Assembly (NCBI RefSeq): GCF_030503855.1
Contig: NZ_CP129971.1
Coordinates: forward strand, 3,286,001 to 3,350,000
Origin: Marivirga salinae
GTDB lineage: Bacteria > Bacteroidota > Bacteroidia > Cytophagales > Cyclobacteriaceae
Reading direction: 5' to 3'
DNA: 64,000 nt
The notes beneath the pieces are model-generated. The model saw only the letters and a program-made list of their open reading frames with translations, searched no databases and was not told where the DNA came from. Each line of letters opens with the position of its first letter. Position 1 is the stretch's first letter. This document shows, in pieces, positions 1-64,000 of this stretch. The position numbers and the translations under genes were made by a program.

Positions 1-183
1 ATTATCTTATTGTGGGTCTCAACATTCGCTCAAGCAGTTCCTTTGCATAATCAGATTGACACGGGAGTGGAAATTAAAAAAGCGACTATCAATCTGGTTC
101 AAGTCAATTGGAAACGGGCTTTTATGTGGTCATTAATTGTAATTTTAAATTTCATAGGTAGATTTACAACATTAAATAATTAA
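1..183 (+). CDS. C-terminal end of a DUF1772-like small membrane protein (partial)
   Basis: The window opens inside this gene; about 60 codons remain before the TAA at 181-183. The visible part has a hydrophobic stretch, then a PLHNQI motif, then LVQVNWKRAFMW and a final membrane segment. The spacing of LHN, a conserved leucine-valine pair and NW-x-R-xxx-W resembles the C-terminus of DUF1772 (anthrone-oxygenase-like) membrane proteins, whose role is poorly known. The assignment rests on a short fragment. The stop codon lies inside the palindrome at 179-198 that precedes the MATE exporter, so the two genes may be co-regulated. Confidence 0.5.
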   Translation: MILLWVSTFAQAVPLHNQIDTGVEIKKATINLVQVNWKRAFMWSLIVILNFIGRFTTLNN

Positions 184-198
184 TGTAGTTACATTAAT
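179..198. promoter_or_regulatory. 20-bp perfect palindrome before the MATE gene, candidate operator
   Basis: The arms ATTAATGTA and TACATTAAT are exact reverse complements separated by GT. The site overlaps the stop codon of the upstream gene and ends 18 bp before the MATE start codon. No T-run follows, so a terminator is unlikely. Length and symmetry fit a dimeric MarR- or TetR-type repressor site, but no regulator gene is visible next to it inside the window. Confidence 0.6.
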
Positions 199-216
199 CT
201 GCATTAAATAATAATA

Positions 217-1566
217 ATGACCACTTCAGATGAATTTGGCACTAAGCCAATAAATTTTTTGCTACGTAAACAAGCCATTCCATCTGCCATTGGAATTCTG
301 ACTCTGTCTATTTACGGAATAGTAGACACCATTTTTGTAGGGAATTTTGTGGGTTCAGTAGGTATTGCGGCTATTACGGTGGTGATCCCTATCACTTTCC
401 TTATTTCTTCTATCGGAATGGGGATTGGAATCGGTGGGTCTTCTATTATTTCAAGGGCTCTCGGATCTGGAAAGCCTGAAAAAGCCAATAAGACTTTTGG
501 GAATCAGTTAACACTTACCTTTATCTTAGGTATATTTTTCAGTTTGACATGCTGGATTTATATTGAACCTCTACTAAAACTATTTGGTGCAAAAGGTGAT
601 ATATTACAACCTACCATAGATTATTTCAGCATTATTTTGCTGGGAATTCCTGTTTTGGCATTTGCCATGATGTCCAATAGCATATTCCGTGCAGTTGGCT
701 ATCCTAAAGTAGCCATGGTAGTGATGATAGTTCCAGCAGTGGTCAATGTTATTTTAGATCCTATTTTCATAGCTGTTTTAGATTGGGGAATTGAAGGCGC
801 TGCATGGGCAACAACATTTTCTTATTTATTCAGTGCCGCTTATGCGCTTTACTTTTTCTTAAGAGGAAAAACAGGTTTTAAAATAAGTAAAACAGATTTA
901 ATACTTGATCTCAAACTAACAAGAGAAATTTTCTCAATAGGTTCCGTTACAATTGCCAGGCAAGGAGTAGTAAGTTTGCTCTTTCTAGTACTTAATAACT
1001 CATTATTCAAGTATGGCGGAGAAAGCGCCATAGCAACATATGGAATTATCAACCGAATGATGATGTTAGTGAATGTTCCTGCAATAGGTATCACTCAAGG
1101 ATCTATGCCGATAATTGGATATAATTATGGAGCAGAATTATACAAGAGAGTAAGCTTAACTTTAAGAAATGCAATAATTTCAGCTACGGTACTTTCATCC
1201 ATTATTTATGCAGCTATTTTAATATTCACTCCTCAGATTGTAGGTATTTTCACTAAAGATCAAGATTTAATACAGCAAACAGTTCCTGCCTTAAGAATTA
1301 CATTTTTAATGACTCCGCTTATAGCATTTCAGTTGATTAGTGCAGCCTATTTCCAAGCTTTAGGTAAAGCTCTACCAGCCTTACTTCTTACTTTAACGAA
1401 GCAAGGATTTTTTCTTATCCCTCTCCTATTGATTTTACCAAATTTTTATCAATTAGATGGAATATGGATGGCTTTCCCAATTGCTGACTTAGCAACTGCA
1501 ATAGTTTGTATGAGCTATTTGGTTTACGATAGCAAAAAAATTGTATTAAACCCATCTTCAGTATAA
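217..1566 (+). CDS. MATE family multidrug/cation efflux transporter
   Basis: This 449-residue protein has about twelve hydrophobic segments in two homologous halves, the usual size and shape of MATE (multi-antimicrobial extrusion) proteins. These sit in the inner membrane and export cationic drugs or metabolites in exchange for Na+ or H+. Family features include an N-terminal region rich in GxVDTIFVG-type residues, and an internal repeat in which segments such as GIEGAAWATTFSY recur late as DGIWMAFPIADL. The start at 217 follows an AT-rich leader with no clear ribosome-binding site. The gene stands alone, 33 bp after a DUF1772-like gene, and has a strong palindrome directly upstream. The substrate cannot be read from the sequence. 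Confidence 0.92.
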   Translation: MTTSDEFGTKPINFLLRKQAIPSAIGILTLSIYGIVDTIFVGNFVGSVGIAAITVVIPITFLISSIGMGIGIGGSSIISRALGSGKPEKANKTFGNQLTLTFILGIFFSLTCWIYIEPLLKLFGAKGDILQPTIDYFSIILLGIPVLAFAMMSNSIFRAVGYPKVAMVVMIVPAVVNVILDPIFIAVLDWGIEGAAWATTFSYLFSAAYALYFFLRGKTGFKISKTDLILDLKLTREIFSIGSVTIARQGVVSLLFLVLNNSLFKYGGESAIATYGIINRMMMLVNVPAIGITQGSMPIIGYNYGAELYKRVSLTLRNAIISATVLSSIIYAAILIFTPQIVGIFTKDQDLIQQTVPALRITFLMTPLIAFQLISAAYFQALGKALPALLLTLTKQGFFLIPLLLILPNFYQLDGIWMAFPIADLATAIVCMSYLVYDSKKIVLNPSSV

Positions 1567-1644
1567 CAATTAACACCCTTCCTTTTATCATCATTAAGGT
1601 ATTCTAAAGACTACAGAATGACCTTCGGTGTATTAAAAACAACA

Positions 1645-1671
1645 TTATCACATCATAAGTGTCTAACTTTG
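1645..1671 (+). promoter_or_regulatory. Bacteroidota-type promoter for the TonB receptor gene
   Basis: TAACTTTG at 1664-1671 matches the phylum's -7 consensus TAnnTTTG exactly. A weak TTA at 1645-1647 lies 16 bp upstream where a -33 TTG would be. The start codon follows 18 bp after the -7 element, giving a very short leader. Confidence 0.5.
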
Positions 1672-1689
1672 TAGAATTAAAATTGAATC

Positions 1690-4167
1690 ATGAAATTTAA
1701 AGTATTAATAACATTATTATTCATCAGTAGTATTTCTTTTGCACAGCAAAGAGGCGGATATGGTGGAGGAGCAAGTTCCCAAATAACAGGGAAAATCACA
1801 GGGATAATTGTTGATGGAGACAATTCTGAACCAGTATCCTACGCTACGGTAGTCATTAAATCACCAAAAGACGGTGAAACCGTGAATGGTGTAGTTACAG
1901 GAGATGATGGAAGTTTTAAATTAGTAGGACTGAAACTAGGGAAATACATAGTTGAAGTTTCATTTGTGGGTTACCAGAAATTCTCTCAAGAAGTAGAGTT
2001 AACGCCAAGAGAACCTGATCATGATTTTGAAAGCGTCAAACTTACAACTGATACTGATCAATTAGATGAAGTCGTTGTATCAGGTCAAAGAGAAACTATA
2101 GAAAATAAAATAGACAGAATTGTTTACAATGCTGAGCAAGATGTTGCAAATATGGGGGGAGATGCTTCCGATGTTTTAAGAAGAGCTCCACTTTTATCAG
2201 TTGACCAGAATGGAAATGTATCATTAAGAGGAAATTCAAATGTACAAATCCTTATCAATGGTAAACCAAGCAGTATGTTTGGCGCAAATACTGGAGATGC
2301 TTTGAAAATGATCCCTTCAGACCAAATTAAAAGTGTGGAGGTAATCACCTCTCCTTCTGCTAAATACGATGGAGAAGGCACAGCAGGTATTATCAATATC
2401 ATAACAAAAAAACAAACTCCACAAGGTTTTGCAGGAAATGTAGATTTAACAGCTGGAACACGAATTAATCGTGGAGTAGTAGGAATTAATGCAGGAAAAG
2501 GAAGATTGGGATTTAATGCCAATGGTAGTTCATTTTATTCTTGGCCTCAGTATGCTACTACAGATTTTTATCAGAAAACAGTCACAAATGGACAAACAAA
2601 CATCAGAAGACAAGAAGGTGAAAACCTTAGCAATAGATTAGGTTATTTTGGAAATATTGGTGCTTTTTATGATTTCAATGCATATCATAGTCTTTCAACT
2701 AGTTTAAGGCTAAGAGGATTCAATAGTAATTCTGAGGGAACAAATACGGTTTCAGAAAATATAGGAGGAACTGAAAATACCTATGAAAGATTTCAAGATA
2801 ACTTATCTCAAAATTGGGGATATGAATGGTCATTTGATTATGTAATGAAATTTCCTGAGCAGGAAGGAAGAGAGTTTTCTGCATCTTATAAGATTGATGG
2901 AAATATTAGAGATCAAGAATTTGAAATTAACCAACCTACAACTGAAAATTATGAAGTAGCAAGAAATATCAATGACGGAAACAATAGAGAAAACACAGTT
3001 CAAATTGATTATGCGCATCCTTTTGGAGAAAAATTTAAATTAGAAACTGGTTTCAAATCCATCATAAGAGATATTGACAGTGATTTCAAATATGAAGAGC
3101 AGCCAGAAGGATCCAATAATTATCAAGTTGTTAATAACAGAACCGATATTTTTTATTATAATCAAGATGTATTTGCTGGATATGTTTCTACTCAAACCAA
3201 TATCACCAAAAAACTTGGAGTAATAGCGGGTGTTAGATACGAATATACTGGTCTTCAAGGTAGTTTTGAAGAAGCAACTGCACGTAATTTCGATCCTATA
3301 TCATATGAAAATTGGTTACCAAGCATCATTGTGAATCAGAAATTCGGAAAATTCAATTCGATAAAATTATCTTATAATAGAAGAATTCAACGACCTAGTT
3401 TGGGAAATGTAAATCCTTATGTTGAAATCGGAAACATCAGAAATATAAGCTTTGGTAATCCTGACCTAAATCCTGAATTATCCGATAATTATGAATTAGG
3501 CTTCAGCACCTTCTTAAAAGGAACTTCAGTTAACCTTTCCTTCTTTTATAATGACATTAGCGAAGTAATTCAGTCCGTAATTTTTGAAGATGCAGAAAGA
3601 AATGCAACAGTGACCACCTTTGAGAACGTGGGAACACAGCAAAACGTAGGGTCTAACTTATTCATCTCTACTGAACTATTTAAAATATGGACTATTCGTG
3701 GTGGAATCAATGCTAATTATTTTATGTCTGAAGGAGTTATCCAAGAACAAGAAGTTGAAAATAATGCATGGTTATTTAGTGGAAATATTAATTCTAACAT
3801 TAAATTACCCAATGATTGGATGATCGATGCCTTTGGATTTGCTAGGCCAAGACGACAAACTTTACAAGGTTATAATCCATCATTCTCTATTTTCGGTTTG
3901 GGAATTAAGAAGCAAATTTGGGATAAAAGAGGAAGTATAGGATTATCTATAATTGAGCCATTTAAAGAAAGAAAACCTTTTGAAACAGAATTAGGAAGTG
4001 AGGATAGTGATTTCTATCAAAGGAATGTATTTTCTATTCCATTCCGTTCTTTTGGTCTTAATTTCAGTTATAAATTCGGTCAGTTAGATTATAAAGCCAG
4101 ACAAAAAAGAAGTAGAATCTCTAATGATGATCAAAAATCAGGTGGAGATGATGGGCAGAGTTTTTAA
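1690..4167 (+). CDS. TonB-dependent receptor-like outer-membrane beta-barrel protein
   Basis: The 825-residue product starts with a signal peptide (cleavage near residue 18, before QQRGG). A carboxypeptidase-regulatory-like beta-sandwich follows at about residues 33-120 (SYATVVIKSPKDG, DGSFKLVGLKLG, VEVSFVGY). A plug domain runs from about 125 to 235 (VANMGGDASDVLRRAPLL, IKSVEVITSPSAKYDGEGTAGIINI), then a long barrel to the C-terminus. This is the 'outer membrane beta-barrel family' of Bacteroidota. It is not a SusC: there is no SusD-like partner next to it and the protein is shorter than typical SusC. It probably imports or binds an unknown ligand across the outer membrane. The gene has its own promoter and a shared terminator with the convergent regulator gene downstream. 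Confidence 0.88.
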   Translation: MKFKVLITLLFISSISFAQQRGGYGGGASSQITGKITGIIVDGDNSEPVSYATVVIKSPKDGETVNGVVTGDDGSFKLVGLKLGKYIVEVSFVGYQKFSQEVELTPREPDHDFESVKLTTDTDQLDEVVVSGQRETIENKIDRIVYNAEQDVANMGGDASDVLRRAPLLSVDQNGNVSLRGNSNVQILINGKPSSMFGANTGDALKMIPSDQIKSVEVITSPSAKYDGEGTAGIINIITKKQTPQGFAGNVDLTAGTRINRGVVGINAGKGRLGFNANGSSFYSWPQYATTDFYQKTVTNGQTNIRRQEGENLSNRLGYFGNIGAFYDFNAYHSLSTSLRLRGFNSNSEGTNTVSENIGGTENTYERFQDNLSQNWGYEWSFDYVMKFPEQEGREFSASYKIDGNIRDQEFEINQPTTENYEVARNINDGNNRENTVQIDYAHPFGEKFKLETGFKSIIRDIDSDFKYEEQPEGSNNYQVVNNRTDIFYYNQDVFAGYVSTQTNITKKLGVIAGVRYEYTGLQGSFEEATARNFDPISYENWLPSIIVNQKFGKFNSIKLSYNRRIQRPSLGNVNPYVEIGNIRNISFGNPDLNPELSDNYELGFSTFLKGTSVNLSFFYNDISEVIQSVIFEDAERNATVTTFENVGTQQNVGSNLFISTELFKIWTIRGGINANYFMSEGVIQEQEVENNAWLFSGNINSNIKLPNDWMIDAFGFARPRRQTLQGYNPSFSIFGLGIKKQIWDKRGSIGLSIIEPFKERKPFETELGSEDSDFYQRNVFSIPFRSFGLNFSYKFGQLDYKARQKRSRISNDDQKSGGDDGQSF

Positions 4168-4244
4168 TTTGTCGCCTCCATTTTCCATTTTTAAACTTTC
4201 TATTGAGGAAGCTTATTAGCACTTACCAAAATGAATAAGTGAAT

Positions 4245-4287
4245 TGTAAACAACCCTTAGTAAAAATCTTTCTAAGGGTTGTTTACA
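4245..4287. terminator. Bidirectional hairpin terminator between convergent genes
   Basis: A 16-bp perfect stem (4245-4260 with 4272-4287) encloses an 11-base loop. It ends exactly at the stop codon of the minus-strand OhrR-like gene and lies about 80 bp after the TonB-receptor stop. It can serve both genes, although T-runs are weak on both sides. Confidence 0.6.
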
Positions 4288-4743
4288 CTATTTCAATTTA
4301 CTTTCTAATCCCTTAATCAACTTTTCAAGCATTTCCTTAAAAGCATAAATCTCAGTTTCTGAAATAGTTTCATCCCTAAAAGAACCTATTATTTTTTCTG
4401 GAATTTCAGCTGCTTTTAATTTTAACTTATCACCTTCCTTTGATAATGAAACAACTACTGTTCTTTCATCAGTTTCAGACCGCTTCCTATAAATAAAACC
4501 TTTCTTTTCGAGTCGTTTTAATAAAGGCGTTAAAGTATTGGATTCTAAGAGTAATCGCTCCCCTATTTTGTTAACTGTTTGTTCTTCATGTTCCCATAAA
4601 ACTAACATCACTAAATATTGCGGGTAAGTAATATCTAAATCATTCAGATAAGGTGCATATAATTTAGTAGTTAACCTTGATGCCGCGTATAACGGAAAAC
4701 ACAACTGTTTTTCTAAATAAAGAGCGCTAAACTTATCCGCCAT
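4288..4743 (-). CDS. ohrR: OhrR-like MarR family redox-sensing transcriptional repressor
   Basis: This 151-residue protein resembles Bacillus OhrR closely through its length: EKQLCFPLYAASR at the N-terminus, then TYPQYLVMLVLWEH, SNTLTPLLKRLEKKG as the recognition region, and KRSETDERTVVVSL as the wing. Cys15 lies where OhrR has its peroxide-sensing cysteine. No second C-terminal cysteine is present, which fits the single-cysteine OhrR class. Such proteins repress organic-hydroperoxide resistance genes until oxidised. The usual partner, ohr, is not here. Instead the gene lies 6 bp downstream of a DoxX gene and is probably co-transcribed with it, so the DoxX protein may be part of its regulon. 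Confidence 0.82.
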   Translation of the reverse strand: MADKFSALYLEKQLCFPLYAASRLTTKLYAPYLNDLDITYPQYLVMLVLWEHEEQTVNKIGERLLLESNTLTPLLKRLEKKGFIYRKRSETDERTVVVSLSKEGDKLKLKAAEIPEKIIGSFRDETISETEIYAFKEMLEKLIKGLESKLK

Positions 4744-4749
4744 TGTAGA

Positions 4750-5172
4750 TTATTTTTTTAATTTAGATATAAGAAATTTCCATCCGCCTGTTGACCAAAG
4801 TGCCCAAATTACTAATACAGGCTGAAAAAACAACCTAATCAACCGTTTTTGGTCGGTATCTAGACCGAAAGCATCAATTCCATTTGTGTATTGTGAGATA
4901 TTGCCTGGAAAAATCAGGATATAAAACAAGGCTAATGCGATCCCTACTTTTGCTTTATGCTTAATTAGAAAAATCATTAGGAGACCTAAAGTAATTTCTA
5001 CTATCCCAGAGGATAAAACTACAAAATCCATGAAAGCAGGATCTGTTGGTAACCATCTTGGAACTTGAGCAAGAAATTCATCCCGCTGAAAAGTAAGATG
5101 CCCTATTCCGGCTAATGTCATAATTGCCCCCAATAAAATTCGAAGTGCATTCTTAATAAAATTAGTTTTCAT
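4750..5172 (-). CDS. DoxX family membrane protein
   Basis: The 140-residue product has four predicted membrane segments. The N-terminal pattern (LRILLGAIMTLAGIGHLTF) and the layout match DoxX/SURF4-like proteins, small inner-membrane proteins often tied to thiol or redox stress but biochemically unclear. It is the first gene of a two-gene unit with the OhrR-like repressor (6-bp gap). The pairing suggests a role in peroxide or electrophile defence. That is inferred from the neighbour rather than from this protein. Confidence 0.75.
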   Translation of the reverse strand: MKTNFIKNALRILLGAIMTLAGIGHLTFQRDEFLAQVPRWLPTDPAFMDFVVLSSGIVEITLGLLMIFLIKHKAKVGIALALFYILIFPGNISQYTNGIDAFGLDTDQKRLIRLFFQPVLVIWALWSTGGWKFLISKLKK

Positions 5173-5192
5173 AATTAATCTTTTACGTTTTA

Positions 5193-5204
5193 ATCGTGTG
5201 CGAT
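5193..5204. promoter_or_regulatory. Palindrome ATCG-TGTG-CGAT upstream of doxX-ohrR, possible operator
   Basis: The short inverted repeat lies 21 bp before the DoxX start, in the promoter region of the doxX-ohrR unit. On the minus strand TATCTTTA at 5213-5206 approximates a TAnnTTTG -7 element next to it. An AATAATTATT palindrome lies at 5215-5224. Autoregulation by the OhrR-like repressor would need such a site, but the sequence does not match the Bacillus OhrR box. Confidence 0.3.
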
Positions 5205-5323
5205 ATAAAGATACAATAATTATTAAACAGTAAAAATATATTCAATCAATATTAATTTAATTGGCTATAGTAGAATAGAAACTAAAACAGAATAACACAA
5301 AATATGAGATATAAAGAAAATTA

Positions 5324-5947
5324 TTACTTTCCCTCAAAATAAAGATGAGATTTTAAAACATATAAATCTAACAATGCTTTAGGACGAGCAAAAAATTCAC
5401 GAATAGTCACTCTTGTGGAAGAATAAACGGGTACCTCAGCTGCTGGAAATGCGATAGCATCCATTTCATAATACTGACTAATGTACAATGCTCTGAAAGC
5501 ATGAAATTCTTGAGTAATGATAGCAACATCTTGATGATTAAAAACTTTTTTGCATCGAAAAACACTTTCAATGGTACTCAAGCCAGCAGTATCAATAGAA
5601 ATTGCACTTTCTGGAACACCCTTTTTCATTAAAGCATTTTTCATATCGCTAGGCTCATTGTAATAGCGTGTCCTATTATCTCCGCTCAACAATAATCCTT
5701 TCACCTTCCCTTTATGGAATAGCTGGGCTGCTGCATCCATTCTATTGTCAAAAAAACTATTGGCTTCACCTTTCATATTCCGTTTACTCGTGCCCAAAAC
5801 CAAGGCAATCTCTTTCTGCGGAATCTCATTAATATCTTCATAGATATAGGTGCTAGTCTTCGTAATGATGAAAACATTGGAAAAAATAGCAAATACAATG
5901 GCAGATATTAAAAGGAATAAGCCAAGACGGATAAAGAATTTTATCAT
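5324..5947 (-). CDS. SanA/YdcF-like DUF218 membrane protein
   Basis: The 207-residue protein has one N-terminal membrane anchor (about residues 5-28) followed by a DUF218 domain: ALVLGTSKRN near residue 50, LLLSGDNRTRYYNEP near 87, and AIITQEFHAFRALYIS near 142. It matches SanA, a protein linked in E. coli to envelope barrier function and vancomycin exclusion at high temperature. Its chemistry is unknown, though the fold suggests a nucleotide or sugar-phosphate-like ligand. Its ATG overlaps the stop of the upstream trmH-like gene by one base (TAATG), so the two are translationally coupled. Confidence 0.8.
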   Translation of the reverse strand: MIKFFIRLGLFLLISAIVFAIFSNVFIITKTSTYIYEDINEIPQKEIALVLGTSKRNMKGEANSFFDNRMDAAAQLFHKGKVKGLLLSGDNRTRYYNEPSDMKNALMKKGVPESAISIDTAGLSTIESVFRCKKVFNHQDVAIITQEFHAFRALYISQYYEMDAIAFPAAEVPVYSSTRVTIREFFARPKALLDLYVLKSHLYFEGK

Positions 5948-6639
5948 TATGTTTTCTCTGATTCAAAAGCCTTAACGAAGAATTTTTCATAATCGTCAGG
6001 TCTTGCCATACATTTTTTATACCACTGCAAACGGTAATTTGTCTTTGTTCGCTCATTAAATTGCCAATTTTCTACGAATGACCTCATTTTACTGACTAAA
6101 CTGTAAAATGTAATGCCCGATGCAACGGATACATTATAGCTTTCTGTAAATCCATGCATGGGAAGGCGGACAAACTCATCTGCCATGGATTTTGCTTCTT
6201 CGCTTATGCCTTCTTTCTCATTTCCCATTACAATAGCTATGGGTTTATCTAATTGTAATTCCTCAGGAGAAAAAGCTTCTTCATTCGGACTTGTCACTAC
6301 AATTTTATAGCCTTTAGATTTTAAATCAAGTAAAACATCAGTTGTAGGCGTTTTACTTTCAGGATATTGATGAACATCTACCCATTTGATAGCACCCCTA
6401 CTTACACCTCTGCCCAGTTTAAATGCATTTTCATTTTCTATAATATGATAATGCTGAATTCCTAAACATTCCCCAGACCGAATAATAGCATTGGCATTAT
6501 GAGGATCACGAATGTCCTCTAAAACCACTCTGATAAAATCCGTTCGATTCTCCAAAACAGATTCAATAAACTGTTTTCGTTCATCAGAAAGAAATTCCCC
6601 AAACTTTTGGGTAAGAAAATGATTTAATTCAGCATCCAT
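5947..6639 (-). CDS. trmH: SPOUT-family tRNA/rRNA 2'-O-methyltransferase, TrmH type
   Basis: The 230-residue product carries the three SpoU/TrmH motifs: VLEDIRDPHNANAIIRSGE (motif 1, with the catalytic arginine), IVMGNEKEGIS (motif 2) and LPMHGFTESYNVSVASGI (motif 3). These bind S-adenosylmethionine in a knotted fold. The extended C-terminus ending in a basic, aromatic stretch (RLQWYKKCMARP) resembles E. coli TrmH, which makes Gm18 in tRNA. Assignment to Gm18 in particular is by similarity only. The gene begins 6 bp after parC and overlaps sanA by one base, forming the parE-parC-trmH-sanA series. Confidence 0.82.
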   Translation of the reverse strand: MDAELNHFLTQKFGEFLSDERKQFIESVLENRTDFIRVVLEDIRDPHNANAIIRSGECLGIQHYHIIENENAFKLGRGVSRGAIKWVDVHQYPESKTPTTDVLLDLKSKGYKIVVTSPNEEAFSPEELQLDKPIAIVMGNEKEGISEEAKSMADEFVRLPMHGFTESYNVSVASGITFYSLVSKMRSFVENWQFNERTKTNYRLQWYKKCMARPDDYEKFFVKAFESEKT

Positions 6640-6645
6640 ATTCCT

Positions 6646-9249
6646 TTAGAATAAACCCAATTGCTCTTTATCCTCATCCACATCCAAATCAACTGAATCA
6701 CCTGTTTTATATTCTTTTGCATTTTCTTCTTTCTTGCTTTCCAGTAATTTTACTTTCGTGACATCATATTGAGAAAGTTTATTTCCAATTGCTTTCCAAC
6801 CTTTCACATCAATCAGCATATCGAAATCATAAGTAGCAGATTCCTTTTCCCTACCTTTTCCTTTGCGGAATTCTACTTCTAGTTGTGGATCTTTATCAGT
6901 ACTCACCACTGTCAAAGTAGATTTTTTATGCTCTGAAATAAACACAAAAGGCTTGTTCATTGTGCGGGTTTCAATTTGAAAACGCTTCACAAAATAGTTT
7001 TTAGAAGCTCCATCATAATAAACACTTGAGATGACACAGTTTGGATCGAATTTCTCAATTAACTCTACCTTTTCACCATCAAAACGGTTGGTCAACTCAT
7101 AGTTGCTTAATTCATAAGAACCATCCTTATAAATCACCAAAATATTATCATCTCCGTGGAAAGAACCAATCAACTGACCTCTTTCATCCGTATTCAATTT
7201 GCCTACAGATTGGTCATAATAGATTTTCAATCCTCCAAAACTGCTTTCACCCAGCAATTTGAACTCGATTTTCTTTACAGGGTATTTTGTTAAAATATTT
7301 CCTCCTGCGCCCCTACCTTTGATTTCCAATTCAGCAAAATCAAAATCAAATACTTTTACTCTTGCTCTACATGAATTGGACAGTTTCACATTGATTACCT
7401 CAGATTCACCATTTGGACGAGCTTCCAGATACAATACCTTTGACCCTTTTGCACCTTTTGAAAGGTCATAATCCCTATCTCGAGTTACCGATAAGACTTG
7501 GAATCTTTTCACCATTGTTCTACCTGTTTTTCCATCTAGATAAGCCGCATTATAAACTCTACGCTCATCATTCTTACGGAAAATATCAACGTGAATAATA
7601 TCTTTGCCTACGAATACTTTCTCATCAATTCGCACGACTTTATAAGTTCCGTCACGCTTGAAAGCAATCACATCATCTAAATCCGAGCAATCGGTCACGA
7701 ACTCATCTTTCTTCATTCCATAACCAATAAAGCCTTCCGCCCTGTTGACATAAAGCTTCTGGTTGTTTGCAGCAACTGTATGAGCTTGAATATTATCAAA
7801 GCTCTTGATTTCAGTTTTACGCTCTCTTCCTTTACCGTATTTCTCTAATAAGCCTTTATAATAATCGATGGCATATTCGGTCAAGTTTTTCAAGTGATGC
7901 TCTACCTTGGCTAACTCCTCTTCCAGCTTGCGCATCAATTCATCTGCCTTGAACTTATCAAATTTAGAAATTCTTTTAATTTTAATTTCCGTCAAGCGGA
8001 TGATGTCATCTTGCGTAATTTCTCTGTAAAATTGTGGTTTGAATGGTTCTAAACCTTTGTCAATAGTCTCTAAAACAGCTTCCCAAGTTTCACACTCTTC
8101 AATGTTACGGTAAATTCTGTTTTCAATGAATATCTTTTCCAAAGAAGAGAACAGAATTTTTTCCATCAACTCCCCTCTTCTGATTTCCAATTCACGCTCT
8201 AAAAGATGAAGCGTATCCTCAACATTTTTATTTAGAATCTCATCAACAGGTAAGAAAATAGGCTTATCCTCTATAATTACACAAGCATTGGGCGAAATAG
8301 AAACTTCACAATCTGTAAAGGCATATAAGGCATCAATGGTGATATCAGGAGATTGACCAGCTGCCAATTGTACTTCAATTTCAACATCTTTAGCGGTATT
8401 ATCCACTACTTTTTTCACCTTAATTTTACCCTTATCATTCGCTTTAATGATGGATTCAATCAAACCAGTGGTTGTGGTTCCAAATGGAATGTTTTTGATT
8501 AAAAGGGTACGTTTCTCGCCTTCTTCAATTTTGGCTCTTACCCTGATTTTCCCACCCCTTAAACCTTTATTGTAGTCAGTGAAATCAGCCATTCCCCCTG
8601 TTGGGAAATCAGGATATATTTCAATCTTTTTATTCTTTAAAACATCAATACAAGCTTTGATTAATTCGCAGAAATTATGGGGAAGAATTTTAGTGGAAAG
8701 CCCTACAGCAATTCCTTCAACCCCTTGCGCTAAAAGCAATGGGAATTTTACTGGTAAAGTAACGGGTTCTTTTTTTCGACCGTCATAAGATAACTGCCAT
8801 TCTGTAGTTTGCGGATTGAATACTACATCCAAAGCAAATTTTGAAAGTCTAGCCTCAATATAACGTGGAGCCGCTGAACTATCACCTGTCCTGATATCAC
8901 CCCAGTTACCTTGAGTTTCAATAAGAATATCCTTTTGCCCCATATTCACCATGGCATCTCCTATGGAAGCATCACCATGAGGGTGATATTGCATTGTTTG
9001 TCCGATGATGTTGGCTACCTTATTGAAACGCCCATCATCCATTTCCTTCATGGCATGCATGATCCGTCTCTGGACAGGCTTAAAACCATCTTCATTGGCA
9101 GGCACCGCTCGCTCAAGGATTACATAAGAAGCATAATCCAAAAACCAGTTTTCGTACATACCCGATACGGCAATTACATTATGTAATTTATCCTTATCCT
9201 CTCCGTTTTGGTTGTTCTTAGGTTCGTTATTTTCGTTATTTTCTTCCAT
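6646..9249 (-). CDS. parC: DNA topoisomerase IV subunit A
   Basis: The 867-residue protein contains the type IIA breakage-reunion core. The active-site tyrosine is Tyr130 in AAPRYIEARLS, preceded by HPHGDASIGDAMV (residues 89-101), the quinolone-interaction region. A coiled tower region follows (about 345-480) and then a beta-pinwheel-like C-terminal domain. It lies directly downstream of parE, which supports topoisomerase IV rather than gyrase. The usual serine of the quinolone region is alanine (Ala94) here. The last 60 residues are highly charged and end in EDKEQLGLF. The enzyme decatenates daughter chromosomes in an ATP-driven reaction with ParE. Confidence 0.92.
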   Translation of the reverse strand: MEENNENNEPKNNQNGEDKDKLHNVIAVSGMYENWFLDYASYVILERAVPANEDGFKPVQRRIMHAMKEMDDGRFNKVANIIGQTMQYHPHGDASIGDAMVNMGQKDILIETQGNWGDIRTGDSSAAPRYIEARLSKFALDVVFNPQTTEWQLSYDGRKKEPVTLPVKFPLLLAQGVEGIAVGLSTKILPHNFCELIKACIDVLKNKKIEIYPDFPTGGMADFTDYNKGLRGGKIRVRAKIEEGEKRTLLIKNIPFGTTTTGLIESIIKANDKGKIKVKKVVDNTAKDVEIEVQLAAGQSPDITIDALYAFTDCEVSISPNACVIIEDKPIFLPVDEILNKNVEDTLHLLERELEIRRGELMEKILFSSLEKIFIENRIYRNIEECETWEAVLETIDKGLEPFKPQFYREITQDDIIRLTEIKIKRISKFDKFKADELMRKLEEELAKVEHHLKNLTEYAIDYYKGLLEKYGKGRERKTEIKSFDNIQAHTVAANNQKLYVNRAEGFIGYGMKKDEFVTDCSDLDDVIAFKRDGTYKVVRIDEKVFVGKDIIHVDIFRKNDERRVYNAAYLDGKTGRTMVKRFQVLSVTRDRDYDLSKGAKGSKVLYLEARPNGESEVINVKLSNSCRARVKVFDFDFAELEIKGRGAGGNILTKYPVKKIEFKLLGESSFGGLKIYYDQSVGKLNTDERGQLIGSFHGDDNILVIYKDGSYELSNYELTNRFDGEKVELIEKFDPNCVISSVYYDGASKNYFVKRFQIETRTMNKPFVFISEHKKSTLTVVSTDKDPQLEVEFRKGKGREKESATYDFDMLIDVKGWKAIGNKLSQYDVTKVKLLESKKEENAKEYKTGDSVDLDVDEDKEQLGLF

Positions 9250-9355
9250 TTAAATTAATCAAAGACGATATTCTGATATTATTACTTAAAAACGCAAATT
9301 CAACTTTTGCATCTTTTTTAAAATCAATTCTGAATTGCAATAATTTTACATTAAA

Positions 9356-11215
9356 TCATGCCTCAGCCAACTCTTCTTCTAAATCCTTCTCCACTCTTAA
9401 TTTATCAATAATAAACTGTTGCCTTTCCATAGTATTGGTTCCCATGTAGAAAGTCAAAAGGTCTTTTATCTTGGTTTGATTACTTAAGATAATGGGATCC
9501 AATTTGATGTTTTCATTTATAAACTCACCAAATTCCTCAGGAGAAATCTCTCCAAGCCCTTTAAATCGAGTTATTTCAGCAGCTTTTCCAATTTTTTCTA
9601 TCGCTCTTCTTCTTTCTTCATCTGAATAGCAATAGATGGTTTCCTTTTTATTTCTCACTCTAAATAATGGCGTATCAAGAATGTACAAATGTCCATCACG
9701 AACCAAATCAGGGAAAAACTGTAGGAAAAAGGTCATTAAAAGCAAGCGAATATGCATTCCATCCACATCGGCATCTGTTGCAATAATCACTTTTCTATAG
9801 CGCAATCCTTCCAAACCTTCTTCTATATTCAATGCATGTTGCAGAAGATTGAATTCCTCATTTTCGTACACTAGCTTTTTGGTCTTGCCATAGCAGTTTA
9901 ATGGCTTACCTCTTAAACTAAATACTGCTTGTGTTTGCACATCACGTGATTTGGTGATAGAACCTGAAGCAGAATCACCCTCAGTGATGAATATCATGGT
10001 ATCATCCTTCCTATCGTGCTTAGGATCATCATAATGGACACGACAATCTCTTAATTTCTTATTATGAAGATTCGCTTTCTTAGCTCTCTCGTTAGCCAAT
10101 TTTTTAATCCCTGCCATGTCCTTGCGTTCCCGCTCCGACTGCATGATTCTTTTTTGAATGGCTTCTGCAGTTTGAGGATTTCTATGCAGAAAATCATCCA
10201 AAGCTTTCTTTACGAAATCATTAATGAATGTTCGCATAGTAGGTCCATCAGGTGCTACATTTTGAGAACCTAATTTGGTTTTTGTTTGGGATTCGAAAAC
10301 TGGCTCCTGCACTCGAACAGCTATTGCAGCAACAATGGCTTGTCTGATATCAGATGGATCGTAATTTTTGCCATAAAAATCACGAACGGTTTTCACTATG
10401 GCTTCTTTAAAAGCTACTAAGTGTGTTCCTCCTTGTGTAGTGTTTTGTCCATTAACAAATGAATAATATTCCTCACCATATTGATTGGCATGCGTCATCG
10501 CCATTTCAATATCTTCTCCTTTTAGGTGAATAATTGGATAACGATTCGTTTCTTCATCTGACTTTCTATCTAATAAATCTTTCAATCCATTAGCTGAATG
10601 GAATTTCTCACCATTGAAGTTAATAGTCAATCCTGAGTTCAGGAAAGCATAATTCCACATCTGCTCTTCCAAAAAGCCTGGAATGAAATGGTAGTTTTTA
10701 AAAACTGTTTCATCAGGCTCAAAAGCAATTAAAGTTCCGTTTCTTCCGCTTGAAGAAGTTACTTCCGAATCATTAGCAATTACTCCTCTTTGGAACTCGG
10801 CAACTTTTGTTTGTCCCTCACGGTAAGCCTGAACCTTAAAATAATTGGAAAGTGCATTCACAGCTTTTGTACCAACACCATTTAGCCCAACAGATTTTTG
10901 AAAAGCTCCAGTATCATATTTACCCCCAGTATTGATTTTGGATACACAGTCAACCACTTTACCTAATGGAATTCCTCTTCCGTAATCCCTTACCTCAACT
11001 CTTTGGTCGGTTATTTTTATTTCTATTGTTTTACCAAATCCCATCATGTGTTCATCAATGGAATTATCAATCACTTCTTTTACTAATACATATATCCCGT
11101 CATCAGGTGAAGAACCATCCCCTAATTTTCCGATATACATACCAGGACGCATACGAATATGCTCCCGCCAATCCAGTGATTTTATACTATCCTCGTCATA
11201 TTGAAATTCTGCCAT
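9356..11215 (-). CDS. parE: DNA topoisomerase IV subunit B
   Basis: The 619-residue subunit has an N-terminal GHKL ATPase (catalytic Glu47 in [17 protein letters not shown] near 78, [11 protein letters not shown] near 110) and a transducer domain. A TOPRIM domain follows, with EGDSASGS at 412-419 and DADVD at 481-485 binding magnesium. Length is close to E. coli ParE (630) and it lacks the insertions of many gyrase B proteins. It is the first gene of the unit, 106 bp upstream of parC. It powers strand passage by ParC. Confidence 0.93.
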
Positions 11216-11438
11216 CGCGTTTGTCGGATTGAAAGTTTATGCCTACTCAAATTTTAAAATTACAAAGCTTTTTCTAATTGTAAAGCTTTTTGAAATTGAT
11301 CCTGGTGCAAATTAGGCATAGAAAGCCATCAAAGCAGATAAAGTCTTACATCAAGCAAAGCCAAGAAAATATTTGAATATGAGTTGATTAAAGCTGATAA
11401 ATATGAGCTTTAATCAATAAGAAAAATATTTTAAAAAA

Positions 11439-11900
11439 TTATTTATTTCTTCTCAGAATGAAAGGCAGCCATAGTACCCAGAAAAAGATCATTAAGAGAC
11501 TAATAATAATTAAAGGAAGATACCCATTTTGCGTTAATCCTTCTTCATTGTTAATGAAAATAAATACTGTTAATAAACTCGCAAAGAATAAATTAAAAGC
11601 CCCAGCCAAACTTCTAGCCCATGATGCTAGCGTATTTCTTACTTTCTCATTTTTAAAATAGAATTTAGGACCAATCGGTTGACTTTTAATAACCACTGTA
11701 AGCGCAACACAAATAAGTACAATTACAATTGGAATAATTAATCCAGTATAAAATAAGGTATTATTGCTAAATTGAATTTGATTATTTAAAACTTTGATTT
11801 TCACAATAGATAACTCAGCGAAATATGCATAAGTGTAAAATAAAACGGCTAAATAAGCGATGCTAGTACCAATCAAAAAAGCTCTTGAAATCCTGTCCAT
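11439..11900 (-). CDS. Hypothetical four-helix membrane protein
   Basis: The 153-residue protein has four hydrophobic segments (about 8-28, 50-70, 92-112 and 125-147) separated by charged loops and ends in LRRNK. I do not recognise a family. The minus frame is preferred over the overlapping plus-strand frame because the composition is that of a regular membrane protein with positive-inside loops. It stands alone upstream of a divergent sterol-desaturase-like gene, with no evident operon partner. Confidence 0.6.
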   Translation of the reverse strand: MDRISRAFLIGTSIAYLAVLFYTYAYFAELSIVKIKVLNNQIQFSNNTLFYTGLIIPIVIVLICVALTVVIKSQPIGPKFYFKNEKVRNTLASWARSLAGAFNLFFASLLTVFIFINNEEGLTQNGYLPLIIISLLMIFFWVLWLPFILRRNK

Positions 11901-12033
11901 AATTTTAATTTGCTCGCAAAATTAATTTTATTCATGAGTATTTCAGCATTTTTTCAAGGAAGTTTTTATTCAAAATGTTATATTTCGAAACGAAGCTTAG
12001 GTTAGCTATGTTAAAAGCTTAAATAATATTAAG

Positions 12034-13278
12034 ATGGATTTTAACCCAATCATATTATCAATCCCTATTTATTTTGCCCTTATCGGGATTGAATTGCTTA
12101 TTCAGGCAATAAAAAGATATAGAATCTACAGATTAAATGATGCCATTACCAACATTAGTTGTGGGATTACACAACAAGTCACAGGCATATTTTTCAAAAT
12201 ATTGAGTGTGGCAGCCTATCAATGGGTATTTGAAAATTTTGCCTTGTTTTCTATAGCGCCTACCTGGTACAATCTTATTTTACTATTCATATTAGCTGAT
12301 TTCTTCTATTATTGGGCGCATAGAAAAAGTCATGAAATCAATTTATTCTGGGGCGGGCATGTGGTGCACCATCAGAGTGAGGATTACAACTTCTCAGTAG
12401 CTTTAAGACAGGGTTCTTTCCAAATCATTTGGACATTCTTCTTTTATTTTCCTTTAGCAATTATTGGGTTTGACACTTTAAGTTTTGTGTTAATGTCTGG
12501 TTTAGTGACGGTTTATCAATTTTGGATTCATACAGAAACCATTGGAAAATTAGGGGCTTTCGAAAAGATTTTCAATACACCATCTCATCACAGAGTGCAT
12601 CACGGACGAAACCCAAAATATATAGATAAAAATCATGCAGGTGTTTTTATTATTTGGGATAAAATGTTCGGTACTTTCCAAAAAGAGGAAGAAAGACCGA
12701 CTTACGGAATCACTAAGCAAACTGCCAGCTGGAATCCAGTTTGGGTAAATCTTCAGCACTATGTTGAAATGGGAAAAGGCATTAAGCAAATGAAGGGTTT
12801 TAAAAATAAACTCAAGTACATATTCTACCCTCCAGGTTGGCAACCTAAAGAAATGGGCGGTCAGCTCCCAATTCCAGAAGTTGACCCAGAAAAGGATAGG
12901 AAGTATGACAAGCAAACTTCAGGAGCTTTTAGTTTGTATGTATTAATTCAATACATCATCATTTTAGGAGGAACGGCACTCTTTCTTTTTAATGCTGATA
13001 AATTTAATATTTGGGAACAAGTTTTAGCAGTTACATTAATTATATTGGGCGTAACAGGCGCTGGAGTCATATTGGAAGAAAAGAAATATTCATTTGGGTT
13101 AGAGGTCTTCAGGGTTCTCCTTACCCCTATTATAATTGCTTTTGTACTAATCCCGAATGCAGGGTCAATAATTACCTCTGCCACTTTAGCTTATGGAATT
13201 GTTTCATTTGCTTCACTTATATTCATCAAAAAATCTTATTCAACAGTAAAAAAACCTTCTACTAAATCAATTTCATGA
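12034..13278 (+). CDS. Sterol desaturase / fatty acid hydroxylase family di-iron membrane oxygenase
   Basis: The 414-residue protein shows the histidine clusters of the family: HRKSH at 96-100, HVVHH at 109-113, His166 in a membrane segment, and HHRVHH at 185-190. Together they bind a non-haem di-iron centre at the cytoplasmic membrane face. The N-terminal two thirds carry this domain. The C-terminal third adds about three membrane helices, as in alkylglycerol-monooxygenase-like members. Likely substrates are membrane lipids such as ether lipids, fatty acids or carotenoids, but nothing in the sequence decides. Its TGA overlaps the ATG of the next lipoprotein gene by four bases (ATGA). Confidence 0.85.
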   Translation: MDFNPIILSIPIYFALIGIELLIQAIKRYRIYRLNDAITNISCGITQQVTGIFFKILSVAAYQWVFENFALFSIAPTWYNLILLFILADFFYYWAHRKSHEINLFWGGHVVHHQSEDYNFSVALRQGSFQIIWTFFFYFPLAIIGFDTLSFVLMSGLVTVYQFWIHTETIGKLGAFEKIFNTPSHHRVHHGRNPKYIDKNHAGVFIIWDKMFGTFQKEEERPTYGITKQTASWNPVWVNLQHYVEMGKGIKQMKGFKNKLKYIFYPPGWQPKEMGGQLPIPEVDPEKDRKYDKQTSGAFSLYVLIQYIIILGGTALFLFNADKFNIWEQVLAVTLIILGVTGAGVILEEKKYSFGLEVFRVLLTPIIIAFVLIPNAGSIITSATLAYGIVSFASLIFIKKSYSTVKKPSTKSIS

Positions 13279-13652
13279 AAATAACCCGAATAATTCCACT
13301 CATTATTTTTCTCATATATTCAGCATGTACAGAAGTACCTGAATTAGAAAATATTGATTTAAAAGAATGGAAAAAGGATAAAGATGCTTGTAATGAATAC
13401 AGAATTGAAGTTGTGGATAATCTCCTTTCTCAAAAAGAAAAATTAAAAGGATTATCCCAAAATGAGATGATAAACCTCTTAGGAACTGCTGATAAGCATC
13501 AATTATATGAGAGAAGTCAAAAATTCTTCATCTATTACTTAGAACCTAATGAAAATTGCAACCAATATACAGAAGGTTATATAAAAGCTTTATATATTCG
13601 TTTTAATTCATTGGATCAAGCAGTGGATTTTAATATTCAAAAAGTACAATAG
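13275..13652 (+). CDS. Small hypothetical lipoprotein coupled to the desaturase-like gene
   Basis: The 125-residue protein has a signal sequence with a lipobox ending at Cys18 (IYSAC), so it is probably a lipoprotein. The mature part is charged and contains LSQNEMINLLGTADKHQ, a pattern seen in small bacterial SmpA/BamE-like folds where a helix-turn precedes a short beta sheet (FFIYYLEP, YIKALYIRFN). I cannot assign a function. Its ATG lies in the ATGA overlap with the oxygenase gene, so the two are made together. Confidence 0.65.
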   Translation: MKITRIIPLIIFLIYSACTEVPELENIDLKEWKKDKDACNEYRIEVVDNLLSQKEKLKGLSQNEMINLLGTADKHQLYERSQKFFIYYLEPNENCNQYTEGYIKALYIRFNSLDQAVDFNIQKVQ

Positions 13653-13687
13653 GATATTTTTTTTTAACGCGATACCATTAATCTATT

Positions 13688-16009
13688 ATGGCAAACTGGA
13701 GAAGAAGACTTTACGACTGGAAAATTAGAAATTTAGCCTATTCAATGGGCTTCGGAATTTTTCTACTGGCAATTGCCGTTTATTTGGTGATCATGCATAC
13801 TGGCATTAATGAACAAAGCTTACTTAGGACAAAAACCATTGGTAATTTGGACAATATAAGTTTGCCTCTGTCACCAAAATATATAGCCGAGAATAAAGAA
13901 AATATAGGTTCACATGTTAGAGGTATAGAAAGGATTTTATTTGCTTACACCAAAGGCGGGCAATTAGGAGAAGATAAAATTGAAGTTAAAATCAATGAAA
14001 AATTAAAGTCGGAAGTTGAGGATTTGTTAATCTATTGGAATTCTTTAAAAGAAGAACTATATAATATTCAGGATGGAGAAACTTCAATTGATGATGCCAA
14101 AGAAAATCTTGAAAAAAGATACAATGCATTTCTAAAGGAACAGCGAAAAGTAAAAAAATTAATTGAGGAAATTAATCAGGAAGAAGAACAAGCAGAAACT
14201 TTCTATACCATACTCCTATTTTTCTATATCTTTCTATTAAGTTCATTTATTTACTGGATTGTAAAGTATTTGATACTTAATCCGATATACAAAATCTCCC
14301 TTTCTGCTAGAGAATTAGCGAAAGGTAATTTAACAGAAAAAATACCCTATAATAGCAAAAATGAATTAGGCTACATTGCTCAAAACATCAACTCTATGGC
14401 AGAAATTTTAGAAAATGCCACGGATTTCACAACTAAAATTGGCGAGGGTAAATTAGATGCTAATTATAAAGGGTTAGATGAAGATCATGATAATTCTTTG
14501 GCGGCTTCTCTTCTTCAAATGCGAGAAAAAATGCAAGAATCTGCTAAAGCGGATAAAGAGCGCAGCTGGGTAAATGAAGGATTAGCAAAATTTGCAGACA
14601 TCCTCCGAAATAACAATGATAATATCGAGGAATTATCATACCAAATCATTTCAAACTTAGTAAAATTCATGGAAGCCAATCAGGGAGCTTTATTTGTATT
14701 GTCTGAGCCTGATGAAGAAGATGAAGAATCTAAAATCGTATTGGAAGCTGCCTATGCTTACGAGCGTAGAAAGAGATTGAAAAAGGAAATTGCCATAGGT
14801 GAAGGCTTAGTAGGTCAATCAGTTCAGGAAGGTGATAGAATTTACTTAACAGAAGTTCCTCAAGACTATGTTGAAATTAAATCAGGTTTGGGTGAAACGC
14901 TTCCAAGGTGTGTTTTAATTGTACCACTAAAAATAAATGAAGAAATAAAAGGAGTTGTGGAAATCGCTTCTATTCAAGATATACCAGAATACAAAATTGA
15001 GTTTGTTGAGAAATTAGGTGAAAATATTGCTTCTACTATTGCTAATGCAAAAACCAATGAGCGCACCAAGAAACTCTTAATTGAATCTCAGGAGATGACG
15101 GAGCAAATGCGTTCTCAGGAAGAGGAGATGCGACAAAACATGGAGGAAATGGAAGCCACCCAAGAAGAAATGGGTAGAGCTCAGACCGAAATGGCCGAAA
15201 AAGAAGCAAATCTTAATGCATTAATTAATAATACAACTGATTCTATTATTTTAATTGATACTGATTATAAAATAATTTTGATGAATGATGTCATCAAAAA
15301 AAGGTATAAAGATACTCAGTATGAAAAAATGAAAGAGGGTAGCAATGCCCTTGAGATGTTAGGCGATGTTCGTGAGGAATGGAAAGCCTATTATGATAGA
15401 GTATTCAAGGGTGAGTTTCTTTCTTTCACGATTAAAAGCAGTGTGAAAGGAGAAGATACCTATCGTCATTATGATATACACCCTATTAAACAAAAAGACG
15501 GTACCATTACAGGCGCTTCAGTATTTTCAAGAGATATTACCAAAGAAAAACAACTTGAAATACAAAGAGAGGAAACTGCTAAAAAACTTTCACAAAGGGG
15601 ATATGTGCTTGATGGAATGATTAACAATACAGAAGATACTTATTTTGCTATTGATGTTAATTATGAAATAATGGTAGTAAATGAAGTTTTGAAAAATCGT
15701 TTCAAACAATCAGGTGTAAATTTGGAGCCAGGTTTAAGTATTTTGAGTGTATTACCAAAAGACCAATTGGAAAAATGGAAAGCTAGATACGATAAAGCTT
15801 TAGCAGGTGAAAAATTGAAGATTGTAGAGGAAAGAGAGCTTCAAAGTGGAAACCTTACTATCGAAACAAGATGTGAACCTATTCTTAATGATAAGGATGA
15901 GGTAATTGGGGTTTCTACCGTTTCCAAAGACATTACCGAACTTAAAAAGGCTCAAGAAGAAAAAGAAAAACTTCAGAAAGAATTAGAAAAACTTAAAGGC
16001 AAAAAATAG
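13688..16009 (+). CDS. Membrane sensor with HAMP, GAF and two PAS domains but no output domain
   Basis: The 773-residue protein has a first membrane helix (about 17-37), a periplasmic helical region of about 135 residues, and a second helix (about 174-196). A HAMP region follows (about 197-250) with a HAMP-like continuation (NATDFTTKIGEGKLDANY). A GAF domain (about 300-450) and a glutamate/methionine-rich coiled coil (about 455-515) come next, then two PAS domains (about 515-635 and 640-755). It ends in a short coiled coil. No histidine kinase, GGDEF or methyl-accepting core follows; the stop is clean. Such proteins presumably signal through a separate kinase or by oligomerisation. Confidence 0.8.
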   Translation: MANWRRRLYDWKIRNLAYSMGFGIFLLAIAVYLVIMHTGINEQSLLRTKTIGNLDNISLPLSPKYIAENKENIGSHVRGIERILFAYTKGGQLGEDKIEVKINEKLKSEVEDLLIYWNSLKEELYNIQDGETSIDDAKENLEKRYNAFLKEQRKVKKLIEEINQEEEQAETFYTILLFFYIFLLSSFIYWIVKYLILNPIYKISLSARELAKGNLTEKIPYNSKNELGYIAQNINSMAEILENATDFTTKIGEGKLDANYKGLDEDHDNSLAASLLQMREKMQESAKADKERSWVNEGLAKFADILRNNNDNIEELSYQIISNLVKFMEANQGALFVLSEPDEEDEESKIVLEAAYAYERRKRLKKEIAIGEGLVGQSVQEGDRIYLTEVPQDYVEIKSGLGETLPRCVLIVPLKINEEIKGVVEIASIQDIPEYKIEFVEKLGENIASTIANAKTNERTKKLLIESQEMTEQMRSQEEEMRQNMEEMEATQEEMGRAQTEMAEKEANLNALINNTTDSIILIDTDYKIILMNDVIKKRYKDTQYEKMKEGSNALEMLGDVREEWKAYYDRVFKGEFLSFTIKSSVKGEDTYRHYDIHPIKQKDGTITGASVFSRDITKEKQLEIQREETAKKLSQRGYVLDGMINNTEDTYFAIDVNYEIMVVNEVLKNRFKQSGVNLEPGLSILSVLPKDQLEKWKARYDKALAGEKLKIVEERELQSGNLTIETRCEPILNDKDEVIGVSTVSKDITELKKAQEEKEKLQKELEKLKGKK

Positions 16010-16035
16010 TGGGATTTTAAATTAATTTCGAATAT

Positions 16036-16057
16036 ACGATACGTTATCGTGCCTTTG
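16036..16057 (+). promoter_or_regulatory. Inverted repeat ACGATA-N3-TATCGT abutting a -7-like element
   Basis: The six-base arms (16036-16041, 16045-16050) lie directly before TGCCTTTG (16050-16057), one base off the TAnnTTTG consensus. A 13-codon open frame (16083-16124, ATG to TAA) sits between this point and the transglutaminase-like gene. It could be a short leader or chance. The arrangement is compatible with a regulated promoter. Confidence 0.3.
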
Positions 16058-16134
16058 TAGCGGAAATTAATATTTAAGCACTATGAAAGTTACTGCCTTA
16101 ATACCAATAAAGTCATTGACATAATTGAAAACAA

Positions 16135-17520
16135 ATGAATTTTATGTATAAAAACACTTTACTCCTATTACTTATTTCCATATTTCTAATTGCATGTCAA
16201 CCGGGCGAAAAGCAAAATTCTCAAGAAGAGAAAACAAGTAAAAATAAAAGCTCCAAACCAACTCCTAAAGTAGATATAGCCGATATTGAAAAGGGGATAA
16301 AAAATTATATCGACAATAAAACCAAAGAGGCAGATGGCTATTTTCATGTGAAAGATGAAAATAAGGAATTAAGGTTAAAACTTGTCAGGGTTCATACCGA
16401 ATACCTTTCCAATCTGGGCCCAAACCGTCATTTTGCATGCGTAGATTTAGCAGATGAAAATGGTGATGTTTATGATGTGGATTTCTTTATGGAAGGAAAA
16501 CCAGGTGCTATGGATGTAACAGAAACCACCGTTCATAAATTAAATGGAAAACCTTTCTACAGCTGGAAGCAAAAGGAAGATAAAACCTGGCACAGAGTGC
16601 CGATTGAATCAGCTTCAAATGAATTGCTTGGAGTAATTGAAGGAGAAGATGAGTTTGAATTTTATTATGAAACCACTCTACCTGAAATTCAAAATCAAGC
16701 CAAAGTATGGATTCCCATAGCTCAATCTGATAAATTTCAGGATATTGAAATTAAGAATATGGTAATTCAAGGACAGGACAAAATGCTATTAGAGAAAGAA
16801 TATGGTAATAAAATCTTATACTTAGAGCTTAAAGAAGAGCACAGCAATAAGCCAGTGAAAATCACCTATCATGTAAAAAGAAAAGAAAAAGGTGCTTATG
16901 AGGAAGAAAATCCAAATCTTAATAAATTCTTAAGTGGAAATGTGTTAATGCCTGTAGGCAATCAAAGATTTAAAGAAATAGTAGCAGAAGCAACTAAAGG
17001 CAAAGAATATGACAGCAAATTAATTCAAGCTAGAGCAATTTATGATTACATAATTGATAATATGCGCTACGCTAAAAATGAAAAATATGGGACTGGAGAT
17101 GCAGTTTATGCATGTGACTCTAAAACTGGAAATTGTACTGAGTTTCATTCCCTATTTATTTCTTTAGCCAGGACAGCTAATATCCCAGCTCGTTTTGCTA
17201 TTGGTGCAGCAATTCCCTCCAGCAGAGATGATGGTGGAATAAATGGATACCACTGTTGGGCTGAATTTTATGCAGATAACAAATGGTGGCCAGTTGATAT
17301 TAGTGAGGGAAATAAATATACTGCTTTAGCTACTTATTATTTTGGAAGACATCCAGCCAACAGAATTGAGTTTACTAAAGGCAGAGATTTAAAATTTGAA
17401 CCAGCTCCTCAATCAAGCCCAGTCAAATTTATGGCCTACCCTATTTTCGAAGTGGATGGCGAAAGTAAAGTGAGTAATGCTACGTTCAGCTTCCTCCGAA
17501 CAGATAATAAAGAAATATAG
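16135..17520 (+). CDS. Exported lipoprotein with a transglutaminase-like cysteine protease fold
   Basis: The 461-residue protein begins with a signal peptide and lipobox (FLIAC, Cys21). An all-beta region with charged segments precedes a transglutaminase-like core at about 280-400. The catalytic triad is visible: Cys334 in GNCTEFHSLF, His373 in GYHCWAEFY and Asp388 in WWPVDIS. Proteins of this kind act outside the cytoplasm as proteases or crosslinking or hydrolysing enzymes; the substrate here is unknown. The start is ATG at 16135; a second ATG three codons later is equally possible. A strong terminator follows 20 bp after the stop. Confidence 0.82.
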   Translation: MNFMYKNTLLLLLISIFLIACQPGEKQNSQEEKTSKNKSSKPTPKVDIADIEKGIKNYIDNKTKEADGYFHVKDENKELRLKLVRVHTEYLSNLGPNRHFACVDLADENGDVYDVDFFMEGKPGAMDVTETTVHKLNGKPFYSWKQKEDKTWHRVPIESASNELLGVIEGEDEFEFYYETTLPEIQNQAKVWIPIAQSDKFQDIEIKNMVIQGQDKMLLEKEYGNKILYLELKEEHSNKPVKITYHVKRKEKGAYEEENPNLNKFLSGNVLMPVGNQRFKEIVAEATKGKEYDSKLIQARAIYDYIIDNMRYAKNEKYGTGDAVYACDSKTGNCTEFHSLFISLARTANIPARFAIGAAIPSSRDDGGINGYHCWAEFYADNKWWPVDISEGNKYTALATYYFGRHPANRIEFTKGRDLKFEPAPQSSPVKFMAYPIFEVDGESKVSNATFSFLRTDNKEI

Positions 17521-17540
17521 TTTTAAAAAATTATGCATTA

Positions 17541-17574
17541 AAAAAGCCACGAAGTTGAAATTTCGTGGCTTTTT
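17541..17574. terminator. Bidirectional intrinsic terminator
   Basis: A perfect 13-bp stem (17541-17553 with 17562-17574, arm AAAAAGCCACGAA) has an eight-base loop. It carries an A-run on one side and a T-run on the other, between the convergent transglutaminase-like gene and the small acidic lipoprotein gene. Confidence 0.85.
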
Positions 17575-17593
17575 AGTTTACTGATTGGTACTT

Positions 17594-17902
17594 TTAGTTT
17601 TCTGGGTGCTCACCACCTTCTTCAGAAGGATGTTCTCCGCCTTCTTCAGCAGGATGCTCTCCGCCTTCTTCAGAAGGATGTTCTTCATGCTCACCTTCTT
17701 CATGCATTGTGCTATCCATTTCCTCTTCCATTGGCATTTCTTCCTCCATGCTCTCTTCCTCCATCATTACTTCTTCTGTAGAATCATCATCTGAAGAGGC
17801 TTCTTTTTTACCATCACCACATGAAATTAATGTCGCTGATAAAAAGAAAATTGCTGCTAATGCAACAAGACTTTCGGATTTAAATTTTTCTAAAATTTTC
17901 AT
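17594..17902 (-). CDS. Small acidic lipoprotein with Glu/His-rich tandem repeats
   Basis: The 102-residue protein has a signal sequence and lipobox (ATLISC, Cys28), then an almost purely acidic tail. An Asp/Ser cluster is followed by a methionine-glutamate region (EEVMMEEESMEEEMPMEEE) and then four near-identical EEGGEHP units with Ser or Ala between them. No folded domain is apparent. His, Met and Glu spacing suggests binding of divalent or soft metal ions at the cell surface, but this is inference. The repeat makes the gene prone to length change by slippage. The plus-strand frames over it are shadows created by the repeat. Confidence 0.7.
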   Translation of the reverse strand: MKILEKFKSESLVALAAIFFLSATLISCGDGKKEASSDDDSTEEVMMEEESMEEEMPMEEEMDSTMHEEGEHEEHPSEEGGEHPAEEGGEHPSEEGGEHPEN

Positions 17903-17984
17903 AGTTAGTTAATTGGTTATGATTAATTAACATGAAAGATAAGAAAATATGACTTTAAAGCAATCAAATATAGGATTAAAGTAT

Positions 17985-18770
17985 TTAATCCATAGAATCT
18001 CGACTAGTAATCAGTATCAATTCTTCTAATTGATCGAATTGTTTACGGTTCCAATATCGCACACTTCGCAAGCTTTTCTTTTGCTCTTCTAATGAATTAT
18101 TTATTAAATCAATATCTTTTATTAATTCTGCTTGAATTTTGTCCTGTTGTTTTTCTTGATTTTGGATTTGATTGGTCAGCAATTCAATGTTTTGTGATTG
18201 TTGCTCTAGATTAGCGCCAATTGCTTCTTGTTTTATTTTCAAGTTATTATGATCCTCATATGATTGATAGCCGATAATACCTATGAATACAAATAACAAA
18301 AATAATATAAAGCTAGGAATAATGAGGTTAACCTTATTCTGCTTTGCAATTGGAACTGGATTAGCAGAACTCTGAAATTTTTCAGAAGCATTTGGTGCAA
18401 TCACATACTTTTTCCCTGCATACTGAAATAATTGAATTAGTAAATCTCCATCTGCTAAGGTGTGCTTTTGATATTCTTCGAAATCACTATTGCCAATTTG
18501 AACCAAATTATCTTTTAGCGGAGTGTAGGGAATTGAAAAACAAGCCCCATTTTGTTCCAATTTCTTTATAAAAACCACCAATTGAAAATATTCAGAGAGC
18601 GCATTTTGCATATTATCGCCTACCTGAATATAAGCAGTCTGAGTATAAGTTGATATTTGCAAACAACTTTTTGATATGAAATAAGGAGCAATATCCTGTA
18701 AATACAAAACATCCCCTGCCCTTTTTTCAAGTTCTTGAATAACGGTTTGTTCATGTTTTGTAAAATCCAT
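17985..18770 (-). CDS. Membrane-anchored coiled-coil protein of unknown function
   Basis: The 261-residue protein has a mixed alpha/beta N-terminal region (about 1-140), one membrane helix (about 148-168, IIPSFILFLLFVFIGIIGY) and a glutamine/glutamate-rich coiled coil (about 175-240). It ends in ILITSRDSMD. I do not recognise the family. It lies 16 bp after the alanine racemase gene and is probably the last gene of that transcript. A membrane coiled coil would suit a scaffold or sensor for the enzymes encoded upstream, which is inference. Confidence 0.65.
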   Translation of the reverse strand: MDFTKHEQTVIQELEKRAGDVLYLQDIAPYFISKSCLQISTYTQTAYIQVGDNMQNALSEYFQLVVFIKKLEQNGACFSIPYTPLKDNLVQIGNSDFEEYQKHTLADGDLLIQLFQYAGKKYVIAPNASEKFQSSANPVPIAKQNKVNLIIPSFILFLLFVFIGIIGYQSYEDHNNLKIKQEAIGANLEQQSQNIELLTNQIQNQEKQQDKIQAELIKDIDLINNSLEEQKKSLRSVRYWNRKQFDQLEELILITSRDSMD

Positions 18771-18786
18771 TTCTAATCTGCTTTTT

Positions 18787-19944
18787 TTATTTCACAATTG
18801 TTCTAGGAATAGCTGAAGGCAATCTACTTAACATTTCATTATTCAAAAGTTGAGTACTATTCGTAAAACTACTCACATTGATAACATTATTCTTCTGCCT
18901 TCCAATTAAAACTACTTCATCTCCCACTTTAGCTTCAGGAATATGTGTGATATCCACCATAAATAAGTTCATATTAATTAAACCCACTATAGGTGCTTTT
19001 TTTCCACTAATCAAAACATATCCTCTGTTGGATAATGCCCTTGGATAACCATTGGAATAACCCAAAGGCATCACTGCTATCTTCATTTTATGACTTGCTT
19101 GAAACGCTGTTCCATATCCGATAAAGTCACCTTCAGGGACATCCCGAATATCCATTATATCGGTTTTCCAGCTAAATATCCTTTTCAAAGCACCATCTGA
19201 TTTCTTATCAGTCTCTTGTAAGTGATGATAATAGATATCAGGACTGGGCCAAAACCCATATTGAGCTACACCTACTCTCACCAAATCATAGACCGTATCT
19301 GGCATTGCCAAAGCCGCAGCCGAACAGGCAATATGCCTGATGTTAGGTTCAAATTTTTTATCCTTGCAGATTTTCAAGAACTCCTTATACTTCGCTTTTT
19401 GCTTATCAATTTTAAATTGATTGCTCAAGCTTTCAGCACCTCCAAAGTGAGTACATAATCCTTGAAAGACAATATGCTCTTTATTTTTCTTTAAAAAGCT
19501 AATCGCTTTAGGAAATTCTTCAGCAGGCATGCCTGTTCTGTTAGCTCCTGTTTCAACTTCAATATGAACTTTAGCAGGTTTTCCAACTTTTTTAGCCGCC
19601 TCCAATGTGATTGGTAAACGGTCATAATTGTATACAAAAAACTCAATATTATTTTCTATCGCCCATGGGATATCCTCTTCATAAATAATTCCCATGATCA
19701 TAATTTGGCTTTTCTCATGGCAAGCATTGAGTACCTCTTCTGCTTCAAAAGAGGATGCTACCGAAAAATGATGTACACCAGCTTTTTCTGCCATCGGTAC
19801 AAATGACTCAATGCCATGACCATAAGCATTGGCTTTGACTACTGAAGAAAAGATAGCTTTTTTTCCTATCTTCTTTTTTATAAAATTAATATTCGCTTTT
19901 AATGCTGATTGTTTCAGCTCTATTCTCGAAGAGTGTTTTACCAT
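18787..19944 (-). CDS. Alanine-racemase family PLP enzyme (free-standing, atypical active site)
   Basis: The 385-residue protein shows the PLP lysine Lys37 in VVKANAYGHG, Arg136 in TGANRTGM, HIACSAA near 204, Arg223 in DLVRVGVAQYG, the second-subunit catalytic tyrosine Tyr277 in IGYGTAFQ, and GYSNGYPR near 295. The usual C/A-M-D-Q motif is NMNL (324-327), with the aspartate replaced by asparagine. Many Bacteroidota carry their cell-wall racemase fused to MurF; if that holds here, this free-standing enzyme would be a dedicated second copy. It overlaps the upstream papain-like gene by seven bases, so the two are translationally coupled. Substrate could be alanine or another amino acid. Confidence 0.82.
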   Translation of the reverse strand: MVKHSSRIELKQSALKANINFIKKKIGKKAIFSSVVKANAYGHGIESFVPMAEKAGVHHFSVASSFEAEEVLNACHEKSQIMIMGIIYEEDIPWAIENNIEFFVYNYDRLPITLEAAKKVGKPAKVHIEVETGANRTGMPAEEFPKAISFLKKNKEHIVFQGLCTHFGGAESLSNQFKIDKQKAKYKEFLKICKDKKFEPNIRHIACSAAALAMPDTVYDLVRVGVAQYGFWPSPDIYYHHLQETDKKSDGALKRIFSWKTDIMDIRDVPEGDFIGYGTAFQASHKMKIAVMPLGYSNGYPRALSNRGYVLISGKKAPIVGLINMNLFMVDITHIPEAKVGDEVVLIGRQKNNVINVSSFTNSTQLLNNEMLSRLPSAIPRTIVK

Positions 19945-21932
19945 TTTTTCTTTGTTTCCAGCCAGGTATATGATTTCCCCCAGCTATCTTTTGCTAATGT
20001 TTTAACTTTTTCTACTTCTGAGGCAGGTATATTATCTACCATATTTTCTGCTTCTAAATCATTAAAATGGAATGCATAAGTCCTTGCAGCAAATTGATAC
20101 AATGGAAGAGATGATTCTCCGTGATATTCTCCATTCCCGAATACGGAAGGTTTTATATTCTGTCCCCAATCCTGTCGCCCCTCATTATTAGGGTTCAGAA
20201 AATAGGCTCTGTAATCACCAGATGGATCTTTTTCTACTCTCAATAATGAAACTGCATGGAAACCTAACATTTCTCCTTTAGAACTTGTTATAAAAATACC
20301 AACAGGATTTGGATAAATCAACCTATGGTTTCCATTATAATCAGGATGACACATGGCGTAAAATACTCTCACAAAGCCATCAAAATCAACTATTGCGTTG
20401 GAGAAATAATCATAAGCCGAAGCAAATCCAATCTGAATCCATTGTCCATATAGTGCTGGATTTACCCATTTATGTGGGTCTTCTGCCCTACCTGAGCCAC
20501 GGAGCATCATTTCATTATAAATTCTGTCCAACATTGGCACAAGCGTAACAGAAACAGCATCTAGGTTATAATCCAGATTTTGTACTAAACCTTGTCCCGT
20601 TACAGAAGCTTTAATTTCCTGACCTTCAAATCGGAAAGTGATATCATTGGTGACTGCTGCGGTCTGCACCATGTTGATCAACTTCGCAGGTGCATGCTGA
20701 CTCCACATACTGATTCCTCTGGCACTTTGACAGGTAGGATTGTTTCCTTGACCTACACCAAGAGGTTGTCCCAATATTCTAAAAAGTGCGCCAATCAAAT
20801 ATTGTCTGGCACTCACAGCCTGATGTGGGTTTCTAGTGGATTTCAAAATCCTTTCTTCCACTTTCGGATTGATTTTTATCCCACTTAAATTAGATAAGCC
20901 CGATCTAACCGCCTCACGAGCTATAGTACCATTTTCTAGCATCTTAGCCAAGCCGTAAATACATTGGGCATTATAAATATGGATGGTTTTTAATATTAAA
21001 TCAGATAGATATTCTGTAAGCTCATTCCATCTGGTCTCACCTACTGGTGTTAATCCTAATGCAACCGGAACTGTTTGAAAATACTCATTTTCAATCAAGA
21101 ACTTTAAGAGTACAGCATGATACTGGCTCACCAATCCATATTTCAGCATTGACTTGCCCATAAGCTCTGCCTCAACATACAGTTCTGTATTATTTAAACC
21201 TTCCAATACAGCCTGATACTCCGTAACATTTTTATCGGCAGTATGATCAGTTGGTCTATAAATGCATCTTTGGAAGCTTAATAATTTTTGATCTCCTTCC
21301 TTTTTAGGATCTAATTCAATTTTTTCCTTAACTAAAGCAATAATTTTTCTTTGCTTTTCGGTAACCACAGGTCTTTGTTCACAAATCAGCGTAAGTTCTT
21401 CTGCCAATGTTTCCTTCACATCATCTAAGTGAATGTGCTGAGAAAGAAAATTAAAGAGGTTGTGAACTTTATGCAATTCATGCTCGCTCATGGTAAGGCG
21501 GGTCTCTTCTACAGGATCATTGAACACAAATTCTAAATTTGCCACAATAACTTCCTGTATGAAACTTTCGGCATCTTCTGCAGAAATAATATCTGTTTTG
21601 TAATCGCCTTTAGCTATAGCCAGTAATCTGAGTTCACTTAAAAGTTCAATTGTGGAATTAGGATGACCGCTTTTCAAAGTTCCATTCACTAATCCCGCAA
21701 CTAATTTAGAAGGATCTGCCCAAGGTGATTCGTTAAAAATTCCACCTTCGGATATTTCTTCAATCAAATCATATACTAAAGTCAATCCTTCCACAGAATC
21801 ACTTAAAATATCGATTTGTCCCATTAGACGGTTCGCTTTCTCTGGTCTTGTTAAAGAAGTCGCAGAGGTGAACTCTTCTAATAGTTCTTGTAATTTTTGA
21901 TTACTATTGTCAATTAATGTTTGATTCCCCAT
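19938..21932 (-). CDS. Large protein with a candidate papain-like Cys-His-Asn centre
   Basis: This 664-residue soluble protein has no signal peptide. Residues 1-370 are mostly helical. From about 385 the pattern resembles a papain or C39-like fold: Gln395 and Cys401 in VGQGNNPTCQSARG (cysteine at the start of a helix), His559 in LGFHAVSLLRV at the start of a strand, and Asn580 in YFLNPNNEGRQ on the next strand. Spacing and local motifs fit a cysteine peptidase, amidase or acyltransferase. I do not recognise a named family and have not tested the fold. The gene precedes and overlaps an alanine racemase gene and follows an ATP-grasp ligase gene, suggesting work on an amino-acid conjugate. Confidence 0.6.
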   Translation of the reverse strand: MGNQTLIDNSNQKLQELLEEFTSATSLTRPEKANRLMGQIDILSDSVEGLTLVYDLIEEISEGGIFNESPWADPSKLVAGLVNGTLKSGHPNSTIELLSELRLLAIAKGDYKTDIISAEDAESFIQEVIVANLEFVFNDPVEETRLTMSEHELHKVHNLFNFLSQHIHLDDVKETLAEELTLICEQRPVVTEKQRKIIALVKEKIELDPKKEGDQKLLSFQRCIYRPTDHTADKNVTEYQAVLEGLNNTELYVEAELMGKSMLKYGLVSQYHAVLLKFLIENEYFQTVPVALGLTPVGETRWNELTEYLSDLILKTIHIYNAQCIYGLAKMLENGTIAREAVRSGLSNLSGIKINPKVEERILKSTRNPHQAVSARQYLIGALFRILGQPLGVGQGNNPTCQSARGISMWSQHAPAKLINMVQTAAVTNDITFRFEGQEIKASVTGQGLVQNLDYNLDAVSVTLVPMLDRIYNEMMLRGSGRAEDPHKWVNPALYGQWIQIGFASAYDYFSNAIVDFDGFVRVFYAMCHPDYNGNHRLIYPNPVGIFITSSKGEMLGFHAVSLLRVEKDPSGDYRAYFLNPNNEGRQDWGQNIKPSVFGNGEYHGESSLPLYQFAARTYAFHFNDLEAENMVDNIPASEVEKVKTLAKDSWGKSYTWLETKKKW

Positions 21933-22035
21933 GGGATTCTAAAAATTTATAAGATTCATTGCCAAAGTTAAAAAATGACAAGCGTTAATAATATTCAATT
22001 TAGCATCAAATGATGCAAAGAATATAGAATTCAAT

Positions 22036-22071
22036 AAAAACTAGCACAAGCTAATGCTTGCGCTAGTTTTT
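22036..22071 (-). terminator. Intrinsic terminator after the ATP-grasp gene
   Basis: The outer arms AAAAACTAGC and GCTAGTTTTT pair perfectly. An inner CAAGC-TAAT-GCTTG stem-loop is separated from them by a single mismatch. The T-run on the minus strand makes it an intrinsic terminator. It lies 53 bp past the ATP-grasp stop and about 100 bp before the papain-like gene. A second small hairpin, CAAGCG-AGA-CGCTTG, sits at 22092-22106. The two genes may therefore be joined only by read-through. Confidence 0.7.
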
Positions 22072-22123
22072 GATTTTTAATTTCATGAACACAAGCGAGA
22101 CGCTTGCTCCATATATTTGTTAC

Positions 22124-23344
22124 TTAATGATAGAAATCTACATTTTCATAATGTAATAATAATTCCGTCATTCTATCAGGGTCTTCTCCCTTAAAGTTTA
22201 CTGTACCAAAATGGTTCCCGAAACCATCACGATCACTTATTTTTTGGGTAGTCATCGGTGGCACCAAGTTATGGTCTAAGAAATATGGCTCTTCTTTTAA
22301 CTCCTCAGGTATTTCTAATTTGGAAATAGAATTCTTATGAGGATAAATCATCACATTTCCGTAGAAATTCTTAGGCCTTGCATCTATTGCTGGTAATATT
22401 TCATTCAACTCCTCTTCCGTTAGATCAGGATCGTGGCACAATACAAATGCTCCTAAAGCATCAAAATCATAAGCTTTGCCCGCTAGTTCTAGAATGTGAC
22501 CACCAGGGATTCGGCAAGCCACCTCACCAAAACTTAAGGTATCATCTTCAGTTAAGAACCATTCTGGATGAATCATTCCATATTCAATGCCGAATAAATC
22601 TACCAACTTCTGCATTTCTTTCATGATTCTATCACGTTTGCTATGCAGTAAATTTCCTTCAGGAATGAAATTAGAATACCCTAATTTCACATATTCGGTA
22701 ATATTTAAGAATCTAATTTTCCCTTTATGAACAAATGCTTCACATGAAAATTCTGTTCCTGGTAAGTGGCTTTCTGCTAAGCAAGGAAAATCATCCTCTT
22801 GACATTTTTCATCAACGTCATCCATAGAGCGCAATAATCGGTGCCCAACAGTACCTGCTGATGCAAAAGGTTTAATATGTACCCAGCTATCTTCTTCTCC
22901 ATCTACTTGGAGGTTAGCCTGATTTAACCTTTTCATAAAGGCCTTAACACCTTCTTTGTTGTAAACCTCTTCAAATAAACCTACACGCAAACCACCAATT
23001 AAAGCTTTTCTCTTCATCATGGCTTTATTTCTAAATAGAAATGCTCGGTTTAAAACACGAGGATCATCCCTGTAAATAGAATTCAATGCACCTGCCCATT
23101 CTACTGTTTCTTCAAATAGCGGTACAGCCACATCCACATTAAAGGGTTTTAATTTCTCATGTAAATCCAAAGAATTGGAAGTATCACTCCATTCATCAAA
23201 TTGATAAGCAACAAAAGGGATATCATGCTCTTTGGCATAATCCTCAAAATCAGGAAATGATACCACTACATAAGGTTTATTGAGTTTTTGCATACTCTCG
23301 ATTACGGGTAAACTCCAACCCATTAGTGCAAAACAATTTGCCAT
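22124..23344 (-). CDS. ATP-grasp family carboxylate-amine ligase
   Basis: The 406-residue protein has the ATP-grasp layout: an N-terminal Rossmann-like part (ALMGWSLPVIESMQK, VAVPLFEETVEWA), a nucleotide-binding lysine in HIKPFASAGTVGHRLL, the ESHLPGTEFSCEAFVHKG strand pair near 195, and a metal/ATP motif GEVACRIPGGH near 280. Enzymes of this class form amide bonds from a carboxylate, ATP and an amine; many make dipeptides or natural-product intermediates. It is not a purine or cell-wall ligase that I recognise. It lies upstream of the papain-like and racemase genes in the same direction, with a terminator between. Confidence 0.78.
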   Translation of the reverse strand: MANCFALMGWSLPVIESMQKLNKPYVVVSFPDFEDYAKEHDIPFVAYQFDEWSDTSNSLDLHEKLKPFNVDVAVPLFEETVEWAGALNSIYRDDPRVLNRAFLFRNKAMMKRKALIGGLRVGLFEEVYNKEGVKAFMKRLNQANLQVDGEEDSWVHIKPFASAGTVGHRLLRSMDDVDEKCQEDDFPCLAESHLPGTEFSCEAFVHKGKIRFLNITEYVKLGYSNFIPEGNLLHSKRDRIMKEMQKLVDLFGIEYGMIHPEWFLTEDDTLSFGEVACRIPGGHILELAGKAYDFDALGAFVLCHDPDLTEEELNEILPAIDARPKNFYGNVMIYPHKNSISKLEIPEELKEEPYFLDHNLVPPMTTQKISDRDGFGNHFGTVNFKGEDPDRMTELLLHYENVDFYH

Positions 23345-23446
23345 AGTTATTATAGTTTAGTTTATAAGTTTAGTAATTACTTAATATAAACTATAAAATT
23401 TACAAGTCCGATATAATACTATGATATCTGTAAATATGACAAAGCA

Positions 23447-23495
23447 GGAAGTTGGAAGTAAAAAGCTTGAATTAGGAAGTAGAAAGTGGGGTGTA
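23447..23495. repeat. Degenerate seven-base tandem repeat, about seven units
   Basis: Units of the GGAAGTT/GGAAGTA type follow one another every seven bases: GGAAGTT, GGAAGTA, AAAAGCT, TGAATTA, GGAAGTA, GAAAGTG, GGGTGTA. The run lies in the 241-bp gap between the ATP-grasp gene and tex, about 100 bp upstream of the ATP-grasp start. It has no coding potential that I can see. Confidence 0.55.
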
Positions 23496-23540
23496 GCGGT
23501 GATTAAATGATCTGTTTTATGGGAAGTTAAAATTCGGAAA

Positions 23541-23574
23541 ATTGCCTATCCTCTACTTTAGAAAGATAGGCAAT
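23541..23574 (-). terminator. Hairpin terminator after tex
   Basis: Perfect ten-base arms ATTGCCTATC (23541-23550) and GATAGGCAAT (23565-23574) flank a 14-base loop, starting 12 bp past the tex stop codon on the minus strand. A short T-run follows on that strand. Confidence 0.65.
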
Positions 23575-23585
23575 ACAATTTTTCA

Positions 23586-25832
23586 TCAGCCAAATTTACC
23601 TTTCAATGCTGCTAATTTAGCTTGAAAATCACCTTCTGGCTCTTTTTCTTCTACTTTCCGTTTAAATTTACCCTTTGGCTTTTCTTCTTTTGATTGTTGT
23701 TTAAAAGGATCCTTTTTCATGGAAAATGATATACGCTTTCGAGCTTCATCTACTTCCATCACTGTTACTTCTACTTTCTGGGCTACATTCACTACTTCGG
23801 CAGGATTGCTCACAAATTTATCAGCTATGTGGCTTACATGCACCAATCCGTCCTGATGAACTCCTACATCCACAAAAGCACCAAAATTTGTGATATTGGT
23901 TATAATGCCGGGCAGTTTCATTCCCACTTTCAAATCCTTAATCTCATTCACCCCTTCGGTAAATGAAAAAGCTTCAAATTGCTCTCGAGGATCTCGGCCC
24001 GGCTTAGCCAATTCCTGCATGATATCTTGTAAAGTTGGTAATCCAACAGATTCAGTCACATATTTCTTCATATCCAACTTCTCTCGCAATTCTTTGCTGC
24101 CCATCAAATCAGTTATAGAAGCTTGGACATCTTTCGCCATTTTATTGACTAAAGCATAGCGCTCAGGATGCACTGAACTACTATCTAATGGATTTTTAGC
24201 ATCGCTTATACGTAAGAAACCAGCTGCTTGTTCAAAAGCCTTATCTCCTAAACGTGGGACTTTTTTCAATTCTTCTTTGCTTTTAAAAGCGCCATTTTCA
24301 TTTCGATAATTCACTATATTTTCTGCAATGGAAGGTCCTAAACCAGAAACATAAGTCAATAATTGCTTACTGGCAGTATTCAATTCAACCCCAACATTGT
24401 TCACACAACTTACCACAGTGTCATCCAAGCCAGCTTTCAGTAAATTTTGATCTACGTCATGTTGGTATTGGCCAACCCCTATTGATTTCGCATCAATTTT
24501 CACCAGTTCAGCCAATGGATCCATCAACCTTCTACCAATAGAAACTGCACCACGAACTGTTAAATCATACTCTTTAAATTCATCTCGTGCTACTTCAGAT
24601 GCAGAGTACACCGAAGCCCCACTTTCATTCACCATCACTACCATCACAGATTTAGGCAATCCAATGGAGTTTATAAATTTTTCGGTTTCTCTTCCTGCAG
24701 TCCCATTCCCTATAGCTATGGCTTCTACATTATATTTATCTACTAATTGTAAAATTAAAGTAGCAGCTTTGGTAGTTTGAAGCTGCGGTTCATTTGGATA
24801 GATTGCTTCATTAAACAATAATTTACCTTGTTTATCAAGGCAAACTAGTTTACAACCTGTTCTGAAACCAGGATCCACTGCCATCACATTTTTCTGTCCC
24901 ATTGGTGCTGCCAACAAGAGTTGTCTCAGATTATCTGAGAACACTTTAATGGCTTCTTCATCTGCTTTTTTCTTTGTGAAAATACGGATTTCAGTTTCCA
25001 TGCTGGGCTTTAATAATCTTTTATAAGCATCTGCCAAAGCTGTTTTCACTTGCTGAGCAGCTTCGTTATCAGCCTTAACAAAATGCTTCTCCATGATAAA
25101 AAGAGCATCTTCTTCCTCCGGACTGATATCCAACATTAAGATCATTTCCTTCTCCCCTCTTCTCATTGCCAAAATTCTATGAGAAGGAGCTGTTTTCACA
25201 TTTTCTTCCCATTCAAAGTAATCTTTGTACTTCTGACCTTCAGTTTCCTTCCCACTTAAGACTTTTGATCGGAACTTTCCTTTTTCTAAGAATAATTTAC
25301 GAGTATCTTCCCTTAATTCTGCATTCTCATTTACCCATTCAGCAATTATATCTCTAGCCCCATGCAAAGCAGATTCAATATCAGAAACCTCTTTTTCTTC
25401 ATCAATAAATTTTGCTGCTTCAAGTTCTAAATCAATATTTCCTTGTTCAAAAATAAGCTTAGCTAATCGCTCCAAGCCTTTCTCTCTGGCAATGGTCGCC
25501 TTTGTTCTTCTTTTAGGCTTGTAAGGAAGGTAAATATCCTCCAGTTTAGACATGGTTTCGGCTGCATTGATTTCCTTTTCCAGTTCAGGTGTTAGTTTTT
25601 CTTGTTCCTTTATGGACTTCAAGATTGCCTCTCTCCTTTTGTCCAAATCGCGCAATTGTTGCACACGATCCCGAACATCTGCCACAGCTACCTCATCCAA
25701 ACTGCCCGTCATTTCTTTTCTATATCGGGAAATAAAAGGCACCGTAGCACCGCCATCTAATAATTCTACTACCGCTTTTACCTGTTGGGGACGAACATTT
25801 AATTCCCCTGCAATTTTAATTATGTGATCCAT
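23586..25832 (-). CDS. tex: Tex-family RNA-binding transcription accessory protein
   Basis: The 748-residue protein follows the Tex plan. A helical N-terminal region has PFISRYRKEMTGSLDE near 34, then a YqgF-like RNase H fold (VMAVDPGFRTGCKLVCLD near 320). Helix-hairpin-helix motifs appear around 490-560 (LLTYVSGLGPSIAENIVNYR, FKSKEELKKVPRLGDKAFEQAAG). An S1 RNA-binding domain lies near 640-710 (LKVGMKLPGIITNITNFGAFVDVG). The C-terminus is lysine-rich. Tex binds nucleic acids and influences transcription and ribosome-associated processes. The gene is free-standing on the minus strand, with its own terminator and a short heptad repeat before its start. Confidence 0.92.
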   Translation of the reverse strand: MDHIIKIAGELNVRPQQVKAVVELLDGGATVPFISRYRKEMTGSLDEVAVADVRDRVQQLRDLDKRREAILKSIKEQEKLTPELEKEINAAETMSKLEDIYLPYKPKRRTKATIAREKGLERLAKLIFEQGNIDLELEAAKFIDEEKEVSDIESALHGARDIIAEWVNENAELREDTRKLFLEKGKFRSKVLSGKETEGQKYKDYFEWEENVKTAPSHRILAMRRGEKEMILMLDISPEEEDALFIMEKHFVKADNEAAQQVKTALADAYKRLLKPSMETEIRIFTKKKADEEAIKVFSDNLRQLLLAAPMGQKNVMAVDPGFRTGCKLVCLDKQGKLLFNEAIYPNEPQLQTTKAATLILQLVDKYNVEAIAIGNGTAGRETEKFINSIGLPKSVMVVMVNESGASVYSASEVARDEFKEYDLTVRGAVSIGRRLMDPLAELVKIDAKSIGVGQYQHDVDQNLLKAGLDDTVVSCVNNVGVELNTASKQLLTYVSGLGPSIAENIVNYRNENGAFKSKEELKKVPRLGDKAFEQAAGFLRISDAKNPLDSSSVHPERYALVNKMAKDVQASITDLMGSKELREKLDMKKYVTESVGLPTLQDIMQELAKPGRDPREQFEAFSFTEGVNEIKDLKVGMKLPGIITNITNFGAFVDVGVHQDGLVHVSHIADKFVSNPAEVVNVAQKVEVTVMEVDEARKRISFSMKKDPFKQQSKEEKPKGKFKRKVEEKEPEGDFQAKLAALKGKFG

Positions 25833-25842
25833 TTCTGAGATA

Positions 25843-25870
25843 TTAGAGTCTAGATTCTAGAACCTAGATT
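25843..25870. repeat. Four-unit seven-base repeat of the CTAGATT type
   Basis: TTAGAGT, CTAGATT, CTAGAAC and CTAGATT follow each other without gaps, just upstream of the tex start codon on the minus strand. The same seven-base periodicity occurs at 23447-23495 on the other side of tex, but with a different unit sequence. Confidence 0.5.
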
Positions 25871-25917
25871 TTCGATAAAAATATTAATATATAAGCACTA
25901 AGTTTTTGGTGATCAAA

Positions 25918-26886
25918 TCAAAACCCCAAAACTTTCCGTACCCTTTTCAATGTTTTAGTAGCTATTTCTGCAGCTTTCTCTTCGCCTTTTTCTAGTTTCT
26001 TATGAAGCTCATCTATATTTTCCATATAATGGTTATAGAGCTCCCTTTCTTTAGAATATTTTTCAACTATCAACTCATAAAGCGCTTGCTTAGCATGACC
26101 ATAACCATAATTACCACCTTCATAATTCTTTCGCATTTCAGCTACTTGTTCATCTGAAGCCAATAATTTATAGATATTGTATACATTACAATCATCTGGA
26201 TTTTTAGGCTCCTCCATTGGCGTACTATCTGTAATGATTTGCATCACATTTTTCCTCAGTTTTTTATCGGTTTGGAAAATATCGATAGTATTGCCGTAAG
26301 ATTTACTCATTTTCTGACCATCAGTGCCCGGAATTGTCATGATTTGCTCATCAATTCTAGCTTCAGGCAACACGAAAACATCTCCATAACGATGATTGAA
26401 ACCACTCGCTATATCACGAGTCATTTCCAAATGCTGCTTTTGGTCTTTCCCAACAGGAACTATATCAGCATCATATAAAATAATATCGCACGCCATCAAA
26501 ACGGGGTAAGTAAAAAGCCCAGCATTTACATCAGCCAGACGATCAGATTTATCCTTAAATGAATGAGCATTTGCTAACATCGGAAATGGCGTGAAGCAAC
26601 TCATATACCAGTTCAATTCAGTTACCTGAGGTACCATAGACTGCCTGTAGAACAAATTCTTATCTGTATCAAAGCCAAATGCCAACCAAGCTGCAGCCAC
26701 TGCATTCACATTGTCTTTCCTTACGTCAGCATCTTTAATAGTAGTTAAAGAGTGTAAATCAGCAATAAAAAAGAAACTTTCATTATTTGAATCTTGAGAT
26801 AATTTAATAGCAGGAATAATTGCTCCCAACAAATTCCCTAAATGTGGTTTACCTGAACTTTGAATACCCGTTAAAATTCGCGACAT
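25918..26886 (-). CDS. trpS: Tryptophan-tRNA ligase
   Basis: The 322-residue class I synthetase has the HIGH-type motif in QSSGKPHLGNLLGA (residues 9-22) and the KMSKS loop in DGQKMSKSYGN near 192. It also has ACDIILYDADIVPVGKDQKQHLEM in the middle, typical of TrpS. Length matches bacterial TrpS (about 330). It charges tRNA-Trp with tryptophan at the cost of ATP. It starts 2 bp after the stop of a DoxX gene and is likely co-transcribed with it. Confidence 0.95.
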   Translation of the reverse strand: MSRILTGIQSSGKPHLGNLLGAIIPAIKLSQDSNNESFFFIADLHSLTTIKDADVRKDNVNAVAAAWLAFGFDTDKNLFYRQSMVPQVTELNWYMSCFTPFPMLANAHSFKDKSDRLADVNAGLFTYPVLMACDIILYDADIVPVGKDQKQHLEMTRDIASGFNHRYGDVFVLPEARIDEQIMTIPGTDGQKMSKSYGNTIDIFQTDKKLRKNVMQIITDSTPMEEPKNPDDCNVYNIYKLLASDEQVAEMRKNYEGGNYGYGHAKQALYELIVEKYSKERELYNHYMENIDELHKKLEKGEEKAAEIATKTLKRVRKVLGF

Positions 26887-26887
26887 C

Positions 26888-27274
26888 TTAAATATTTTTA
26901 TTTCTTATGATTTTATCTAAACTATAATTACCTCCACCATTTAGAGCTGTAACAGCAAAAACTGCTGCATATAATAAGCCCATTTCCTGCTTTCCGAATG
27001 GATCTCCACTATGAACCACTAAAGCAGCAATCAACATAGTGAATAAAATAGGAACGCTGGCTAAACGGGTAAAGAGCCCTAAAGCTACTAAAATTGAGCA
27101 AATAAATTCTGCAAAAACAGTTGCAACTAAGCTGAATTCTTCTCCTAATCCAAGAGGATCGGCAAAACTGAAATCTCCAGACAACAATTTCATGAATTTG
27201 GGATACCCATGTGTAAGCATCATAAGCCCACCGGCTAGACGTAAAATCAATAAACTTAAATTTTTAAATGGCAT
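26888..27274 (-). CDS. DoxX family membrane protein
   Basis: The 128-residue protein has four membrane segments and the DoxX signature (LILRLAGGLMMLTHGYPKFMKLL at the start, FICSILVALGLFTRLASVP in the middle, GLLYAAVFAVTALNGGG near the end). It differs from the DoxX protein at 4750-5172, which is longer, so they are not recent duplicates. Role unknown; the family is thought to act in redox or membrane homeostasis. It precedes trpS by 2 bp and is divergent from the DUF1573 gene. Confidence 0.78.
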   Translation of the reverse strand: MPFKNLSLLILRLAGGLMMLTHGYPKFMKLLSGDFSFADPLGLGEEFSLVATVFAEFICSILVALGLFTRLASVPILFTMLIAALVVHSGDPFGKQEMGLLYAAVFAVTALNGGGNYSLDKIIRNKNI

Positions 27275-27370
27275 TGTTTGAACTGTTAAATGAATAAATT
27301 AGAAATCTTTTGAGAATTATAAATATATAAAATCAAAGTAAATAGTAGGTTCAAAAAAAGAAGAAATGCG

Positions 27371-27378
27371 TATCTTCG
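27371..27378 (+). promoter_or_regulatory. Probable -7 element of the DUF1573 gene
   Basis: TATCTTCG differs from the TAnnTTTG consensus at one position and lies 22 bp before the ATG at 27401. No convincing -33 TTG is present upstream. Confidence 0.35.
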
Positions 27379-27400
27379 TTTACAACTAAAAAACGAATTT

Positions 27401-28501
27401 ATGAAGAATATTCATTTGCTTAAAAGTACACTTGCGATTGTTTTTCTATTATTTTTCCACATTACAGTATTTGCACAAAATAATACTGCAAAAATTACAT
27501 TCTTGGAAGAAAGCCATGATTTTGGAACCATTGAAGAAAAAGCTGGACAAGTAAAATACACTTTCAATTTTTTCAATTCAGGGTCGGATTCTATTCGACT
27601 GACTTCCGTAAGGGCTTCCTGTGGTTGTACCACGCCATTTTGGGAAAAAAGTGCTTTGATGCCAGGAGATACTGGTAAAATTGAAGTAGCCTATAATCCT
27701 TTGAACCGAGCCGGAAAATTTGCTAAAACGGTAACAGTAAGGACTTCTAGCGAGCCTGAAACAAAGATTCTAAGAATTTCAGGTTATGTTGAACCAAAAC
27801 CTAAAAGTATTGAAGATGAATTCAATACTGAATTAGGAGAAATTAGACTTAAAAGTAAGTTTATCAATTTTGGAAATATTACAACTGAGAAAGCAGTTAC
27901 CAAAACAATAGAAATCTACAACCAATCAGAAGATACTATTAGCATTTTAGATCGCTTTATATGCGCTGATTTTATAAAAGTCGCAAAACTGCCGGCAATT
28001 ATACCGCCCAATAAATCCGCTGAGATAGAAATTATATACTTACCTAAAATAAAGAATGATTTAGGGTTTATGAATGATCCTTTAACATTATTTACAGATG
28101 AAGTTGAGAAAAGTAATAAAGGATTAAATGTGATAGCTACCATCAATGAATACTTCCCACCTATGACGGAAGAAGAATTAGCCAGTGCGCCTCATATTCA
28201 ATTTGAAACTTTAGAATATGATTTTGGGCATATTGATGAAGGTCAAACGCTTTCACATGAATTTAAATTTACTAATAATGGTAAAGACACCTTAAATATC
28301 AGAAAAACAAAGACTACTTGTGGTTGTACTGTATCAGAATTAGACAAAATGGATTATATCGCGAATGAATCAGGGGAAATAAAAGTTACATTCAACTCCA
28401 AAGGTAGAAGAGGTACTCAAATCAAAAGGATCACCGTTTTTACTAACGACCCAACTGCGCCTACACAAGATTTGATAATAAAAGCATATGTAAGGGATTA
28501 A
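27401..28501 (+). CDS. Exported protein with three DUF1573-type immunoglobulin-like domains
   Basis: The 366-residue protein has a signal peptide (cleavage near residue 25, after VFAQ) and three tandem domains of about 105 residues. The first and third each start with (H/Y)DFG-I and contain CGCT (ASCGCTTPFW near 69, TTCGCTVSEL near 306). The middle one has INFGNI but a single cysteine in place of the CGC pair. DUF1573 domains are common secreted modules in Bacteroidota, possibly adhesive or structural. A degraded middle repeat suggests domain duplication followed by divergence. No obvious operon partner is present. Confidence 0.8.
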   Translation: MKNIHLLKSTLAIVFLLFFHITVFAQNNTAKITFLEESHDFGTIEEKAGQVKYTFNFFNSGSDSIRLTSVRASCGCTTPFWEKSALMPGDTGKIEVAYNPLNRAGKFAKTVTVRTSSEPETKILRISGYVEPKPKSIEDEFNTELGEIRLKSKFINFGNITTEKAVTKTIEIYNQSEDTISILDRFICADFIKVAKLPAIIPPNKSAEIEIIYLPKIKNDLGFMNDPLTLFTDEVEKSNKGLNVIATINEYFPPMTEEELASAPHIQFETLEYDFGHIDEGQTLSHEFKFTNNGKDTLNIRKTKTTCGCTVSELDKMDYIANESGEIKVTFNSKGRRGTQIKRITVFTNDPTAPTQDLIIKAYVRD

Positions 28502-28539
28502 GTTTTACATTTTATGATAACCCATATAATTCAAACTAA

Positions 28540-28729
28540 ATGTATATACCGAATAGTTATAAAAACGAAAATGTTGAAGAGGTAAGATTTCCTGATGGCA
28601 AACAGTTTTAGGATTCTAATCAATCAAATTGAAGGTAAAATCACTGGCAATCATACCCCTATGGAACTCGATAAAGATTAAAATGGGGTTGATATTTTAG
28701 TGGGTCATATTACCAAATTCAGTTCTTAG
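28540..28729 (+). pseudogene. Remnant of a PaiB-type FMN-binding regulator gene
   Basis: ATG at 28540 opens with MYIPNSYKNENVEEV, the typical start of PaiB/FMN-binding negative regulators. The frame shifts near 28600 and continues in another frame with NSFRILINQIEGKITGNHTP and MELDKD. It meets an in-frame TAA (28679-28681), resumes as NGVDILVGHITKF, and ends at TAG (28727-28729). The order and wording match the N-terminal third of PaiB proteins. The rest of the gene is not recognisable. At least one frameshift and two stops show that it is dead. Confidence 0.75.
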
Positions 28730-29057
28730 GATTTAATCTGAATTGCTGAAATAGGGAGATTCCAATTCGGTAGGAATTGCAGAAAAGATGAGATAGGCAA
28801 AACAAAATTTCCTTAATATTGGCGTGACAATTAATTTCCTTAAATAGAAGGAAGTGACTCTTTAACCAAACAGTATCGCACCCCAAATATAAAGGTCCGA
28901 TTTAGCTAGTTTGCTTTATTCACATTTTAAATCTTGTTAAAATTATAAACACTCCCCATTACCACCTCTCTGTCTACCCCAATCTACCGTTTGTCGACAG
29001 AATAGAATTTGCTTTTCTTTTCTCATTAAGTTGCCGTCCAAAACAAACAAAACAACT
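28730..29057. other. Intergenic stretch after the PaiB remnant
   Basis: This roughly 330-bp stretch holds no open frame, hairpin or promoter that I can support. It may contain further decayed PaiB sequence, but no clear match remains beyond about 28730. Confidence 0.5.
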
Positions 29058-30395
29058 ATGATGAATCGATTAAAAGAAACTCTAACTGTACTCTTAATTT
29101 GTTTTCCCTTTCTAAATAATGCTCAGTCAGCGGCTGATGTAGTCAGGAAGGTACAAGAACTCATGCTGGAAAATTATATTTTCTTAGATAAAGCCAAAGA
29201 AACCAATGCGCATTTGGACTCTCTGCTAGCTGCAAATTTCTTCGAAGATTTTGATCATCCTCCAAAATTTGCACAAGCGCTTTCTGTTGAAATGCAAAAG
29301 ATAACAAAAGACAAACATTTAAACATCGTCCCGCCACCTCCACCACCCCATCCCAATGAGGAAAATGAGGAATTAGACTTTATTACCCGTCACCTCCGCA
29401 ATATGGAACGATTCAGAAATGGAGGATTTGGAAATATTGACTTACTGGCAGGCAATGTTGGATATGTAGAATTAAAAGGCTTCCGTAGAGAAGATATACC
29501 GAAAGTAGATGCCGTAATGGAGTACTTTTCAACAGCTGATGCAATCATCATTGACTTAAGGGAAAATGGAGGAGGAAATAGCCTAGGTCTATATTGGAGC
29601 AGCTATTTTTTAAAAAAAGGAGTAGGACTCAGCGGGAAGTACGAAAGAAGGACAGACAGCTATAGCGAACTATTGACGGTAACTGTGAAAGGACAAAAAA
29701 GACTGGAAATACCTCTCTTCATTCTTACCAGTGATTTCACTTTTTCAGCAGCTGAGGCATTTGCTTATGACTTGCAAAGCAGAAAAAGAGCCGTGATTGT
29801 AGGAGAAAATACAGGCGGTGGTGCACACCCAGTAAATTTTATGCCAATAGCCCAAGGCTATGGAATCTTGATGCCCTACGCCAGATCCATCAACCCAATC
29901 ACTGAGTCCAACTGGGAAGGCATTGGTGTAACCCCAGACATCCCCACTACAAGCGAAGATGCGTTTGAAAAGGCCAGGAAACTGGCACAAGATGCAGCCA
30001 AAAGCTATAGAGAAGAGCCCTTTAATAAGCTCAAAGCACTGCTTGCAAAAAATAAGATAACTGAAGAAGAGGAGGCTATGGTGTATGATTTATTTAAACT
30101 TCTATTGCGAAGGAAGCATCTCGAAGATTTTATGATCAATCATATGGGCTATTTCTACCTTGATAATCAAAAAATGCATTCGGCTTTTATTATATTTAAA
30201 ACAAATTTAAGGTTGTTTCCTGATTCGCCCAATGCTCATGATAGCTTTGCAGAATTCTTAGCACTTCAGGGCAAAAAGGATGAAGCTTTAAATCACTACC
30301 AGCAGGCAGTGACCTTAGCAAAAGCACAGGATGATGAGCAACAAGAGATGTACAAACGCAATTTGTTAGAATTTGAGTCAAAAATAAACCGATGA
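29058..30395 (+). CDS. Exported S41-family serine peptidase with C-terminal TPR repeats
   Basis: From the ATG at 29058 (an upstream TTG at 29031 is possible but would precede the signal peptide) the protein has 445 residues. A signal sequence ends near NNAQS. An N-terminal helical region with a Pro-rich linker precedes the S41 domain: VGYVELKGFR, DAIIIDLRENGGGN, the nucleophile region TFSAAEAFAYDLQ, GENTGGGAHP, and a closing NWEGIGVTPDI. This is the tricorn/IRBP-like subtype. TPR-like helices follow (about 370-445). Substrate unknown. A terminator starts directly at the stop codon. Confidence 0.8.
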   Translation: MMNRLKETLTVLLICFPFLNNAQSAADVVRKVQELMLENYIFLDKAKETNAHLDSLLAANFFEDFDHPPKFAQALSVEMQKITKDKHLNIVPPPPPPHPNEENEELDFITRHLRNMERFRNGGFGNIDLLAGNVGYVELKGFRREDIPKVDAVMEYFSTADAIIIDLRENGGGNSLGLYWSSYFLKKGVGLSGKYERRTDSYSELLTVTVKGQKRLEIPLFILTSDFTFSAAEAFAYDLQSRKRAVIVGENTGGGAHPVNFMPIAQGYGILMPYARSINPITESNWEGIGVTPDIPTTSEDAFEKARKLAQDAAKSYREEPFNKLKALLAKNKITEEEEAMVYDLFKLLLRRKHLEDFMINHMGYFYLDNQKMHSAFIIFKTNLRLFPDSPNAHDSFAEFLALQGKKDEALNHYQQAVTLAKAQDDEQQEMYKRNLLEFESKINR

Positions 30396-30426
30396 CCGTC
30401 TGCTTTGCAGACGGCTTTATTTTTTT
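30396..30426 (+). terminator. Intrinsic terminator wedged between peptidase and kinase genes
   Basis: CCGTCTGC (30396-30403) and GCAGACGG (30407-30414) form a GC-rich perfect stem with a three-base loop, followed by CTTTATTTTTTT. It occupies the whole 31-bp gap; the T-run touches the ATG of the LytS-like kinase gene. Confidence 0.82.
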
Positions 30427-31488
30427 ATGAAGATACAGCATCACATAACAATTTCTAAAAAGAATCTCAACCATTTTATCTTTTGGTGTGTGATGCTGAT
30501 CTACTACATTAGCTCTTCCTGGCCACATGAGTCGGACAAAGTATTCCTGTTCGAACGCATGTTTTCCAAGACGATTATACAGCTCATGTTGGCTTATTTA
30601 TTAATTTACCTGCACACATCTCTTTTTGTAGTGAAAAAGAGAAGACTTACCTTTGTTTTATTCAGTTTACTTACCATTTATATTGCCTATGTCTTTTACA
30701 CTGCCATACGCTGTTATTATCTTGTACCTAAATATCCTGAAATTTACCAGTACCGGCCTCCGCTTGAATTTATAGAGCGCATTACCAATGGCTATGCATT
30801 TATTGGCAACATAACGGAGCTAATCTTTCCAGCTATAATTCTGATCGTGATTGATTATTATAGAAAGCAGCAAGAGCTGATTAGTTTGAAAGAACAAAAG
30901 AAAACGACTGAACTACACCTATTGAAGCATCAGTTGAATCCGCATTTTCTATTCAACACGCTCAATAACCTCTATTCACTGTCGATACAAAAATCTGATC
31001 GAACACCGGAAGCCATCGCCAAGCTTTCAGACATATTAGACTATATGCTCTATAAATGCAATGACAATTTTGTTTCACTTAAAGGAGAAATAGCACTAAT
31101 CAGCAATTATATTGAATTAGAGAAAATCCGATATGGCAAAAGGCTGGATCTTTCGTTTGATCATAGCCAAAAAGATGAAGTAAAAGTAGCGCCTTTACTC
31201 CTGCTCACCTTTGTTGAGAATGCTTTTAAACATGGCGTAACCCAGGAACTTAATGTTGCTAAGATTAACATTCTGGTGGAAGGCAATAAAGATAACATCC
31301 TATTTAAGATTGAAAACTCAAAACCTGTTTTGAAAAGTGTTGAGGAAAATAGGCTTCAAGACGCCATTGGTTTACAAAACATCAGAAGACAACTTGAATT
31401 ACTGTATCCTAAACAGTATCATTTGGAGGTAGTCAACAAGCAAAAATCCTTTTTAATTACTCTTAAAATAACTCCTAATGACTTATAA
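30427..31488 (+). CDS. LytS/YehU-type membrane histidine kinase
   Basis: The 353-residue protein has four membrane segments (about 17-33, 47-68, 73-95, 122-143). A cytoplasmic His_kinase domain follows, with the phosphoacceptor His173 in HQLNPHFLFNTLNNLYSL and an ATP-binding lobe with LTFVENAFKHGV and GLQNIRRQLELLY. This is the LytS family that pairs with LytTR response regulators. It overlaps its regulator gene by 11 bp, a strong sign of a working pair. The input signal is unknown; no periplasmic domain is present, so sensing is probably in the membrane. Confidence 0.9.
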   Translation: MKIQHHITISKKNLNHFIFWCVMLIYYISSSWPHESDKVFLFERMFSKTIIQLMLAYLLIYLHTSLFVVKKRRLTFVLFSLLTIYIAYVFYTAIRCYYLVPKYPEIYQYRPPLEFIERITNGYAFIGNITELIFPAIILIVIDYYRKQQELISLKEQKKTTELHLLKHQLNPHFLFNTLNNLYSLSIQKSDRTPEAIAKLSDILDYMLYKCNDNFVSLKGEIALISNYIELEKIRYGKRLDLSFDHSQKDEVKVAPLLLLTFVENAFKHGVTQELNVAKINILVEGNKDNILFKIENSKPVLKSVEENRLQDAIGLQNIRRQLELLYPKQYHLEVVNKQKSFLITLKITPNDL

Positions 31489-32170
31489 ATGTATCATTGT
31501 AGATGATGAAGAGCTAGCAAGACAACTCATAGAAAACCACCTTTCGCAATTGAGTGATTTTGAGCTCTTAGCTTCCTGCTCTTCCGCAATAGAAGCCCAT
31601 CAATTTCTTCAAAGTGAAACCGTTGACTTGCTTTTTATGGATATCGAAATGCCGGTGCTGAAAGGTACTGCCTTCGTGAAAAATCTAAAAGCAGAACCCA
31701 AAGTGATTTTCACTACTGCCCACCGTGATTATGCAGTCGAAGGTTTTGAGTTGGACGCTGTCGATTATATATTAAAACCCATCACCTTTGAACGTTTTTT
31801 TAAAGCCATCGAAAAGTTTTTGGCAATACAAAAACCTTTGGAAACAATGGATAGCAAAGATTCCATTTACATTCAAATCAATAAGAAAAACCTCCGGCTC
31901 ATACTTAATGATATTTTCTTTGTGGAAAGCTTTAAAGACTATCTAAAAATCCACTTAGCAGAAGAAACATTAATGTTCAAACACAGCCTCACCGCTTTTG
32001 AAGAAAAGCTAAATCCAAGTTTTTTGAGAATCCATCGGTCTTATATTGTGAACCGTGATAAAGTGACGGCATATACCAAAAATGATGTAGAAATAGGCAA
32101 AATTGAACTTCCTATCGGAGAATTTTATAAAAAGAATACCTTAGAAAAATTAGGAAAACCTCTGAAATAA
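31478..32170 (+). CDS. LytTR-family response regulator
   Basis: The 230-residue protein has a receiver domain (Asp55 as phosphoacceptor in LLFMDIEMP, the DD pair at 9-10, Lys near 108 in DYILKPI) and a LytTR DNA-binding domain. Features of the latter are DIFFVESFKDYLKIHL near 143 and FLRIHRSYIVNRDKV near 186. It overlaps the LytS-like kinase gene by 11 bp. LytTR proteins bind direct repeats spaced by about 10-12 bp; I did not find an obvious pair upstream of this operon. Confidence 0.92.
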   Translation: MTYKCIIVDDEELARQLIENHLSQLSDFELLASCSSAIEAHQFLQSETVDLLFMDIEMPVLKGTAFVKNLKAEPKVIFTTAHRDYAVEGFELDAVDYILKPITFERFFKAIEKFLAIQKPLETMDSKDSIYIQINKKNLRLILNDIFFVESFKDYLKIHLAEETLMFKHSLTAFEEKLNPSFLRIHRSYIVNRDKVTAYTKNDVEIGKIELPIGEFYKKNTLEKLGKPLK

Positions 32171-32513
32171 GAAGTTCCAAACAGCAATCCAAAAGGTATT
32201 GATTTACAGCTCCATAGATTATGTTTAGGCTTTTTAAAGAAAAACTATAACATTACTGTATATTCAGTTTACTACCAAAACCTACAAAGTGTCATTTGAA
32301 AAGTGGCTTTTCAGAATTTAGAGTAACTGATATTAGTATGTAAACAAATTGTGTCTATGCTTTCGCAAAACGCAATTGTTTTTAGCCATATGTTAGGCTT
32401 AATTTGAACCATGAATAAAATTTTCTACTATAGTGCGTTGCGCAGCAAAACACGTGCACAGCACAAAAAGGGAATCATTAAAAACTATATCTTTACAAGC
32501 AAAACTAACCAAC
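32171..32513. other. Intergenic stretch between the LytTR gene and the membrane regulator gene
   Basis: About 340 bp between convergent genes. It contains a small hairpin TGCG-TTG-CGCA near 32437 and a GTTAGGC heptamer near 32392, but no repeat or open frame I can support. Confidence 0.45.
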
Positions 32514-33425
32514 CTACCCTTTCAAAATAAGCTTATAGCCTATCCCGCGAACATTGACAATTTTCACACTGGTATCTGCCTCCAGTCTCTTCCGCAACTT
32601 AGAAATAAAAACATCCAAAGTCCGCCCAATATAACTACCCTCGTCTCCCCAAATCGTTTTCAGAATATGTTCGCGTTCCACCGTGCTATTCACATAGTTC
32701 AAGAGTAGCTTAAGTAAATCCGCTTCTTTACTAGACAATTCAATGATTTCACCTTTGAATGAAAGCTCCATACTTTTCTTATTAAACTGATAGGCTCCTA
32801 TTGATGTAAGATTTGGGTCGTGCTTGGCTTTTGGTTTGTTCTTTTGAGAATACAGAAACAATCCAATCAAGAGCAGCAACGCTAATCCTGGTATACCAAA
32901 AGCCAAATAATTCACTCCTTTTGCCTCCAAAAGGGCATTTTTTGGGGATTCAACAGGCGGTTCATAAAAAGAGTGTAGCAAATTATTAGGTTCCACTATC
33001 GTAAAGAAAATACGATAGCAAGCTTTGGGCAACATCCTGTTAACACAAGGCACCAAATCCTGTTTAACCGACCCCCCTATTTCATAACTGTAAACTACCT
33101 TGCCGGAAACACATTCTTCCACCTCCACTATATAACTGCTTGCAATCCCTGTTTTTTTAACTGCACTATCAATAGTCACGACAAGCACTTCAGGTTTAAA
33201 TTGCAATTCACTTTCAAATCCTAATCCATACCTATCTTCCTCTTTCTCTATTGGTAATACACGTGAGCTACTATCCCCCGCACTAAGCAGCACTTCATGC
33301 CCCATCACCCTCATAGATACCTGAATATGTCTTTCATATATCTCCTCTTGAGCATAGCCAGAAAGAGCGGAGAAGCACAGAAGTAAGCAAACAAAAATGA
33401 TAGTTTTAAGGTATTGAGTAATCAT
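32514..33425 (-). CDS. Membrane-anchored one-component regulator with a PhoB-type winged helix
   Basis: The 303-residue protein has an N-terminal signal peptide (ending near GYAQ), a periplasmic domain of about 150 residues with three cysteines, and a membrane helix (about 176-192). A cytoplasmic Trans_reg_C domain occupies the last 100 residues (IELSSKEADLLKLLLNYVNS, REHILKTIWG, TLDVFISKLRKRLEAD, IVNVRGIGYKL). The topology is reversed compared with ToxR/CadC, which put the DNA-binding domain first. It would sense something in the periplasm and act on DNA from the membrane. The gene is divergent from the propeller lipoprotein gene, and three phased TTTACA repeats lie between. Confidence 0.85.
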   Translation of the reverse strand: MITQYLKTIIFVCLLLCFSALSGYAQEEIYERHIQVSMRVMGHEVLLSAGDSSSRVLPIEKEEDRYGLGFESELQFKPEVLVVTIDSAVKKTGIASSYIVEVEECVSGKVVYSYEIGGSVKQDLVPCVNRMLPKACYRIFFTIVEPNNLLHSFYEPPVESPKNALLEAKGVNYLAFGIPGLALLLLIGLFLYSQKNKPKAKHDPNLTSIGAYQFNKKSMELSFKGEIIELSSKEADLLKLLLNYVNSTVEREHILKTIWGDEGSYIGRTLDVFISKLRKRLEADTSVKIVNVRGIGYKLILKG

Positions 33426-33463
33426 GATACAAATCTATCGTATTAAACTACTATTAGAAATGA

Positions 33464-33490
33464 TTTACATTTCTTTTACATTATTTTACA
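33464..33490. promoter_or_regulatory. Three helically phased TTTACA direct repeats
   Basis: TTTACA starts at 33464, 33475 and 33485, spacings of 11 and 10 bp, in the 115-bp region between the divergent PhoB-type regulator and propeller genes. OmpR/PhoB-family winged helices bind direct repeats of this spacing. A near-consensus -7 element (TACACTTG) overlaps the last repeat at 33487-33494. Confidence 0.5.
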
Positions 33491-33540
33491 CTTGAAAAAG
33501 CCTACAGAATGAGCATAAGCTTATCATTGTGAAAAAAAAC

Positions 33541-34656
33541 ATGATGATGACAAAAAAATTCCTATTACAAAAAAGCTATTTTTTACTTCTCTCTATAGGG
33601 TTGATTACTGCTTGCAGCAAACAAGAGAAATCTAGTAGTAAGAATAAAAATACTGATTTAACTAAAGTCCCTGCTGCCAAAACAGCTAGTACTCAAGAAA
33701 TTGTTACGTTATATGCTGATGAAAACTCATTTTGGAGTACTTTTGATAAACACGAAAATATTAAATATCCACAAGTCAGCGAATATGTAAGAAGAATATT
33801 TCAGGATCAAAAAGGGCATCTGTGGTTCGCTTCCAATGCTGTTGGCGTGAGCCGATACGATGGTGATACCCTTAGCTATTTCTCCATAAATGAAGGCCTG
33901 AGTGGTGCACAGGTAACGGGAATTACGGAAGACAAAGAGGGGAATCTCTGGTTCTCCACTAATGGAGGCGTATCGAAGTATGATGGTAAAGCATTTACTA
34001 ATTACACCAGTAAAAATGGATTGAGAAGTAATAGAGTCTGGAGTATATTTCAGGATAGTCACGGAACCATTTGGGCAGGTACAACTAAGGGACTTTGTCG
34101 ATATGATGGAAATAAATTCAATCCTTTTCCAATTCCTAATTTCCCAAACAGCATAGTAAGGAGCATCACGGAAGACAACAAAGGGAATCTGTGGTTTGGC
34201 ACTGATGGGCAGGGCATTTATAAATATAATGGTGATTCCTTTAGTGTTATCACCCAAAAAGATGGTTTAAGTGATAATAATGTGCTCAGCATTTTGGCAG
34301 ATTCTAAAGGGAATATTTGGATAGGTACCAGATTTGGAGGTTTAAGCAGATATGATGGCATCTCTTTTTCTCACTACTCAGTGGAGAACGGTATTGGAAA
34401 CAACGAAGTATGCACTATTTATGAAGATAAGTCTGGCAATGTGTGGTTCAGTTCTGAAGGTTTTGGTATTTATCGTTACAAAGAAGGCACTATTACGAAC
34501 TTCAGCAAGCAAGAAGGTCTCCCCATTCGAGCAGTGCAATCTATTTTTGAAGACAAAGAGGGTCGCTTTTGGATAGGCGGAGGAGATGGCCTTTACCGTA
34601 AGGCGGGCAAATCCTTTACTAAAATCACAATAAATGGTCCTTGGGAAAATTGTTAA
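33541..34656 (+). CDS. Secreted seven-bladed two-component-type propeller lipoprotein
   Basis: From ATG 33541 (GTG at 33529 is an alternative) the product has 371 residues, with a signal sequence and lipobox (GLITAC). Seven repeats of about 42 residues follow, each with an (I/L)xxDxxGxxWxx(S/T/G) core (for example ITEDKEGNLWFST and ILADSKGNIWIGT), enough for one closed beta-propeller. In Bacteroidota such repeats usually form the N-terminal sensor of hybrid histidine kinases, with two propellers and a Y_Y_Y domain. Here they stand alone on the cell surface. The divergent membrane regulator may use it as a partner or target gene. Confidence 0.82.
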   Translation: MMMTKKFLLQKSYFLLLSIGLITACSKQEKSSSKNKNTDLTKVPAAKTASTQEIVTLYADENSFWSTFDKHENIKYPQVSEYVRRIFQDQKGHLWFASNAVGVSRYDGDTLSYFSINEGLSGAQVTGITEDKEGNLWFSTNGGVSKYDGKAFTNYTSKNGLRSNRVWSIFQDSHGTIWAGTTKGLCRYDGNKFNPFPIPNFPNSIVRSITEDNKGNLWFGTDGQGIYKYNGDSFSVITQKDGLSDNNVLSILADSKGNIWIGTRFGGLSRYDGISFSHYSVENGIGNNEVCTIYEDKSGNVWFSSEGFGIYRYKEGTITNFSKQEGLPIRAVQSIFEDKEGRFWIGGGDGLYRKAGKSFTKITINGPWENC

Positions 34657-34699
34657 AGGTAGGGTTATTTAGAAGACCCTACTATTAAAAACCACTACT

Positions 34700-34780
34700 A
34701 TGGACGATAAAATTAGAGCATTTAAAGGAGTTTCTCCACTTAATGACGCAATGGATTCAGCATATGCAAGATGCATTTAG
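34700..34780 (+). other. Short open frame of 26 codons, possible gene remnant
   Basis: ATG 34700 to TAG 34780 encodes MDDKIRAFKGVSPLNDAMD and a few more residues. The wording recalls the start of Crp/Fnr-type regulators (xxFxxxSPLxD), but the match is too short to trust and no continuation is found in other frames. A weak GTAGGGT hairpin lies just before it (34659-34682). Confidence 0.2.
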
Positions 34781-34886
34781 ACGGATCAGCGGTTGCCTGT
34801 TTGAGATCAAATTCTATAGGTCTCCTAGTAGAGTGCTTATGCTGTATGATTCCATTTTGATTTATAAATCAGTTTTAAATTTTAAT

Positions 34887-34916
34887 AAAAAAGGCTCGAA
34901 AATTCGAGCCTTTTTT
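34887..34916. terminator. Bidirectional intrinsic terminator
   Basis: AAAAAAGGCTCG pairs with CGAGCCTTTTTT around an AAAATT loop, between the convergent propeller and symporter genes. T-runs follow on both strands. Confidence 0.85.
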
Positions 34917-34937
34917 AGTTAGTATATTTTCAAAATA

Positions 34938-36326
34938 TTAGAATAATGAAATATTAAAGAATATCTGTAGCACACTTATTATAAAGATAGCACCAACCAC
35001 AAATGGCGAAACAAATCTTACCATAAACATTATCATTTTTTCTAGAAAAGTACCTTCAAGAGCAGCATTTCCAAAGTAAAGTTCTTTTTGGAAACCTTTA
35101 TTTTTCCATGACCATCCAGCAAATATAGCTATAAAGAAACCTCCTAAAGGCAATGCCAAATCAGAGAACACATTTTCAATCAGTGTAAAGAAATCTTTAT
35201 CCTCGCCTCCATAATAAACGAAGTTAGTAAAGAAATCTGAAGCACCTTGCGAAAGCATTGTTGGTAAACCAACGAAAAAGATAAAAGTAGCAACTAAATA
35301 AACTGTTTTCTTACGATTGGTTTTAAATTGGTCGGTTACAAATGCAACTGGAACTTCTAATAGAGAAACTGTAGAAGTTAAGGCTGCAAAACACAATAAT
35401 AAAAAGAATGAGGCACCAATAAATGGCCCAATACTTCCCATTGTTTCAAATATCCCTGGCAAAGCTACAAATACTAAACCTGGGCCAGCATTCGCTTCAA
35501 TACTCGGTTGACTGAATACCAAAGGGAAAATCATCAAACCTGCTAAAAAAGCAATTGAAATATCAGCTACTGTTATCAAAGCAGCTGCTCCAACTATACT
35601 ATCGTCTTTACCAACGTATGAACCATAAGTAATTAAAGCTCCCATCCCTAAAGAAAGAGAGAAGAAAGCTTGAGCTAATGCAGTATAGAATGTATTAGCT
35701 GTGATTTCACTAAAATCAGGCACCAAATAAAATGATAGTCCATCCATGGCACCATCCAGTGTTAGGCCATAAGATATTAAGCCAACAATCATAATTACTA
35801 ATAATGGCATTAGGATCTTAGTCCATCTTTCGATTCCTTTTTGTACACCACCTGCAACAATGAGTGCAGTTAAAACCATGAATCCAATAGAATACAATAA
35901 GTTATCGGTGATATCAGAAACAAATCCTCCGAAATACTCTCCATAATTTACACCTTCGCTTAGGAGACCTCCAAAACCAATTTGTATGAAATAACCGAAA
36001 GCCCAACCAGCTACTACATTGTAGAAACTAAGGATCATAATGCCTGATAAAACACCCATTAAGCCAACTAATCCCCATCTTCGATTTCCGATTTTATTAA
36101 ATGCCCCAAACGGATTTAATCTAGTATTTCGACCAATAGCTGTTTCAGCCAACATAATCGGTAAACAGATTAAAAAAGCACAAGCCAAATAAATTACCAA
36201 AAATGCAGCTCCTCCATTCTCTCCTACTTCATAAGGGAACTTCCAAATATTACCTAAACCTACTGCAGAACCTGCTGCTGCTGCTATAAAACCTAAACGG
36301 TTAGAAAAACCTCCTCTTGATGCCAT
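34938..36326 (-). CDS. Neurotransmitter:sodium symporter family transporter
   Basis: The 462-residue protein has eleven or twelve membrane helices with the unwound TM1 signature AAAAGSAVGLGNIWKFPYEVGENGGAAF (split across residues 15-42), as in LeuT and MhsT. It also has TM3 and TM6 features (FYNVVAGWAFGY, FFSLSLGMGALITYGSY) typical of the NSS family. It imports an amino acid or related compound with Na+. The substrate is not decided by the sequence. It is the second gene of a possible two-gene minus-strand block with the bile-acid-type symporter at a larger gap (95 bp), and may be expressed alone. Confidence 0.9.
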   Translation of the reverse strand: MASRGGFSNRLGFIAAAAGSAVGLGNIWKFPYEVGENGGAAFLVIYLACAFLICLPIMLAETAIGRNTRLNPFGAFNKIGNRRWGLVGLMGVLSGIMILSFYNVVAGWAFGYFIQIGFGGLLSEGVNYGEYFGGFVSDITDNLLYSIGFMVLTALIVAGGVQKGIERWTKILMPLLVIMIVGLISYGLTLDGAMDGLSFYLVPDFSEITANTFYTALAQAFFSLSLGMGALITYGSYVGKDDSIVGAAALITVADISIAFLAGLMIFPLVFSQPSIEANAGPGLVFVALPGIFETMGSIGPFIGASFFLLLCFAALTSTVSLLEVPVAFVTDQFKTNRKKTVYLVATFIFFVGLPTMLSQGASDFFTNFVYYGGEDKDFFTLIENVFSDLALPLGGFFIAIFAGWSWKNKGFQKELYFGNAALEGTFLEKMIMFMVRFVSPFVVGAIFIISVLQIFFNISLF

Positions 36327-36421
36327 GAATTAAATTTTAGGTCGTAAATATATAGGATTAATCCAATAGCGCAATATGAAATCTGTACGGATGTGAAGAA
36401 ATTGTTATGAATGGGTGAAAT

Positions 36422-37306
36422 TTAGATTCTAAAACCAGGTATTAGCTTCCTTTGCATCAAAAATGCCAGGCCAAAAGTTGTGATAAATGAAAAACTACTG
36501 TACAAAATGGCCATAGTACTGATAGCTGAATTTCCTACCACCTGATTAGCTATAAAAAGTGCCAAAACGCTGTTTTGTAAGCCCATTTCAATTGCTATGG
36601 TATAATTTGATTCATGTCTTAATCCAATGAATTTCCCTAATCTATAGCCCGTAAGTATAGTAATGAAGTTGAAAATAATTAGAGGAATTAACAAATTAAG
36701 ATGATCCAAATAGTTAACTTCTTTATTATCTTCATCTAAAAAAATAATTGCTAAAAGTGCTAAAATTAATATAAATGGTAGAATGAATTTTAATGGTTTC
36801 TTGATTGGTTGCGTAAAATTATCAGATGTAAATTCATTAACTAAAATCCCAAGAGAGACAGGAATTATAACGGTATAGAAAACTTGAGCAGTAGTTTCCC
36901 AAAAGCTTAAGTTAATTTCTTGCTCTTTTCCCAAAAACAAATTAAAACTTAATTGAAGAATGGCAGGGATTGTAAATAATATAATAAAACTATTAAAGGC
37001 CGTCATTGAAATGGATAAAGCCACTCTTCCACCTAATAATTTTGTTACCAAATTGGATGCTGTGCCACCTGGGCAGGCTGCTAAAAGCATTAAACCAACC
37101 TTATAAACAGGATCAATGGGCCAGAAATAAATTAAAGCTAAAGCCATTAGCGGCATTAAAAACATCTGGCTTAAAACACCTGTAATAACCGCTTTTGGTT
37201 GAATAAAAACTCTATAAAAATCTTTAAACTTTAATTCCAAACCAATGCCGAACATAATTAAGGCAATAGCAAAGGGCATTATAAAGTCTACAAAGGATTG
37301 TTGCAT
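36422..37306 (-). CDS. Bile acid:sodium symporter (BASS) family protein
   Basis: The 294-residue protein has about ten membrane segments. The BASS signature MLLAACPGGTASNLVTKLLGG near 74 and the late EMGLQNSVLALFIANQVV near 239 hold the sodium-binding crossover helices. Bacterial members carry organic acids such as pantoate or bile-acid-like compounds; the substrate is unknown here. It lies between the cytochrome gene (58 bp upstream in transcription) and the NSS gene. Confidence 0.88.
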   Translation of the reverse strand: MQQSFVDFIMPFAIALIMFGIGLELKFKDFYRVFIQPKAVITGVLSQMFLMPLMALALIYFWPIDPVYKVGLMLLAACPGGTASNLVTKLLGGRVALSISMTAFNSFIILFTIPAILQLSFNLFLGKEQEINLSFWETTAQVFYTVIIPVSLGILVNEFTSDNFTQPIKKPLKFILPFILILALLAIIFLDEDNKEVNYLDHLNLLIPLIIFNFITILTGYRLGKFIGLRHESNYTIAIEMGLQNSVLALFIANQVVGNSAISTMAILYSSFSFITTFGLAFLMQRKLIPGFRI

Positions 37307-37363
37307 GTAAAAAAGTAACGCAAAATTAAATCTAGTAGTCCAATAAAAACTTAATAATGTTAA

Positions 37364-37888
37364 CTATTTAGAAAAACTCTGATTAAAAACTTTCCCACCT
37401 TCTGGAATATCAATTTTAACAAACTGATGTTTCGTAGTTTGATGGCAAGCATTACAAGATTGCACTAAAAGCTTGTAAGAATCTGCAAAGGCTTGAGTAT
37501 TTTCGTCATGAATGGATTTTTCCACTTTTTCAAAAGCTGGATTGGTCATAGTGCCTACTAAAGCAGAAATATCATATCCCTCATCCACAACTTTAGCATT
37601 TTCTATTTCCTCTATTGTTTCTTCTATTTCATGAGCATAGAATTCTGATAATTCCCAATTTTCATTTTCACCTGCTAAATATAATTTATGACTGTAAGTC
37701 TGCAAGTAGCCCATAGCTTTAGCCAATTCGTAATCTTCCTCATTATGAGCATTATCCTTACTTGTTTGTACAGTTTCATTTCTTTCTTTTTCTATATTAG
37801 TGTTTAGCTCAGCAATACTTATGTAATTCATGATTCCAATCACTAGCGCTATAATAGCTAAACCACCACTCAAAACATTCTTATTCAT
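37364..37888 (-). CDS. Membrane-anchored cytochrome c'-like protein
   Basis: The 174-residue protein has an N-terminal membrane helix (about 8-27) and an otherwise helical body. A single haem-binding motif CNACH sits at 145-149 in the last part, as in cytochrome c'-type four-helix bundles. A candidate axial ligand is not obvious in the N-terminal helix. It should be exported and receive covalent haem. Function may be electron transfer or gas binding. It is divergent from the PadR gene and shares with it the intergenic region that holds a 12-bp palindrome. Confidence 0.72.
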   Translation of the reverse strand: MNKNVLSGGLAIIALVIGIMNYISIAELNTNIEKERNETVQTSKDNAHNEEDYELAKAMGYLQTYSHKLYLAGENENWELSEFYAHEIEETIEEIENAKVVDEGYDISALVGTMTNPAFEKVEKSIHDENTQAFADSYKLLVQSCNACHQTTKHQFVKIDIPEGGKVFNQSFSK

Positions 37889-37982
37889 ACTTTGTATATT
37901 TTTAAAATTAATGATTCGCCAAATTTATTTAGAATTGTTTTAAATAAGAAAGAATTAACCATGAATTTTTATACCCAATTTA

Positions 37983-37994
37983 CTTATGCATAAG
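37983..37994. promoter_or_regulatory. 12-bp palindrome CTTATGCATAAG before the PadR gene
   Basis: The perfect palindrome lies 9 bp upstream of a -7-like element (TATACTTG at 38003-38010) and 22 bp before the likely PadR start. PadR proteins usually repress their own operon through inverted repeats in this position. It also lies in the promoter region of the divergent cytochrome gene. Confidence 0.5.
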
Positions 37995-38015
37995 GAAATT
38001 TTGTATACTTGCATC

Positions 38016-38354
38016 ATGGCAAATCAACAATTGATAAAAGGAAGTCTTTCCACCATAGTGCTGCATTTATTGCAAAGTGCGGGTGAAATGTACGGTTATG
38101 AGATCACCCAGAAGGTAAAGCAACTCACTTCTGATGAAATCAAATTAACTGAAGGAGCTCTCTATCCTACTTTACATAAATTAGAAGCTGAAGGCACTTT
38201 AAGCACGGAAAGCAGAAAAGTGGACGGAAGAGTAAGGAAGTATTACAGATTAACAGAAGACGGTAAGAAAGCCACAGCTGAAAGAATGGAAGAACTAGAG
38301 GCTTTTCTATTGAATATGCAACGAGTTTTAGGATTTAATTTAAAATTAAGCTGA
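38016..38354 (+). CDS. PadR family transcriptional regulator
   Basis: From ATG 38016 the protein has 112 residues. I choose this start because the upstream in-frame ATG at 37986 lies inside the palindrome, and the family begins with a MANQQLIKGSLSTIVLHLL-type stretch. The winged helix carries GEMYGYEITQKVKQLT, GALYPTLHKLEAEG and the wing VDGRVRKYYRLTEDG. It is 1 bp from the first of two paralogous membrane-protein genes (TGATG overlap), an arrangement typical of PadR with HAAS/DUF1700-type partners. Confidence 0.9.
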   Translation: MANQQLIKGSLSTIVLHLLQSAGEMYGYEITQKVKQLTSDEIKLTEGALYPTLHKLEAEGTLSTESRKVDGRVRKYYRLTEDGKKATAERMEELEAFLLNMQRVLGFNLKLS

Positions 38355-39022
38355 TGCGAACTTTAACAGTCGAACAAAAAGAGCAGTTAGCAAATCATAT
38401 AGCCAAAAAACCAATAAAATACATTGAGTTGTACAATGAATTATATGATCATTATGCCTCTTCTTATGAGAATGGCGAAGAAACCTTTGAAGAAATCATA
38501 GCAGAACTTGATGAACACTTTCAATATCAAAAAGTAAAGACAATAAATGCTAATTTACTGAAGAAGACTAAAAAATCTGTTAATGAAATTTATTGGAGTG
38601 AATTCAAGAATTCTTGGCGTTGGCCTCAAATTCTAACCACTTTAGGGTTCTTATCATTGGGCTTCTTTATAATAGAATACTTGCCGATAAAAGTGGTTAT
38701 GTGGTCCGTAGTAATACCAATGTTAGTATTTAATGCTGGAATTTTTCTTTATGGATTATACTTGAGTAGAAGAAAAGAATTTGGTTCTAAAAAATTCAAA
38801 TCTGCTCATCTTGATGCTAGCCAATTCTATTTGAGCTATACTACAAGCATTTTTAATCTAGCAATACTTTTACCAGTGATTGCAGGAGATCCTGACACAT
38901 CAGGAATTCATTTCTTTGAACAAGTACCATTAATTGTACTATTTTTTATGATTGTATTTTTCACCTCTTCTATAATTGGACTTAAAGTATTTAAAAGCAA
39001 AATAAGAGTACAATATTTATGA
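38354..39022 (+). CDS. PadR-linked membrane protein with N-terminal helical (HAAS-like) domain
   Basis: The 222-residue protein has a charged helical N-terminal region of about 85 residues containing YNELYDHYASSYENGEETF and FEEIIAELDEHF. Four membrane helices follow. The N-terminal pattern (helix, Y/IDH, acidic helix, EEA-type helix) resembles the HAAS/DUF1700 module found beside PadR genes, thought to modulate them or signal from the membrane. It shares this layout with the next gene, so they are diverged duplicates. Its stop overlaps the next ATG by four bases. Confidence 0.68.
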   Translation: MRTLTVEQKEQLANHIAKKPIKYIELYNELYDHYASSYENGEETFEEIIAELDEHFQYQKVKTINANLLKKTKKSVNEIYWSEFKNSWRWPQILTTLGFLSLGFFIIEYLPIKVVMWSVVIPMLVFNAGIFLYGLYLSRRKEFGSKKFKSAHLDASQFYLSYTTSIFNLAILLPVIAGDPDTSGIHFFEQVPLIVLFFMIVFFTSSIIGLKVFKSKIRVQYL

Positions 39023-39669
39023 AATTATCAGCTGAACAAATCACCCAAATTAAATCATGGATATCGAAAAGAGGATTTACCCATACAGATGTTCAATATG
39101 AGATTATTGATCATGTAGCCTCAGCAATTGAAGAAAAAATGGAAGCTAAGCCTGAATTGAGTTTAGAAGAGGCATTTTCTGAAGTTCATAAATCATTTGG
39201 AGTATTTGGTTTTCAAACTTTTGAAGAATCTATTGCCAATCGATTGAACAAAGAACTTTTACACTCTTATTGGTCTGCATTCAGAGAAATTCTCTTTTCC
39301 AGTAAAATTATTATTCCAATACTGATCTTTATTATTATAAACCTTATTTCACAACAACTTCCTCAATATTTTAATCAATTTATACTAAGCGCGCTTTTTG
39401 GATTCTGTATGATTACTTTGATTTATATTTATACTATCAGAAGATCAAAAAAACACCTGAAGTCTTATCTTAGTTTTAAAATGGCTTCGGCTATTATTCC
39501 ATTGATGACAATTTCTATTTTCAACTTGAGATTTTTATATCTAGAATTAGTTAATCCGATTTGGACTGCCATTTTGATAAGCATTTTAGTTATCGCGATG
39601 TGGTCTGTATTCTTAGGATGTAAGCAAATGATTCAAAAAACAGAGAAATTATATAAGCTTTATAATTGA
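39019..39669 (+). CDS. Second PadR-linked membrane protein, paralogue of the preceding one
   Basis: The 216-residue protein again has an N-terminal helical domain (VQYEIIDHVASAIEEKM, LSLEEAFSEVHKSFG) and then four membrane helices. The order and spacing match the upstream gene, although overall identity looks low. The ATGA overlap makes the three genes (PadR and both partners) one translational unit. Function is unknown; a membrane stress or signalling cassette is the most plausible reading. Confidence 0.68.
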   Translation: MKLSAEQITQIKSWISKRGFTHTDVQYEIIDHVASAIEEKMEAKPELSLEEAFSEVHKSFGVFGFQTFEESIANRLNKELLHSYWSAFREILFSSKIIIPILIFIIINLISQQLPQYFNQFILSALFGFCMITLIYIYTIRRSKKHLKSYLSFKMASAIIPLMTISIFNLRFLYLELVNPIWTAILISILVIAMWSVFLGCKQMIQKTEKLYKLYN

Positions 39670-39759
39670 GTTTTTAGACTATTCTGGTACCTACCAACAT
39701 ATTTGTTTAACTAATTAATATATTTATTAAACACTTCCAACTCTTCCGTGTTATTGCCG

Positions 39760-39767
39760 TATATTTG
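39760..39767 (+). promoter_or_regulatory. -7 element of the PTPS-folE operon
   Basis: TATATTTG matches TAnnTTTG exactly and lies 21 bp before the ATG at 39789. A TTC about 20 bp further upstream could serve as a weak -33 element. Confidence 0.5.
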
Positions 39768-39788
39768 ACCTTCAATAAATAAACATTA

Positions 39789-40199
39789 ATGAAAGTAGCA
39801 GTTTTCAGGAAAGAACATTTTAATGCCGCCCATAGGTTAAACAATCCAAACTGGTCGGAAGAAAAAAACCAGAAGGTTTTCGGAAAATGTAACAATCCCA
39901 ATTTTCATGGTCATAATTACGAACTTATCGTTAAAGTAACAGGAGAAGTTAATCCTGAAACAGGATATGTTATGGATATGAAAGAATTGAGTGATTTGAT
40001 TAAGGAAAGGGTATTAGACAGATTTGACCATAAAAATTTAAATCTGGATACTTCAGAATTTTCTGAGCTTAATCCTACTGCTGAAAATATTGCAATCGTA
40101 ATTTTTAATTTATTGAGGGATAAAATTGACTCCAATAAAGATTTAAAAATTAAGTTGTACGAAACGGAAAGAAATTATGTCGAATACCCAACAGAATAA
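39789..40199 (+). CDS. 6-pyruvoyl/6-carboxy-tetrahydropterin synthase family protein
   Basis: The 136-residue protein has the family's zinc histidines: His15 in FNAAHRLNN, and His40 and His42 in FHGHNY. The catalytic Cys34 lies in GKCNNPNFHGHNY. That motif is closer to the 6-pyruvoyl-tetrahydropterin synthases of tetrahydrobiopterin synthesis than to typical QueD, but both share the fold. It converts dihydroneopterin triphosphate, the product of the overlapping folE gene. The 23-bp overlap argues strongly that the two act in sequence. Confidence 0.88.
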   Translation: MKVAVFRKEHFNAAHRLNNPNWSEEKNQKVFGKCNNPNFHGHNYELIVKVTGEVNPETGYVMDMKELSDLIKERVLDRFDHKNLNLDTSEFSELNPTAENIAIVIFNLLRDKIDSNKDLKIKLYETERNYVEYPTE

Positions 40200-40872
40200 A
40201 AATTTGGAAAATTATAATGAATTCGATGATTTAGGTGATGATCATGTAGGTTCAAATTTTGAAACTCCATTAAGAGCAGATGCTTTTGAAATGGATGATG
40301 ATTTGAAGATGGAAATGATTGCCAAACATTTCAAGGAAATCATGCATATTTTAGGAATGGATTTAAGCGATGACAGCTTGAAAGGGACTCCTAATAGAGT
40401 GGCTAAAATGTATGTAAAAGAAGTCTTCAGTGGTTTGAATCCTAAAAACAAACCTCAACCTAAGCTTTTTGAAAACAAATATAAATACAGCCAAATGTTA
40501 GTAGAAAAAGATATTACATTCTACTCTCATTGCGAACATCACTTTGTACCTATTTATGGAAAAGCACATGTAGCTTACATTTCAAGTGGTAAAGTGATTG
40601 GTCTTTCAAAAATCAATAGGATAGTTCAATATTATTCAAAAAGACCCCAAGTACAGGAAAGATTGACGGTTCAAATTGCAGAAGAGCTAAGAAAAGTGAT
40701 GGAAACTGAAGATGTAGCTGTGGTAATGGATGCTAATCATATGTGCGTTTCCTCGCGTGGAGTTGGTGACACAAATAGCCGAACAGGAACATCTTATTTT
40801 GGTGGAAAATTCAATGATGAAGCAACAAGAAGAGAGTTTTTGGACTATATTAATTCTCCTAATAACAGTTAA
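40177..40872 (+). CDS. folE: GTP cyclohydrolase I
   Basis: The 231-residue enzyme has an acidic N-terminal extension of about 45 residues and then the type I core: LKGTPNRVAKMYVKEVFSG, the zinc-binding FYSHCEHHFVP (Cys and His), GKAHVAYIS, GLSKINRIVQYYSKRPQVQERLT, and HMCVSSRGV with the third zinc ligand. It turns GTP into dihydroneopterin triphosphate, the entry to folate and pterin cofactors. It overlaps the PTPS gene by 23 bp and is followed by a terminator, so the pair forms a closed two-gene operon. Confidence 0.95.
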   Translation: MSNTQQNKNLENYNEFDDLGDDHVGSNFETPLRADAFEMDDDLKMEMIAKHFKEIMHILGMDLSDDSLKGTPNRVAKMYVKEVFSGLNPKNKPQPKLFENKYKYSQMLVEKDITFYSHCEHHFVPIYGKAHVAYISSGKVIGLSKINRIVQYYSKRPQVQERLTVQIAEELRKVMETEDVAVVMDANHMCVSSRGVGDTNSRTGTSYFGGKFNDEATRREFLDYINSPNNS

Positions 40873-40897
40873 TTCGGAAACTATAAAATGACATTCT

Positions 40898-40929
40898 AAA
40901 GCCAGTTGAAAAAATCAACTGGCTTTTTT
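40898..40929 (+). terminator. Intrinsic terminator after folE
   Basis: AAAGCCAGTTGA (40898-40909) pairs with TCAACTGGCTTT (40915-40926) around an A5 loop, followed by further T residues. Confidence 0.87.
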
Positions 40930-41032
40930 ATTGACCAAAATAAAAATTGAGATAAAATGATTTAAAGTTTAAAAACTAACAAACATTCCATGTCATTAAT
41001 GGTTTTTCTTAGTAGAACTTAAATAGATCATT

Positions 41033-41743
41033 ATGTCATTTGAAAATAAAAATATATTAATAATTGGAGCTAGTTCTGGTATTGGATTAAGCTTAGCTAA
41101 AAACCTTCAAGAAAAAGGTGCCAATCTAATTTTAGCATCAAGAAACAAACCTAATTTATCAGGTGATTTTCAATATATTAAATTAGATGTTTTGGATATG
41201 AAGGATGAATTGAAAGAATTGCCTGAGACACTTCACGGATTAGTATATTGCCCTGGAAGTATAAATCTTAAGCCTTTCCAAAGTATTAAAGAAAACGATT
41301 ATATCAATGATTTTAGATTGAATACGGTCGGGGCAGCAATGGTAATTCAGCAATCATTAAAAGCCTTAAAAAGTGCCAAAGGTGCAAGTATAGTTTTATT
41401 TAGCACTGTTGCCGCTAACACAGGATTATCCTTCCATGCTTCCATTGCATCAGCTAAAGGCGCTTTACAAGGCTTTGGCTTAAGCTTGGCAGCTGAATTG
41501 GCTTCTAAGCAAATAAGAGTAAATATGGTAGCTCCGAGTTTAACGGACACACCTTTAGCTGAAAACTTATTATCCTCTGACGATAAAAAAGAAGCTTCTA
41601 ATAAAAGGCATCCTATTGGGAGATATGGAAAGGCTGAAGATATCTCGAATGCGGCAAGCTTCTTATTAGATAATGAAAACAGTTGGATTACAGGGCAAAT
41701 ATTGGGTGTTGATGGCGGAATGGAGCGAATAAGAAATATTTAA
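41033..41743 (+). CDS. Short-chain dehydrogenase/reductase-like protein with substituted catalytic tyrosine
   Basis: The 236-residue protein has a Rossmann fold with the cofactor motif GASSGIGLSLA at residues 12-22, a serine in VLFSTVAAN, and the ending WITGQILGVDGGM. In place of the YxxxK active site it has HASIASAKGALQGF, where the position four before lysine is isoleucine. I recall SDR relatives with the same IAxAK wording and an APSLTDTPLA stretch, as here, so this may be a real subfamily. NAD(P)H reduction by the usual mechanism is doubtful. It stands alone; closeness to the pterin genes suggests but does not prove a link. Confidence 0.8.
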   Translation: MSFENKNILIIGASSGIGLSLAKNLQEKGANLILASRNKPNLSGDFQYIKLDVLDMKDELKELPETLHGLVYCPGSINLKPFQSIKENDYINDFRLNTVGAAMVIQQSLKALKSAKGASIVLFSTVAANTGLSFHASIASAKGALQGFGLSLAAELASKQIRVNMVAPSLTDTPLAENLLSSDDKKEASNKRHPIGRYGKAEDISNAASFLLDNENSWITGQILGVDGGMERIRNI

Positions 41744-41769
41744 TTTCTTGAAAACAATTGATTGAATTA

Positions 41770-41796
41770 TATGTTTAAAACATAACTTTTTTTTTT
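41770..41796 (+). terminator. Weak terminator after the SDR gene
   Basis: TATGTTT and AAACATA form a seven-base stem around one base, followed two bases later by a run of ten T. The stem is AT-only, so efficiency is uncertain. Confidence 0.5.
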
Positions 41797-41839
41797 AAAA
41801 AGCATATTAATTTTTTCTAACAAACAGATTTTTAAAATT

Positions 41840-42280
41840 ATGAGTAACGAATCAGAAACATTAAAAGATAATTTGGTTTTACACCATAAAGGTTCCCATG
41901 CAAAAATATCCTTTGTAGAGGGTAAACCAGTTGCAATAGTTGAAGCAACAAGTACATACATACCGATTGAAGAATTTAAAAGCATTTTTAATGAAATTGG
42001 TAAATTGGTTGGTTCAAAAAAAATCACCAAACTAATATTTGACAAAAGAAAATTAACAGTTTTTCATCAGCCTTCTATGGAATGGTATTTTACTGAATGG
42101 AAAGAGCAAATGTGGCACAAAGGATTGAAAACACATAGAAAAATTTTACCTGACAATAAAGTATTTCAGCAAAGTGTGAAAATAGGAAGAGAAAAAATTA
42201 AAGAAGATCATCCTAATTTAAAATTCAATGAAATGGATATTCAATATAAGGATACTTTGCAGGAAGCAATTGATAATTAA
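41840..42280 (+). CDS. Hypothetical SpoIIAA/STAS-like protein
   Basis: The 146-residue protein has an alternating alpha/beta pattern: a strand pair (HAKISFVEG, PVAIVEATS), a helix (EEFKSIFNEIGKLVG), the strand KLIFDKRKL, a helix with WYFTEWKEQMW, and a C-terminal tail with HRKILPDNKVF. This resembles the SpoIIAA-like (STAS-type) proteins common in Bacteroidota, but I cannot name a family. It is 8 bp upstream of the first of two coiled-coil genes, so a functional link is likely. The serine phosphorylated in anti-sigma antagonists is not evident. Confidence 0.6.
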   Translation: MSNESETLKDNLVLHHKGSHAKISFVEGKPVAIVEATSTYIPIEEFKSIFNEIGKLVGSKKITKLIFDKRKLTVFHQPSMEWYFTEWKEQMWHKGLKTHRKILPDNKVFQQSVKIGREKIKEDHPNLKFNEMDIQYKDTLQEAIDN

Positions 42281-42288
42281 TATTTTTT

Positions 42289-42537
42289 ATGGCGAAAAAT
42301 ACTGTTGAAGAATTACAATTAGAGCTAGAGAAGTCTAACAATGAAATAAAACTTCTTAAGTCAAGGTATGAAAATCAAGTTGGCGAGTTAAAGAAAGAAG
42401 TTTCTTATTTGAAAGAACAATTAATGGCTCAACAAGACATGCTCAAAATGGCAGTAGAATATGCTAATAAGCTAGGTAAAGAATTGAAAGGCTTAAAAAA
42501 GAGAATAGATTCAGGTAATTTTCAGAGTATACATTAA
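42289..42537 (+). CDS. Small coiled-coil protein, first of a sister pair
   Basis: The 82-residue protein is a single predicted coiled coil (about 5-75), rich in Lys, Glu and Leu, with no membrane segment or signal. Its central part (SRYENQVGELKKEVSYLKEQ, then LMAQQDML) matches the next gene's product in order and spacing. It probably forms a homo- or hetero-oligomeric rod in the cytoplasm. Function unknown. It is co-directional with the SpoIIAA-like gene 8 bp upstream. Confidence 0.65.
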   Translation: MAKNTVEELQLELEKSNNEIKLLKSRYENQVGELKKEVSYLKEQLMAQQDMLKMAVEYANKLGKELKGLKKRIDSGNFQSIH

Positions 42538-42601
42538 TCCATTATATAATTGAACAATTAACTTATTCAAACAATTCTGATGAACAATTTATTCTTTATG
42601 T

Positions 42602-42865
42602 ATGGGTAAAATTCCAGAATCTTATTACTTCTACAAAGATCAACTTCGAAGAGCAAAAGAAGAGAAAGAAAAGCTTAAAAAAGAGTATGAATCAAAGATT
42701 AATGGTTTAAATGATGAGATTTCATTTTTGAAAGAAAAGATACAAGCTCAGCATACAATGATAGAGCAATCTATAGAAAATGTAATGAGATTAGAACAAC
42801 AGTTAAAATCTTTTGATTTGGAAATCTCAAAAGGTAACTCAGAAGATAAAGATAATACGGATTGA
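42602..42865 (+). CDS. Small coiled-coil protein, second of a sister pair
   Basis: The 87-residue protein is also one coiled coil, with KKEYESKINGLNDEISFLKE and KIQAQHTMIEQ aligned to the preceding protein. A more acidic tail (NSEDKDNTD) is added. The two genes are tandem duplicates that have diverged, separated by 64 bp. A terminator follows about 120 bp downstream, shared with hflC. Confidence 0.65.
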   Translation: MGKIPESYYFYKDQLRRAKEEKEKLKKEYESKINGLNDEISFLKEKIQAQHTMIEQSIENVMRLEQQLKSFDLEISKGNSEDKDNTD

Positions 42866-42986
42866 TCAGTAGTTTCAATTAATTACTGAAGAATTTATTT
42901 GCCTTAGATGCTTTTTTTGTAATCATTAGAGAAGTATAAAAGTGCAATTTTTTAGTTGAAATTATGATATCATAAAACAACCGCAA

Positions 42987-43021
42987 AAAAATAGCATTGA
43001 GATTTTCTCAATGCTATTTTT
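42987..43021. terminator. Bidirectional intrinsic terminator
   Basis: A perfect 15-bp stem (42987-43001, 43007-43021, arm AAAAATAGCATTGAG) with a five-base loop and flanking A- and T-runs lies between the coiled-coil gene and the convergent hflC. Confidence 0.88.
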
Positions 43022-43049
43022 AATTTTAAAAAGATAAATTAATAAATAT

Positions 43050-43991
43050 TTAATTCATCGATTTCAAATATTTATACAAATCACTGTCGGTAGATAAAAT
43101 TACAGTAGTCTCATTATTAAAGGTCTTTTGGAAAGTTTCCATAGATTTTAAGAAAGAGTACAATTCTCTTGAAGCATTATTCTTATTGTATGCATTGGCA
43201 TAAATAGCAGCAGCTTCAGCATCTGCTTTACCTTTTATCTGTTCAGCCACTTTAAAAGCCTCAGATTGAATAGATTTAAGTTCTCTTTCCTTCTCACCAT
43301 TAATTCGAGAAGCTTCTCCCTGTCCTTCTGAACGGAATTTGTCAGCAATTCTGAAACGCTCACTTTTCATTCTCTCATAAACCTGAGTTCTAACTTCCTC
43401 TACGTAATTGATTCTTTTAAAACGGAAATCTAAAATTTCAATTCCCAAATCTTGAGTTTGAAGATTAGCAGATTTTTGGATGTATTCTTGAATACTATCC
43501 CGTCCAACATTGATTTGGACTAAACTATCTTCTACAATTTCGCTAATTGCCCCACTAGAGATTGGCGTTCTATTACTAGTTCTTACCGCTTCTTCTAAAT
43601 AATTGTTCGCAATGAAATCACGAGTTTCACCATCTAAAATATCATCCAAACGAGATTGAGCACCACGCTCATTAGTCAAACGTTTGAAAAATTGAAGTGG
43701 GTCAGTGATTTGCCAACGAGCATAAGTATCTACAAAAATAAATTTCTTATCCTTGGTTGGCACTTGGTTAGGATCACCATCCCATTCTAAATATCTCTTA
43801 TCAAAGAAGTTTGCAGTTTGAATAAAAGGAACCTTAAAATGAATTCCCGCATCTTTTACTGCCTCTCCAACGGGCTTACCAAATTGCGTGATGATTACCT
43901 GTTCCGATTCCTTTACAACATATGTACTCTGAGCAATTACAATTAAAGCAACTACTACTATAACTAATATGGTTATTAATGATTTTTTCAT
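43050..43991 (-). CDS. hflC: SPFH membrane protein HflC
   Basis: The 313-residue protein has an N-terminal membrane helix (about 4-24), the SPFH domain (VIITQFGKPVGEAVKDAGIHFKVP, DTYARWQITDP, VYERMKSERFRIADKFRSEGQGEA) and a coiled C-terminus. With HflK it forms the large cage that surrounds FtsH and limits its proteolysis in E. coli. It follows hflK with a 27-bp gap in the same direction. Confidence 0.9.
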   Translation of the reverse strand: MKKSLITILVIVVVALIVIAQSTYVVKESEQVIITQFGKPVGEAVKDAGIHFKVPFIQTANFFDKRYLEWDGDPNQVPTKDKKFIFVDTYARWQITDPLQFFKRLTNERGAQSRLDDILDGETRDFIANNYLEEAVRTSNRTPISSGAISEIVEDSLVQINVGRDSIQEYIQKSANLQTQDLGIEILDFRFKRINYVEEVRTQVYERMKSERFRIADKFRSEGQGEASRINGEKERELKSIQSEAFKVAEQIKGKADAEAAAIYANAYNKNNASRELYSFLKSMETFQKTFNNETTVILSTDSDLYKYLKSMN

Positions 43992-44018
43992 ATCTAATAT
44001 TTCAATATTTTAAAATGA

Positions 44019-45008
44019 TCACTGATTAACAGCTTTACCTGATTGTGTAGCCATATTTAATAATGGCAATACATTCCCTCCTTTTTCATCAGTAATGATT
44101 TTTTCACCTAGTTTAGGCACTACTTCCTGCATAGTTTCTAGATAAAGTCTAGTTTTAGTAACTCCAGGAGCCTTAATATACTCAGTATACAACTCGTTAA
44201 ATCTAGCAACTTCACCTTGAGAATTATTTACCCTTTCGGTTGCGTAACCTTCTGCTTTTTGGATAGTTTCTTCTGCTTGTCCTCTAGCTTTCGGGATTAC
44301 TTTATTGTATTCCGATTTAGCTTGATTAATCAACGTTTCTTTTTCTTGCTGTGCTTCGTTAACGGCATTGAAAGCTCCTCTAACTGGTTCAGGTGGTGTC
44401 ACATCTTGTAAAACCACTTGTTCAACTCTTATCCCTAATTCATAATCATTAGAAATCTCTTGAATCAATACTTTCAATTTTCCAGCTATTTCTGCTCTAC
44501 CAACTGTAAGTACTTCATTTACCGTTCTATCTCCAACAATTTGCCTCATTCCAGACTCAGAAATATCTCTTAAAGTATTCTCAGGATCTCTTACTTTAAA
44601 AAGAAAATTGTATGGGTTATCAATTCTATATTGAACTACCCATTCCACATCAGCTAAGTTTAGATCACCAGTTAACATTAAGGATTCTCCCTCAGCTCCT
44701 CTTTTGGTAAAAGTAGATTGAATTCCAGCACTAGTTGTTCTAAAACCAAATTCTTGTTTTTGCTGACGCTCAACAGGAACTTTAGTTACTGATTCTACAA
44801 AAGGAATCTTGAAATTTAATCCTGATTCTAGGGTTCTATTGTATGCTCCCATTCGAGTTACAACCCCAACCTCTTCTGCTCCTACTTGAAAGAAAGTACT
44901 GATAACAGCTGCTAAAACCACTACCACTACCACGATCAAGCGTATGTTTTTTACTATTTTTTGAAAGGACTCTTTTGCTTTGTCACCATCAAATTCGAAT
45001 TCTGCCAT
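44019..45008 (-). CDS. hflK: SPFH membrane protein HflK
   Basis: The 329-residue protein has a membrane helix (about 23-42) after a short cytoplasmic start and then the SPFH domain. Recognisable parts are VGAEEVGVVTRMGAYNRTLE, NFKIPFVESVTKVPVERQQK, WVVQYRIDNPYNFLFKVRDP and LQDVTPPEPVRGAFNAVNEAQQEK. An alanine/glutamate-rich coiled coil and a C-terminal domain follow. It is the first gene of the hflK-hflC pair. The glycine/proline-rich N-terminus of enterobacterial HflK is absent, as usual outside that group. Confidence 0.9.
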   Translation of the reverse strand: MAEFEFDGDKAKESFQKIVKNIRLIVVVVVVLAAVISTFFQVGAEEVGVVTRMGAYNRTLESGLNFKIPFVESVTKVPVERQQKQEFGFRTTSAGIQSTFTKRGAEGESLMLTGDLNLADVEWVVQYRIDNPYNFLFKVRDPENTLRDISESGMRQIVGDRTVNEVLTVGRAEIAGKLKVLIQEISNDYELGIRVEQVVLQDVTPPEPVRGAFNAVNEAQQEKETLINQAKSEYNKVIPKARGQAEETIQKAEGYATERVNNSQGEVARFNELYTEYIKAPGVTKTRLYLETMQEVVPKLGEKIITDEKGGNVLPLLNMATQSGKAVNQ

Positions 45009-45083
45009 AAATATGCTTTTTATTGGTTAATTGTTTTGACTATATAATCTTAATTTATTCATTCGTAATTTTCAAATTCGTAA

Positions 45084-46553
45084 TTATTCACCCCATTTCC
45101 ATTCATTTCCTAATTCTAGTTCCTCTTTCAAACCTTGGTCGATTAAGTATTCTTTGGTTTGTTCAAAATCTAATTTTTTAGCAGGAATTTCCTTTAAATT
45201 AGCTAATTCCCAAAGGAACATGGCTCCTAAACGGACAGTATTTTCAAGATGTTCTTCATTTACCAAATCAAAATCATCTCCATTAGAGTGATAATAACTA
45301 TAGACCTTTTTTTCTAAATTACCTACCAGCCCCACTACTGGGATTCCTTCCATCATAAATGATTGATGATCACTATGTAATCCTGCCTTATTGGCATTTG
45401 TGTTTTCAAAACTTGAATCAACAGCTTGTATTTTTGTACCGATTTCATCAAAAACCGGAACCATCTCTTTTCTTCCAGTAGCATTAAAGCCTTTTGGATT
45501 TCCGCTCATATCGATATTCATCATATAGGCAACATTTCCTAATTCTCCTTCATCTGCCAACATCTTTACCATTTCCTTAGAACCCAGCAATCCTTGCTCC
45601 TCTCCCATAAACATTACAAACTTAATATTTCTCTTAGGTTGTAAATCAAGTGCTTTATAAGTTCTGGCAATATCAAGTATAGCGGCAATTCCAATTCCAT
45701 TATCAATCGCTCCAGTTGATAGGTCCCAACTATCTAAATGTCCACCAATGATGATATTTTCATCTGTATTTTCCTTTGCCGGAAGAGTCGCAATTACATT
45801 TCTGGACTTAATCATCTCACTTGTATTACTCATTTGAATATGAGCAGAAATTTCTTCACCATTATTCAATTGCTCCTTTAATTCCATCCCTTTTTCATAG
45901 CTAATACAAATAGCAGGAATATCTATTAAACTACCTGTTACAGAGGCAGTTCCTGTTAATAATACTCCACCAGGAACTTGATTTGTAATAATGATGCCTT
46001 TAGCACCATATTCAATCGCCAAAGCTGTTTTTTCAGAACGATGGATATTTTTCAATCCTTCAGGACTTTCATCTAAAATTCCGATATATACTAATGCGAT
46101 TTTACCTTTAACTTCATTTTTTAGGCTATCAAAATCAGCTCTTAATCCATTGCCTACATCTATCACTTCATGCTCCACATCAGCGGAAACTGGAGAATGG
46201 CCCAAAGAAACTACTGCTTCTACTTCTTCATTATTAAATTCAAGTCTAACTGAATCACGAGCCCAAGCTTCCACTTCAAATTCATGATATTCAACATCTT
46301 CATATCCGTAAGATTTCAAAAGTTCATAAGTATATTCCTCCGCCTCAGCTCCATTTTCTGAGCCAGTCAAACGGTGGCCTATGTCGGAAGTGATTTTTTC
46401 AAGATTTGAATAGGCTTTACTATTATCTTGAACTTCTTGATTTATCGACTTTAAAACATTCTGTTCTTCTTTTTGATTAGGATTACATGATAAAAGAAGG
46501 AAAAGCGGTAGGCTAAAAACTAGCTGTTTTATGTTTTTATGTGTATTTTTCAT
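45084..46553 (-). CDS. Exported M28 family zinc aminopeptidase with PA domain
   Basis: The 489-residue lipoprotein (lipobox FLLLSC, Cys23) has an inserted protease-associated domain (about 120-240). The M28 core shows a full set of zinc ligands: His272 and Asp284 in GGHLDSW and GAIDNGIG, Glu318-Glu319 in MGEEQG, Asp348 in NIDMSG, and His422 in YYHSNGDD. It likely trims peptides in the periplasm or at the surface. The start gives a typical signal sequence. It is divergent from the deaminase gene. Confidence 0.9.
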   Translation of the reverse strand: MKNTHKNIKQLVFSLPLFLLLSCNPNQKEEQNVLKSINQEVQDNSKAYSNLEKITSDIGHRLTGSENGAEAEEYTYELLKSYGYEDVEYHEFEVEAWARDSVRLEFNNEEVEAVVSLGHSPVSADVEHEVIDVGNGLRADFDSLKNEVKGKIALVYIGILDESPEGLKNIHRSEKTALAIEYGAKGIIITNQVPGGVLLTGTASVTGSLIDIPAICISYEKGMELKEQLNNGEEISAHIQMSNTSEMIKSRNVIATLPAKENTDENIIIGGHLDSWDLSTGAIDNGIGIAAILDIARTYKALDLQPKRNIKFVMFMGEEQGLLGSKEMVKMLADEGELGNVAYMMNIDMSGNPKGFNATGRKEMVPVFDEIGTKIQAVDSSFENTNANKAGLHSDHQSFMMEGIPVVGLVGNLEKKVYSYYHSNGDDFDLVNEEHLENTVRLGAMFLWELANLKEIPAKKLDFEQTKEYLIDQGLKEELELGNEWKWGE

Positions 46554-46633
46554 TCATATTTTATTTGAAAATTGAAGTTAAGCAAATCTTAGCACAATAT
46601 TGAAATTCTAATGCACCGTAAATAAAAAAGCCT

Positions 46634-47050
46634 ATGAATATTGAATTTTGGATGAAAATGGCTATTGATTTAGCAAAAGAAAGTAAAACTCCTTTTGGTG
46701 CTGTATTAGTGGATCCTGAGGGACAGCATGTAAGTGGCTACAATACTACTATCTTGGATGGCGCAGTTGCACATGCTGAAATTAACTGTATCAATAAAAT
46801 CAAGCAATTAGATCATGATAGAGCGGAAGAATTGACTTTAATCACTACAGTTGAACCTTGTCCTATGTGTATGTCAGCTATAATATGGGCTGGTATTGGA
46901 GAAGTCATTTACGGTTGTGATATTCCCACTGCCGCAAAATATGGCAATCAAATTAATATAAGAGCAAAAGAAGTAGCGGCTGAATCATGGTATGCTCCTA
47001 TTATAAATGGTGGAATTTTAGAAAAAGAATGTGAGAAATTATTTAAATAG
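46634..47050 (+). CDS. Cytidine/guanine-type nucleoside deaminase
   Basis: The 138-residue zinc enzyme has HAEINC (His47, Glu49) and PCPMC (Cys76, Cys79), the standard deaminase site, followed by IIWAGIGEVIYGCD. Length and the RAKEVAAESW segment near the C-terminus resemble guanine deaminases and related nucleoside deaminases more than the tRNA adenosine deaminase TadA. The substrate is not certain. Its last eight bases overlap the 3' end of the convergent gene. Confidence 0.82.
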   Translation: MNIEFWMKMAIDLAKESKTPFGAVLVDPEGQHVSGYNTTILDGAVAHAEINCINKIKQLDHDRAEELTLITTVEPCPMCMSAIIWAGIGEVIYGCDIPTAAKYGNQINIRAKEVAAESWYAPIINGGILEKECEKLFK

Positions 47051-47660
47051 ATAATGATTTAAGATAATTTCTAAATTCTAAAAATTCTTCTAATTGATGT
47101 TCTGGTATTTTATGGAGTTGCATTTGCTCGAAATAATCATAAAAAACAGCTTCGGTTATCTTTTCTCCTTCTAAAAATCTCAAAAGATAACTCCTCTGAC
47201 ATAGCTTAAACAAATTGGGTGGCTTTTGAATACTATTATAAATTACATTAATTAAATGATTTGAAAGTCTGCTCAATTCGCATAATTCATCTAACCAATT
47301 AAAGCCTGTCTTTACCAGAGCATTTTCTATTTCAGCTAGTATTTTTGAAAGTTCAATTTCATTGTGAATGAAACCTCTTTTTGAGATCTGTGAAGAGATT
47401 TGAGAAAGGCTTTCCCAATAACTCAAACTTAACTTACCTGATTCTTGATTATAAAAGCGAAAAATATATTCTTCTACCTTATCAACTTTAATGGCTAATT
47501 TGACTTCCAACATAAAGCCATCTTCATATGGTGTGATATTCAACACCACCATTTTACTTCCGCTTTCGAATGGATGATGAAAGGCATCAAATCCTTCAAT
47601 TTTGAAATATTGAAAGTCATTTAAAAAATCTTCTAAATTTTGAATGACTTTCGTTTTCAT
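47043..47660 (-). CDS. Hypothetical helical protein coupled to the YheT-like hydrolase gene
   Basis: The 205-residue protein has a beta-rich N-terminal half (MVVLNITPYEDGFMLEVKLAI, VEEYIFRFYN) and a helical second half. I recognise no family or catalytic motif. Its ATG overlaps the stop of the upstream hydrolase gene by one base (TAATG), so the two are co-expressed. No signal peptide or membrane segment is visible. Confidence 0.6.
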   Translation of the reverse strand: MKTKVIQNLEDFLNDFQYFKIEGFDAFHHPFESGSKMVVLNITPYEDGFMLEVKLAIKVDKVEEYIFRFYNQESGKLSLSYWESLSQISSQISKRGFIHNEIELSKILAEIENALVKTGFNWLDELCELSRLSNHLINVIYNSIQKPPNLFKLCQRSYLLRFLEGEKITEAVFYDYFEQMQLHKIPEHQLEEFLEFRNYLKSLSI

Positions 47661-48631
47661 TATGATTTATTTAAAATTTCACTAAAAAAAGAAAATGCTC
47701 TTTCCTCTGCATAAGTATAAGTTTTTCCTTTTTGTAAAAAGCCTACATGTCCACCACGTTGAGTTAATTCCAATACAATATTTTGATTTCGCTCAGCTTC
47801 TGACTCCGGATAACAATCACCCGTTAGCATTGGGTCGTTTAACGCATTTAAAATTAAAGTGGGGATATTAATATTTTTTAAATGAGGATAACATTGAACA
47901 CTATCATAAAAATCTTGAGCATCTTTATATCCAAATATTTTTGCACTGTAATGTGTGTCAAATTCATGAAAATCAGAAAAGCTTTGCCATGGTTTCACTT
48001 CTATCAAACCTGGATATTGCTCCTCCTTCTCTCTTAATTTGATATCGAGTTTACGCATGAAGCGATTCTGGTAAAATTTATTTTTCTTCAGAGCCAACAT
48101 TCGCGAACTGCTTGATAAATTACAAGGAACACTTACTGCCATCGCTCCTTTTATCTCAGGATATAAGTTATCCCCATTTTCACCTACATATTTCAAAGTT
48201 AAGCTTCCTCCCATGCTGAAGCCGACCATAACTATTTCTTTATAGCCTTCTTTAAGAGCTTTAGAAACTACTTCTTCAACATCTTGTGTAAACCCATGAT
48301 GATATAAAAATTCTCTGCGGTTTATTTCACCACTGCAACTCCGGCAATTCCAAGCCAATACATCCCAATTATTTTGACTAAACAATTTAGCTATGCCCAA
48401 AATATAAGGTCGATCTGCACTGCCTTCCAATCCATGAGAGGCAATAATTAGTCTGGAATTATTGTTTTTCACCCAATCAATATCCAAAAAATCACCATCC
48501 TTTGTTTCAATTCTTTCACGCTCATATTGAACACCTTTAACCTTTCTTAATGCACTAGGAAATATGGTTTCCATATGCTGATTAAATAAATAAAAGGGTG
48601 GTTTATATTGATTATTTCTAATTATTGGCAT
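47660..48631 (-). CDS. YheT-family alpha/beta hydrolase
   Basis: With the ATG at 48631 (an upstream TTG at 48649 would add six residues) the protein has 323 residues. It begins with a PPFYLFNQHMETIFPSALR-like stretch typical of the YheT/ABHD family, then LIIASHGLEGSADRPY (oxyanion region), NCRSCSGEINR, and the nucleophile elbow GFSMGG with Ser139. The acid is likely in LNALNDPML, and the late His in GGHVGF completes the triad. Substrates are probably lipids or esters, unknown here. It overlaps the next gene by one base. Confidence 0.85.
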   Translation of the reverse strand: MPIIRNNQYKPPFYLFNQHMETIFPSALRKVKGVQYERERIETKDGDFLDIDWVKNNNSRLIIASHGLEGSADRPYILGIAKLFSQNNWDVLAWNCRSCSGEINRREFLYHHGFTQDVEEVVSKALKEGYKEIVMVGFSMGGSLTLKYVGENGDNLYPEIKGAMAVSVPCNLSSSSRMLALKKNKFYQNRFMRKLDIKLREKEEQYPGLIEVKPWQSFSDFHEFDTHYSAKIFGYKDAQDFYDSVQCYPHLKNINIPTLILNALNDPMLTGDCYPESEAERNQNIVLELTQRGGHVGFLQKGKTYTYAEERAFSFFSEILNKS

Positions 48632-48693
48632 TATAATTTCTTTAAACAAAGCCGAAGATAATAAACACTTTCATGGGCTTCATTAAAAAGCAT

Positions 48694-48720
48694 AAAAAAA
48701 CCCGTTTGTTTCCAATCGGG
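48694..48720 (-). terminator. Intrinsic terminator after the STAS-like gene
   Basis: Read on the minus strand, CCCGATTG and CAAACGGG pair with one mismatch around a four-base loop and are followed by seven T residues. Confidence 0.6.
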
Positions 48721-48752
48721 CAGTTAATATATTTTGCAAAGCTTTTTAGGTT

Positions 48753-49145
48753 TTAAGCGGTAGCTGATTGCTTTGAAGTACTCATTTCATATTCATACAA
48801 CCACTCCTGTCCAGCTTCTACTGAGTCAAATAATTTCATTTTTCTGCCAGTTGCTGCAATTATTGAATTTAAAATCAAAGTTGATAATTTACTTAGTCCG
48901 CAAACAACAGTTGCTTTTGATTTAGGATTATTCTTTTTTACCGTTTCTTTAATCTTGGACAAAAGTTCTTTGTTAAATCTTGCATCAGTAGCATTAACAC
49001 ATGACAAAACCGATTTATCTGGAAACTCTGCTACCAATTTTTGAACTGCATCAAAAGTAGGAATAGCTTCTCCACCATTTGTATTTTCTATATCGGTATA
49101 AACCATTTTAACCCCTTTGTAATTAATAACTTTGCAATACGACAT
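48753..49145 (-). CDS. SpoIIAA/STAS-like small protein
   Basis: The 130-residue protein alternates strands and helices: INYKGVKMVYTDIEN, SVLSCVNATDA, SKATVVCGLSKLSTLILNSIIAATGRKMKLFDSVEAGQEWL split over the second half. The last part (TGRKMKLFDSxEAxxWL) is the common ending of SpoIIAA-like proteins in Bacteroidota. It may act in signalling as an anti-sigma antagonist relative, without proof. It stands alone with its own terminator. Confidence 0.62.
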   Translation of the reverse strand: MSYCKVINYKGVKMVYTDIENTNGGEAIPTFDAVQKLVAEFPDKSVLSCVNATDARFNKELLSKIKETVKKNNPKSKATVVCGLSKLSTLILNSIIAATGRKMKLFDSVEAGQEWLYEYEMSTSKQSATA

Positions 49146-49384
49146 AATTAAATTAATTTTATATTTTTTATCACTTATTTAATTCAATCAAATTAAGTGA
49201 TTTTTTCACTTTTTAGGAAATTTTCAAATAAAAGGATTGAAGAAATTCTATTATTTTAGACAAAACACCTAAATATTAGGATAAAACTTACCTATATGGT
49301 AATGACAAATAAATCTTGAAATTGTTTTAAAAAAATGGAATTGAAAAAACTTCCTAGGAAAACACCTTCACACCTAATCTCAAA

Positions 49385-50062
49385 CTAATTACTCTCAGTA
49401 TGATTGCAAATAACTTCGGTGCTTGTACTGCCACTACCTAGGCAATTTGGACAGTATGTATATAATTCCTTTTCTCCTTCACATACAGGGCATTCGTTTA
49501 TCCCCTTTCCTTCACATTGATGACATGTTTTATAACTTCTATTGCCCATAGCCCCTAATTGAATCAGTACGCCATCACCACTACATGCCGTGCAACCTAC
49601 TTTTCCTTTAGCTTCACAATAGTCACATTTTTTAAGCAATTGTTTTTCACCGTTGCAAGTTACACATGTTTCCAATCTGTAACCACTCAAATCGCAATAT
49701 TGGCAAGACAAACTTTTATTAAGTTGAAGTTCCAATAGCTCTTTAAGTTCTTCGGCATTTTCATAATAGGTGCCAGCTTTACCCATTATTTCAAAATATT
49801 TATCCAAAAAGCTTTGACTATTTTGGTATTGCCCGATCTCATATAATGTTTTTGAAAACAAATAGGGCATCTCTGAAGGTAATTTCACACCTAATTTTAA
49901 GATTTTACGAAATTGTGTATTGGCACTTTCATAATCGCCTTTTTGCATAGCGACTTGAGCATTTTCATAATAGAAATTTAGCGTTTCTTTCTGAGCTTGG
50001 GCAAAAGAAGTTTCTAAATTGAACAGAAAAAAAGATACTAGAACTAGAAAAATATATCTCAT
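49385..50062 (-). CDS. Exported TPR and CxxC-rich (DnaJ zinc-finger-like) protein
   Basis: The 225-residue protein has a signal peptide (ending near SFAQ), two TPR-like helix pairs (about 25-110), and then seven CxxC motifs from CQYC near 120 to CPNC near 210. Several are followed by glycine pairs as in the DnaJ central zinc finger (CEAKGKVGCTACSGDG, CHQCEGKGINECPVCEG). A zinc-binding rubredoxin-like knuckle series outside the cytoplasm is unusual, because the DnaJ finger is cytoplasmic. It could guide folding or hold metal or redox cysteines. No operon partner is evident. Confidence 0.7.
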   Translation of the reverse strand: MRYIFLVLVSFFLFNLETSFAQAQKETLNFYYENAQVAMQKGDYESANTQFRKILKLGVKLPSEMPYLFSKTLYEIGQYQNSQSFLDKYFEIMGKAGTYYENAEELKELLELQLNKSLSCQYCDLSGYRLETCVTCNGEKQLLKKCDYCEAKGKVGCTACSGDGVLIQLGAMGNRSYKTCHQCEGKGINECPVCEGEKELYTYCPNCLGSGSTSTEVICNHTESN

Positions 50063-50153
50063 TATAAAATCAACAATAAATTAATTGGAATAGGATTTAC
50101 TAACTAAGAATAAACGCACAAATCTAATAAAGATTCCTGAAATCCTAGAAATA

Positions 50154-50543
50154 TTATCCTCCAACTATTTCTTTCAAATTATTGATTAAACCTTCCCAAA
50201 CATCATACTGTTCTTGATCATCTTCAAAGTCAGAATAATCAACTACTTTCATGTACATAGATTGGGTGAGTTCATTTTCATCCAAATGAATTTCAATATA
50301 AGCGGGGTCGTCTTCCTCTCCTTCTTCGGGAAATTCAAATTTAACAAATTGATTAACCCTGTGTCCTGCCATAATCGCAGGATGATCTTCATCATCATAA
50401 ATGAAATTATATTCTTTATCTTCATTGATATTTACATCATCTGCAAACCATTGCGATAAACCACTAGCTGTACTTATATAAGGATACAGCATTTTCTTTG
50501 AGGCATTAATTTCGAAATCACCTGTGAATTTTTTCAAGCCCAT
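50154..50543 (-). CDS. START-like (SRPBCC) domain protein
   Basis: From the ATG at 50543 the protein has 129 residues; a longer version starts at TTG 50588. I choose the inner start because the family begins just before the FEINASKKMLYPYISTASGLSQWFADDV stretch (residues about 8-35). The fold is a SRPBCC/Bet v1-like hydrophobic cavity, here acidic overall. Small proteins of this type are widespread in Bacteroidota, and their ligand is unknown. It is divergent from the tRNA gene promoter. Confidence 0.75.
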   Translation of the reverse strand: MGLKKFTGDFEINASKKMLYPYISTASGLSQWFADDVNINEDKEYNFIYDDEDHPAIMAGHRVNQFVKFEFPEEGEEDDPAYIEIHLDENELTQSMYMKVVDYSDFEDDQEQYDVWEGLINNLKEIVGG

Positions 50544-50618
50544 AATAAGTTCATTTTTTGTAGTTGATAAGTTAGGATTAAATATCATATATCACAATAA
50601 ATTCTTTTTCATTTTTTA

Positions 50619-50651
50619 TTTGGAATATGAAATCATAATTCATTATGTTTG
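50619..50651 (+). promoter_or_regulatory. Promoter of the tRNA-Met gene
   Basis: TTTG (50619-50622) and TATGTTTG (50644-50651) with 21 bp between them match the phylum's -33/-7 consensus (TTTG, TAnnTTTG). The tRNA begins about 60 bp downstream. Confidence 0.6.
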
Positions 50652-50712
50652 CACTCCAATTTCGGATACGCTATTAGATCAAACGGATTAATAGCACTAA
50701 AAATTGTTATTT

Positions 50713-50786
50713 GGCGAGGTAGCTCAGTTGGTTAGAGCGCAGGATTCATAACCCTGAGGTCGGCAGTTCAAATCTGCTTCTCGCTA
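50713..50786 (+). tRNA. tRNA-Met (anticodon CAT)
   Basis: The 74-base gene shows all arms: acceptor GGCGAGG paired with TCTCGCT (G-T wobbles at both ends), D-stem GCTC/GAGC, anticodon loop TTCATAA with CAT, and T-loop TTCAAAT. The last pair of the anticodon stem is an A-C mismatch. CCA is not encoded. The sequence resembles elongator tRNA-Met. tRNA-Ile with a lysidine-modified CAT is an alternative that fits less well, as that tRNA typically begins GGGCC. Confidence 0.9.
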
Positions 50787-50792
50787 CTATTT

Positions 50793-50820
50793 AAAGGCAG
50801 CTTCGGCTGCCTTTTTTTTT
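50793..50820 (+). terminator. Intrinsic terminator with a TTCG tetraloop
   Basis: GGCAGC-TTCG-GCTGCC with flanking A3 and a run of nine T directly follows the tRNA-Met gene. C(UUCG)G is an extra-stable RNA tetraloop. Confidence 0.9.
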
Positions 50821-50840
50821 GTTTCAACCAATTTAAAGAA

Positions 50841-51090
50841 ATGTTTAAAGTATACGTACTTTAAAGCCCCAATAATCATAAGATTTATATCGGATATACT
50901 TCTGACTTACCAAATCGAATGGACAGCCATAATATCTATCCCAAAGAAGGATCTACCGCTAAATACAGGGAAATTCTCTTCACAGAGGATTCTGATATTA
51001 AAAAAAGCAATCATTAGGGAAAGACAACTCAAATCTGTGAAGGGAAGAGATTATTTTTGGGAAGTAGTTTATGAAAAATATAAGCTTTAA
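50841..51090 (+). pseudogene. Decayed GIY-YIG nuclease gene
   Basis: ATG 50841 gives MFKVYVL, an in-frame TAA (50862-50864), then SPNNHKIYIGYTSDLPNRM, the KIYIG/YTS core of GIY-YIG nucleases with its arginine. GSTAKYREILFTED follows, then another stop near 51017. The reading resumes in a second frame as RERQLKSVKGRDYFWEVV and ends at TAA 51088-51090. A working version would be about 83 residues, the size of the small UPF0213/URI-like proteins. Two defects show inactivation. It lies just after tRNA-Met. Confidence 0.82.
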
Positions 51091-51100
51091 ATTAGTTTAT

Positions 51101-51118
51101 TAGCTCAGTTGACTAGAG
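51101..51118 (+). repeat. D-arm fragment of a decayed tRNA
   Basis: TAGCTCAGTTGACTAGAG matches the D-arm region of the intact tRNA-Met (50720-50737) at 16 of 18 positions, the first eleven exactly. No anticodon or T-arm follows in recognisable form. It begins 10 bp after the GIY-YIG pseudogene. It could be a remnant of a second tRNA gene or of a tRNA-targeted insertion. Confidence 0.55.
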
Positions 51119-51205
51119 GGCAGTAAGCTACTAAACGACATTTCAGATGATAAACTGAAAGACAAGTATTCTTTTACCTACTTTTTTATTTTCCACAAAG
51201 CACAA

Positions 51206-51239
51206 AAAAAGGTGCTGAATCTGTATCCAACACCTTTTT
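51206..51239 (-). terminator. Terminator after the TPR lipoprotein gene
   Basis: On the minus strand a ten-base stem, GGTGTTGGAT against ATTCAGCACC (two G-T wobbles), has a four-base loop at 51234-51211 and is followed by seven T. It lies 20 bp past the stop of the TPR gene. Confidence 0.75.
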
Positions 51240-51258
51240 AATCAATTAAGATTTTAAA

Positions 51259-51852
51259 TTATTTGCAATATTCATCATATAAATCATCTGCGCCCTCATA
51301 GCCAATATTCTTAGCCGTCTGAATATCATTACAACCACCTGATTGATTTAAATACAATTTTAATGCTCCCCTATATAAAAAAGCTTCAGCATTCTCCCTA
51401 TCATTATTGATAGCGATATTATAATATTCCATCGCCTTATCAATCATTCCTGCTTTGTGATAAGCCCTAGCTAATAAAGTAGCCGCTTTAGTAGAGTTTG
51501 TATTGAGTTTGTATGCTTTTTCGAATTGAAAAGCAGCATTTTCATAATCTTCTTCCCTATAAAAATTCTTTCCATAGCTTAAATAAGCCCCAATATTTCT
51601 GGGGTTTATTTCAATTACTTTTAGAAAATCCTTAACTGCCTTATCGTATTGACCAATCTCCTCATAAGCCCGACCTCTATTATAAATAGCAATCTCATGA
51701 GCAGGTTTCATTTCTAAATGCTTGTTATATGATTGGATAGCTTTTTTGTAGTCGCCAGAATTATAATATTGATTTGCTTTCTCCAATTCATCTTTATCTT
51801 CACAAGAAAATAAACAGATTGAAAAAAATAATAGAATAGATAAGTATTTCAT
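51259..51852 (-). CDS. TPR-repeat lipoprotein
   Basis: The 197-residue protein has a signal sequence with lipobox (FSICLFSC, Cys17). Four to five tetratricopeptide repeats follow (ANQYYNSGDYKKAIQSYNKHL, IYNRGRAYEEIGQYDKAVKDF, YLSYGKNFYREEDYENAAFQF, ATLLARAYHKAGMIDKAMEYY). A final Cys-containing tail (GGCNDIQTAKNIGYEGADDL) is typical of Bacteroidota Sel1/TPR lipoproteins. It probably acts as a periplasmic adaptor. It has its own terminator. Confidence 0.82.
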   Translation of the reverse strand: MKYLSILLFFSICLFSCEDKDELEKANQYYNSGDYKKAIQSYNKHLEMKPAHEIAIYNRGRAYEEIGQYDKAVKDFLKVIEINPRNIGAYLSYGKNFYREEDYENAAFQFEKAYKLNTNSTKAATLLARAYHKAGMIDKAMEYYNIAINNDRENAEAFLYRGALKLYLNQSGGCNDIQTAKNIGYEGADDLYDEYCK

Positions 51853-51935
51853 TTTTTTGATAAATAAAATTTAAAAATGCAAAATTAATTGAATTGATAT
51901 GGAAATGCTAAATAATAAGTAATTTGTTAAATAAG

Positions 51936-52787
51936 TTAATTACTCATATCAAAATTGATTGGATATTTAATGTTTCTAAAAGAAGTTATCTCTATTCCTC
52001 CAGACCCTACATAAAGCTCAGCATTAATTTTAAGAGGTATTTTATTTTTATCTGCAGAAAACCACCCTAAAACTGAATCTTCACCATCAAATATTTTTGT
52101 TTTTGGCATCACCGGGGTTACTTTATGAGCCCTTACTTTACCTATTGGAAGCTCTAATGTTTCATCACCCAAATACACAATTTCTAAGTTATAGAAAGTG
52201 TCCTCAAAAAAAGCAGGTACTTTTATAGTATCATTTGGCATCAATTTAGTGAAATCAACAGACCTAAAATATGCAAACCCACTTATTAAATCCCTGATTT
52301 GAGGTGGAAATTGATAATACATAGGCTCTCCGAAATCTTCATCATATTTCCCCATACTTTTAACTTCAAGCATTTGAGAATTATGATCATAATTTACGAT
52401 TTCATTTTTCCTATACCCTCCTTCTTTAATGTTTCTATAAGCCTTATGAGGAACTAATGAAGTTGCATCTATATAACCACCCCAATGGTCATCAATCTTA
52501 GCAACCCAATCTACCATTCCAGTAGTTTTAGCTCTAACGTCAATTTTAAAGGCAGCTCTATTATTAATTTTATATTGATTTTTATGTACTTTTAATCTTC
52601 CCTTACCTACCGTTAAAAAACTATAATAGATCTTATATTCAATTTCCTCTCCACCTTCAAATGGAACATACTCTATTTCGGGAAAATCTTCTTGTGGTTC
52701 TTCAGAATATAAATCTTCATAACTTTTCTGCCCTAAAGCAGAAAAAATCAATAAACCTGAAAGGCAAACTAATATCAACTTCTTCAT
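51936..52787 (-). CDS. Exported DUF3108 domain protein
   Basis: The start is placed at ATG 52787, giving 283 residues with a clear signal peptide (LILVCLSGLLIFSALGQ); a TTG at 52829 would place 14 charged residues in front. The mature part is a DUF3108 beta-fold: GEEIEYKIYYSFLTVGKGRL, TTGMVDWVAKIDDHWGGYID, VKSMGKYDEDFGEP and a late VLGWFSADKNKIPLKI. DUF3108 proteins are exported and of unknown role, sometimes placed with lipid or envelope genes. It begins 45 bp after dapD and may be co-transcribed. Confidence 0.75.
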   Translation of the reverse strand: MKKLILVCLSGLLIFSALGQKSYEDLYSEEPQEDFPEIEYVPFEGGEEIEYKIYYSFLTVGKGRLKVHKNQYKINNRAAFKIDVRAKTTGMVDWVAKIDDHWGGYIDATSLVPHKAYRNIKEGGYRKNEIVNYDHNSQMLEVKSMGKYDEDFGEPMYYQFPPQIRDLISGFAYFRSVDFTKLMPNDTIKVPAFFEDTFYNLEIVYLGDETLELPIGKVRAHKVTPVMPKTKIFDGEDSVLGWFSADKNKIPLKINAELYVGSGGIEITSFRNIKYPINFDMSN

Positions 52788-52832
52788 AAATAGGCTTCTT
52801 CTCAAATTAAATGCCAAACAATTTTTCAACGA

Positions 52833-53648
52833 TTAAACTGCTACATTATTCTCTCTAAGCGCTGCATTAAGAGAGGTCTTTTTATCAGTACTTTCTTTAC
52901 GAGTTCCAATTATTAATGCACAAGGAACTTGGTACTCTCCAGCTGGAAATTTCTTGGTAAATGAACCTGGAATTACAACTGATCTTTCAGGAACATAGCC
53001 TATATGTTCAACTGGTTTTTCACCCGTTACATCTATGATTTTTGAGCTTGCAGTTAAGGTAACATTTGCTCCAAGAACAGCTTCTTTTCCTATGCGAACT
53101 CCTTCAACAATTATACATCTTGAACCTATAAATGCATTGTCCTCAACTATGACTGGAGCAGCTTGGACAGGCTCCAAAACTCCACCAATTCCGACACCAC
53201 CGCTGAGGTGAACATTCTTTCCAATCTGAGCACAACTCCCAACTGTAGCCCAAGTATCTACCATCGTTCCGCTATCTACATAGGCTCCTATATTAACATA
53301 AGATGGCATCATTACAACACCAGAATTAACGAAAGAACCATAGCGAGCTATAGCGTGTGGCACAACCCGAACGCCTAATTTTTCATAGCCTTTTTTTAAC
53401 TTTATCTTATCATGAAATTCAAAAGGGCCAACATTTATAGATTGCATTTTTTGAAGAGGGAAGTATAAAATCACTGCCTTTTTTATCCACTCATTTACCT
53501 TCCAATTTCCCTCGCCATCTGGCTCTGCTACTCTAATTTTTCCATGGTCTAATTCTTCCACTACAGTCTTTACTGCAATCTGAGTATCCTTATCTTTTAA
53601 CAATTCTCTATTGTCCCAAGCCTTTTCAATAAATTCTTTAAATTCCAT
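52833..53648 (-). CDS. dapD: Tetrahydrodipicolinate N-succinyltransferase
   Basis: The 271-residue enzyme has a short N-terminal helical domain and a left-handed beta-helix of hexapeptide repeats (VNIGAYVDSGTMVDTWATVGSC, GKNVHLSGGVGIGGVL, EDNAFIGSRCIIVEGVRIGKEAVLGANVTL split in order). The ending is MIGTRKESTDKKTSL-like and typical of DapD. It adds a succinyl group in the lysine/meso-diaminopimelate branch that supplies peptidoglycan. It lies divergently beside a glycosyltransferase gene, with only 22 bp between starts. Confidence 0.93.
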   Translation of the reverse strand: MEFKEFIEKAWDNRELLKDKDTQIAVKTVVEELDHGKIRVAEPDGEGNWKVNEWIKKAVILYFPLQKMQSINVGPFEFHDKIKLKKGYEKLGVRVVPHAIARYGSFVNSGVVMMPSYVNIGAYVDSGTMVDTWATVGSCAQIGKNVHLSGGVGIGGVLEPVQAAPVIVEDNAFIGSRCIIVEGVRIGKEAVLGANVTLTASSKIIDVTGEKPVEHIGYVPERSVVIPGSFTKKFPAGEYQVPCALIIGTRKESTDKKTSLNAALRENNVAV

Positions 53649-53670
53649 TTTCTGTTTATATCTTTAATCT

Positions 53671-54801
53671 GTGGATGATAAAATAAAAATCTTAATCGCT
53701 TCGGTTCTTAAACCAGCAGATGATGTTCGTTCTTGTTATAAGATTGGACAATCATTAGCGCAAACAAATAAATATGAGGTAAATATCATAGGCTTTAATT
53801 CAAAAAAGAAAGCCAAACATCAAAATATTTTTCTTTTCCCAATTTTCAAATTTAAAAGAAATTCATTCAAAAGGTTATTAGCTCCTTTTTCAATACTAAA
53901 AATATACCTTCAATTAAAACCTAAACTAATATTAGTTAATACACCTGAATTACTGTGGGTTATGTTTTTAATCAGAATTTTATTTGGCACGAAAATCATC
54001 TATGACATACAGGAAAATTATGGTTTAAATATAAAGCAAAATCAGATTTACAGAGGAATAGCAAAATCATTAGCATTACTCTATATTCGGATAAATGAAA
54101 ATCTTTCAAAACACTTTATAGATGGGTTTATTCTTGCAGAAAATATATATGAAAAACAGCTTAAATTTATACATAAAAAGCCCTATATCAAGCTTTTAAA
54201 TAAATCTACAGAAGAAATACAAAAGGGAACCAACCCCATTAAGTTCACCAAATCTGATTCTTTAAAATTTATATATAGTGGGACGATAGGAAAGGAATAT
54301 GGCACAATAGAAGCAATTGAATTCTGTAAAAAGCTGTATAATATCAACTCAAAAATAACTTTAACAATTATTGGCTATTCAACTAATATCCAGTATCTTA
54401 AACTAGTAAAAGAAGCCATAAGAAACGATGTATATATTCAATTAAAAACTGATGAAAAGCCAATTCCACAGTCTGAAATTATTACTGAAATCAATAATTC
54501 TGATATTGCTATACTACCCTATCAGTTAAACCCTAACATTTCAGGACGCTTCCCTACCAAAATATATGATTATCTGGCTTTAAGAAAACCTATGGTTATT
54601 CCGCCTCATACTCAATGGAAAGCATATCTGGATCAATATCAAGCAGGAATATGTACAGAATTCAATAATCCAGATATTGAAAGTTTTATGCAAGAATTAT
54701 CATCTACAACTTTTTACAAAAAACATCCCAAAGATGAAATCCAATGGAATACTCAAGAAACGCTTTTAATAGAATTCATTAAAAAAATATTATCTAAATA
54801 A
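53671..54801 (+). CDS. Glycosyltransferase of the GT4 (GT-B) type
   Basis: The 376-residue protein has two Rossmann-like halves: an N-terminal acceptor half (SVLKPADDVRSCYKIGQSLAQ, PKLILVNTPELLWV, KIIYDIQENYG) and a donor half with LKFIYSGTIGKEYGTIEAI and NSDIAILPYQLNPNISGRFPTKIYDYLALRKPMV, typical of GT4. No ATG is available near the start; GTG at 53671 is the only plausible codon that keeps the first strand KIKILIAS. It probably works on surface glycans. It stands alone, 22 bp from the divergent dapD start. Confidence 0.8.
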   Translation: MDDKIKILIASVLKPADDVRSCYKIGQSLAQTNKYEVNIIGFNSKKKAKHQNIFLFPIFKFKRNSFKRLLAPFSILKIYLQLKPKLILVNTPELLWVMFLIRILFGTKIIYDIQENYGLNIKQNQIYRGIAKSLALLYIRINENLSKHFIDGFILAENIYEKQLKFIHKKPYIKLLNKSTEEIQKGTNPIKFTKSDSLKFIYSGTIGKEYGTIEAIEFCKKLYNINSKITLTIIGYSTNIQYLKLVKEAIRNDVYIQLKTDEKPIPQSEIITEINNSDIAILPYQLNPNISGRFPTKIYDYLALRKPMVIPPHTQWKAYLDQYQAGICTEFNNPDIESFMQELSSTTFYKKHPKDEIQWNTQETLLIEFIKKILSK

Positions 54802-54805
54802 TTTT

Positions 54806-54819
54806 TTAGACAAATCTAA
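54806..54819. promoter_or_regulatory. Upstream TTAGA-N4-TCTAA operator-like palindrome
   Basis: TTAGA-CAAA-TCTAA lies 110 bp before the MntR-like gene and 5 bp past the glycosyltransferase stop. It is one of two sites sharing the same arms. Confidence 0.55.
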
Positions 54820-54882
54820 TTTCAACAAAAAAGCTATTTGAATTCAAATTAACCTAGTTTTAAATAATTAAGAAAAATATTT

Positions 54883-54896
54883 TTAGATTAATCTAA
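54883..54896. promoter_or_regulatory. Proximal TTAGA-N4-TCTAA operator at the metal operon
   Basis: TTAGA-TTAA-TCTAA is a perfect 14-bp palindrome centred about 40 bp before the ATG of the MntR-like gene, just upstream of a -7-like TTTTACCTTG stretch. The same arms occur 77 bp upstream. DtxR/MntR-family regulators bind palindromes of this type near promoters of metal uptake operons. Confidence 0.65.
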
Positions 54897-54929
54897 TTTT
54901 ATTTTACCTTGCATTAAATTTAAATATAA

Positions 54930-55592
54930 ATGAAGAAACTTAGTTTTGCTGAGGAAAATTATTTGAAGGCAGTTTACCATCTCTCCAATGCAGGAGAATT
55001 GGATGTTACCACCAATTCCATTGCAGAGGAAATGGATACAAAAGCCGCTTCAGTTTCTGATATGTTGAGGAGACTTTCGGAAAAAGAAATGGTGGTTTAT
55101 AGAAAATATCAGGGAGTGAAAATTTCTGAAACAGGTAAAACTGCTGCCTTACAGGTGATCCGGAAACACAGACTTTGGGAAGTTTTTTTAGTAGAAAAAT
55201 TAAAGTTTAACTGGGATCAAGTTCATGAAATTGCGGAACAATTAGAACACATTAAGTCCCCCCTACTTATCCAAAGATTAGATGATTTTTTAGGTCATCC
55301 AAAGTTCGATCCGCATGGAGATCCTATTCCAGACGAAAATGGATTATTCAAAGAAAAGCCTCAAGTACCTTTAGCCGAAGTTGAGGTTTCAGGAGACGGA
55401 ATTGTGGTAGCAGTGAAAGATACTAATTCAATGTTTTTACAACATTTAGATAGAATCGGGATTTACCTTGGAGCCAAAACTAAAGTCACCGAAAAAGTAG
55501 AATTTGATGGTTCAATGGAAATTCTAGTTGACGGAAAAAATAAATTATTCATCAGTAAAGAAGTAGCAGAAAATGTACTGGTCACACACTAA
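54930..55592 (+). CDS. MntR-like (DtxR family) metal-dependent repressor
   Basis: The 220-residue protein has a wHTH (about 5-65), a dimerisation domain with metal ligands and a C-terminal FeoA/SH3-like domain (about 150-220). His80 and the stretch VHEIAEQLEH supply the conserved ligands. The position that is Cys102 in DtxR is Glu103 here, as in manganese-specific MntR. Mn(II) or a related metal would act as co-repressor. It is the first gene of the uptake operon and overlaps the binding-protein gene by 20 bp. The two TTAGA-N4-TCTAA palindromes upstream are its likely sites. Confidence 0.88.
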   Translation: MKKLSFAEENYLKAVYHLSNAGELDVTTNSIAEEMDTKAASVSDMLRRLSEKEMVVYRKYQGVKISETGKTAALQVIRKHRLWEVFLVEKLKFNWDQVHEIAEQLEHIKSPLLIQRLDDFLGHPKFDPHGDPIPDENGLFKEKPQVPLAEVEVSGDGIVVAVKDTNSMFLQHLDRIGIYLGAKTKVTEKVEFDGSMEILVDGKNKLFISKEVAENVLVTH

Positions 55593-56511
55593 ATTATTAC
55601 TCTTCCTTTCACTTATTATTTTCACCTTTTCTTGCACAACAAAAGAAAAGAAAGAAGGGCAAACTTATATAGTTTGTACCACGGGCATGATCAAAGATGC
55701 GGTGGGAAATATAGTCGGAAATAAAGCCAACATTGAAGCCTTAATGGGGCCGGGAGTTGACCCCCATTTATACAAGGCAACTCAAGGTGATTTGAAGAAA
55801 TTACAGCAAGCTGATATCATTGTTTATAATGGTCTTTTTTTAGAAGGGAAAATGGGAGATGTGCTCCAAAAATTAAGCAATAAAAAAACGGTAATTGCCA
55901 TGGCAGAATTACTCCCAAAAAATTCTTATATCAACAACACAGAATTTCAAGGAGCCTTCGATCCTCACATTTGGTTTGATGTTAATTTATGGAAGAAAGC
56001 GGTTCAATTACTCAGCAAGGAATTAATAAATACAGATAGTATTAATCAATCTCTATTTCATAAAAATACTATTGATTTCTCAGATCAATTAGACAGTTTA
56101 CATAAAGCAGTTCAAACTCAAATCAACTTGATACCCAAAGATAAAAGAGTATTGGTTACAGCGCATGATGCCTTTGCTTACTTTGGAAGAGCATATGAAA
56201 TGGATGTGCGAGGTTTGCAAGGAATCTCTACGCTATCAGAATTTGGGTTAAGAGATGTCAGCAATTTGGTAGATTTTATAGTACAAAACGAAATACCAGC
56301 TATCTATACAGAAACTTCTGTTTCAGAAAAAGCCATAAAAGCGGTTTTAGAAGGATGTGGAAGCAAAGGGCATGAAGTGGTTATCGGTGGAAGCTTATTC
56401 TCAGATGCTATGGGTGAAGAAGAAACATTTGAAGGGACTTATATTGGAATGGTACATTCTAATGTAGAAAAAATTGTAAGTGGATTATCAAAAAACAAAA
56501 TAGAGAAATGA
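55573..56511 (+). CDS. Metal ABC transporter substrate-binding lipoprotein (TroA/ZnuA type)
   Basis: The 312-residue protein has a signal sequence ending at a lipid-attached cysteine (FTFSC, Cys21) and the cluster A-I fold. Metal ligands are in order: His in GVDPHLYKAT, His in FDPHIWFDVNLW, Glu in AIYTETSVSEKAI and Asp in GGSLFSDAMG. This is the His-His-Glu-Asp set of manganese/zinc-binding TroA-type proteins. It lacks the His-rich loop of zinc-specific ZnuA. It delivers metal from the periplasm to the permeases encoded downstream. Confidence 0.9.
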   Translation: MYWSHTKLLLFLSLIIFTFSCTTKEKKEGQTYIVCTTGMIKDAVGNIVGNKANIEALMGPGVDPHLYKATQGDLKKLQQADIIVYNGLFLEGKMGDVLQKLSNKKTVIAMAELLPKNSYINNTEFQGAFDPHIWFDVNLWKKAVQLLSKELINTDSINQSLFHKNTIDFSDQLDSLHKAVQTQINLIPKDKRVLVTAHDAFAYFGRAYEMDVRGLQGISTLSEFGLRDVSNLVDFIVQNEIPAIYTETSVSEKAIKAVLEGCGSKGHEVVIGGSLFSDAMGEEETFEGTYIGMVHSNVEKIVSGLSKNKIEK

Positions 56512-57293
56512 ACAGACAAGTTGATAATCCGATAATTGAAATTCATGACCTTTCTGTGGCTTATGAGCGCAAACCTGTGTTATGGGATGTAGACCTAAGT
56601 TTACCTGAAGGACAATTAATAGGTATAATAGGTCCAAATGGAGCAGGAAAATCCACTTTATTAAAAGCTATCATGGGACTGCTGCCACTCAATAGTGGTT
56701 ATATTCAAATTAATGGCAAACCATTGGAAGAAATGCGTCACAAAATCAGTTATGTACCTCAAAGAGAAAGCGTGGATTGGGACTTTCCTACTTCGGTTTA
56801 TGAGGTAGTGATGATGGGCCGGTATGGACAGCTCGGATTATTCAATAGACCAAAAAAAGCTGATAAAGAAATTGTGATGGATAGCTTGAGACAAGTCGGT
56901 ATGGAAGATTTTAAAAACCGGCAAATTTCTCAGCTTTCTGGAGGGCAACAACAGCGGGTCTTTCTAGCACGTGCATTGGCTCAACAAGCGGATATCTATT
57001 TTATGGATGAGCCTTTCGCTGGAGTTGATGCAGCTACTGAAAAAGCAATAATAAAATTATTAGGTGAGATGTCTGCTCAAAATAAAACAGTAATTGTAGT
57101 GCATCATGATCTGCAATCTGTTGCAAAATATTTTGACTGGATTATCCTATTAAATATGAGGCTTGTGGCATCAGGACCAATCAATGAAGCTTTTACCCCT
57201 GAGCTATTACAAGAAACTTATGGCGGGAAACTAACGCTATTGACCGAAATAAGTGATTTAATTCAAAAACATAGATTTCCAAACAGAGAATAA
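56508..57293 (+). CDS. Metal ABC transporter ATP-binding protein
   Basis: The 261-residue ATPase has the Walker A motif GPNGAGKSTL, the Q-loop at VPQRESVDW, the signature LSGGQQQRVFLARAL, Walker B with IYFMDEPFAGVD and the switch His in VVHHDL. The family is the manganese/zinc/iron type (TroB/MntB). It overlaps the binding-protein gene by four bases. Confidence 0.95.
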   Translation: MNRQVDNPIIEIHDLSVAYERKPVLWDVDLSLPEGQLIGIIGPNGAGKSTLLKAIMGLLPLNSGYIQINGKPLEEMRHKISYVPQRESVDWDFPTSVYEVVMMGRYGQLGLFNRPKKADKEIVMDSLRQVGMEDFKNRQISQLSGGQQQRVFLARALAQQADIYFMDEPFAGVDAATEKAIIKLLGEMSAQNKTVIVVHHDLQSVAKYFDWIILLNMRLVASGPINEAFTPELLQETYGGKLTLLTEISDLIQKHRFPNRE

Positions 57294-57294
57294 T

Positions 57295-58587
57295 ATGTGG
57301 GAAAATGCACTTAGCTTTTTTGATTTTAATGATGCCAATGTGATCTATGTCTCACTGGGTACTATTATTTTGGGAGCAGGCGCTGCTGTAGTGGGCGCTT
57401 TTACTTTCTTCAGAAAAAAGGCTTTAATTGGCGATGCTATTGCGCATGCTATTTTACCAGGGGTATGTTTTGCCTTTATATTAAGCGGCACTAAAAACTA
57501 TTTCCTCCTCATAGCAGGAGCATTTTTTACGGGTTGGCTTTCCATAATTGCTGTAGATTATATAGTGAAGAAATCAAAAATTAAAGAAGATACTGCTATA
57601 GGATTAATTTTATCTACATTTTTTGGAGTAGGAATAATGTTGCTTACTTATATTCAACAATCCGGAAATGCTGCACAAACCGGATTAGATTCTTTTCTTT
57701 TCGGTAAAGCCGCAAGCATGCTAGCTCAAGATGTAATAGTTTTTTCAGCTATAAGTATATTATTGATCATTCTTATATTACTTTTCTATAAAGAGCTTAA
57801 ACTCATCACGTACGATAAAGATTTTGCTCACTCAGTTGGTTTACCAGTCAGATGGATTGAATTTCTTTTGAGCTCATTAACAGTTTTAGCGGTGGTTACA
57901 GGAATTCAAGCAGTTGGAGTAGTTCTAATGGCTGCCCTATTGATTACCCCAACAGCAGCTGCAAAATATTGGTCCGGTAGTTTGTCAATAATATTAATAC
58001 TGGCAGCAGCAATTGGTGGTTTTTCAGGGGTTTCAGGAGCATTTATAAGCTATATAGCACCTAATATGCCAACTGGGCCTTGGGTGGTGATGGTATTATC
58101 AATATGCGCTATATTTTCAATTCTTTTTGCCCCTAGAAAAGGTTATTTTTCTCGCTTATGGCAGCAATTTCAAAATAGAAGACAAATTCAAGATGAAAAT
58201 ATATTAAAAGCTTTTCATCAAATTGCCGAATCAGAAAATTCATTTGGAGATCCAAAATCAATAGAAAAGCTGCGAGAAAAGCGTTATTATACTATTCAAT
58301 TGATGAAGAAAATTCTTCTCCGATTAAAAAGACACGGTTACTTAAAAAGAACCAAAGAAGGCTATTACCTTTCAGATTATGGACAGCGAAAGGCAGCCAG
58401 ATTAGTAAAATTACACCGATTATGGGAATTATATCTTACTGAATACTTACGAATTGCCCCTGATCATGTACACGAAGATGCTGATACCATTGAGCACTTA
58501 ATTACGCCTGAAATTGAGAAAAGACTGGAAGAAAAATTAGGTTATCCTGAAGTGGATCCGCATAATTCAAAGATACCTTACGATTAA
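57295..58587 (+). CDS. Metal ABC permease fused to a C-terminal DtxR-like domain
   Basis: The 430-residue protein is a TroC/ZnuB-type permease (about eight or nine helices, residues 10-280, with GDAIAHAILPGV at 47-58 and GIQAVGVVLMAALLITPTAAA near 203). A DtxR-like portion follows at about 298-430. That portion has a wHTH-like segment (ENILKAFHQIAESEN to GYYLSDYGQRKAA) and a dimerisation helix pair (HRLWELYLTEYL). The metal-ligand stretch VHEDADTIEH has Asp397 where DtxR has Cys102. Protein and gene are continuous, with no frameshift. The C-terminal domain would lie in the cytoplasm. It may sense metal and shut the transporter or tether DNA; neither is shown. Confidence 0.88.
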   Translation: MWENALSFFDFNDANVIYVSLGTIILGAGAAVVGAFTFFRKKALIGDAIAHAILPGVCFAFILSGTKNYFLLIAGAFFTGWLSIIAVDYIVKKSKIKEDTAIGLILSTFFGVGIMLLTYIQQSGNAAQTGLDSFLFGKAASMLAQDVIVFSAISILLIILILLFYKELKLITYDKDFAHSVGLPVRWIEFLLSSLTVLAVVTGIQAVGVVLMAALLITPTAAAKYWSGSLSIILILAAAIGGFSGVSGAFISYIAPNMPTGPWVVMVLSICAIFSILFAPRKGYFSRLWQQFQNRRQIQDENILKAFHQIAESENSFGDPKSIEKLREKRYYTIQLMKKILLRLKRHGYLKRTKEGYYLSDYGQRKAARLVKLHRLWELYLTEYLRIAPDHVHEDADTIEHLITPEIEKRLEEKLGYPEVDPHNSKIPYD

Positions 58588-58666
58588 ATGCAAAAAAACA
58601 AAACATAACCTTTATTCATACGATTGTATAACAAAAGAATTAATTAACATTTAAATAGAATTAACC

Positions 58667-59254
58667 ATGAAATTACTAAAATTAACACTCAGTATTTTAA
58701 GTATAAGTTTATTCATTGCATGTGGAGGGAACAGTTCTAAAGAAGAATCTAATTCAAATGAAGAGGCTAAGACTTCTAAAGAAATCATGCAGCAGAGAGC
58801 TATGGAGAAAGAAAACTCTCAACAAGAGTCCACTTCAGAAAAAGAAAATGCTACTGCAGATAAATCCTCAAATGAAGATGTGGTGGAAATCACCATTGAA
58901 GGTAATGATCAAATGCGATTCAATTTAAATGAAATTAAAGTTAAAGCAGGAAGTACTGTTAAATTAACTTTAAAACACGTTGGAGAGATGTCCATTACAC
59001 AAATGGGACATAATTGGGTCTTACTAAAACAAGGTACAGATATAATGGAATTCGGACAAAAAGCAGCTACTGCTAAAGAAAGAGGATATATTCCTGAATC
59101 TGAAGAGGATAAAGTGATCGTCTCTACTAGTTTATTAGGAGGCGGTGAAGAAGATACAATTGAATTTGAAGCTCCTGCAAAAGGTACTTACGATTTCATT
59201 TGTTCATTCCCAGGTCATGTCTCCTTAATGAAAGGTAAGTTTATAGTAGAATAA
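58667..59254 (+). CDS. Azurin-type blue copper lipoprotein
   Basis: The 195-residue protein has a lipobox (LFIAC, Cys19), a low-complexity Ser/Glu/Lys linker (about 20-70) and then an azurin fold. Type 1 copper ligands are His115 in QMGHNWVL, and Cys179, His184 and Met188 in FICSFPGHVSLMKG. It carries single electrons at the outer or inner membrane surface. It sits 79 bp past the fused permease gene and inside the metal uptake operon. A terminator directly follows it. Confidence 0.92.
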   Translation: MKLLKLTLSILSISLFIACGGNSSKEESNSNEEAKTSKEIMQQRAMEKENSQQESTSEKENATADKSSNEDVVEITIEGNDQMRFNLNEIKVKAGSTVKLTLKHVGEMSITQMGHNWVLLKQGTDIMEFGQKAATAKERGYIPESEEDKVIVSTSLLGGGEEDTIEFEAPAKGTYDFICSFPGHVSLMKGKFIVE

Positions 59255-59264
59255 ATTTTAATTA

Positions 59265-59293
59265 GGCATCATCTTGTGAAGGTGATGCCTTTT
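59265..59293 (+). terminator. Terminator between azurin and the second permease
   Basis: GGCATCATC and GGTGATGCC pair with one G-T wobble around a seven-base loop, followed by TTTTAATTTT. It lies between the azurin stop and the start of the next permease gene. Confidence 0.7.
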
Positions 59294-59308
59294 AATTTTA
59301 AATAAAAC

Positions 59309-60190
59309 ATGTCTGATTTTTATATAATTCTAACAGGAACATTAGTAGCCATTGCGTGTGGAATATTAGGCTGTTTTTTAATTTTACGAAAAATGGCAAT
59401 GGTTGGAGATGCCATTTCTCATGCAGTACTTCCTGGTATCGTAATGGCATTCTTATGGTCAGGCAGTAGAGATTCAGTGACCATGCTCATCGGTGCTGGT
59501 ACACTCGGAGTATTGACCACTATCATTATTGAATTTTTACATAAGAAAGGAAAACTTCAGACAGATGCGTCTATAGGCGTGACTTTTACTTGGTTATTTG
59601 CCTTAGGTGTGATATTGATTTCAGCTTATACTGGTCAAGTAGATTTAGATCAAGAATGTGTGTTATATGGCGAAATAGCTTACGTTCCTTTAGACACCAT
59701 TATACTTTCATCAGGAACTGATATTGGTCCTAAAGCACTTTATTTAATTGGAAGCGTATTGGTTTTTGTTATTTTATTTGTAACTATTGGTTTTAAGCAA
59801 TTGAAAATCACCTCATTTGATCCAGAATATGCAGTGGCCTTAGGTATTTCCGCAACACTTTGGAATTATCTTTTAATGGCATTTGTCTCTTTCACCACTG
59901 TGGCATCTTTCGAATCTGTAGGAGCTATTTTGGTAGTAGCTTTTTTAATTGCCCCAGCAGCAACCGCTTATCTTATCAGCAAAAAACTAAAAACTATGAT
60001 TTGGCTAACTTGTCTGATAGGATTTATGAGTGCTTTTTTAGGTTATTATCTAGCTGCAGCACTAAATGCTTCTATTGCAGGTGCAATGGCAACAGTTTGT
60101 GGATTAATATTTGCTTTAGTTTTTACGTACGTACGAATTATGAGCAAAAAAGTCACAAAGGTTACAAATTTTGAATCTGCGAAGGCTTAA
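59309..60190 (+). CDS. Metal ABC transporter permease (second)
   Basis: The 293-residue protein is a TroD/ZnuB-type permease with about nine helices. It has the same GDAISHAVLPGIV motif near the N-terminus as the fused permease and VGAILVVAFLIAPAATAYL near 205. It has no extra C-terminal domain. Together with the fused permease it would form the TroCD pair. It starts 55 bp past azurin, after a terminator hairpin. Confidence 0.9.
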   Translation: MSDFYIILTGTLVAIACGILGCFLILRKMAMVGDAISHAVLPGIVMAFLWSGSRDSVTMLIGAGTLGVLTTIIIEFLHKKGKLQTDASIGVTFTWLFALGVILISAYTGQVDLDQECVLYGEIAYVPLDTIILSSGTDIGPKALYLIGSVLVFVILFVTIGFKQLKITSFDPEYAVALGISATLWNYLLMAFVSFTTVASFESVGAILVVAFLIAPAATAYLISKKLKTMIWLTCLIGFMSAFLGYYLAAALNASIAGAMATVCGLIFALVFTYVRIMSKKVTKVTNFESAKA

Positions 60191-60220
60191 ATTTGTTAGG
60201 AAAAAAATAATAAGTTAAAT

Positions 60221-60685
60221 ATGAAAATCAGTTTAATCAGTATAATAGGAGCTTTATCAGTTTTCGTGCTCTTTTCTTTCATTTCTAATCCAGAAAAAAC
60301 TGAAAAGAAAGAAATTAATTGGCTATCAATTACTGAAGCCTATAAAATGAATCAGAAAGCGCCAAGAAAGATATTTGTGGATGTTTACACCAATTGGTGC
60401 GGTTGGTGTAAAAAAATGGATAAAGATACCTTTTCAGACCCAGAAGTGGTAGATATAGTAAACGAAAAGTTCTATGCTGTAAAATTAAATGCTGAGAATA
60501 CTGAACCGATAACCATGGCTGGAGACACCACTACAGCTCAAATGATTGCAAGGTCTATGGGCGTTACGGGTTACCCTACTATAGTTTATATCAAAGAAGA
60601 TTTTAAAACCATTCAGCCTGTTCCTGGCTATCAAAACGCCAAAAAATTTAAGGATACATTGGAGAAGATATTAGAATGGGAATAA
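60221..60685 (+). CDS. Exported thioredoxin-like protein
   Basis: The 154-residue protein has a signal or anchor segment (about 5-22) and a thioredoxin fold with the active site CGWC (Cys60, Cys63) in YTNWCGWCKKMDKDTF. GVTGYPTIVYI with the cis-proline follows near 112. Such DUF255-like or DsbD-gamma-like proteins reduce or oxidise periplasmic thiols. It follows the second permease by 30 bp and may be co-transcribed. A link to metal or copper handling is inference. Confidence 0.85.
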   Translation: MKISLISIIGALSVFVLFSFISNPEKTEKKEINWLSITEAYKMNQKAPRKIFVDVYTNWCGWCKKMDKDTFSDPEVVDIVNEKFYAVKLNAENTEPITMAGDTTTAQMIARSMGVTGYPTIVYIKEDFKTIQPVPGYQNAKKFKDTLEKILEWE

Positions 60686-60690
60686 ATCAA

Positions 60691-60722
60691 GTGTTGAGGT
60701 GATTAGGTGAATAAGTGTTGAA
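60691..60722. repeat. Four-unit eight-base repeat
   Basis: GTGTTGAG, GTGATTAG, GTGAATAA and GTGTTGAA follow each other directly, six bases past the thioredoxin-like stop. This is the third short-period array in intergenic sequence in this window, with an eight-base unit here. Confidence 0.5.
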
Positions 60723-60747
60723 ATAATAGTGTCATATTGACTACGGC

Positions 60748-60957
60748 TTAAAAATCACTTATATACTTATGCTTATTTTCTTCCCACCAGTTTTGCTTAG
60801 CTTCTTCAGCTAACTTATCAATATCTTTCTGATTTGCCTGACTATCAGCTGTAGCCTCTTTATATTTTAGGTAATCAATAATCTTTTGCAGACCTTCAGT
60901 ATCAATATTCTTTGACAGTTTAAAAATAATTTCGTCTGATATTCTAAATACTTACAT
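60748..60957 (-). pseudogene. Small antitoxin-like gene broken by a stop after the start codon
   Basis: On the minus strand ATG (60957-60955) is followed directly by TAA (60954-60952). Then comes an intact 67-codon frame to TAA 60750-60748. It reads as a compact acidic/basic helical protein (SDEIIFKLSKNIDTEGLQKI, DYLKYKEATADSQANQKDID, KLAEEAKQNWWEENKHKY). The wording resembles small antitoxins that precede VapC-type toxins in Bacteroidota. No toxin gene follows. No other conventional start codon precedes the frame. Loss by one mutation in the second codon is the simplest reading. Confidence 0.55.
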
Positions 60958-60998
60958 ATTACCAATATACGAAAAAAAATAGTTGATTTAAATAACGC

Positions 60999-63059
<2,061 letters not shown>

Positions 63060-63131
63060 TTATATAATCTTTTTTAAAAGCCTTAAAATATCGTGAATTT
63101 ATCTGTATTTTCGTCACAAAATTGAAATAAT

Positions 63132-63593
63132 ATGCAAGTAATCACTAATCATAAGGTTATCAGAAATAATTTTGAAAAGGTAGTAGAAAAGGTAAATGAA
63201 GCAGATTTAGTCATGATTCCTGCTGGCTTTAATAATCATATTATTTGGAATATAGGGCATGCGGTTGTTACACAGAATGTTTTGCTTTATGGAATGTCAG
63301 GTTTGGATTTCACACTTCCCACTGATTTTATAAAAAGATATAAAAAAGGAAGCTTTCCATCTGAGATTGAAAATCCTAAAACTGAATTGGAGCATATATT
63401 TGAATTAGGCAAAATTGCGGATGAGCAATTGGGTTATGATATTAGAGAAATGAGATTTAGTGATTACCAAAAGTATGAAACCAGTTTCGGAATTACATTA
63501 ACTAGCTTTAATGATGCTTTGCAGTTTAACAATATTCATGAAGCGGTACATTTAGGGTATGTTATGGCATTAAAAAGAGCATTGGGGTATTAA
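63132..63593 (+). CDS. DinB-family four-helix metal-binding protein
   Basis: The 153-residue protein has the DinB pattern: His43 in NIGHAVVTQN and a late His pair, His136 and His140 in NNIHEAVHLGYVMAL, which bind a metal at the centre of a four-helix bundle. DinB-like proteins include thiol S-transferases. The reaction here is unknown. Gene alone, divergent from the FadH-type gene. Confidence 0.82.
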   Translation: MQVITNHKVIRNNFEKVVEKVNEADLVMIPAGFNNHIIWNIGHAVVTQNVLLYGMSGLDFTLPTDFIKRYKKGSFPSEIENPKTELEHIFELGKIADEQLGYDIREMRFSDYQKYETSFGITLTSFNDALQFNNIHEAVHLGYVMALKRALGY

Positions 63594-63643
63594 CCACAAA
63601 GGCCACTTTGATTTTCCTAAAATTGCATCAATAAGATTTTTAA

Positions 63644-64000
63644 TCATAATTCCTCCCATTCCTTTGTAAGATCATAATAAGTCTCGCCATTGGCTATGCT
63701 GATAGGTGAGGCTATATTATTATGATATAATTGACCTGTCCCCAAGCCTTGAGGCATTTTTACTTTTAAATAAGATGCTAACTGGCAAATAGCATTTAAG
63801 CCGATATTAGATTCTAGCATACTGGTCATCCACCAACCAATATTCATGGATTCGGCTATTTTAATCCACTCCAAAGTAGATTGGATCCCACCAATCAAAC
63901 TAGGTTTTAGAATAATATATTGAGGTTGGGTTTGTTTTAATAGCTTTTCTTTATCCTCATAAGCATTTACTCCAATCAGCTCCTCATCTAAAGCGATAGG
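63644..64000 (-). CDS. menC: o-Succinylbenzoate synthase, C-terminal part (partial)
   Basis: The frame runs to the window edge (119 codons shown). It reads PIALDEELIG, then IILKPSLIGG, WWMTSMLESNIGLNAICQLA and GLGTGQLYHNN, the late barrel strands of the enolase superfamily. DEE supplies a metal ligand, Lys in ILKPSL is the catalytic lysine, and the ESNIGLNA-GLGTG-LY combination is characteristic of MenC. It makes o-succinylbenzoate in menaquinone synthesis. The start of the gene lies outside the window, at its right-hand end. Confidence 0.85.
   Translation of the reverse strand, partial: PIALDEELIGVNAYEDKEKLLKQTQPQYIILKPSLIGGIQSTLEWIKIAESMNIGWWMTSMLESNIGLNAICQLASYLKVKMPQGLGTGQLYHNNIASPISIANGETYYDLTKEWEEL

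Follow-up and report, generated by a model that had tools for sequence, protein, structure and literature searches.

We propose, with moderate confidence, that an ATP-grasp ligase (GRASP), a papain-like cysteine enzyme (CYS) and an Alr-type racemase (ALR) encoded side by side in the genome of Marivirga salinae belong to a single uncharacterised pathway in the cytosol for an ornithine- and D-amino-acid-containing amide, which would be made and perhaps exchanged or hydrolysed. The proposal builds on the observed gene set, its order, an overlap between two of the genes, conserved catalytic residues and the ornithine genes linked to it in certain lineages, together with a structure model in which CYS appears papain-like. 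Several literature searches, which covered the best matches of many, found no paper describing this set of three genes.

Gene organization and conservation

ORF calling in the 64,000-nucleotide stretch of M. salinae DNA that was analysed (the window) placed four minus-strand ORFs at 17985-23344, just where the initial annotation had put a ligase, a Cys-His-Asn enzyme, a racemase and a membrane coiled-coil protein. They encode GRASP (22124..23344; 406 aa), CYS (19938..21932; 664 aa), ALR (18787..19944; 385 aa) and CC261 (17985..18770; 261 aa). The last 7 nt of CYS (19938-19944) are also the first of ALR, from its ATG onwards, and the same overlap is present in 58 of the 60 loci with both ends matched. 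Between GRASP and CYS lies a terminator-like 16-bp hairpin (22036..22071, minus strand), which is absent from the output of a consensus terminator scan; the stretch that holds it (21930-22126) folds at -49 kcal/mol (z -4.34), with none of 200 shuffles equally stable. Because of this hairpin, GRASP may be transcribed separately from CYS, ALR and CC261 in the M. salinae genome.

GRASP, CYS and ALR were all present in 67 of the 79 retrieved loci (matches >150 bits for GRASP or >200 bits for ALR), with identical order and strand in all 67. The co-occurrence of four families envisaged by the initial annotation thus holds for these three but not for the coiled-coil protein, relatives of which, by clustering, directly follow ALR in only 8/79 loci (four Marivirga-type and four Marinoscillum/Ekhidna-type). 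By hhalign, the forms from the two lineages are homologues (prob 96.7, E 4.3e-10). CC261 has a soluble domain, one hydrophobic membrane segment (residues ~148-170) and a polar, coiled-coil-like tail, as read by eye from the sequence in agreement with the earlier description, and is an optional lineage add-on outside the conserved set.

ALR does not adjoin GRASP and CYS in L068, L087, L088 and L089 (all titled outside Bacteroidota), in the Halomonas plasmid record L105 (genes read from ORFs) or in 15 further stretches, and carriers titled outside Bacteroidota mostly have GRASP and CYS without a linked ALR. Since several loci have the pair without an adjoining ALR, the racemase looks like an addition to a GRASP-CYS core, and where ALR is unlinked, linkage to a racemase is clearly dispensable. 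In L077 (titled Bernardetiaceae, Bacteroidota) neither GRASP nor ALR adjoins CYS, and GRASP is found on another contig of that genome. Close relatives of GRASP (at least 69% identity) occur in 15 of 39 related genomes, all 15 being among the 16 with CYS. Twenty coinciding longest-contig sizes between the best-120 lists of the CYS and GRASP homologues nearest L089 suggest shared contigs. The distance correlations among the three proteins (0.90-0.93 over 62 sequences) were given no weight, since the common descent of the species accounts for them. The four proteins had no match in PADLOC, so an anti-phage system was rejected, as was viral carriage, no relative having appeared in two scans of viral contigs.

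CYS, a conserved papain-like enzyme

The residues of CYS were counted in 325 homologues (ORFs >600 aa from the loci plus proteins of 601-759 aa from databases). Cys401 (codon 20730..20732, minus strand), the predicted nucleophile, and Gln395, six residues N-terminal to it, are each kept in 325/325; of the other predicted catalytic residues, His559 (20256..20258, minus strand) is kept in 325/325 and Asn580 (20193..20195, minus strand) in 324/325, the remaining protein having Asp. The proposed Cys-His-Asn triad is therefore complete in 324 of the 325. Papain likewise has a Gln six residues before its catalytic Cys, a spacing that CYS shares with the papain-like superfamily in addition to the triad. 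The predicted structures (pLDDT 83.0; 89.6 for residues 350-664) model the C-terminal half as papain-like behind a helical N-terminal half. Using the whole chain, Foldseek found no structure at E <=0.001; calpain II was the best match (E 0.053, prob 0.94). Many of the structural neighbours of CYS among the matches listed are hydrolases.

Sequence searches gave CYS no named family. Zero Pfam families matched at E 10 (C1, C2, C39, BtrH_N and DUF3335 included), in a search from which the HMMER filters remove the majority of very weak similarities; NCBIfam gave no match, and the best profile match among PDB sequences reached an E of only 0.22. Among the database proteins scored, at least 1870 match the family, which has named carriers in several phyla. 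CYS is a strongly conserved enzyme family without a Pfam or NCBIfam match, the usual partner of which is a predicted amide ligase.

The ligase and the racemase

GRASP scored 25.1 bits against PF13535 (ATP-grasp_4), just under the gathering cut-off of 27, and PF13535 is precomputed on 120/120 of the GRASP homologues of L089 among the matches listed. Residues 63-309 match PDB 4wd3, an "L-amino acid ligase" (E 2.9e-7), and more distantly 3vot (BL00235; E 0.04), consistent with the carboxylate-amine ligase originally assigned. K158, E191, E198, E261, E274 and R278 are kept in 200/200 aligned sequences (here and for ALR, ORFs within length limits), and the counterparts of E261, E274 and R278 in the alignment with 4wd3 are E, E and R. 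Although the similarity is weak, the resemblance to 4wd3 suggests that GRASP may be an L-amino-acid ligase. We know of no papain-like partner of the 4wd3 and 3vot enzymes.

ALR scored 287 bits against the alanine racemase equivalog TIGR00492 (cut-off 168), in line with the predicted amino-acid racemase. K37, which we take to be the PLP lysine, and Y277, presumably the catalytic tyrosine, are present in 70/70 aligned sequences, as are R136 and R223; ALR thus has both the lysine and the tyrosine expected of an alanine racemase. At the pocket position that we number as Alr Tyr354, ALR proteins have Asn in 64/70 and Gln in 4/70, and Asn also stands there in the aligned serine racemase 4ecl. This substitution at a single position is only suggestive with regard to alanine activity. 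Against the VanT serine racemase model NF033131, ALR reached 243.1 bits, under the cut-off of 460, and the ornithine racemase Orr (NF040742) was not among its nine NCBIfam matches (E 0.001). The M. salinae genome also encodes a MurF-Alr fusion (1065 bits, cut-off 804), to the Alr part of which ALR is 27% identical. ALR is therefore not the sole cell-wall alanine racemase; had it been, the interpretation in the initial annotation would by its own terms have been refuted.

Linkage to ornithine-making genes

The products of argB, argD, argC and argJ make free ornithine. Together with the trio they form a same-strand row of seven genes, a unit carried by Phaeodactylibacter xiamenensis, in the order argB-argD-argC-argJ then trio in L184 and L196, and trio then argB-argD-argC-argJ in L185 and L197; L183 has the latter order with a coiled-coil gene between, and in L059 the arg genes and the trio are divergent. 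All four arg products of L185 exceed their NCBIfam cut-offs. One argJ was found in 11 of 14 chosen trio genomes, in each case next to a high-scoring type of argC (425-459 bits); ten of the 11 carry another argC, of lower score (285-307 bits), at a different place. Among 39 relatives, ArgJ occurs in 7/16 genomes with CYS versus 0/23 others (Fisher 7.4e-4, for close relatives that are not independent), or, by genera, in 6/7 with CYS versus 0/23 without. Two CYS copies (L136 and L138) adjoin an ABC transporter that, judging by sequence, is of the putrescine type; for L138 the permease domain is identified by Pfam.

In 52 of 77 loci none of the four arg genes was found (a count that leaves out L081 and L087, in which the ORF caller lost CYS), and in the ten Cyclobacterium-type loci the arg neighbours are an arginine set without an adjoining argJ. 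ArgJ is common in the phylum (122/296 genomes), and its presence there in 3/4 genomes with CYS (one a fragment) versus 119/292 others is uninformative. ArgJ was not found in the M. salinae genome itself, which weakens the ornithine step; it is absent from 8/10 sampled genomes of the genus, and one of the remaining two has only a 264-aa remnant.

Proposed pathway

GRASP would activate an amino acid at its carboxyl group at the expense of ATP and couple it to an amine. Where the unit includes ALR, the racemase would supply a D-amino acid as one partner, and free ornithine from argB-argD-argC-argJ would be the other partner or its precursor. With the amide, CYS would form an acyl-enzyme on Cys401, from which the acyl group would go to another amine or, at product turnover, to water; the direction in which CYS acts, the substrate of ALR and the product itself are inferred. 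The product may be a D-amino-acid dipeptide or conjugate, as suggested earlier. Of that earlier interpretation, the co-occurrence of the trio stood up, as did the existence of another cell-wall racemase, whereas the membrane protein dropped out of the set, and the ornithine genes lie outside the window. The separate ornithine supply tied to the unit in part of Bacteroidota yields a short, testable list of substrates. Tentatively, the trio may represent a widespread unrecognised pathway, in which a new papain-like family would catalyse amide transpeptidation alongside an ATP-grasp ligase, and to which Bacteroidota would have added an Alr-type racemase and a dedicated supply of free ornithine, giving an unseen D-amino-acid- or D-ornithine-containing metabolite. 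If confirmed, the pathway would give marine and saline bacteria a further metabolite and a further class of enzyme.

Alternative explanations

Glutathionylspermidine synthetase/amidase sets a precedent for an amide pool regulated by making and breaking, and GRASP could similarly make an ornithine or polyamine amide of which CYS is the amidase. The ligase and the papain-like enzyme are indeed the most constant pair, the putrescine-type transporter stands next to CYS in L136 and L138, and the hydrolases among the structural neighbours fit as well. We nevertheless consider this explanation unlikely, as it does not need the racemase, no GRASP-CYS fusion was seen, and in genomes with 3-4 CYS copies GRASP adjoins only some of them. 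Still less probable is a compatible-solute pathway. Its product would be a derivative of ornithine or lysine that cells keep abundant where salinity is high, as Halobacillus does with N-delta-acetylornithine; GRASP and CYS would protect the alpha-amino group and deprotect it again, and a GNAT would acetylate the side chain. Named CYS carriers include Halobacillus halophilus, Pontibacillus, Thalassobacillus and the Halomonas record, related GNAT genes adjoin GRASP and CYS in L088 and L089, and according to a passage of PMC4187189 the N-delta-acetyltransferase of H. halophilus had yet to be identified. The trio itself has no GNAT, however, and carriers of CYS or GRASP among the matches listed also include Nitrospirales, Polyangiaceae, Saccharibacillus and Bacillus thermotolerans.

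We regard it as similarly improbable that GRASP and CYS tag a protein or peptidoglycan with an amino acid, or strip such a tag off, in a complex anchored by the membrane protein. Proteases are common among papain-like enzymes, the large helical N-terminal half of the CYS model could bind a protein, and the membrane partner recurs in two lineages; yet that partner is confined to the eight loci mentioned above, the neighbour families found in at least 10 of the loci read, besides the trio and arg genes, stem from Cyclobacterium-type loci, and GRASP resembles ligases of free amino acids. It is very improbable that ALR is an ordinary alanine racemase, linked to GRASP and CYS for D-alanine supply alone: its TIGR00492 score favours this, whereas the MurF-Alr fusion, the low identity of ALR to the Alr part of that fusion and the serine-racemase-like pocket residue argue against it.

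Related systems

The amide pathway that we prefer has partial parallels among known systems. The calpain protease core (PDB 1tl9) and phytochelatin synthase, a papain-like transpeptidase (PDB 6th5, 2bu3), are among the closest to CYS, which is 13% identical to the latter but differs in its long helical N-terminal half and has no Pfam match to that family. Glutathionylspermidine synthetase/amidase combines CHAP amidase and GSP_synth domains, neither of which has a Pfam match in GRASP or CYS. BtrJ is the ATP-grasp ligase of the butirosin pathway. With BtrJ and BtrH the trio shares the logic of an ATP-grasp enzyme and papain-like acyl transfer (for BtrH, as described in part of PMC10318531). The BtrH_N match is absent from CYS. 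Iyer et al. reportedly predicted, in 2009, peptide-ligase neighbourhoods of ATP-grasp, papain and GNAT proteins with a similar logic of ligase, cysteine enzyme and amino-acid-modifying enzyme.

Gene block and conservation

ORF calls confirmed all four minus-strand genes of the initial annotation, in the order GRASP (ATP-grasp carboxylate-amine ligase, 406 aa; 22124-23344), CYS (a 664-aa papain-like cysteine enzyme without a named family; 19938-21932), ALR (Alr-type racemase, 385 aa; 18787-19944), which starts within the last CYS codons with a 7-nt overlap, and CC261 (17985-18770), a 261-aa protein in which a single hydrophobic segment and a tail resembling a coiled coil were read by eye. By folding, a 16-bp hairpin was located between GRASP and CYS (22036-22071), and the stretch bearing it folds far better than its own shuffles (z -4.34); the ligase may therefore have a separate transcript in this genome, a single contig of 4,494,741 bases. 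CYS identity reaches 96% in a record titled Bacteroidetes bacterium and 88% in L011, the nearest record titled Marivirga; the group around the window's locus is termed Marivirga-type here.

The initial annotation had proposed that the four genes form one block, and this was borne out in other genomes for GRASP, CYS and ALR (the trio), but not for CC261. One scan of genome contigs gave 79 loci, taken from the best 80 of 92 confirmed matches and hence biased toward near relatives; the trio occurs together in 67 of these, with identical order and strand in 67/67, and the CYS-ALR overlap was found again in 58/60. The identical order is not due to chance. CC261-like proteins follow ALR in only 8/79 loci from two lineages, the two forms being homologous. 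GRASP is absent from six loci, five with fewer than 400 bases ahead of CYS and the sixth being L077. ALR is absent from seven: L066, at a contig end; L084, with 964 bases beyond CYS; L077, whose title, Bernardetiaceae, names a Bacteroidota group; and those titled Oligoflexia (L068), Euryarchaeota (L087), Vampirovibrionales (L088) and Gammaproteobacteria (L089), bearing in mind that titles of metagenome bins can mislead, as with L040, titled Rickettsiales, which carries the full trio and nearly the same neighbours as Marinoscillum L039. Among 39 relatives, CYS was found in 16 and a close GRASP in 15, every one of which also has CYS; in the remaining CYS genome the retrieved stretch breaks off within CYS. 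At phylum level the CYS system is sporadic, with 4/296 genomes in the window genome's phylum (its own included), 8/299 in that of L089 (likewise) and 1/194 in that of L088, namely its own.

GRASP and CYS also occur with no ALR linked to them, in the Halomonas record L105 as well as in the majority of stretches from genomes of L089's phylum, where some CYS copies in addition have no adjoining GRASP. For the homologues nearest L089, the lists of the 120 best for CYS and for GRASP have twenty exact longest-contig sizes in common, which suggests that CYS and GRASP are linked there too. Related GNAT acetyltransferase genes adjoin GRASP and CYS in L088 and L089. Three genomes (L132-L146) encode three or four CYS genes each; some of the extra copies adjoin other partners, namely a putrescine-type ABC transporter in L136 and L138, a GCS2-type ligase together with a Memo protein in L146, and a fatty-acid desaturase in L134.

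Protein families and ornithine genes

GRASP resembles free L-amino-acid ligases by PDB sequence match (4wd3, E 2.9e-7; 3vot, E 0.04) and keeps K158, E191, E198, E261, E274 and R278 in 200/200 aligned sequences. ALR scores above the alanine racemase cut-off, with K37 and Y277 in 70/70 aligned sequences; the position aligned with an Asn of serine racemase 4ecl is Asn in 64/70 and Gln in 4/70. It is not the sole cell-wall racemase, a role that the initial annotation had named as counting against its reading, because a MurF-Alr fusion is encoded in the same genome.

ArgJ frees ornithine; arginine synthesis in this phylum, by way of acetyl- or succinyl-ornithine, is not known to need it. At least one of argB, argC, argD and argJ lies near CYS in 25/77 examined loci. 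Ten of these, all Cyclobacterium-type, have a set of arginine genes (argG, argF and others) that diverges from the trio and includes no argJ; in the other 15 the genes run on the trio's strand, downstream of it in 11 and upstream in 2, or diverge from it (2), and argC is the high-scoring type adjoining argJ in 6/6 loci whose genomes were scored. Seven-gene units occur as argB-D-C-J-GRASP-CYS-ALR (L184, L196) and as GRASP-CYS-ALR-argB-D-C-J (L185, L197), all four arg products of L185 being above NCBIfam cut-offs. Eleven of 14 hand-chosen trio genomes have one argJ, beside the high-scoring argC in 11/11, and ten of the eleven have a second argC elsewhere.

ArgJ was found in 7/16 CYS genomes versus 0/23 others among the 39 relatives (Fisher 7.4e-4; by genus, 6/7 versus 0/23); the genomes compared are related by descent, and one ArgJ gene of the seven is truncated. 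Phylum-wide, ArgJ is common (122/296), and its distribution is uninformative: whole in two of the four CYS genomes, a fragment in one and none in one, versus 119/292 others. ArgJ was not found in the window's own genome and is absent from 8/10 sampled genomes of its genus. The remaining two have a whole argB-D-C-J cluster (L195, 8448-12864) and a 264-aa ArgJ remnant (L194, 8092-8886), with the same genes on one side. Since the window's genome lacks ArgJ and 52/77 examined loci have none of the four arg genes near CYS, Marivirga may have another ornithine source, or the trio may act independently of ornithine.

Proposed mechanism

ATP-grasp ligases with papain-like enzymes and amino-acid-modifying partners are a known kind of set, of which the trio is a variant. 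GRASP would form an acyl phosphate and then an amide, ALR would supply a D-amino acid, and CYS would take the acyl group onto Cys401 and pass it to an amine, most likely ornithine or an ornithine product, or to water. We give this reading an even chance; its observed basis is limited to gene set, residues, fold and linkage. GRASP and CYS could instead be a ligase/amidase pair without transfer, which seems unlikely, and modification of protein or envelope appears less probable still.

Equally improbable is a role in making a salt-linked solute. As a lead only, CYS carriers include Halobacillus halophilus, Pontibacillus, Thalassobacillus and a Halomonas record, and GRASP occurs in Planococcus; N-delta-acetylornithine of H. 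halophilus is described as the product of a so far unidentified acetyltransferase (PMC4187189), and N-epsilon-acetyl-lysine is noted in Planococcus (PMC4685198). Carriers of CYS or GRASP with no obvious salt habit also exist.

Neighbouring genes and a second racemase operon

A 102-aa acidic, Glu/His-rich protein with a lipoprotein-like start is encoded at 17594-17902 (minus), with relatives in 5/79 loci, all Marivirga-type. Convergent with the four-gene block (13688-17520, plus) are genes for a HAMP-GAF-PAS protein, in which Pfam matched no kinase domain, and for a transglutaminase-like lipoprotein, both near the block in five Marivirga-type loci. Elsewhere in the same genome (L193, C1:4180500-4200000), a second racemase operon at 6886-12447 of that stretch (minus) encodes a sodium/solute symporter, a GNAT protein, an Orr-like racemase scoring 304.6 bits against NF040742 (cut-off 480), an M20 amidohydrolase that resembles DoeB2 but does not reach its cut-off, and an Alr paralogue with 43% identity to the window ALR. 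This looks like an operon that imports an acylated diamino acid and degrades it.
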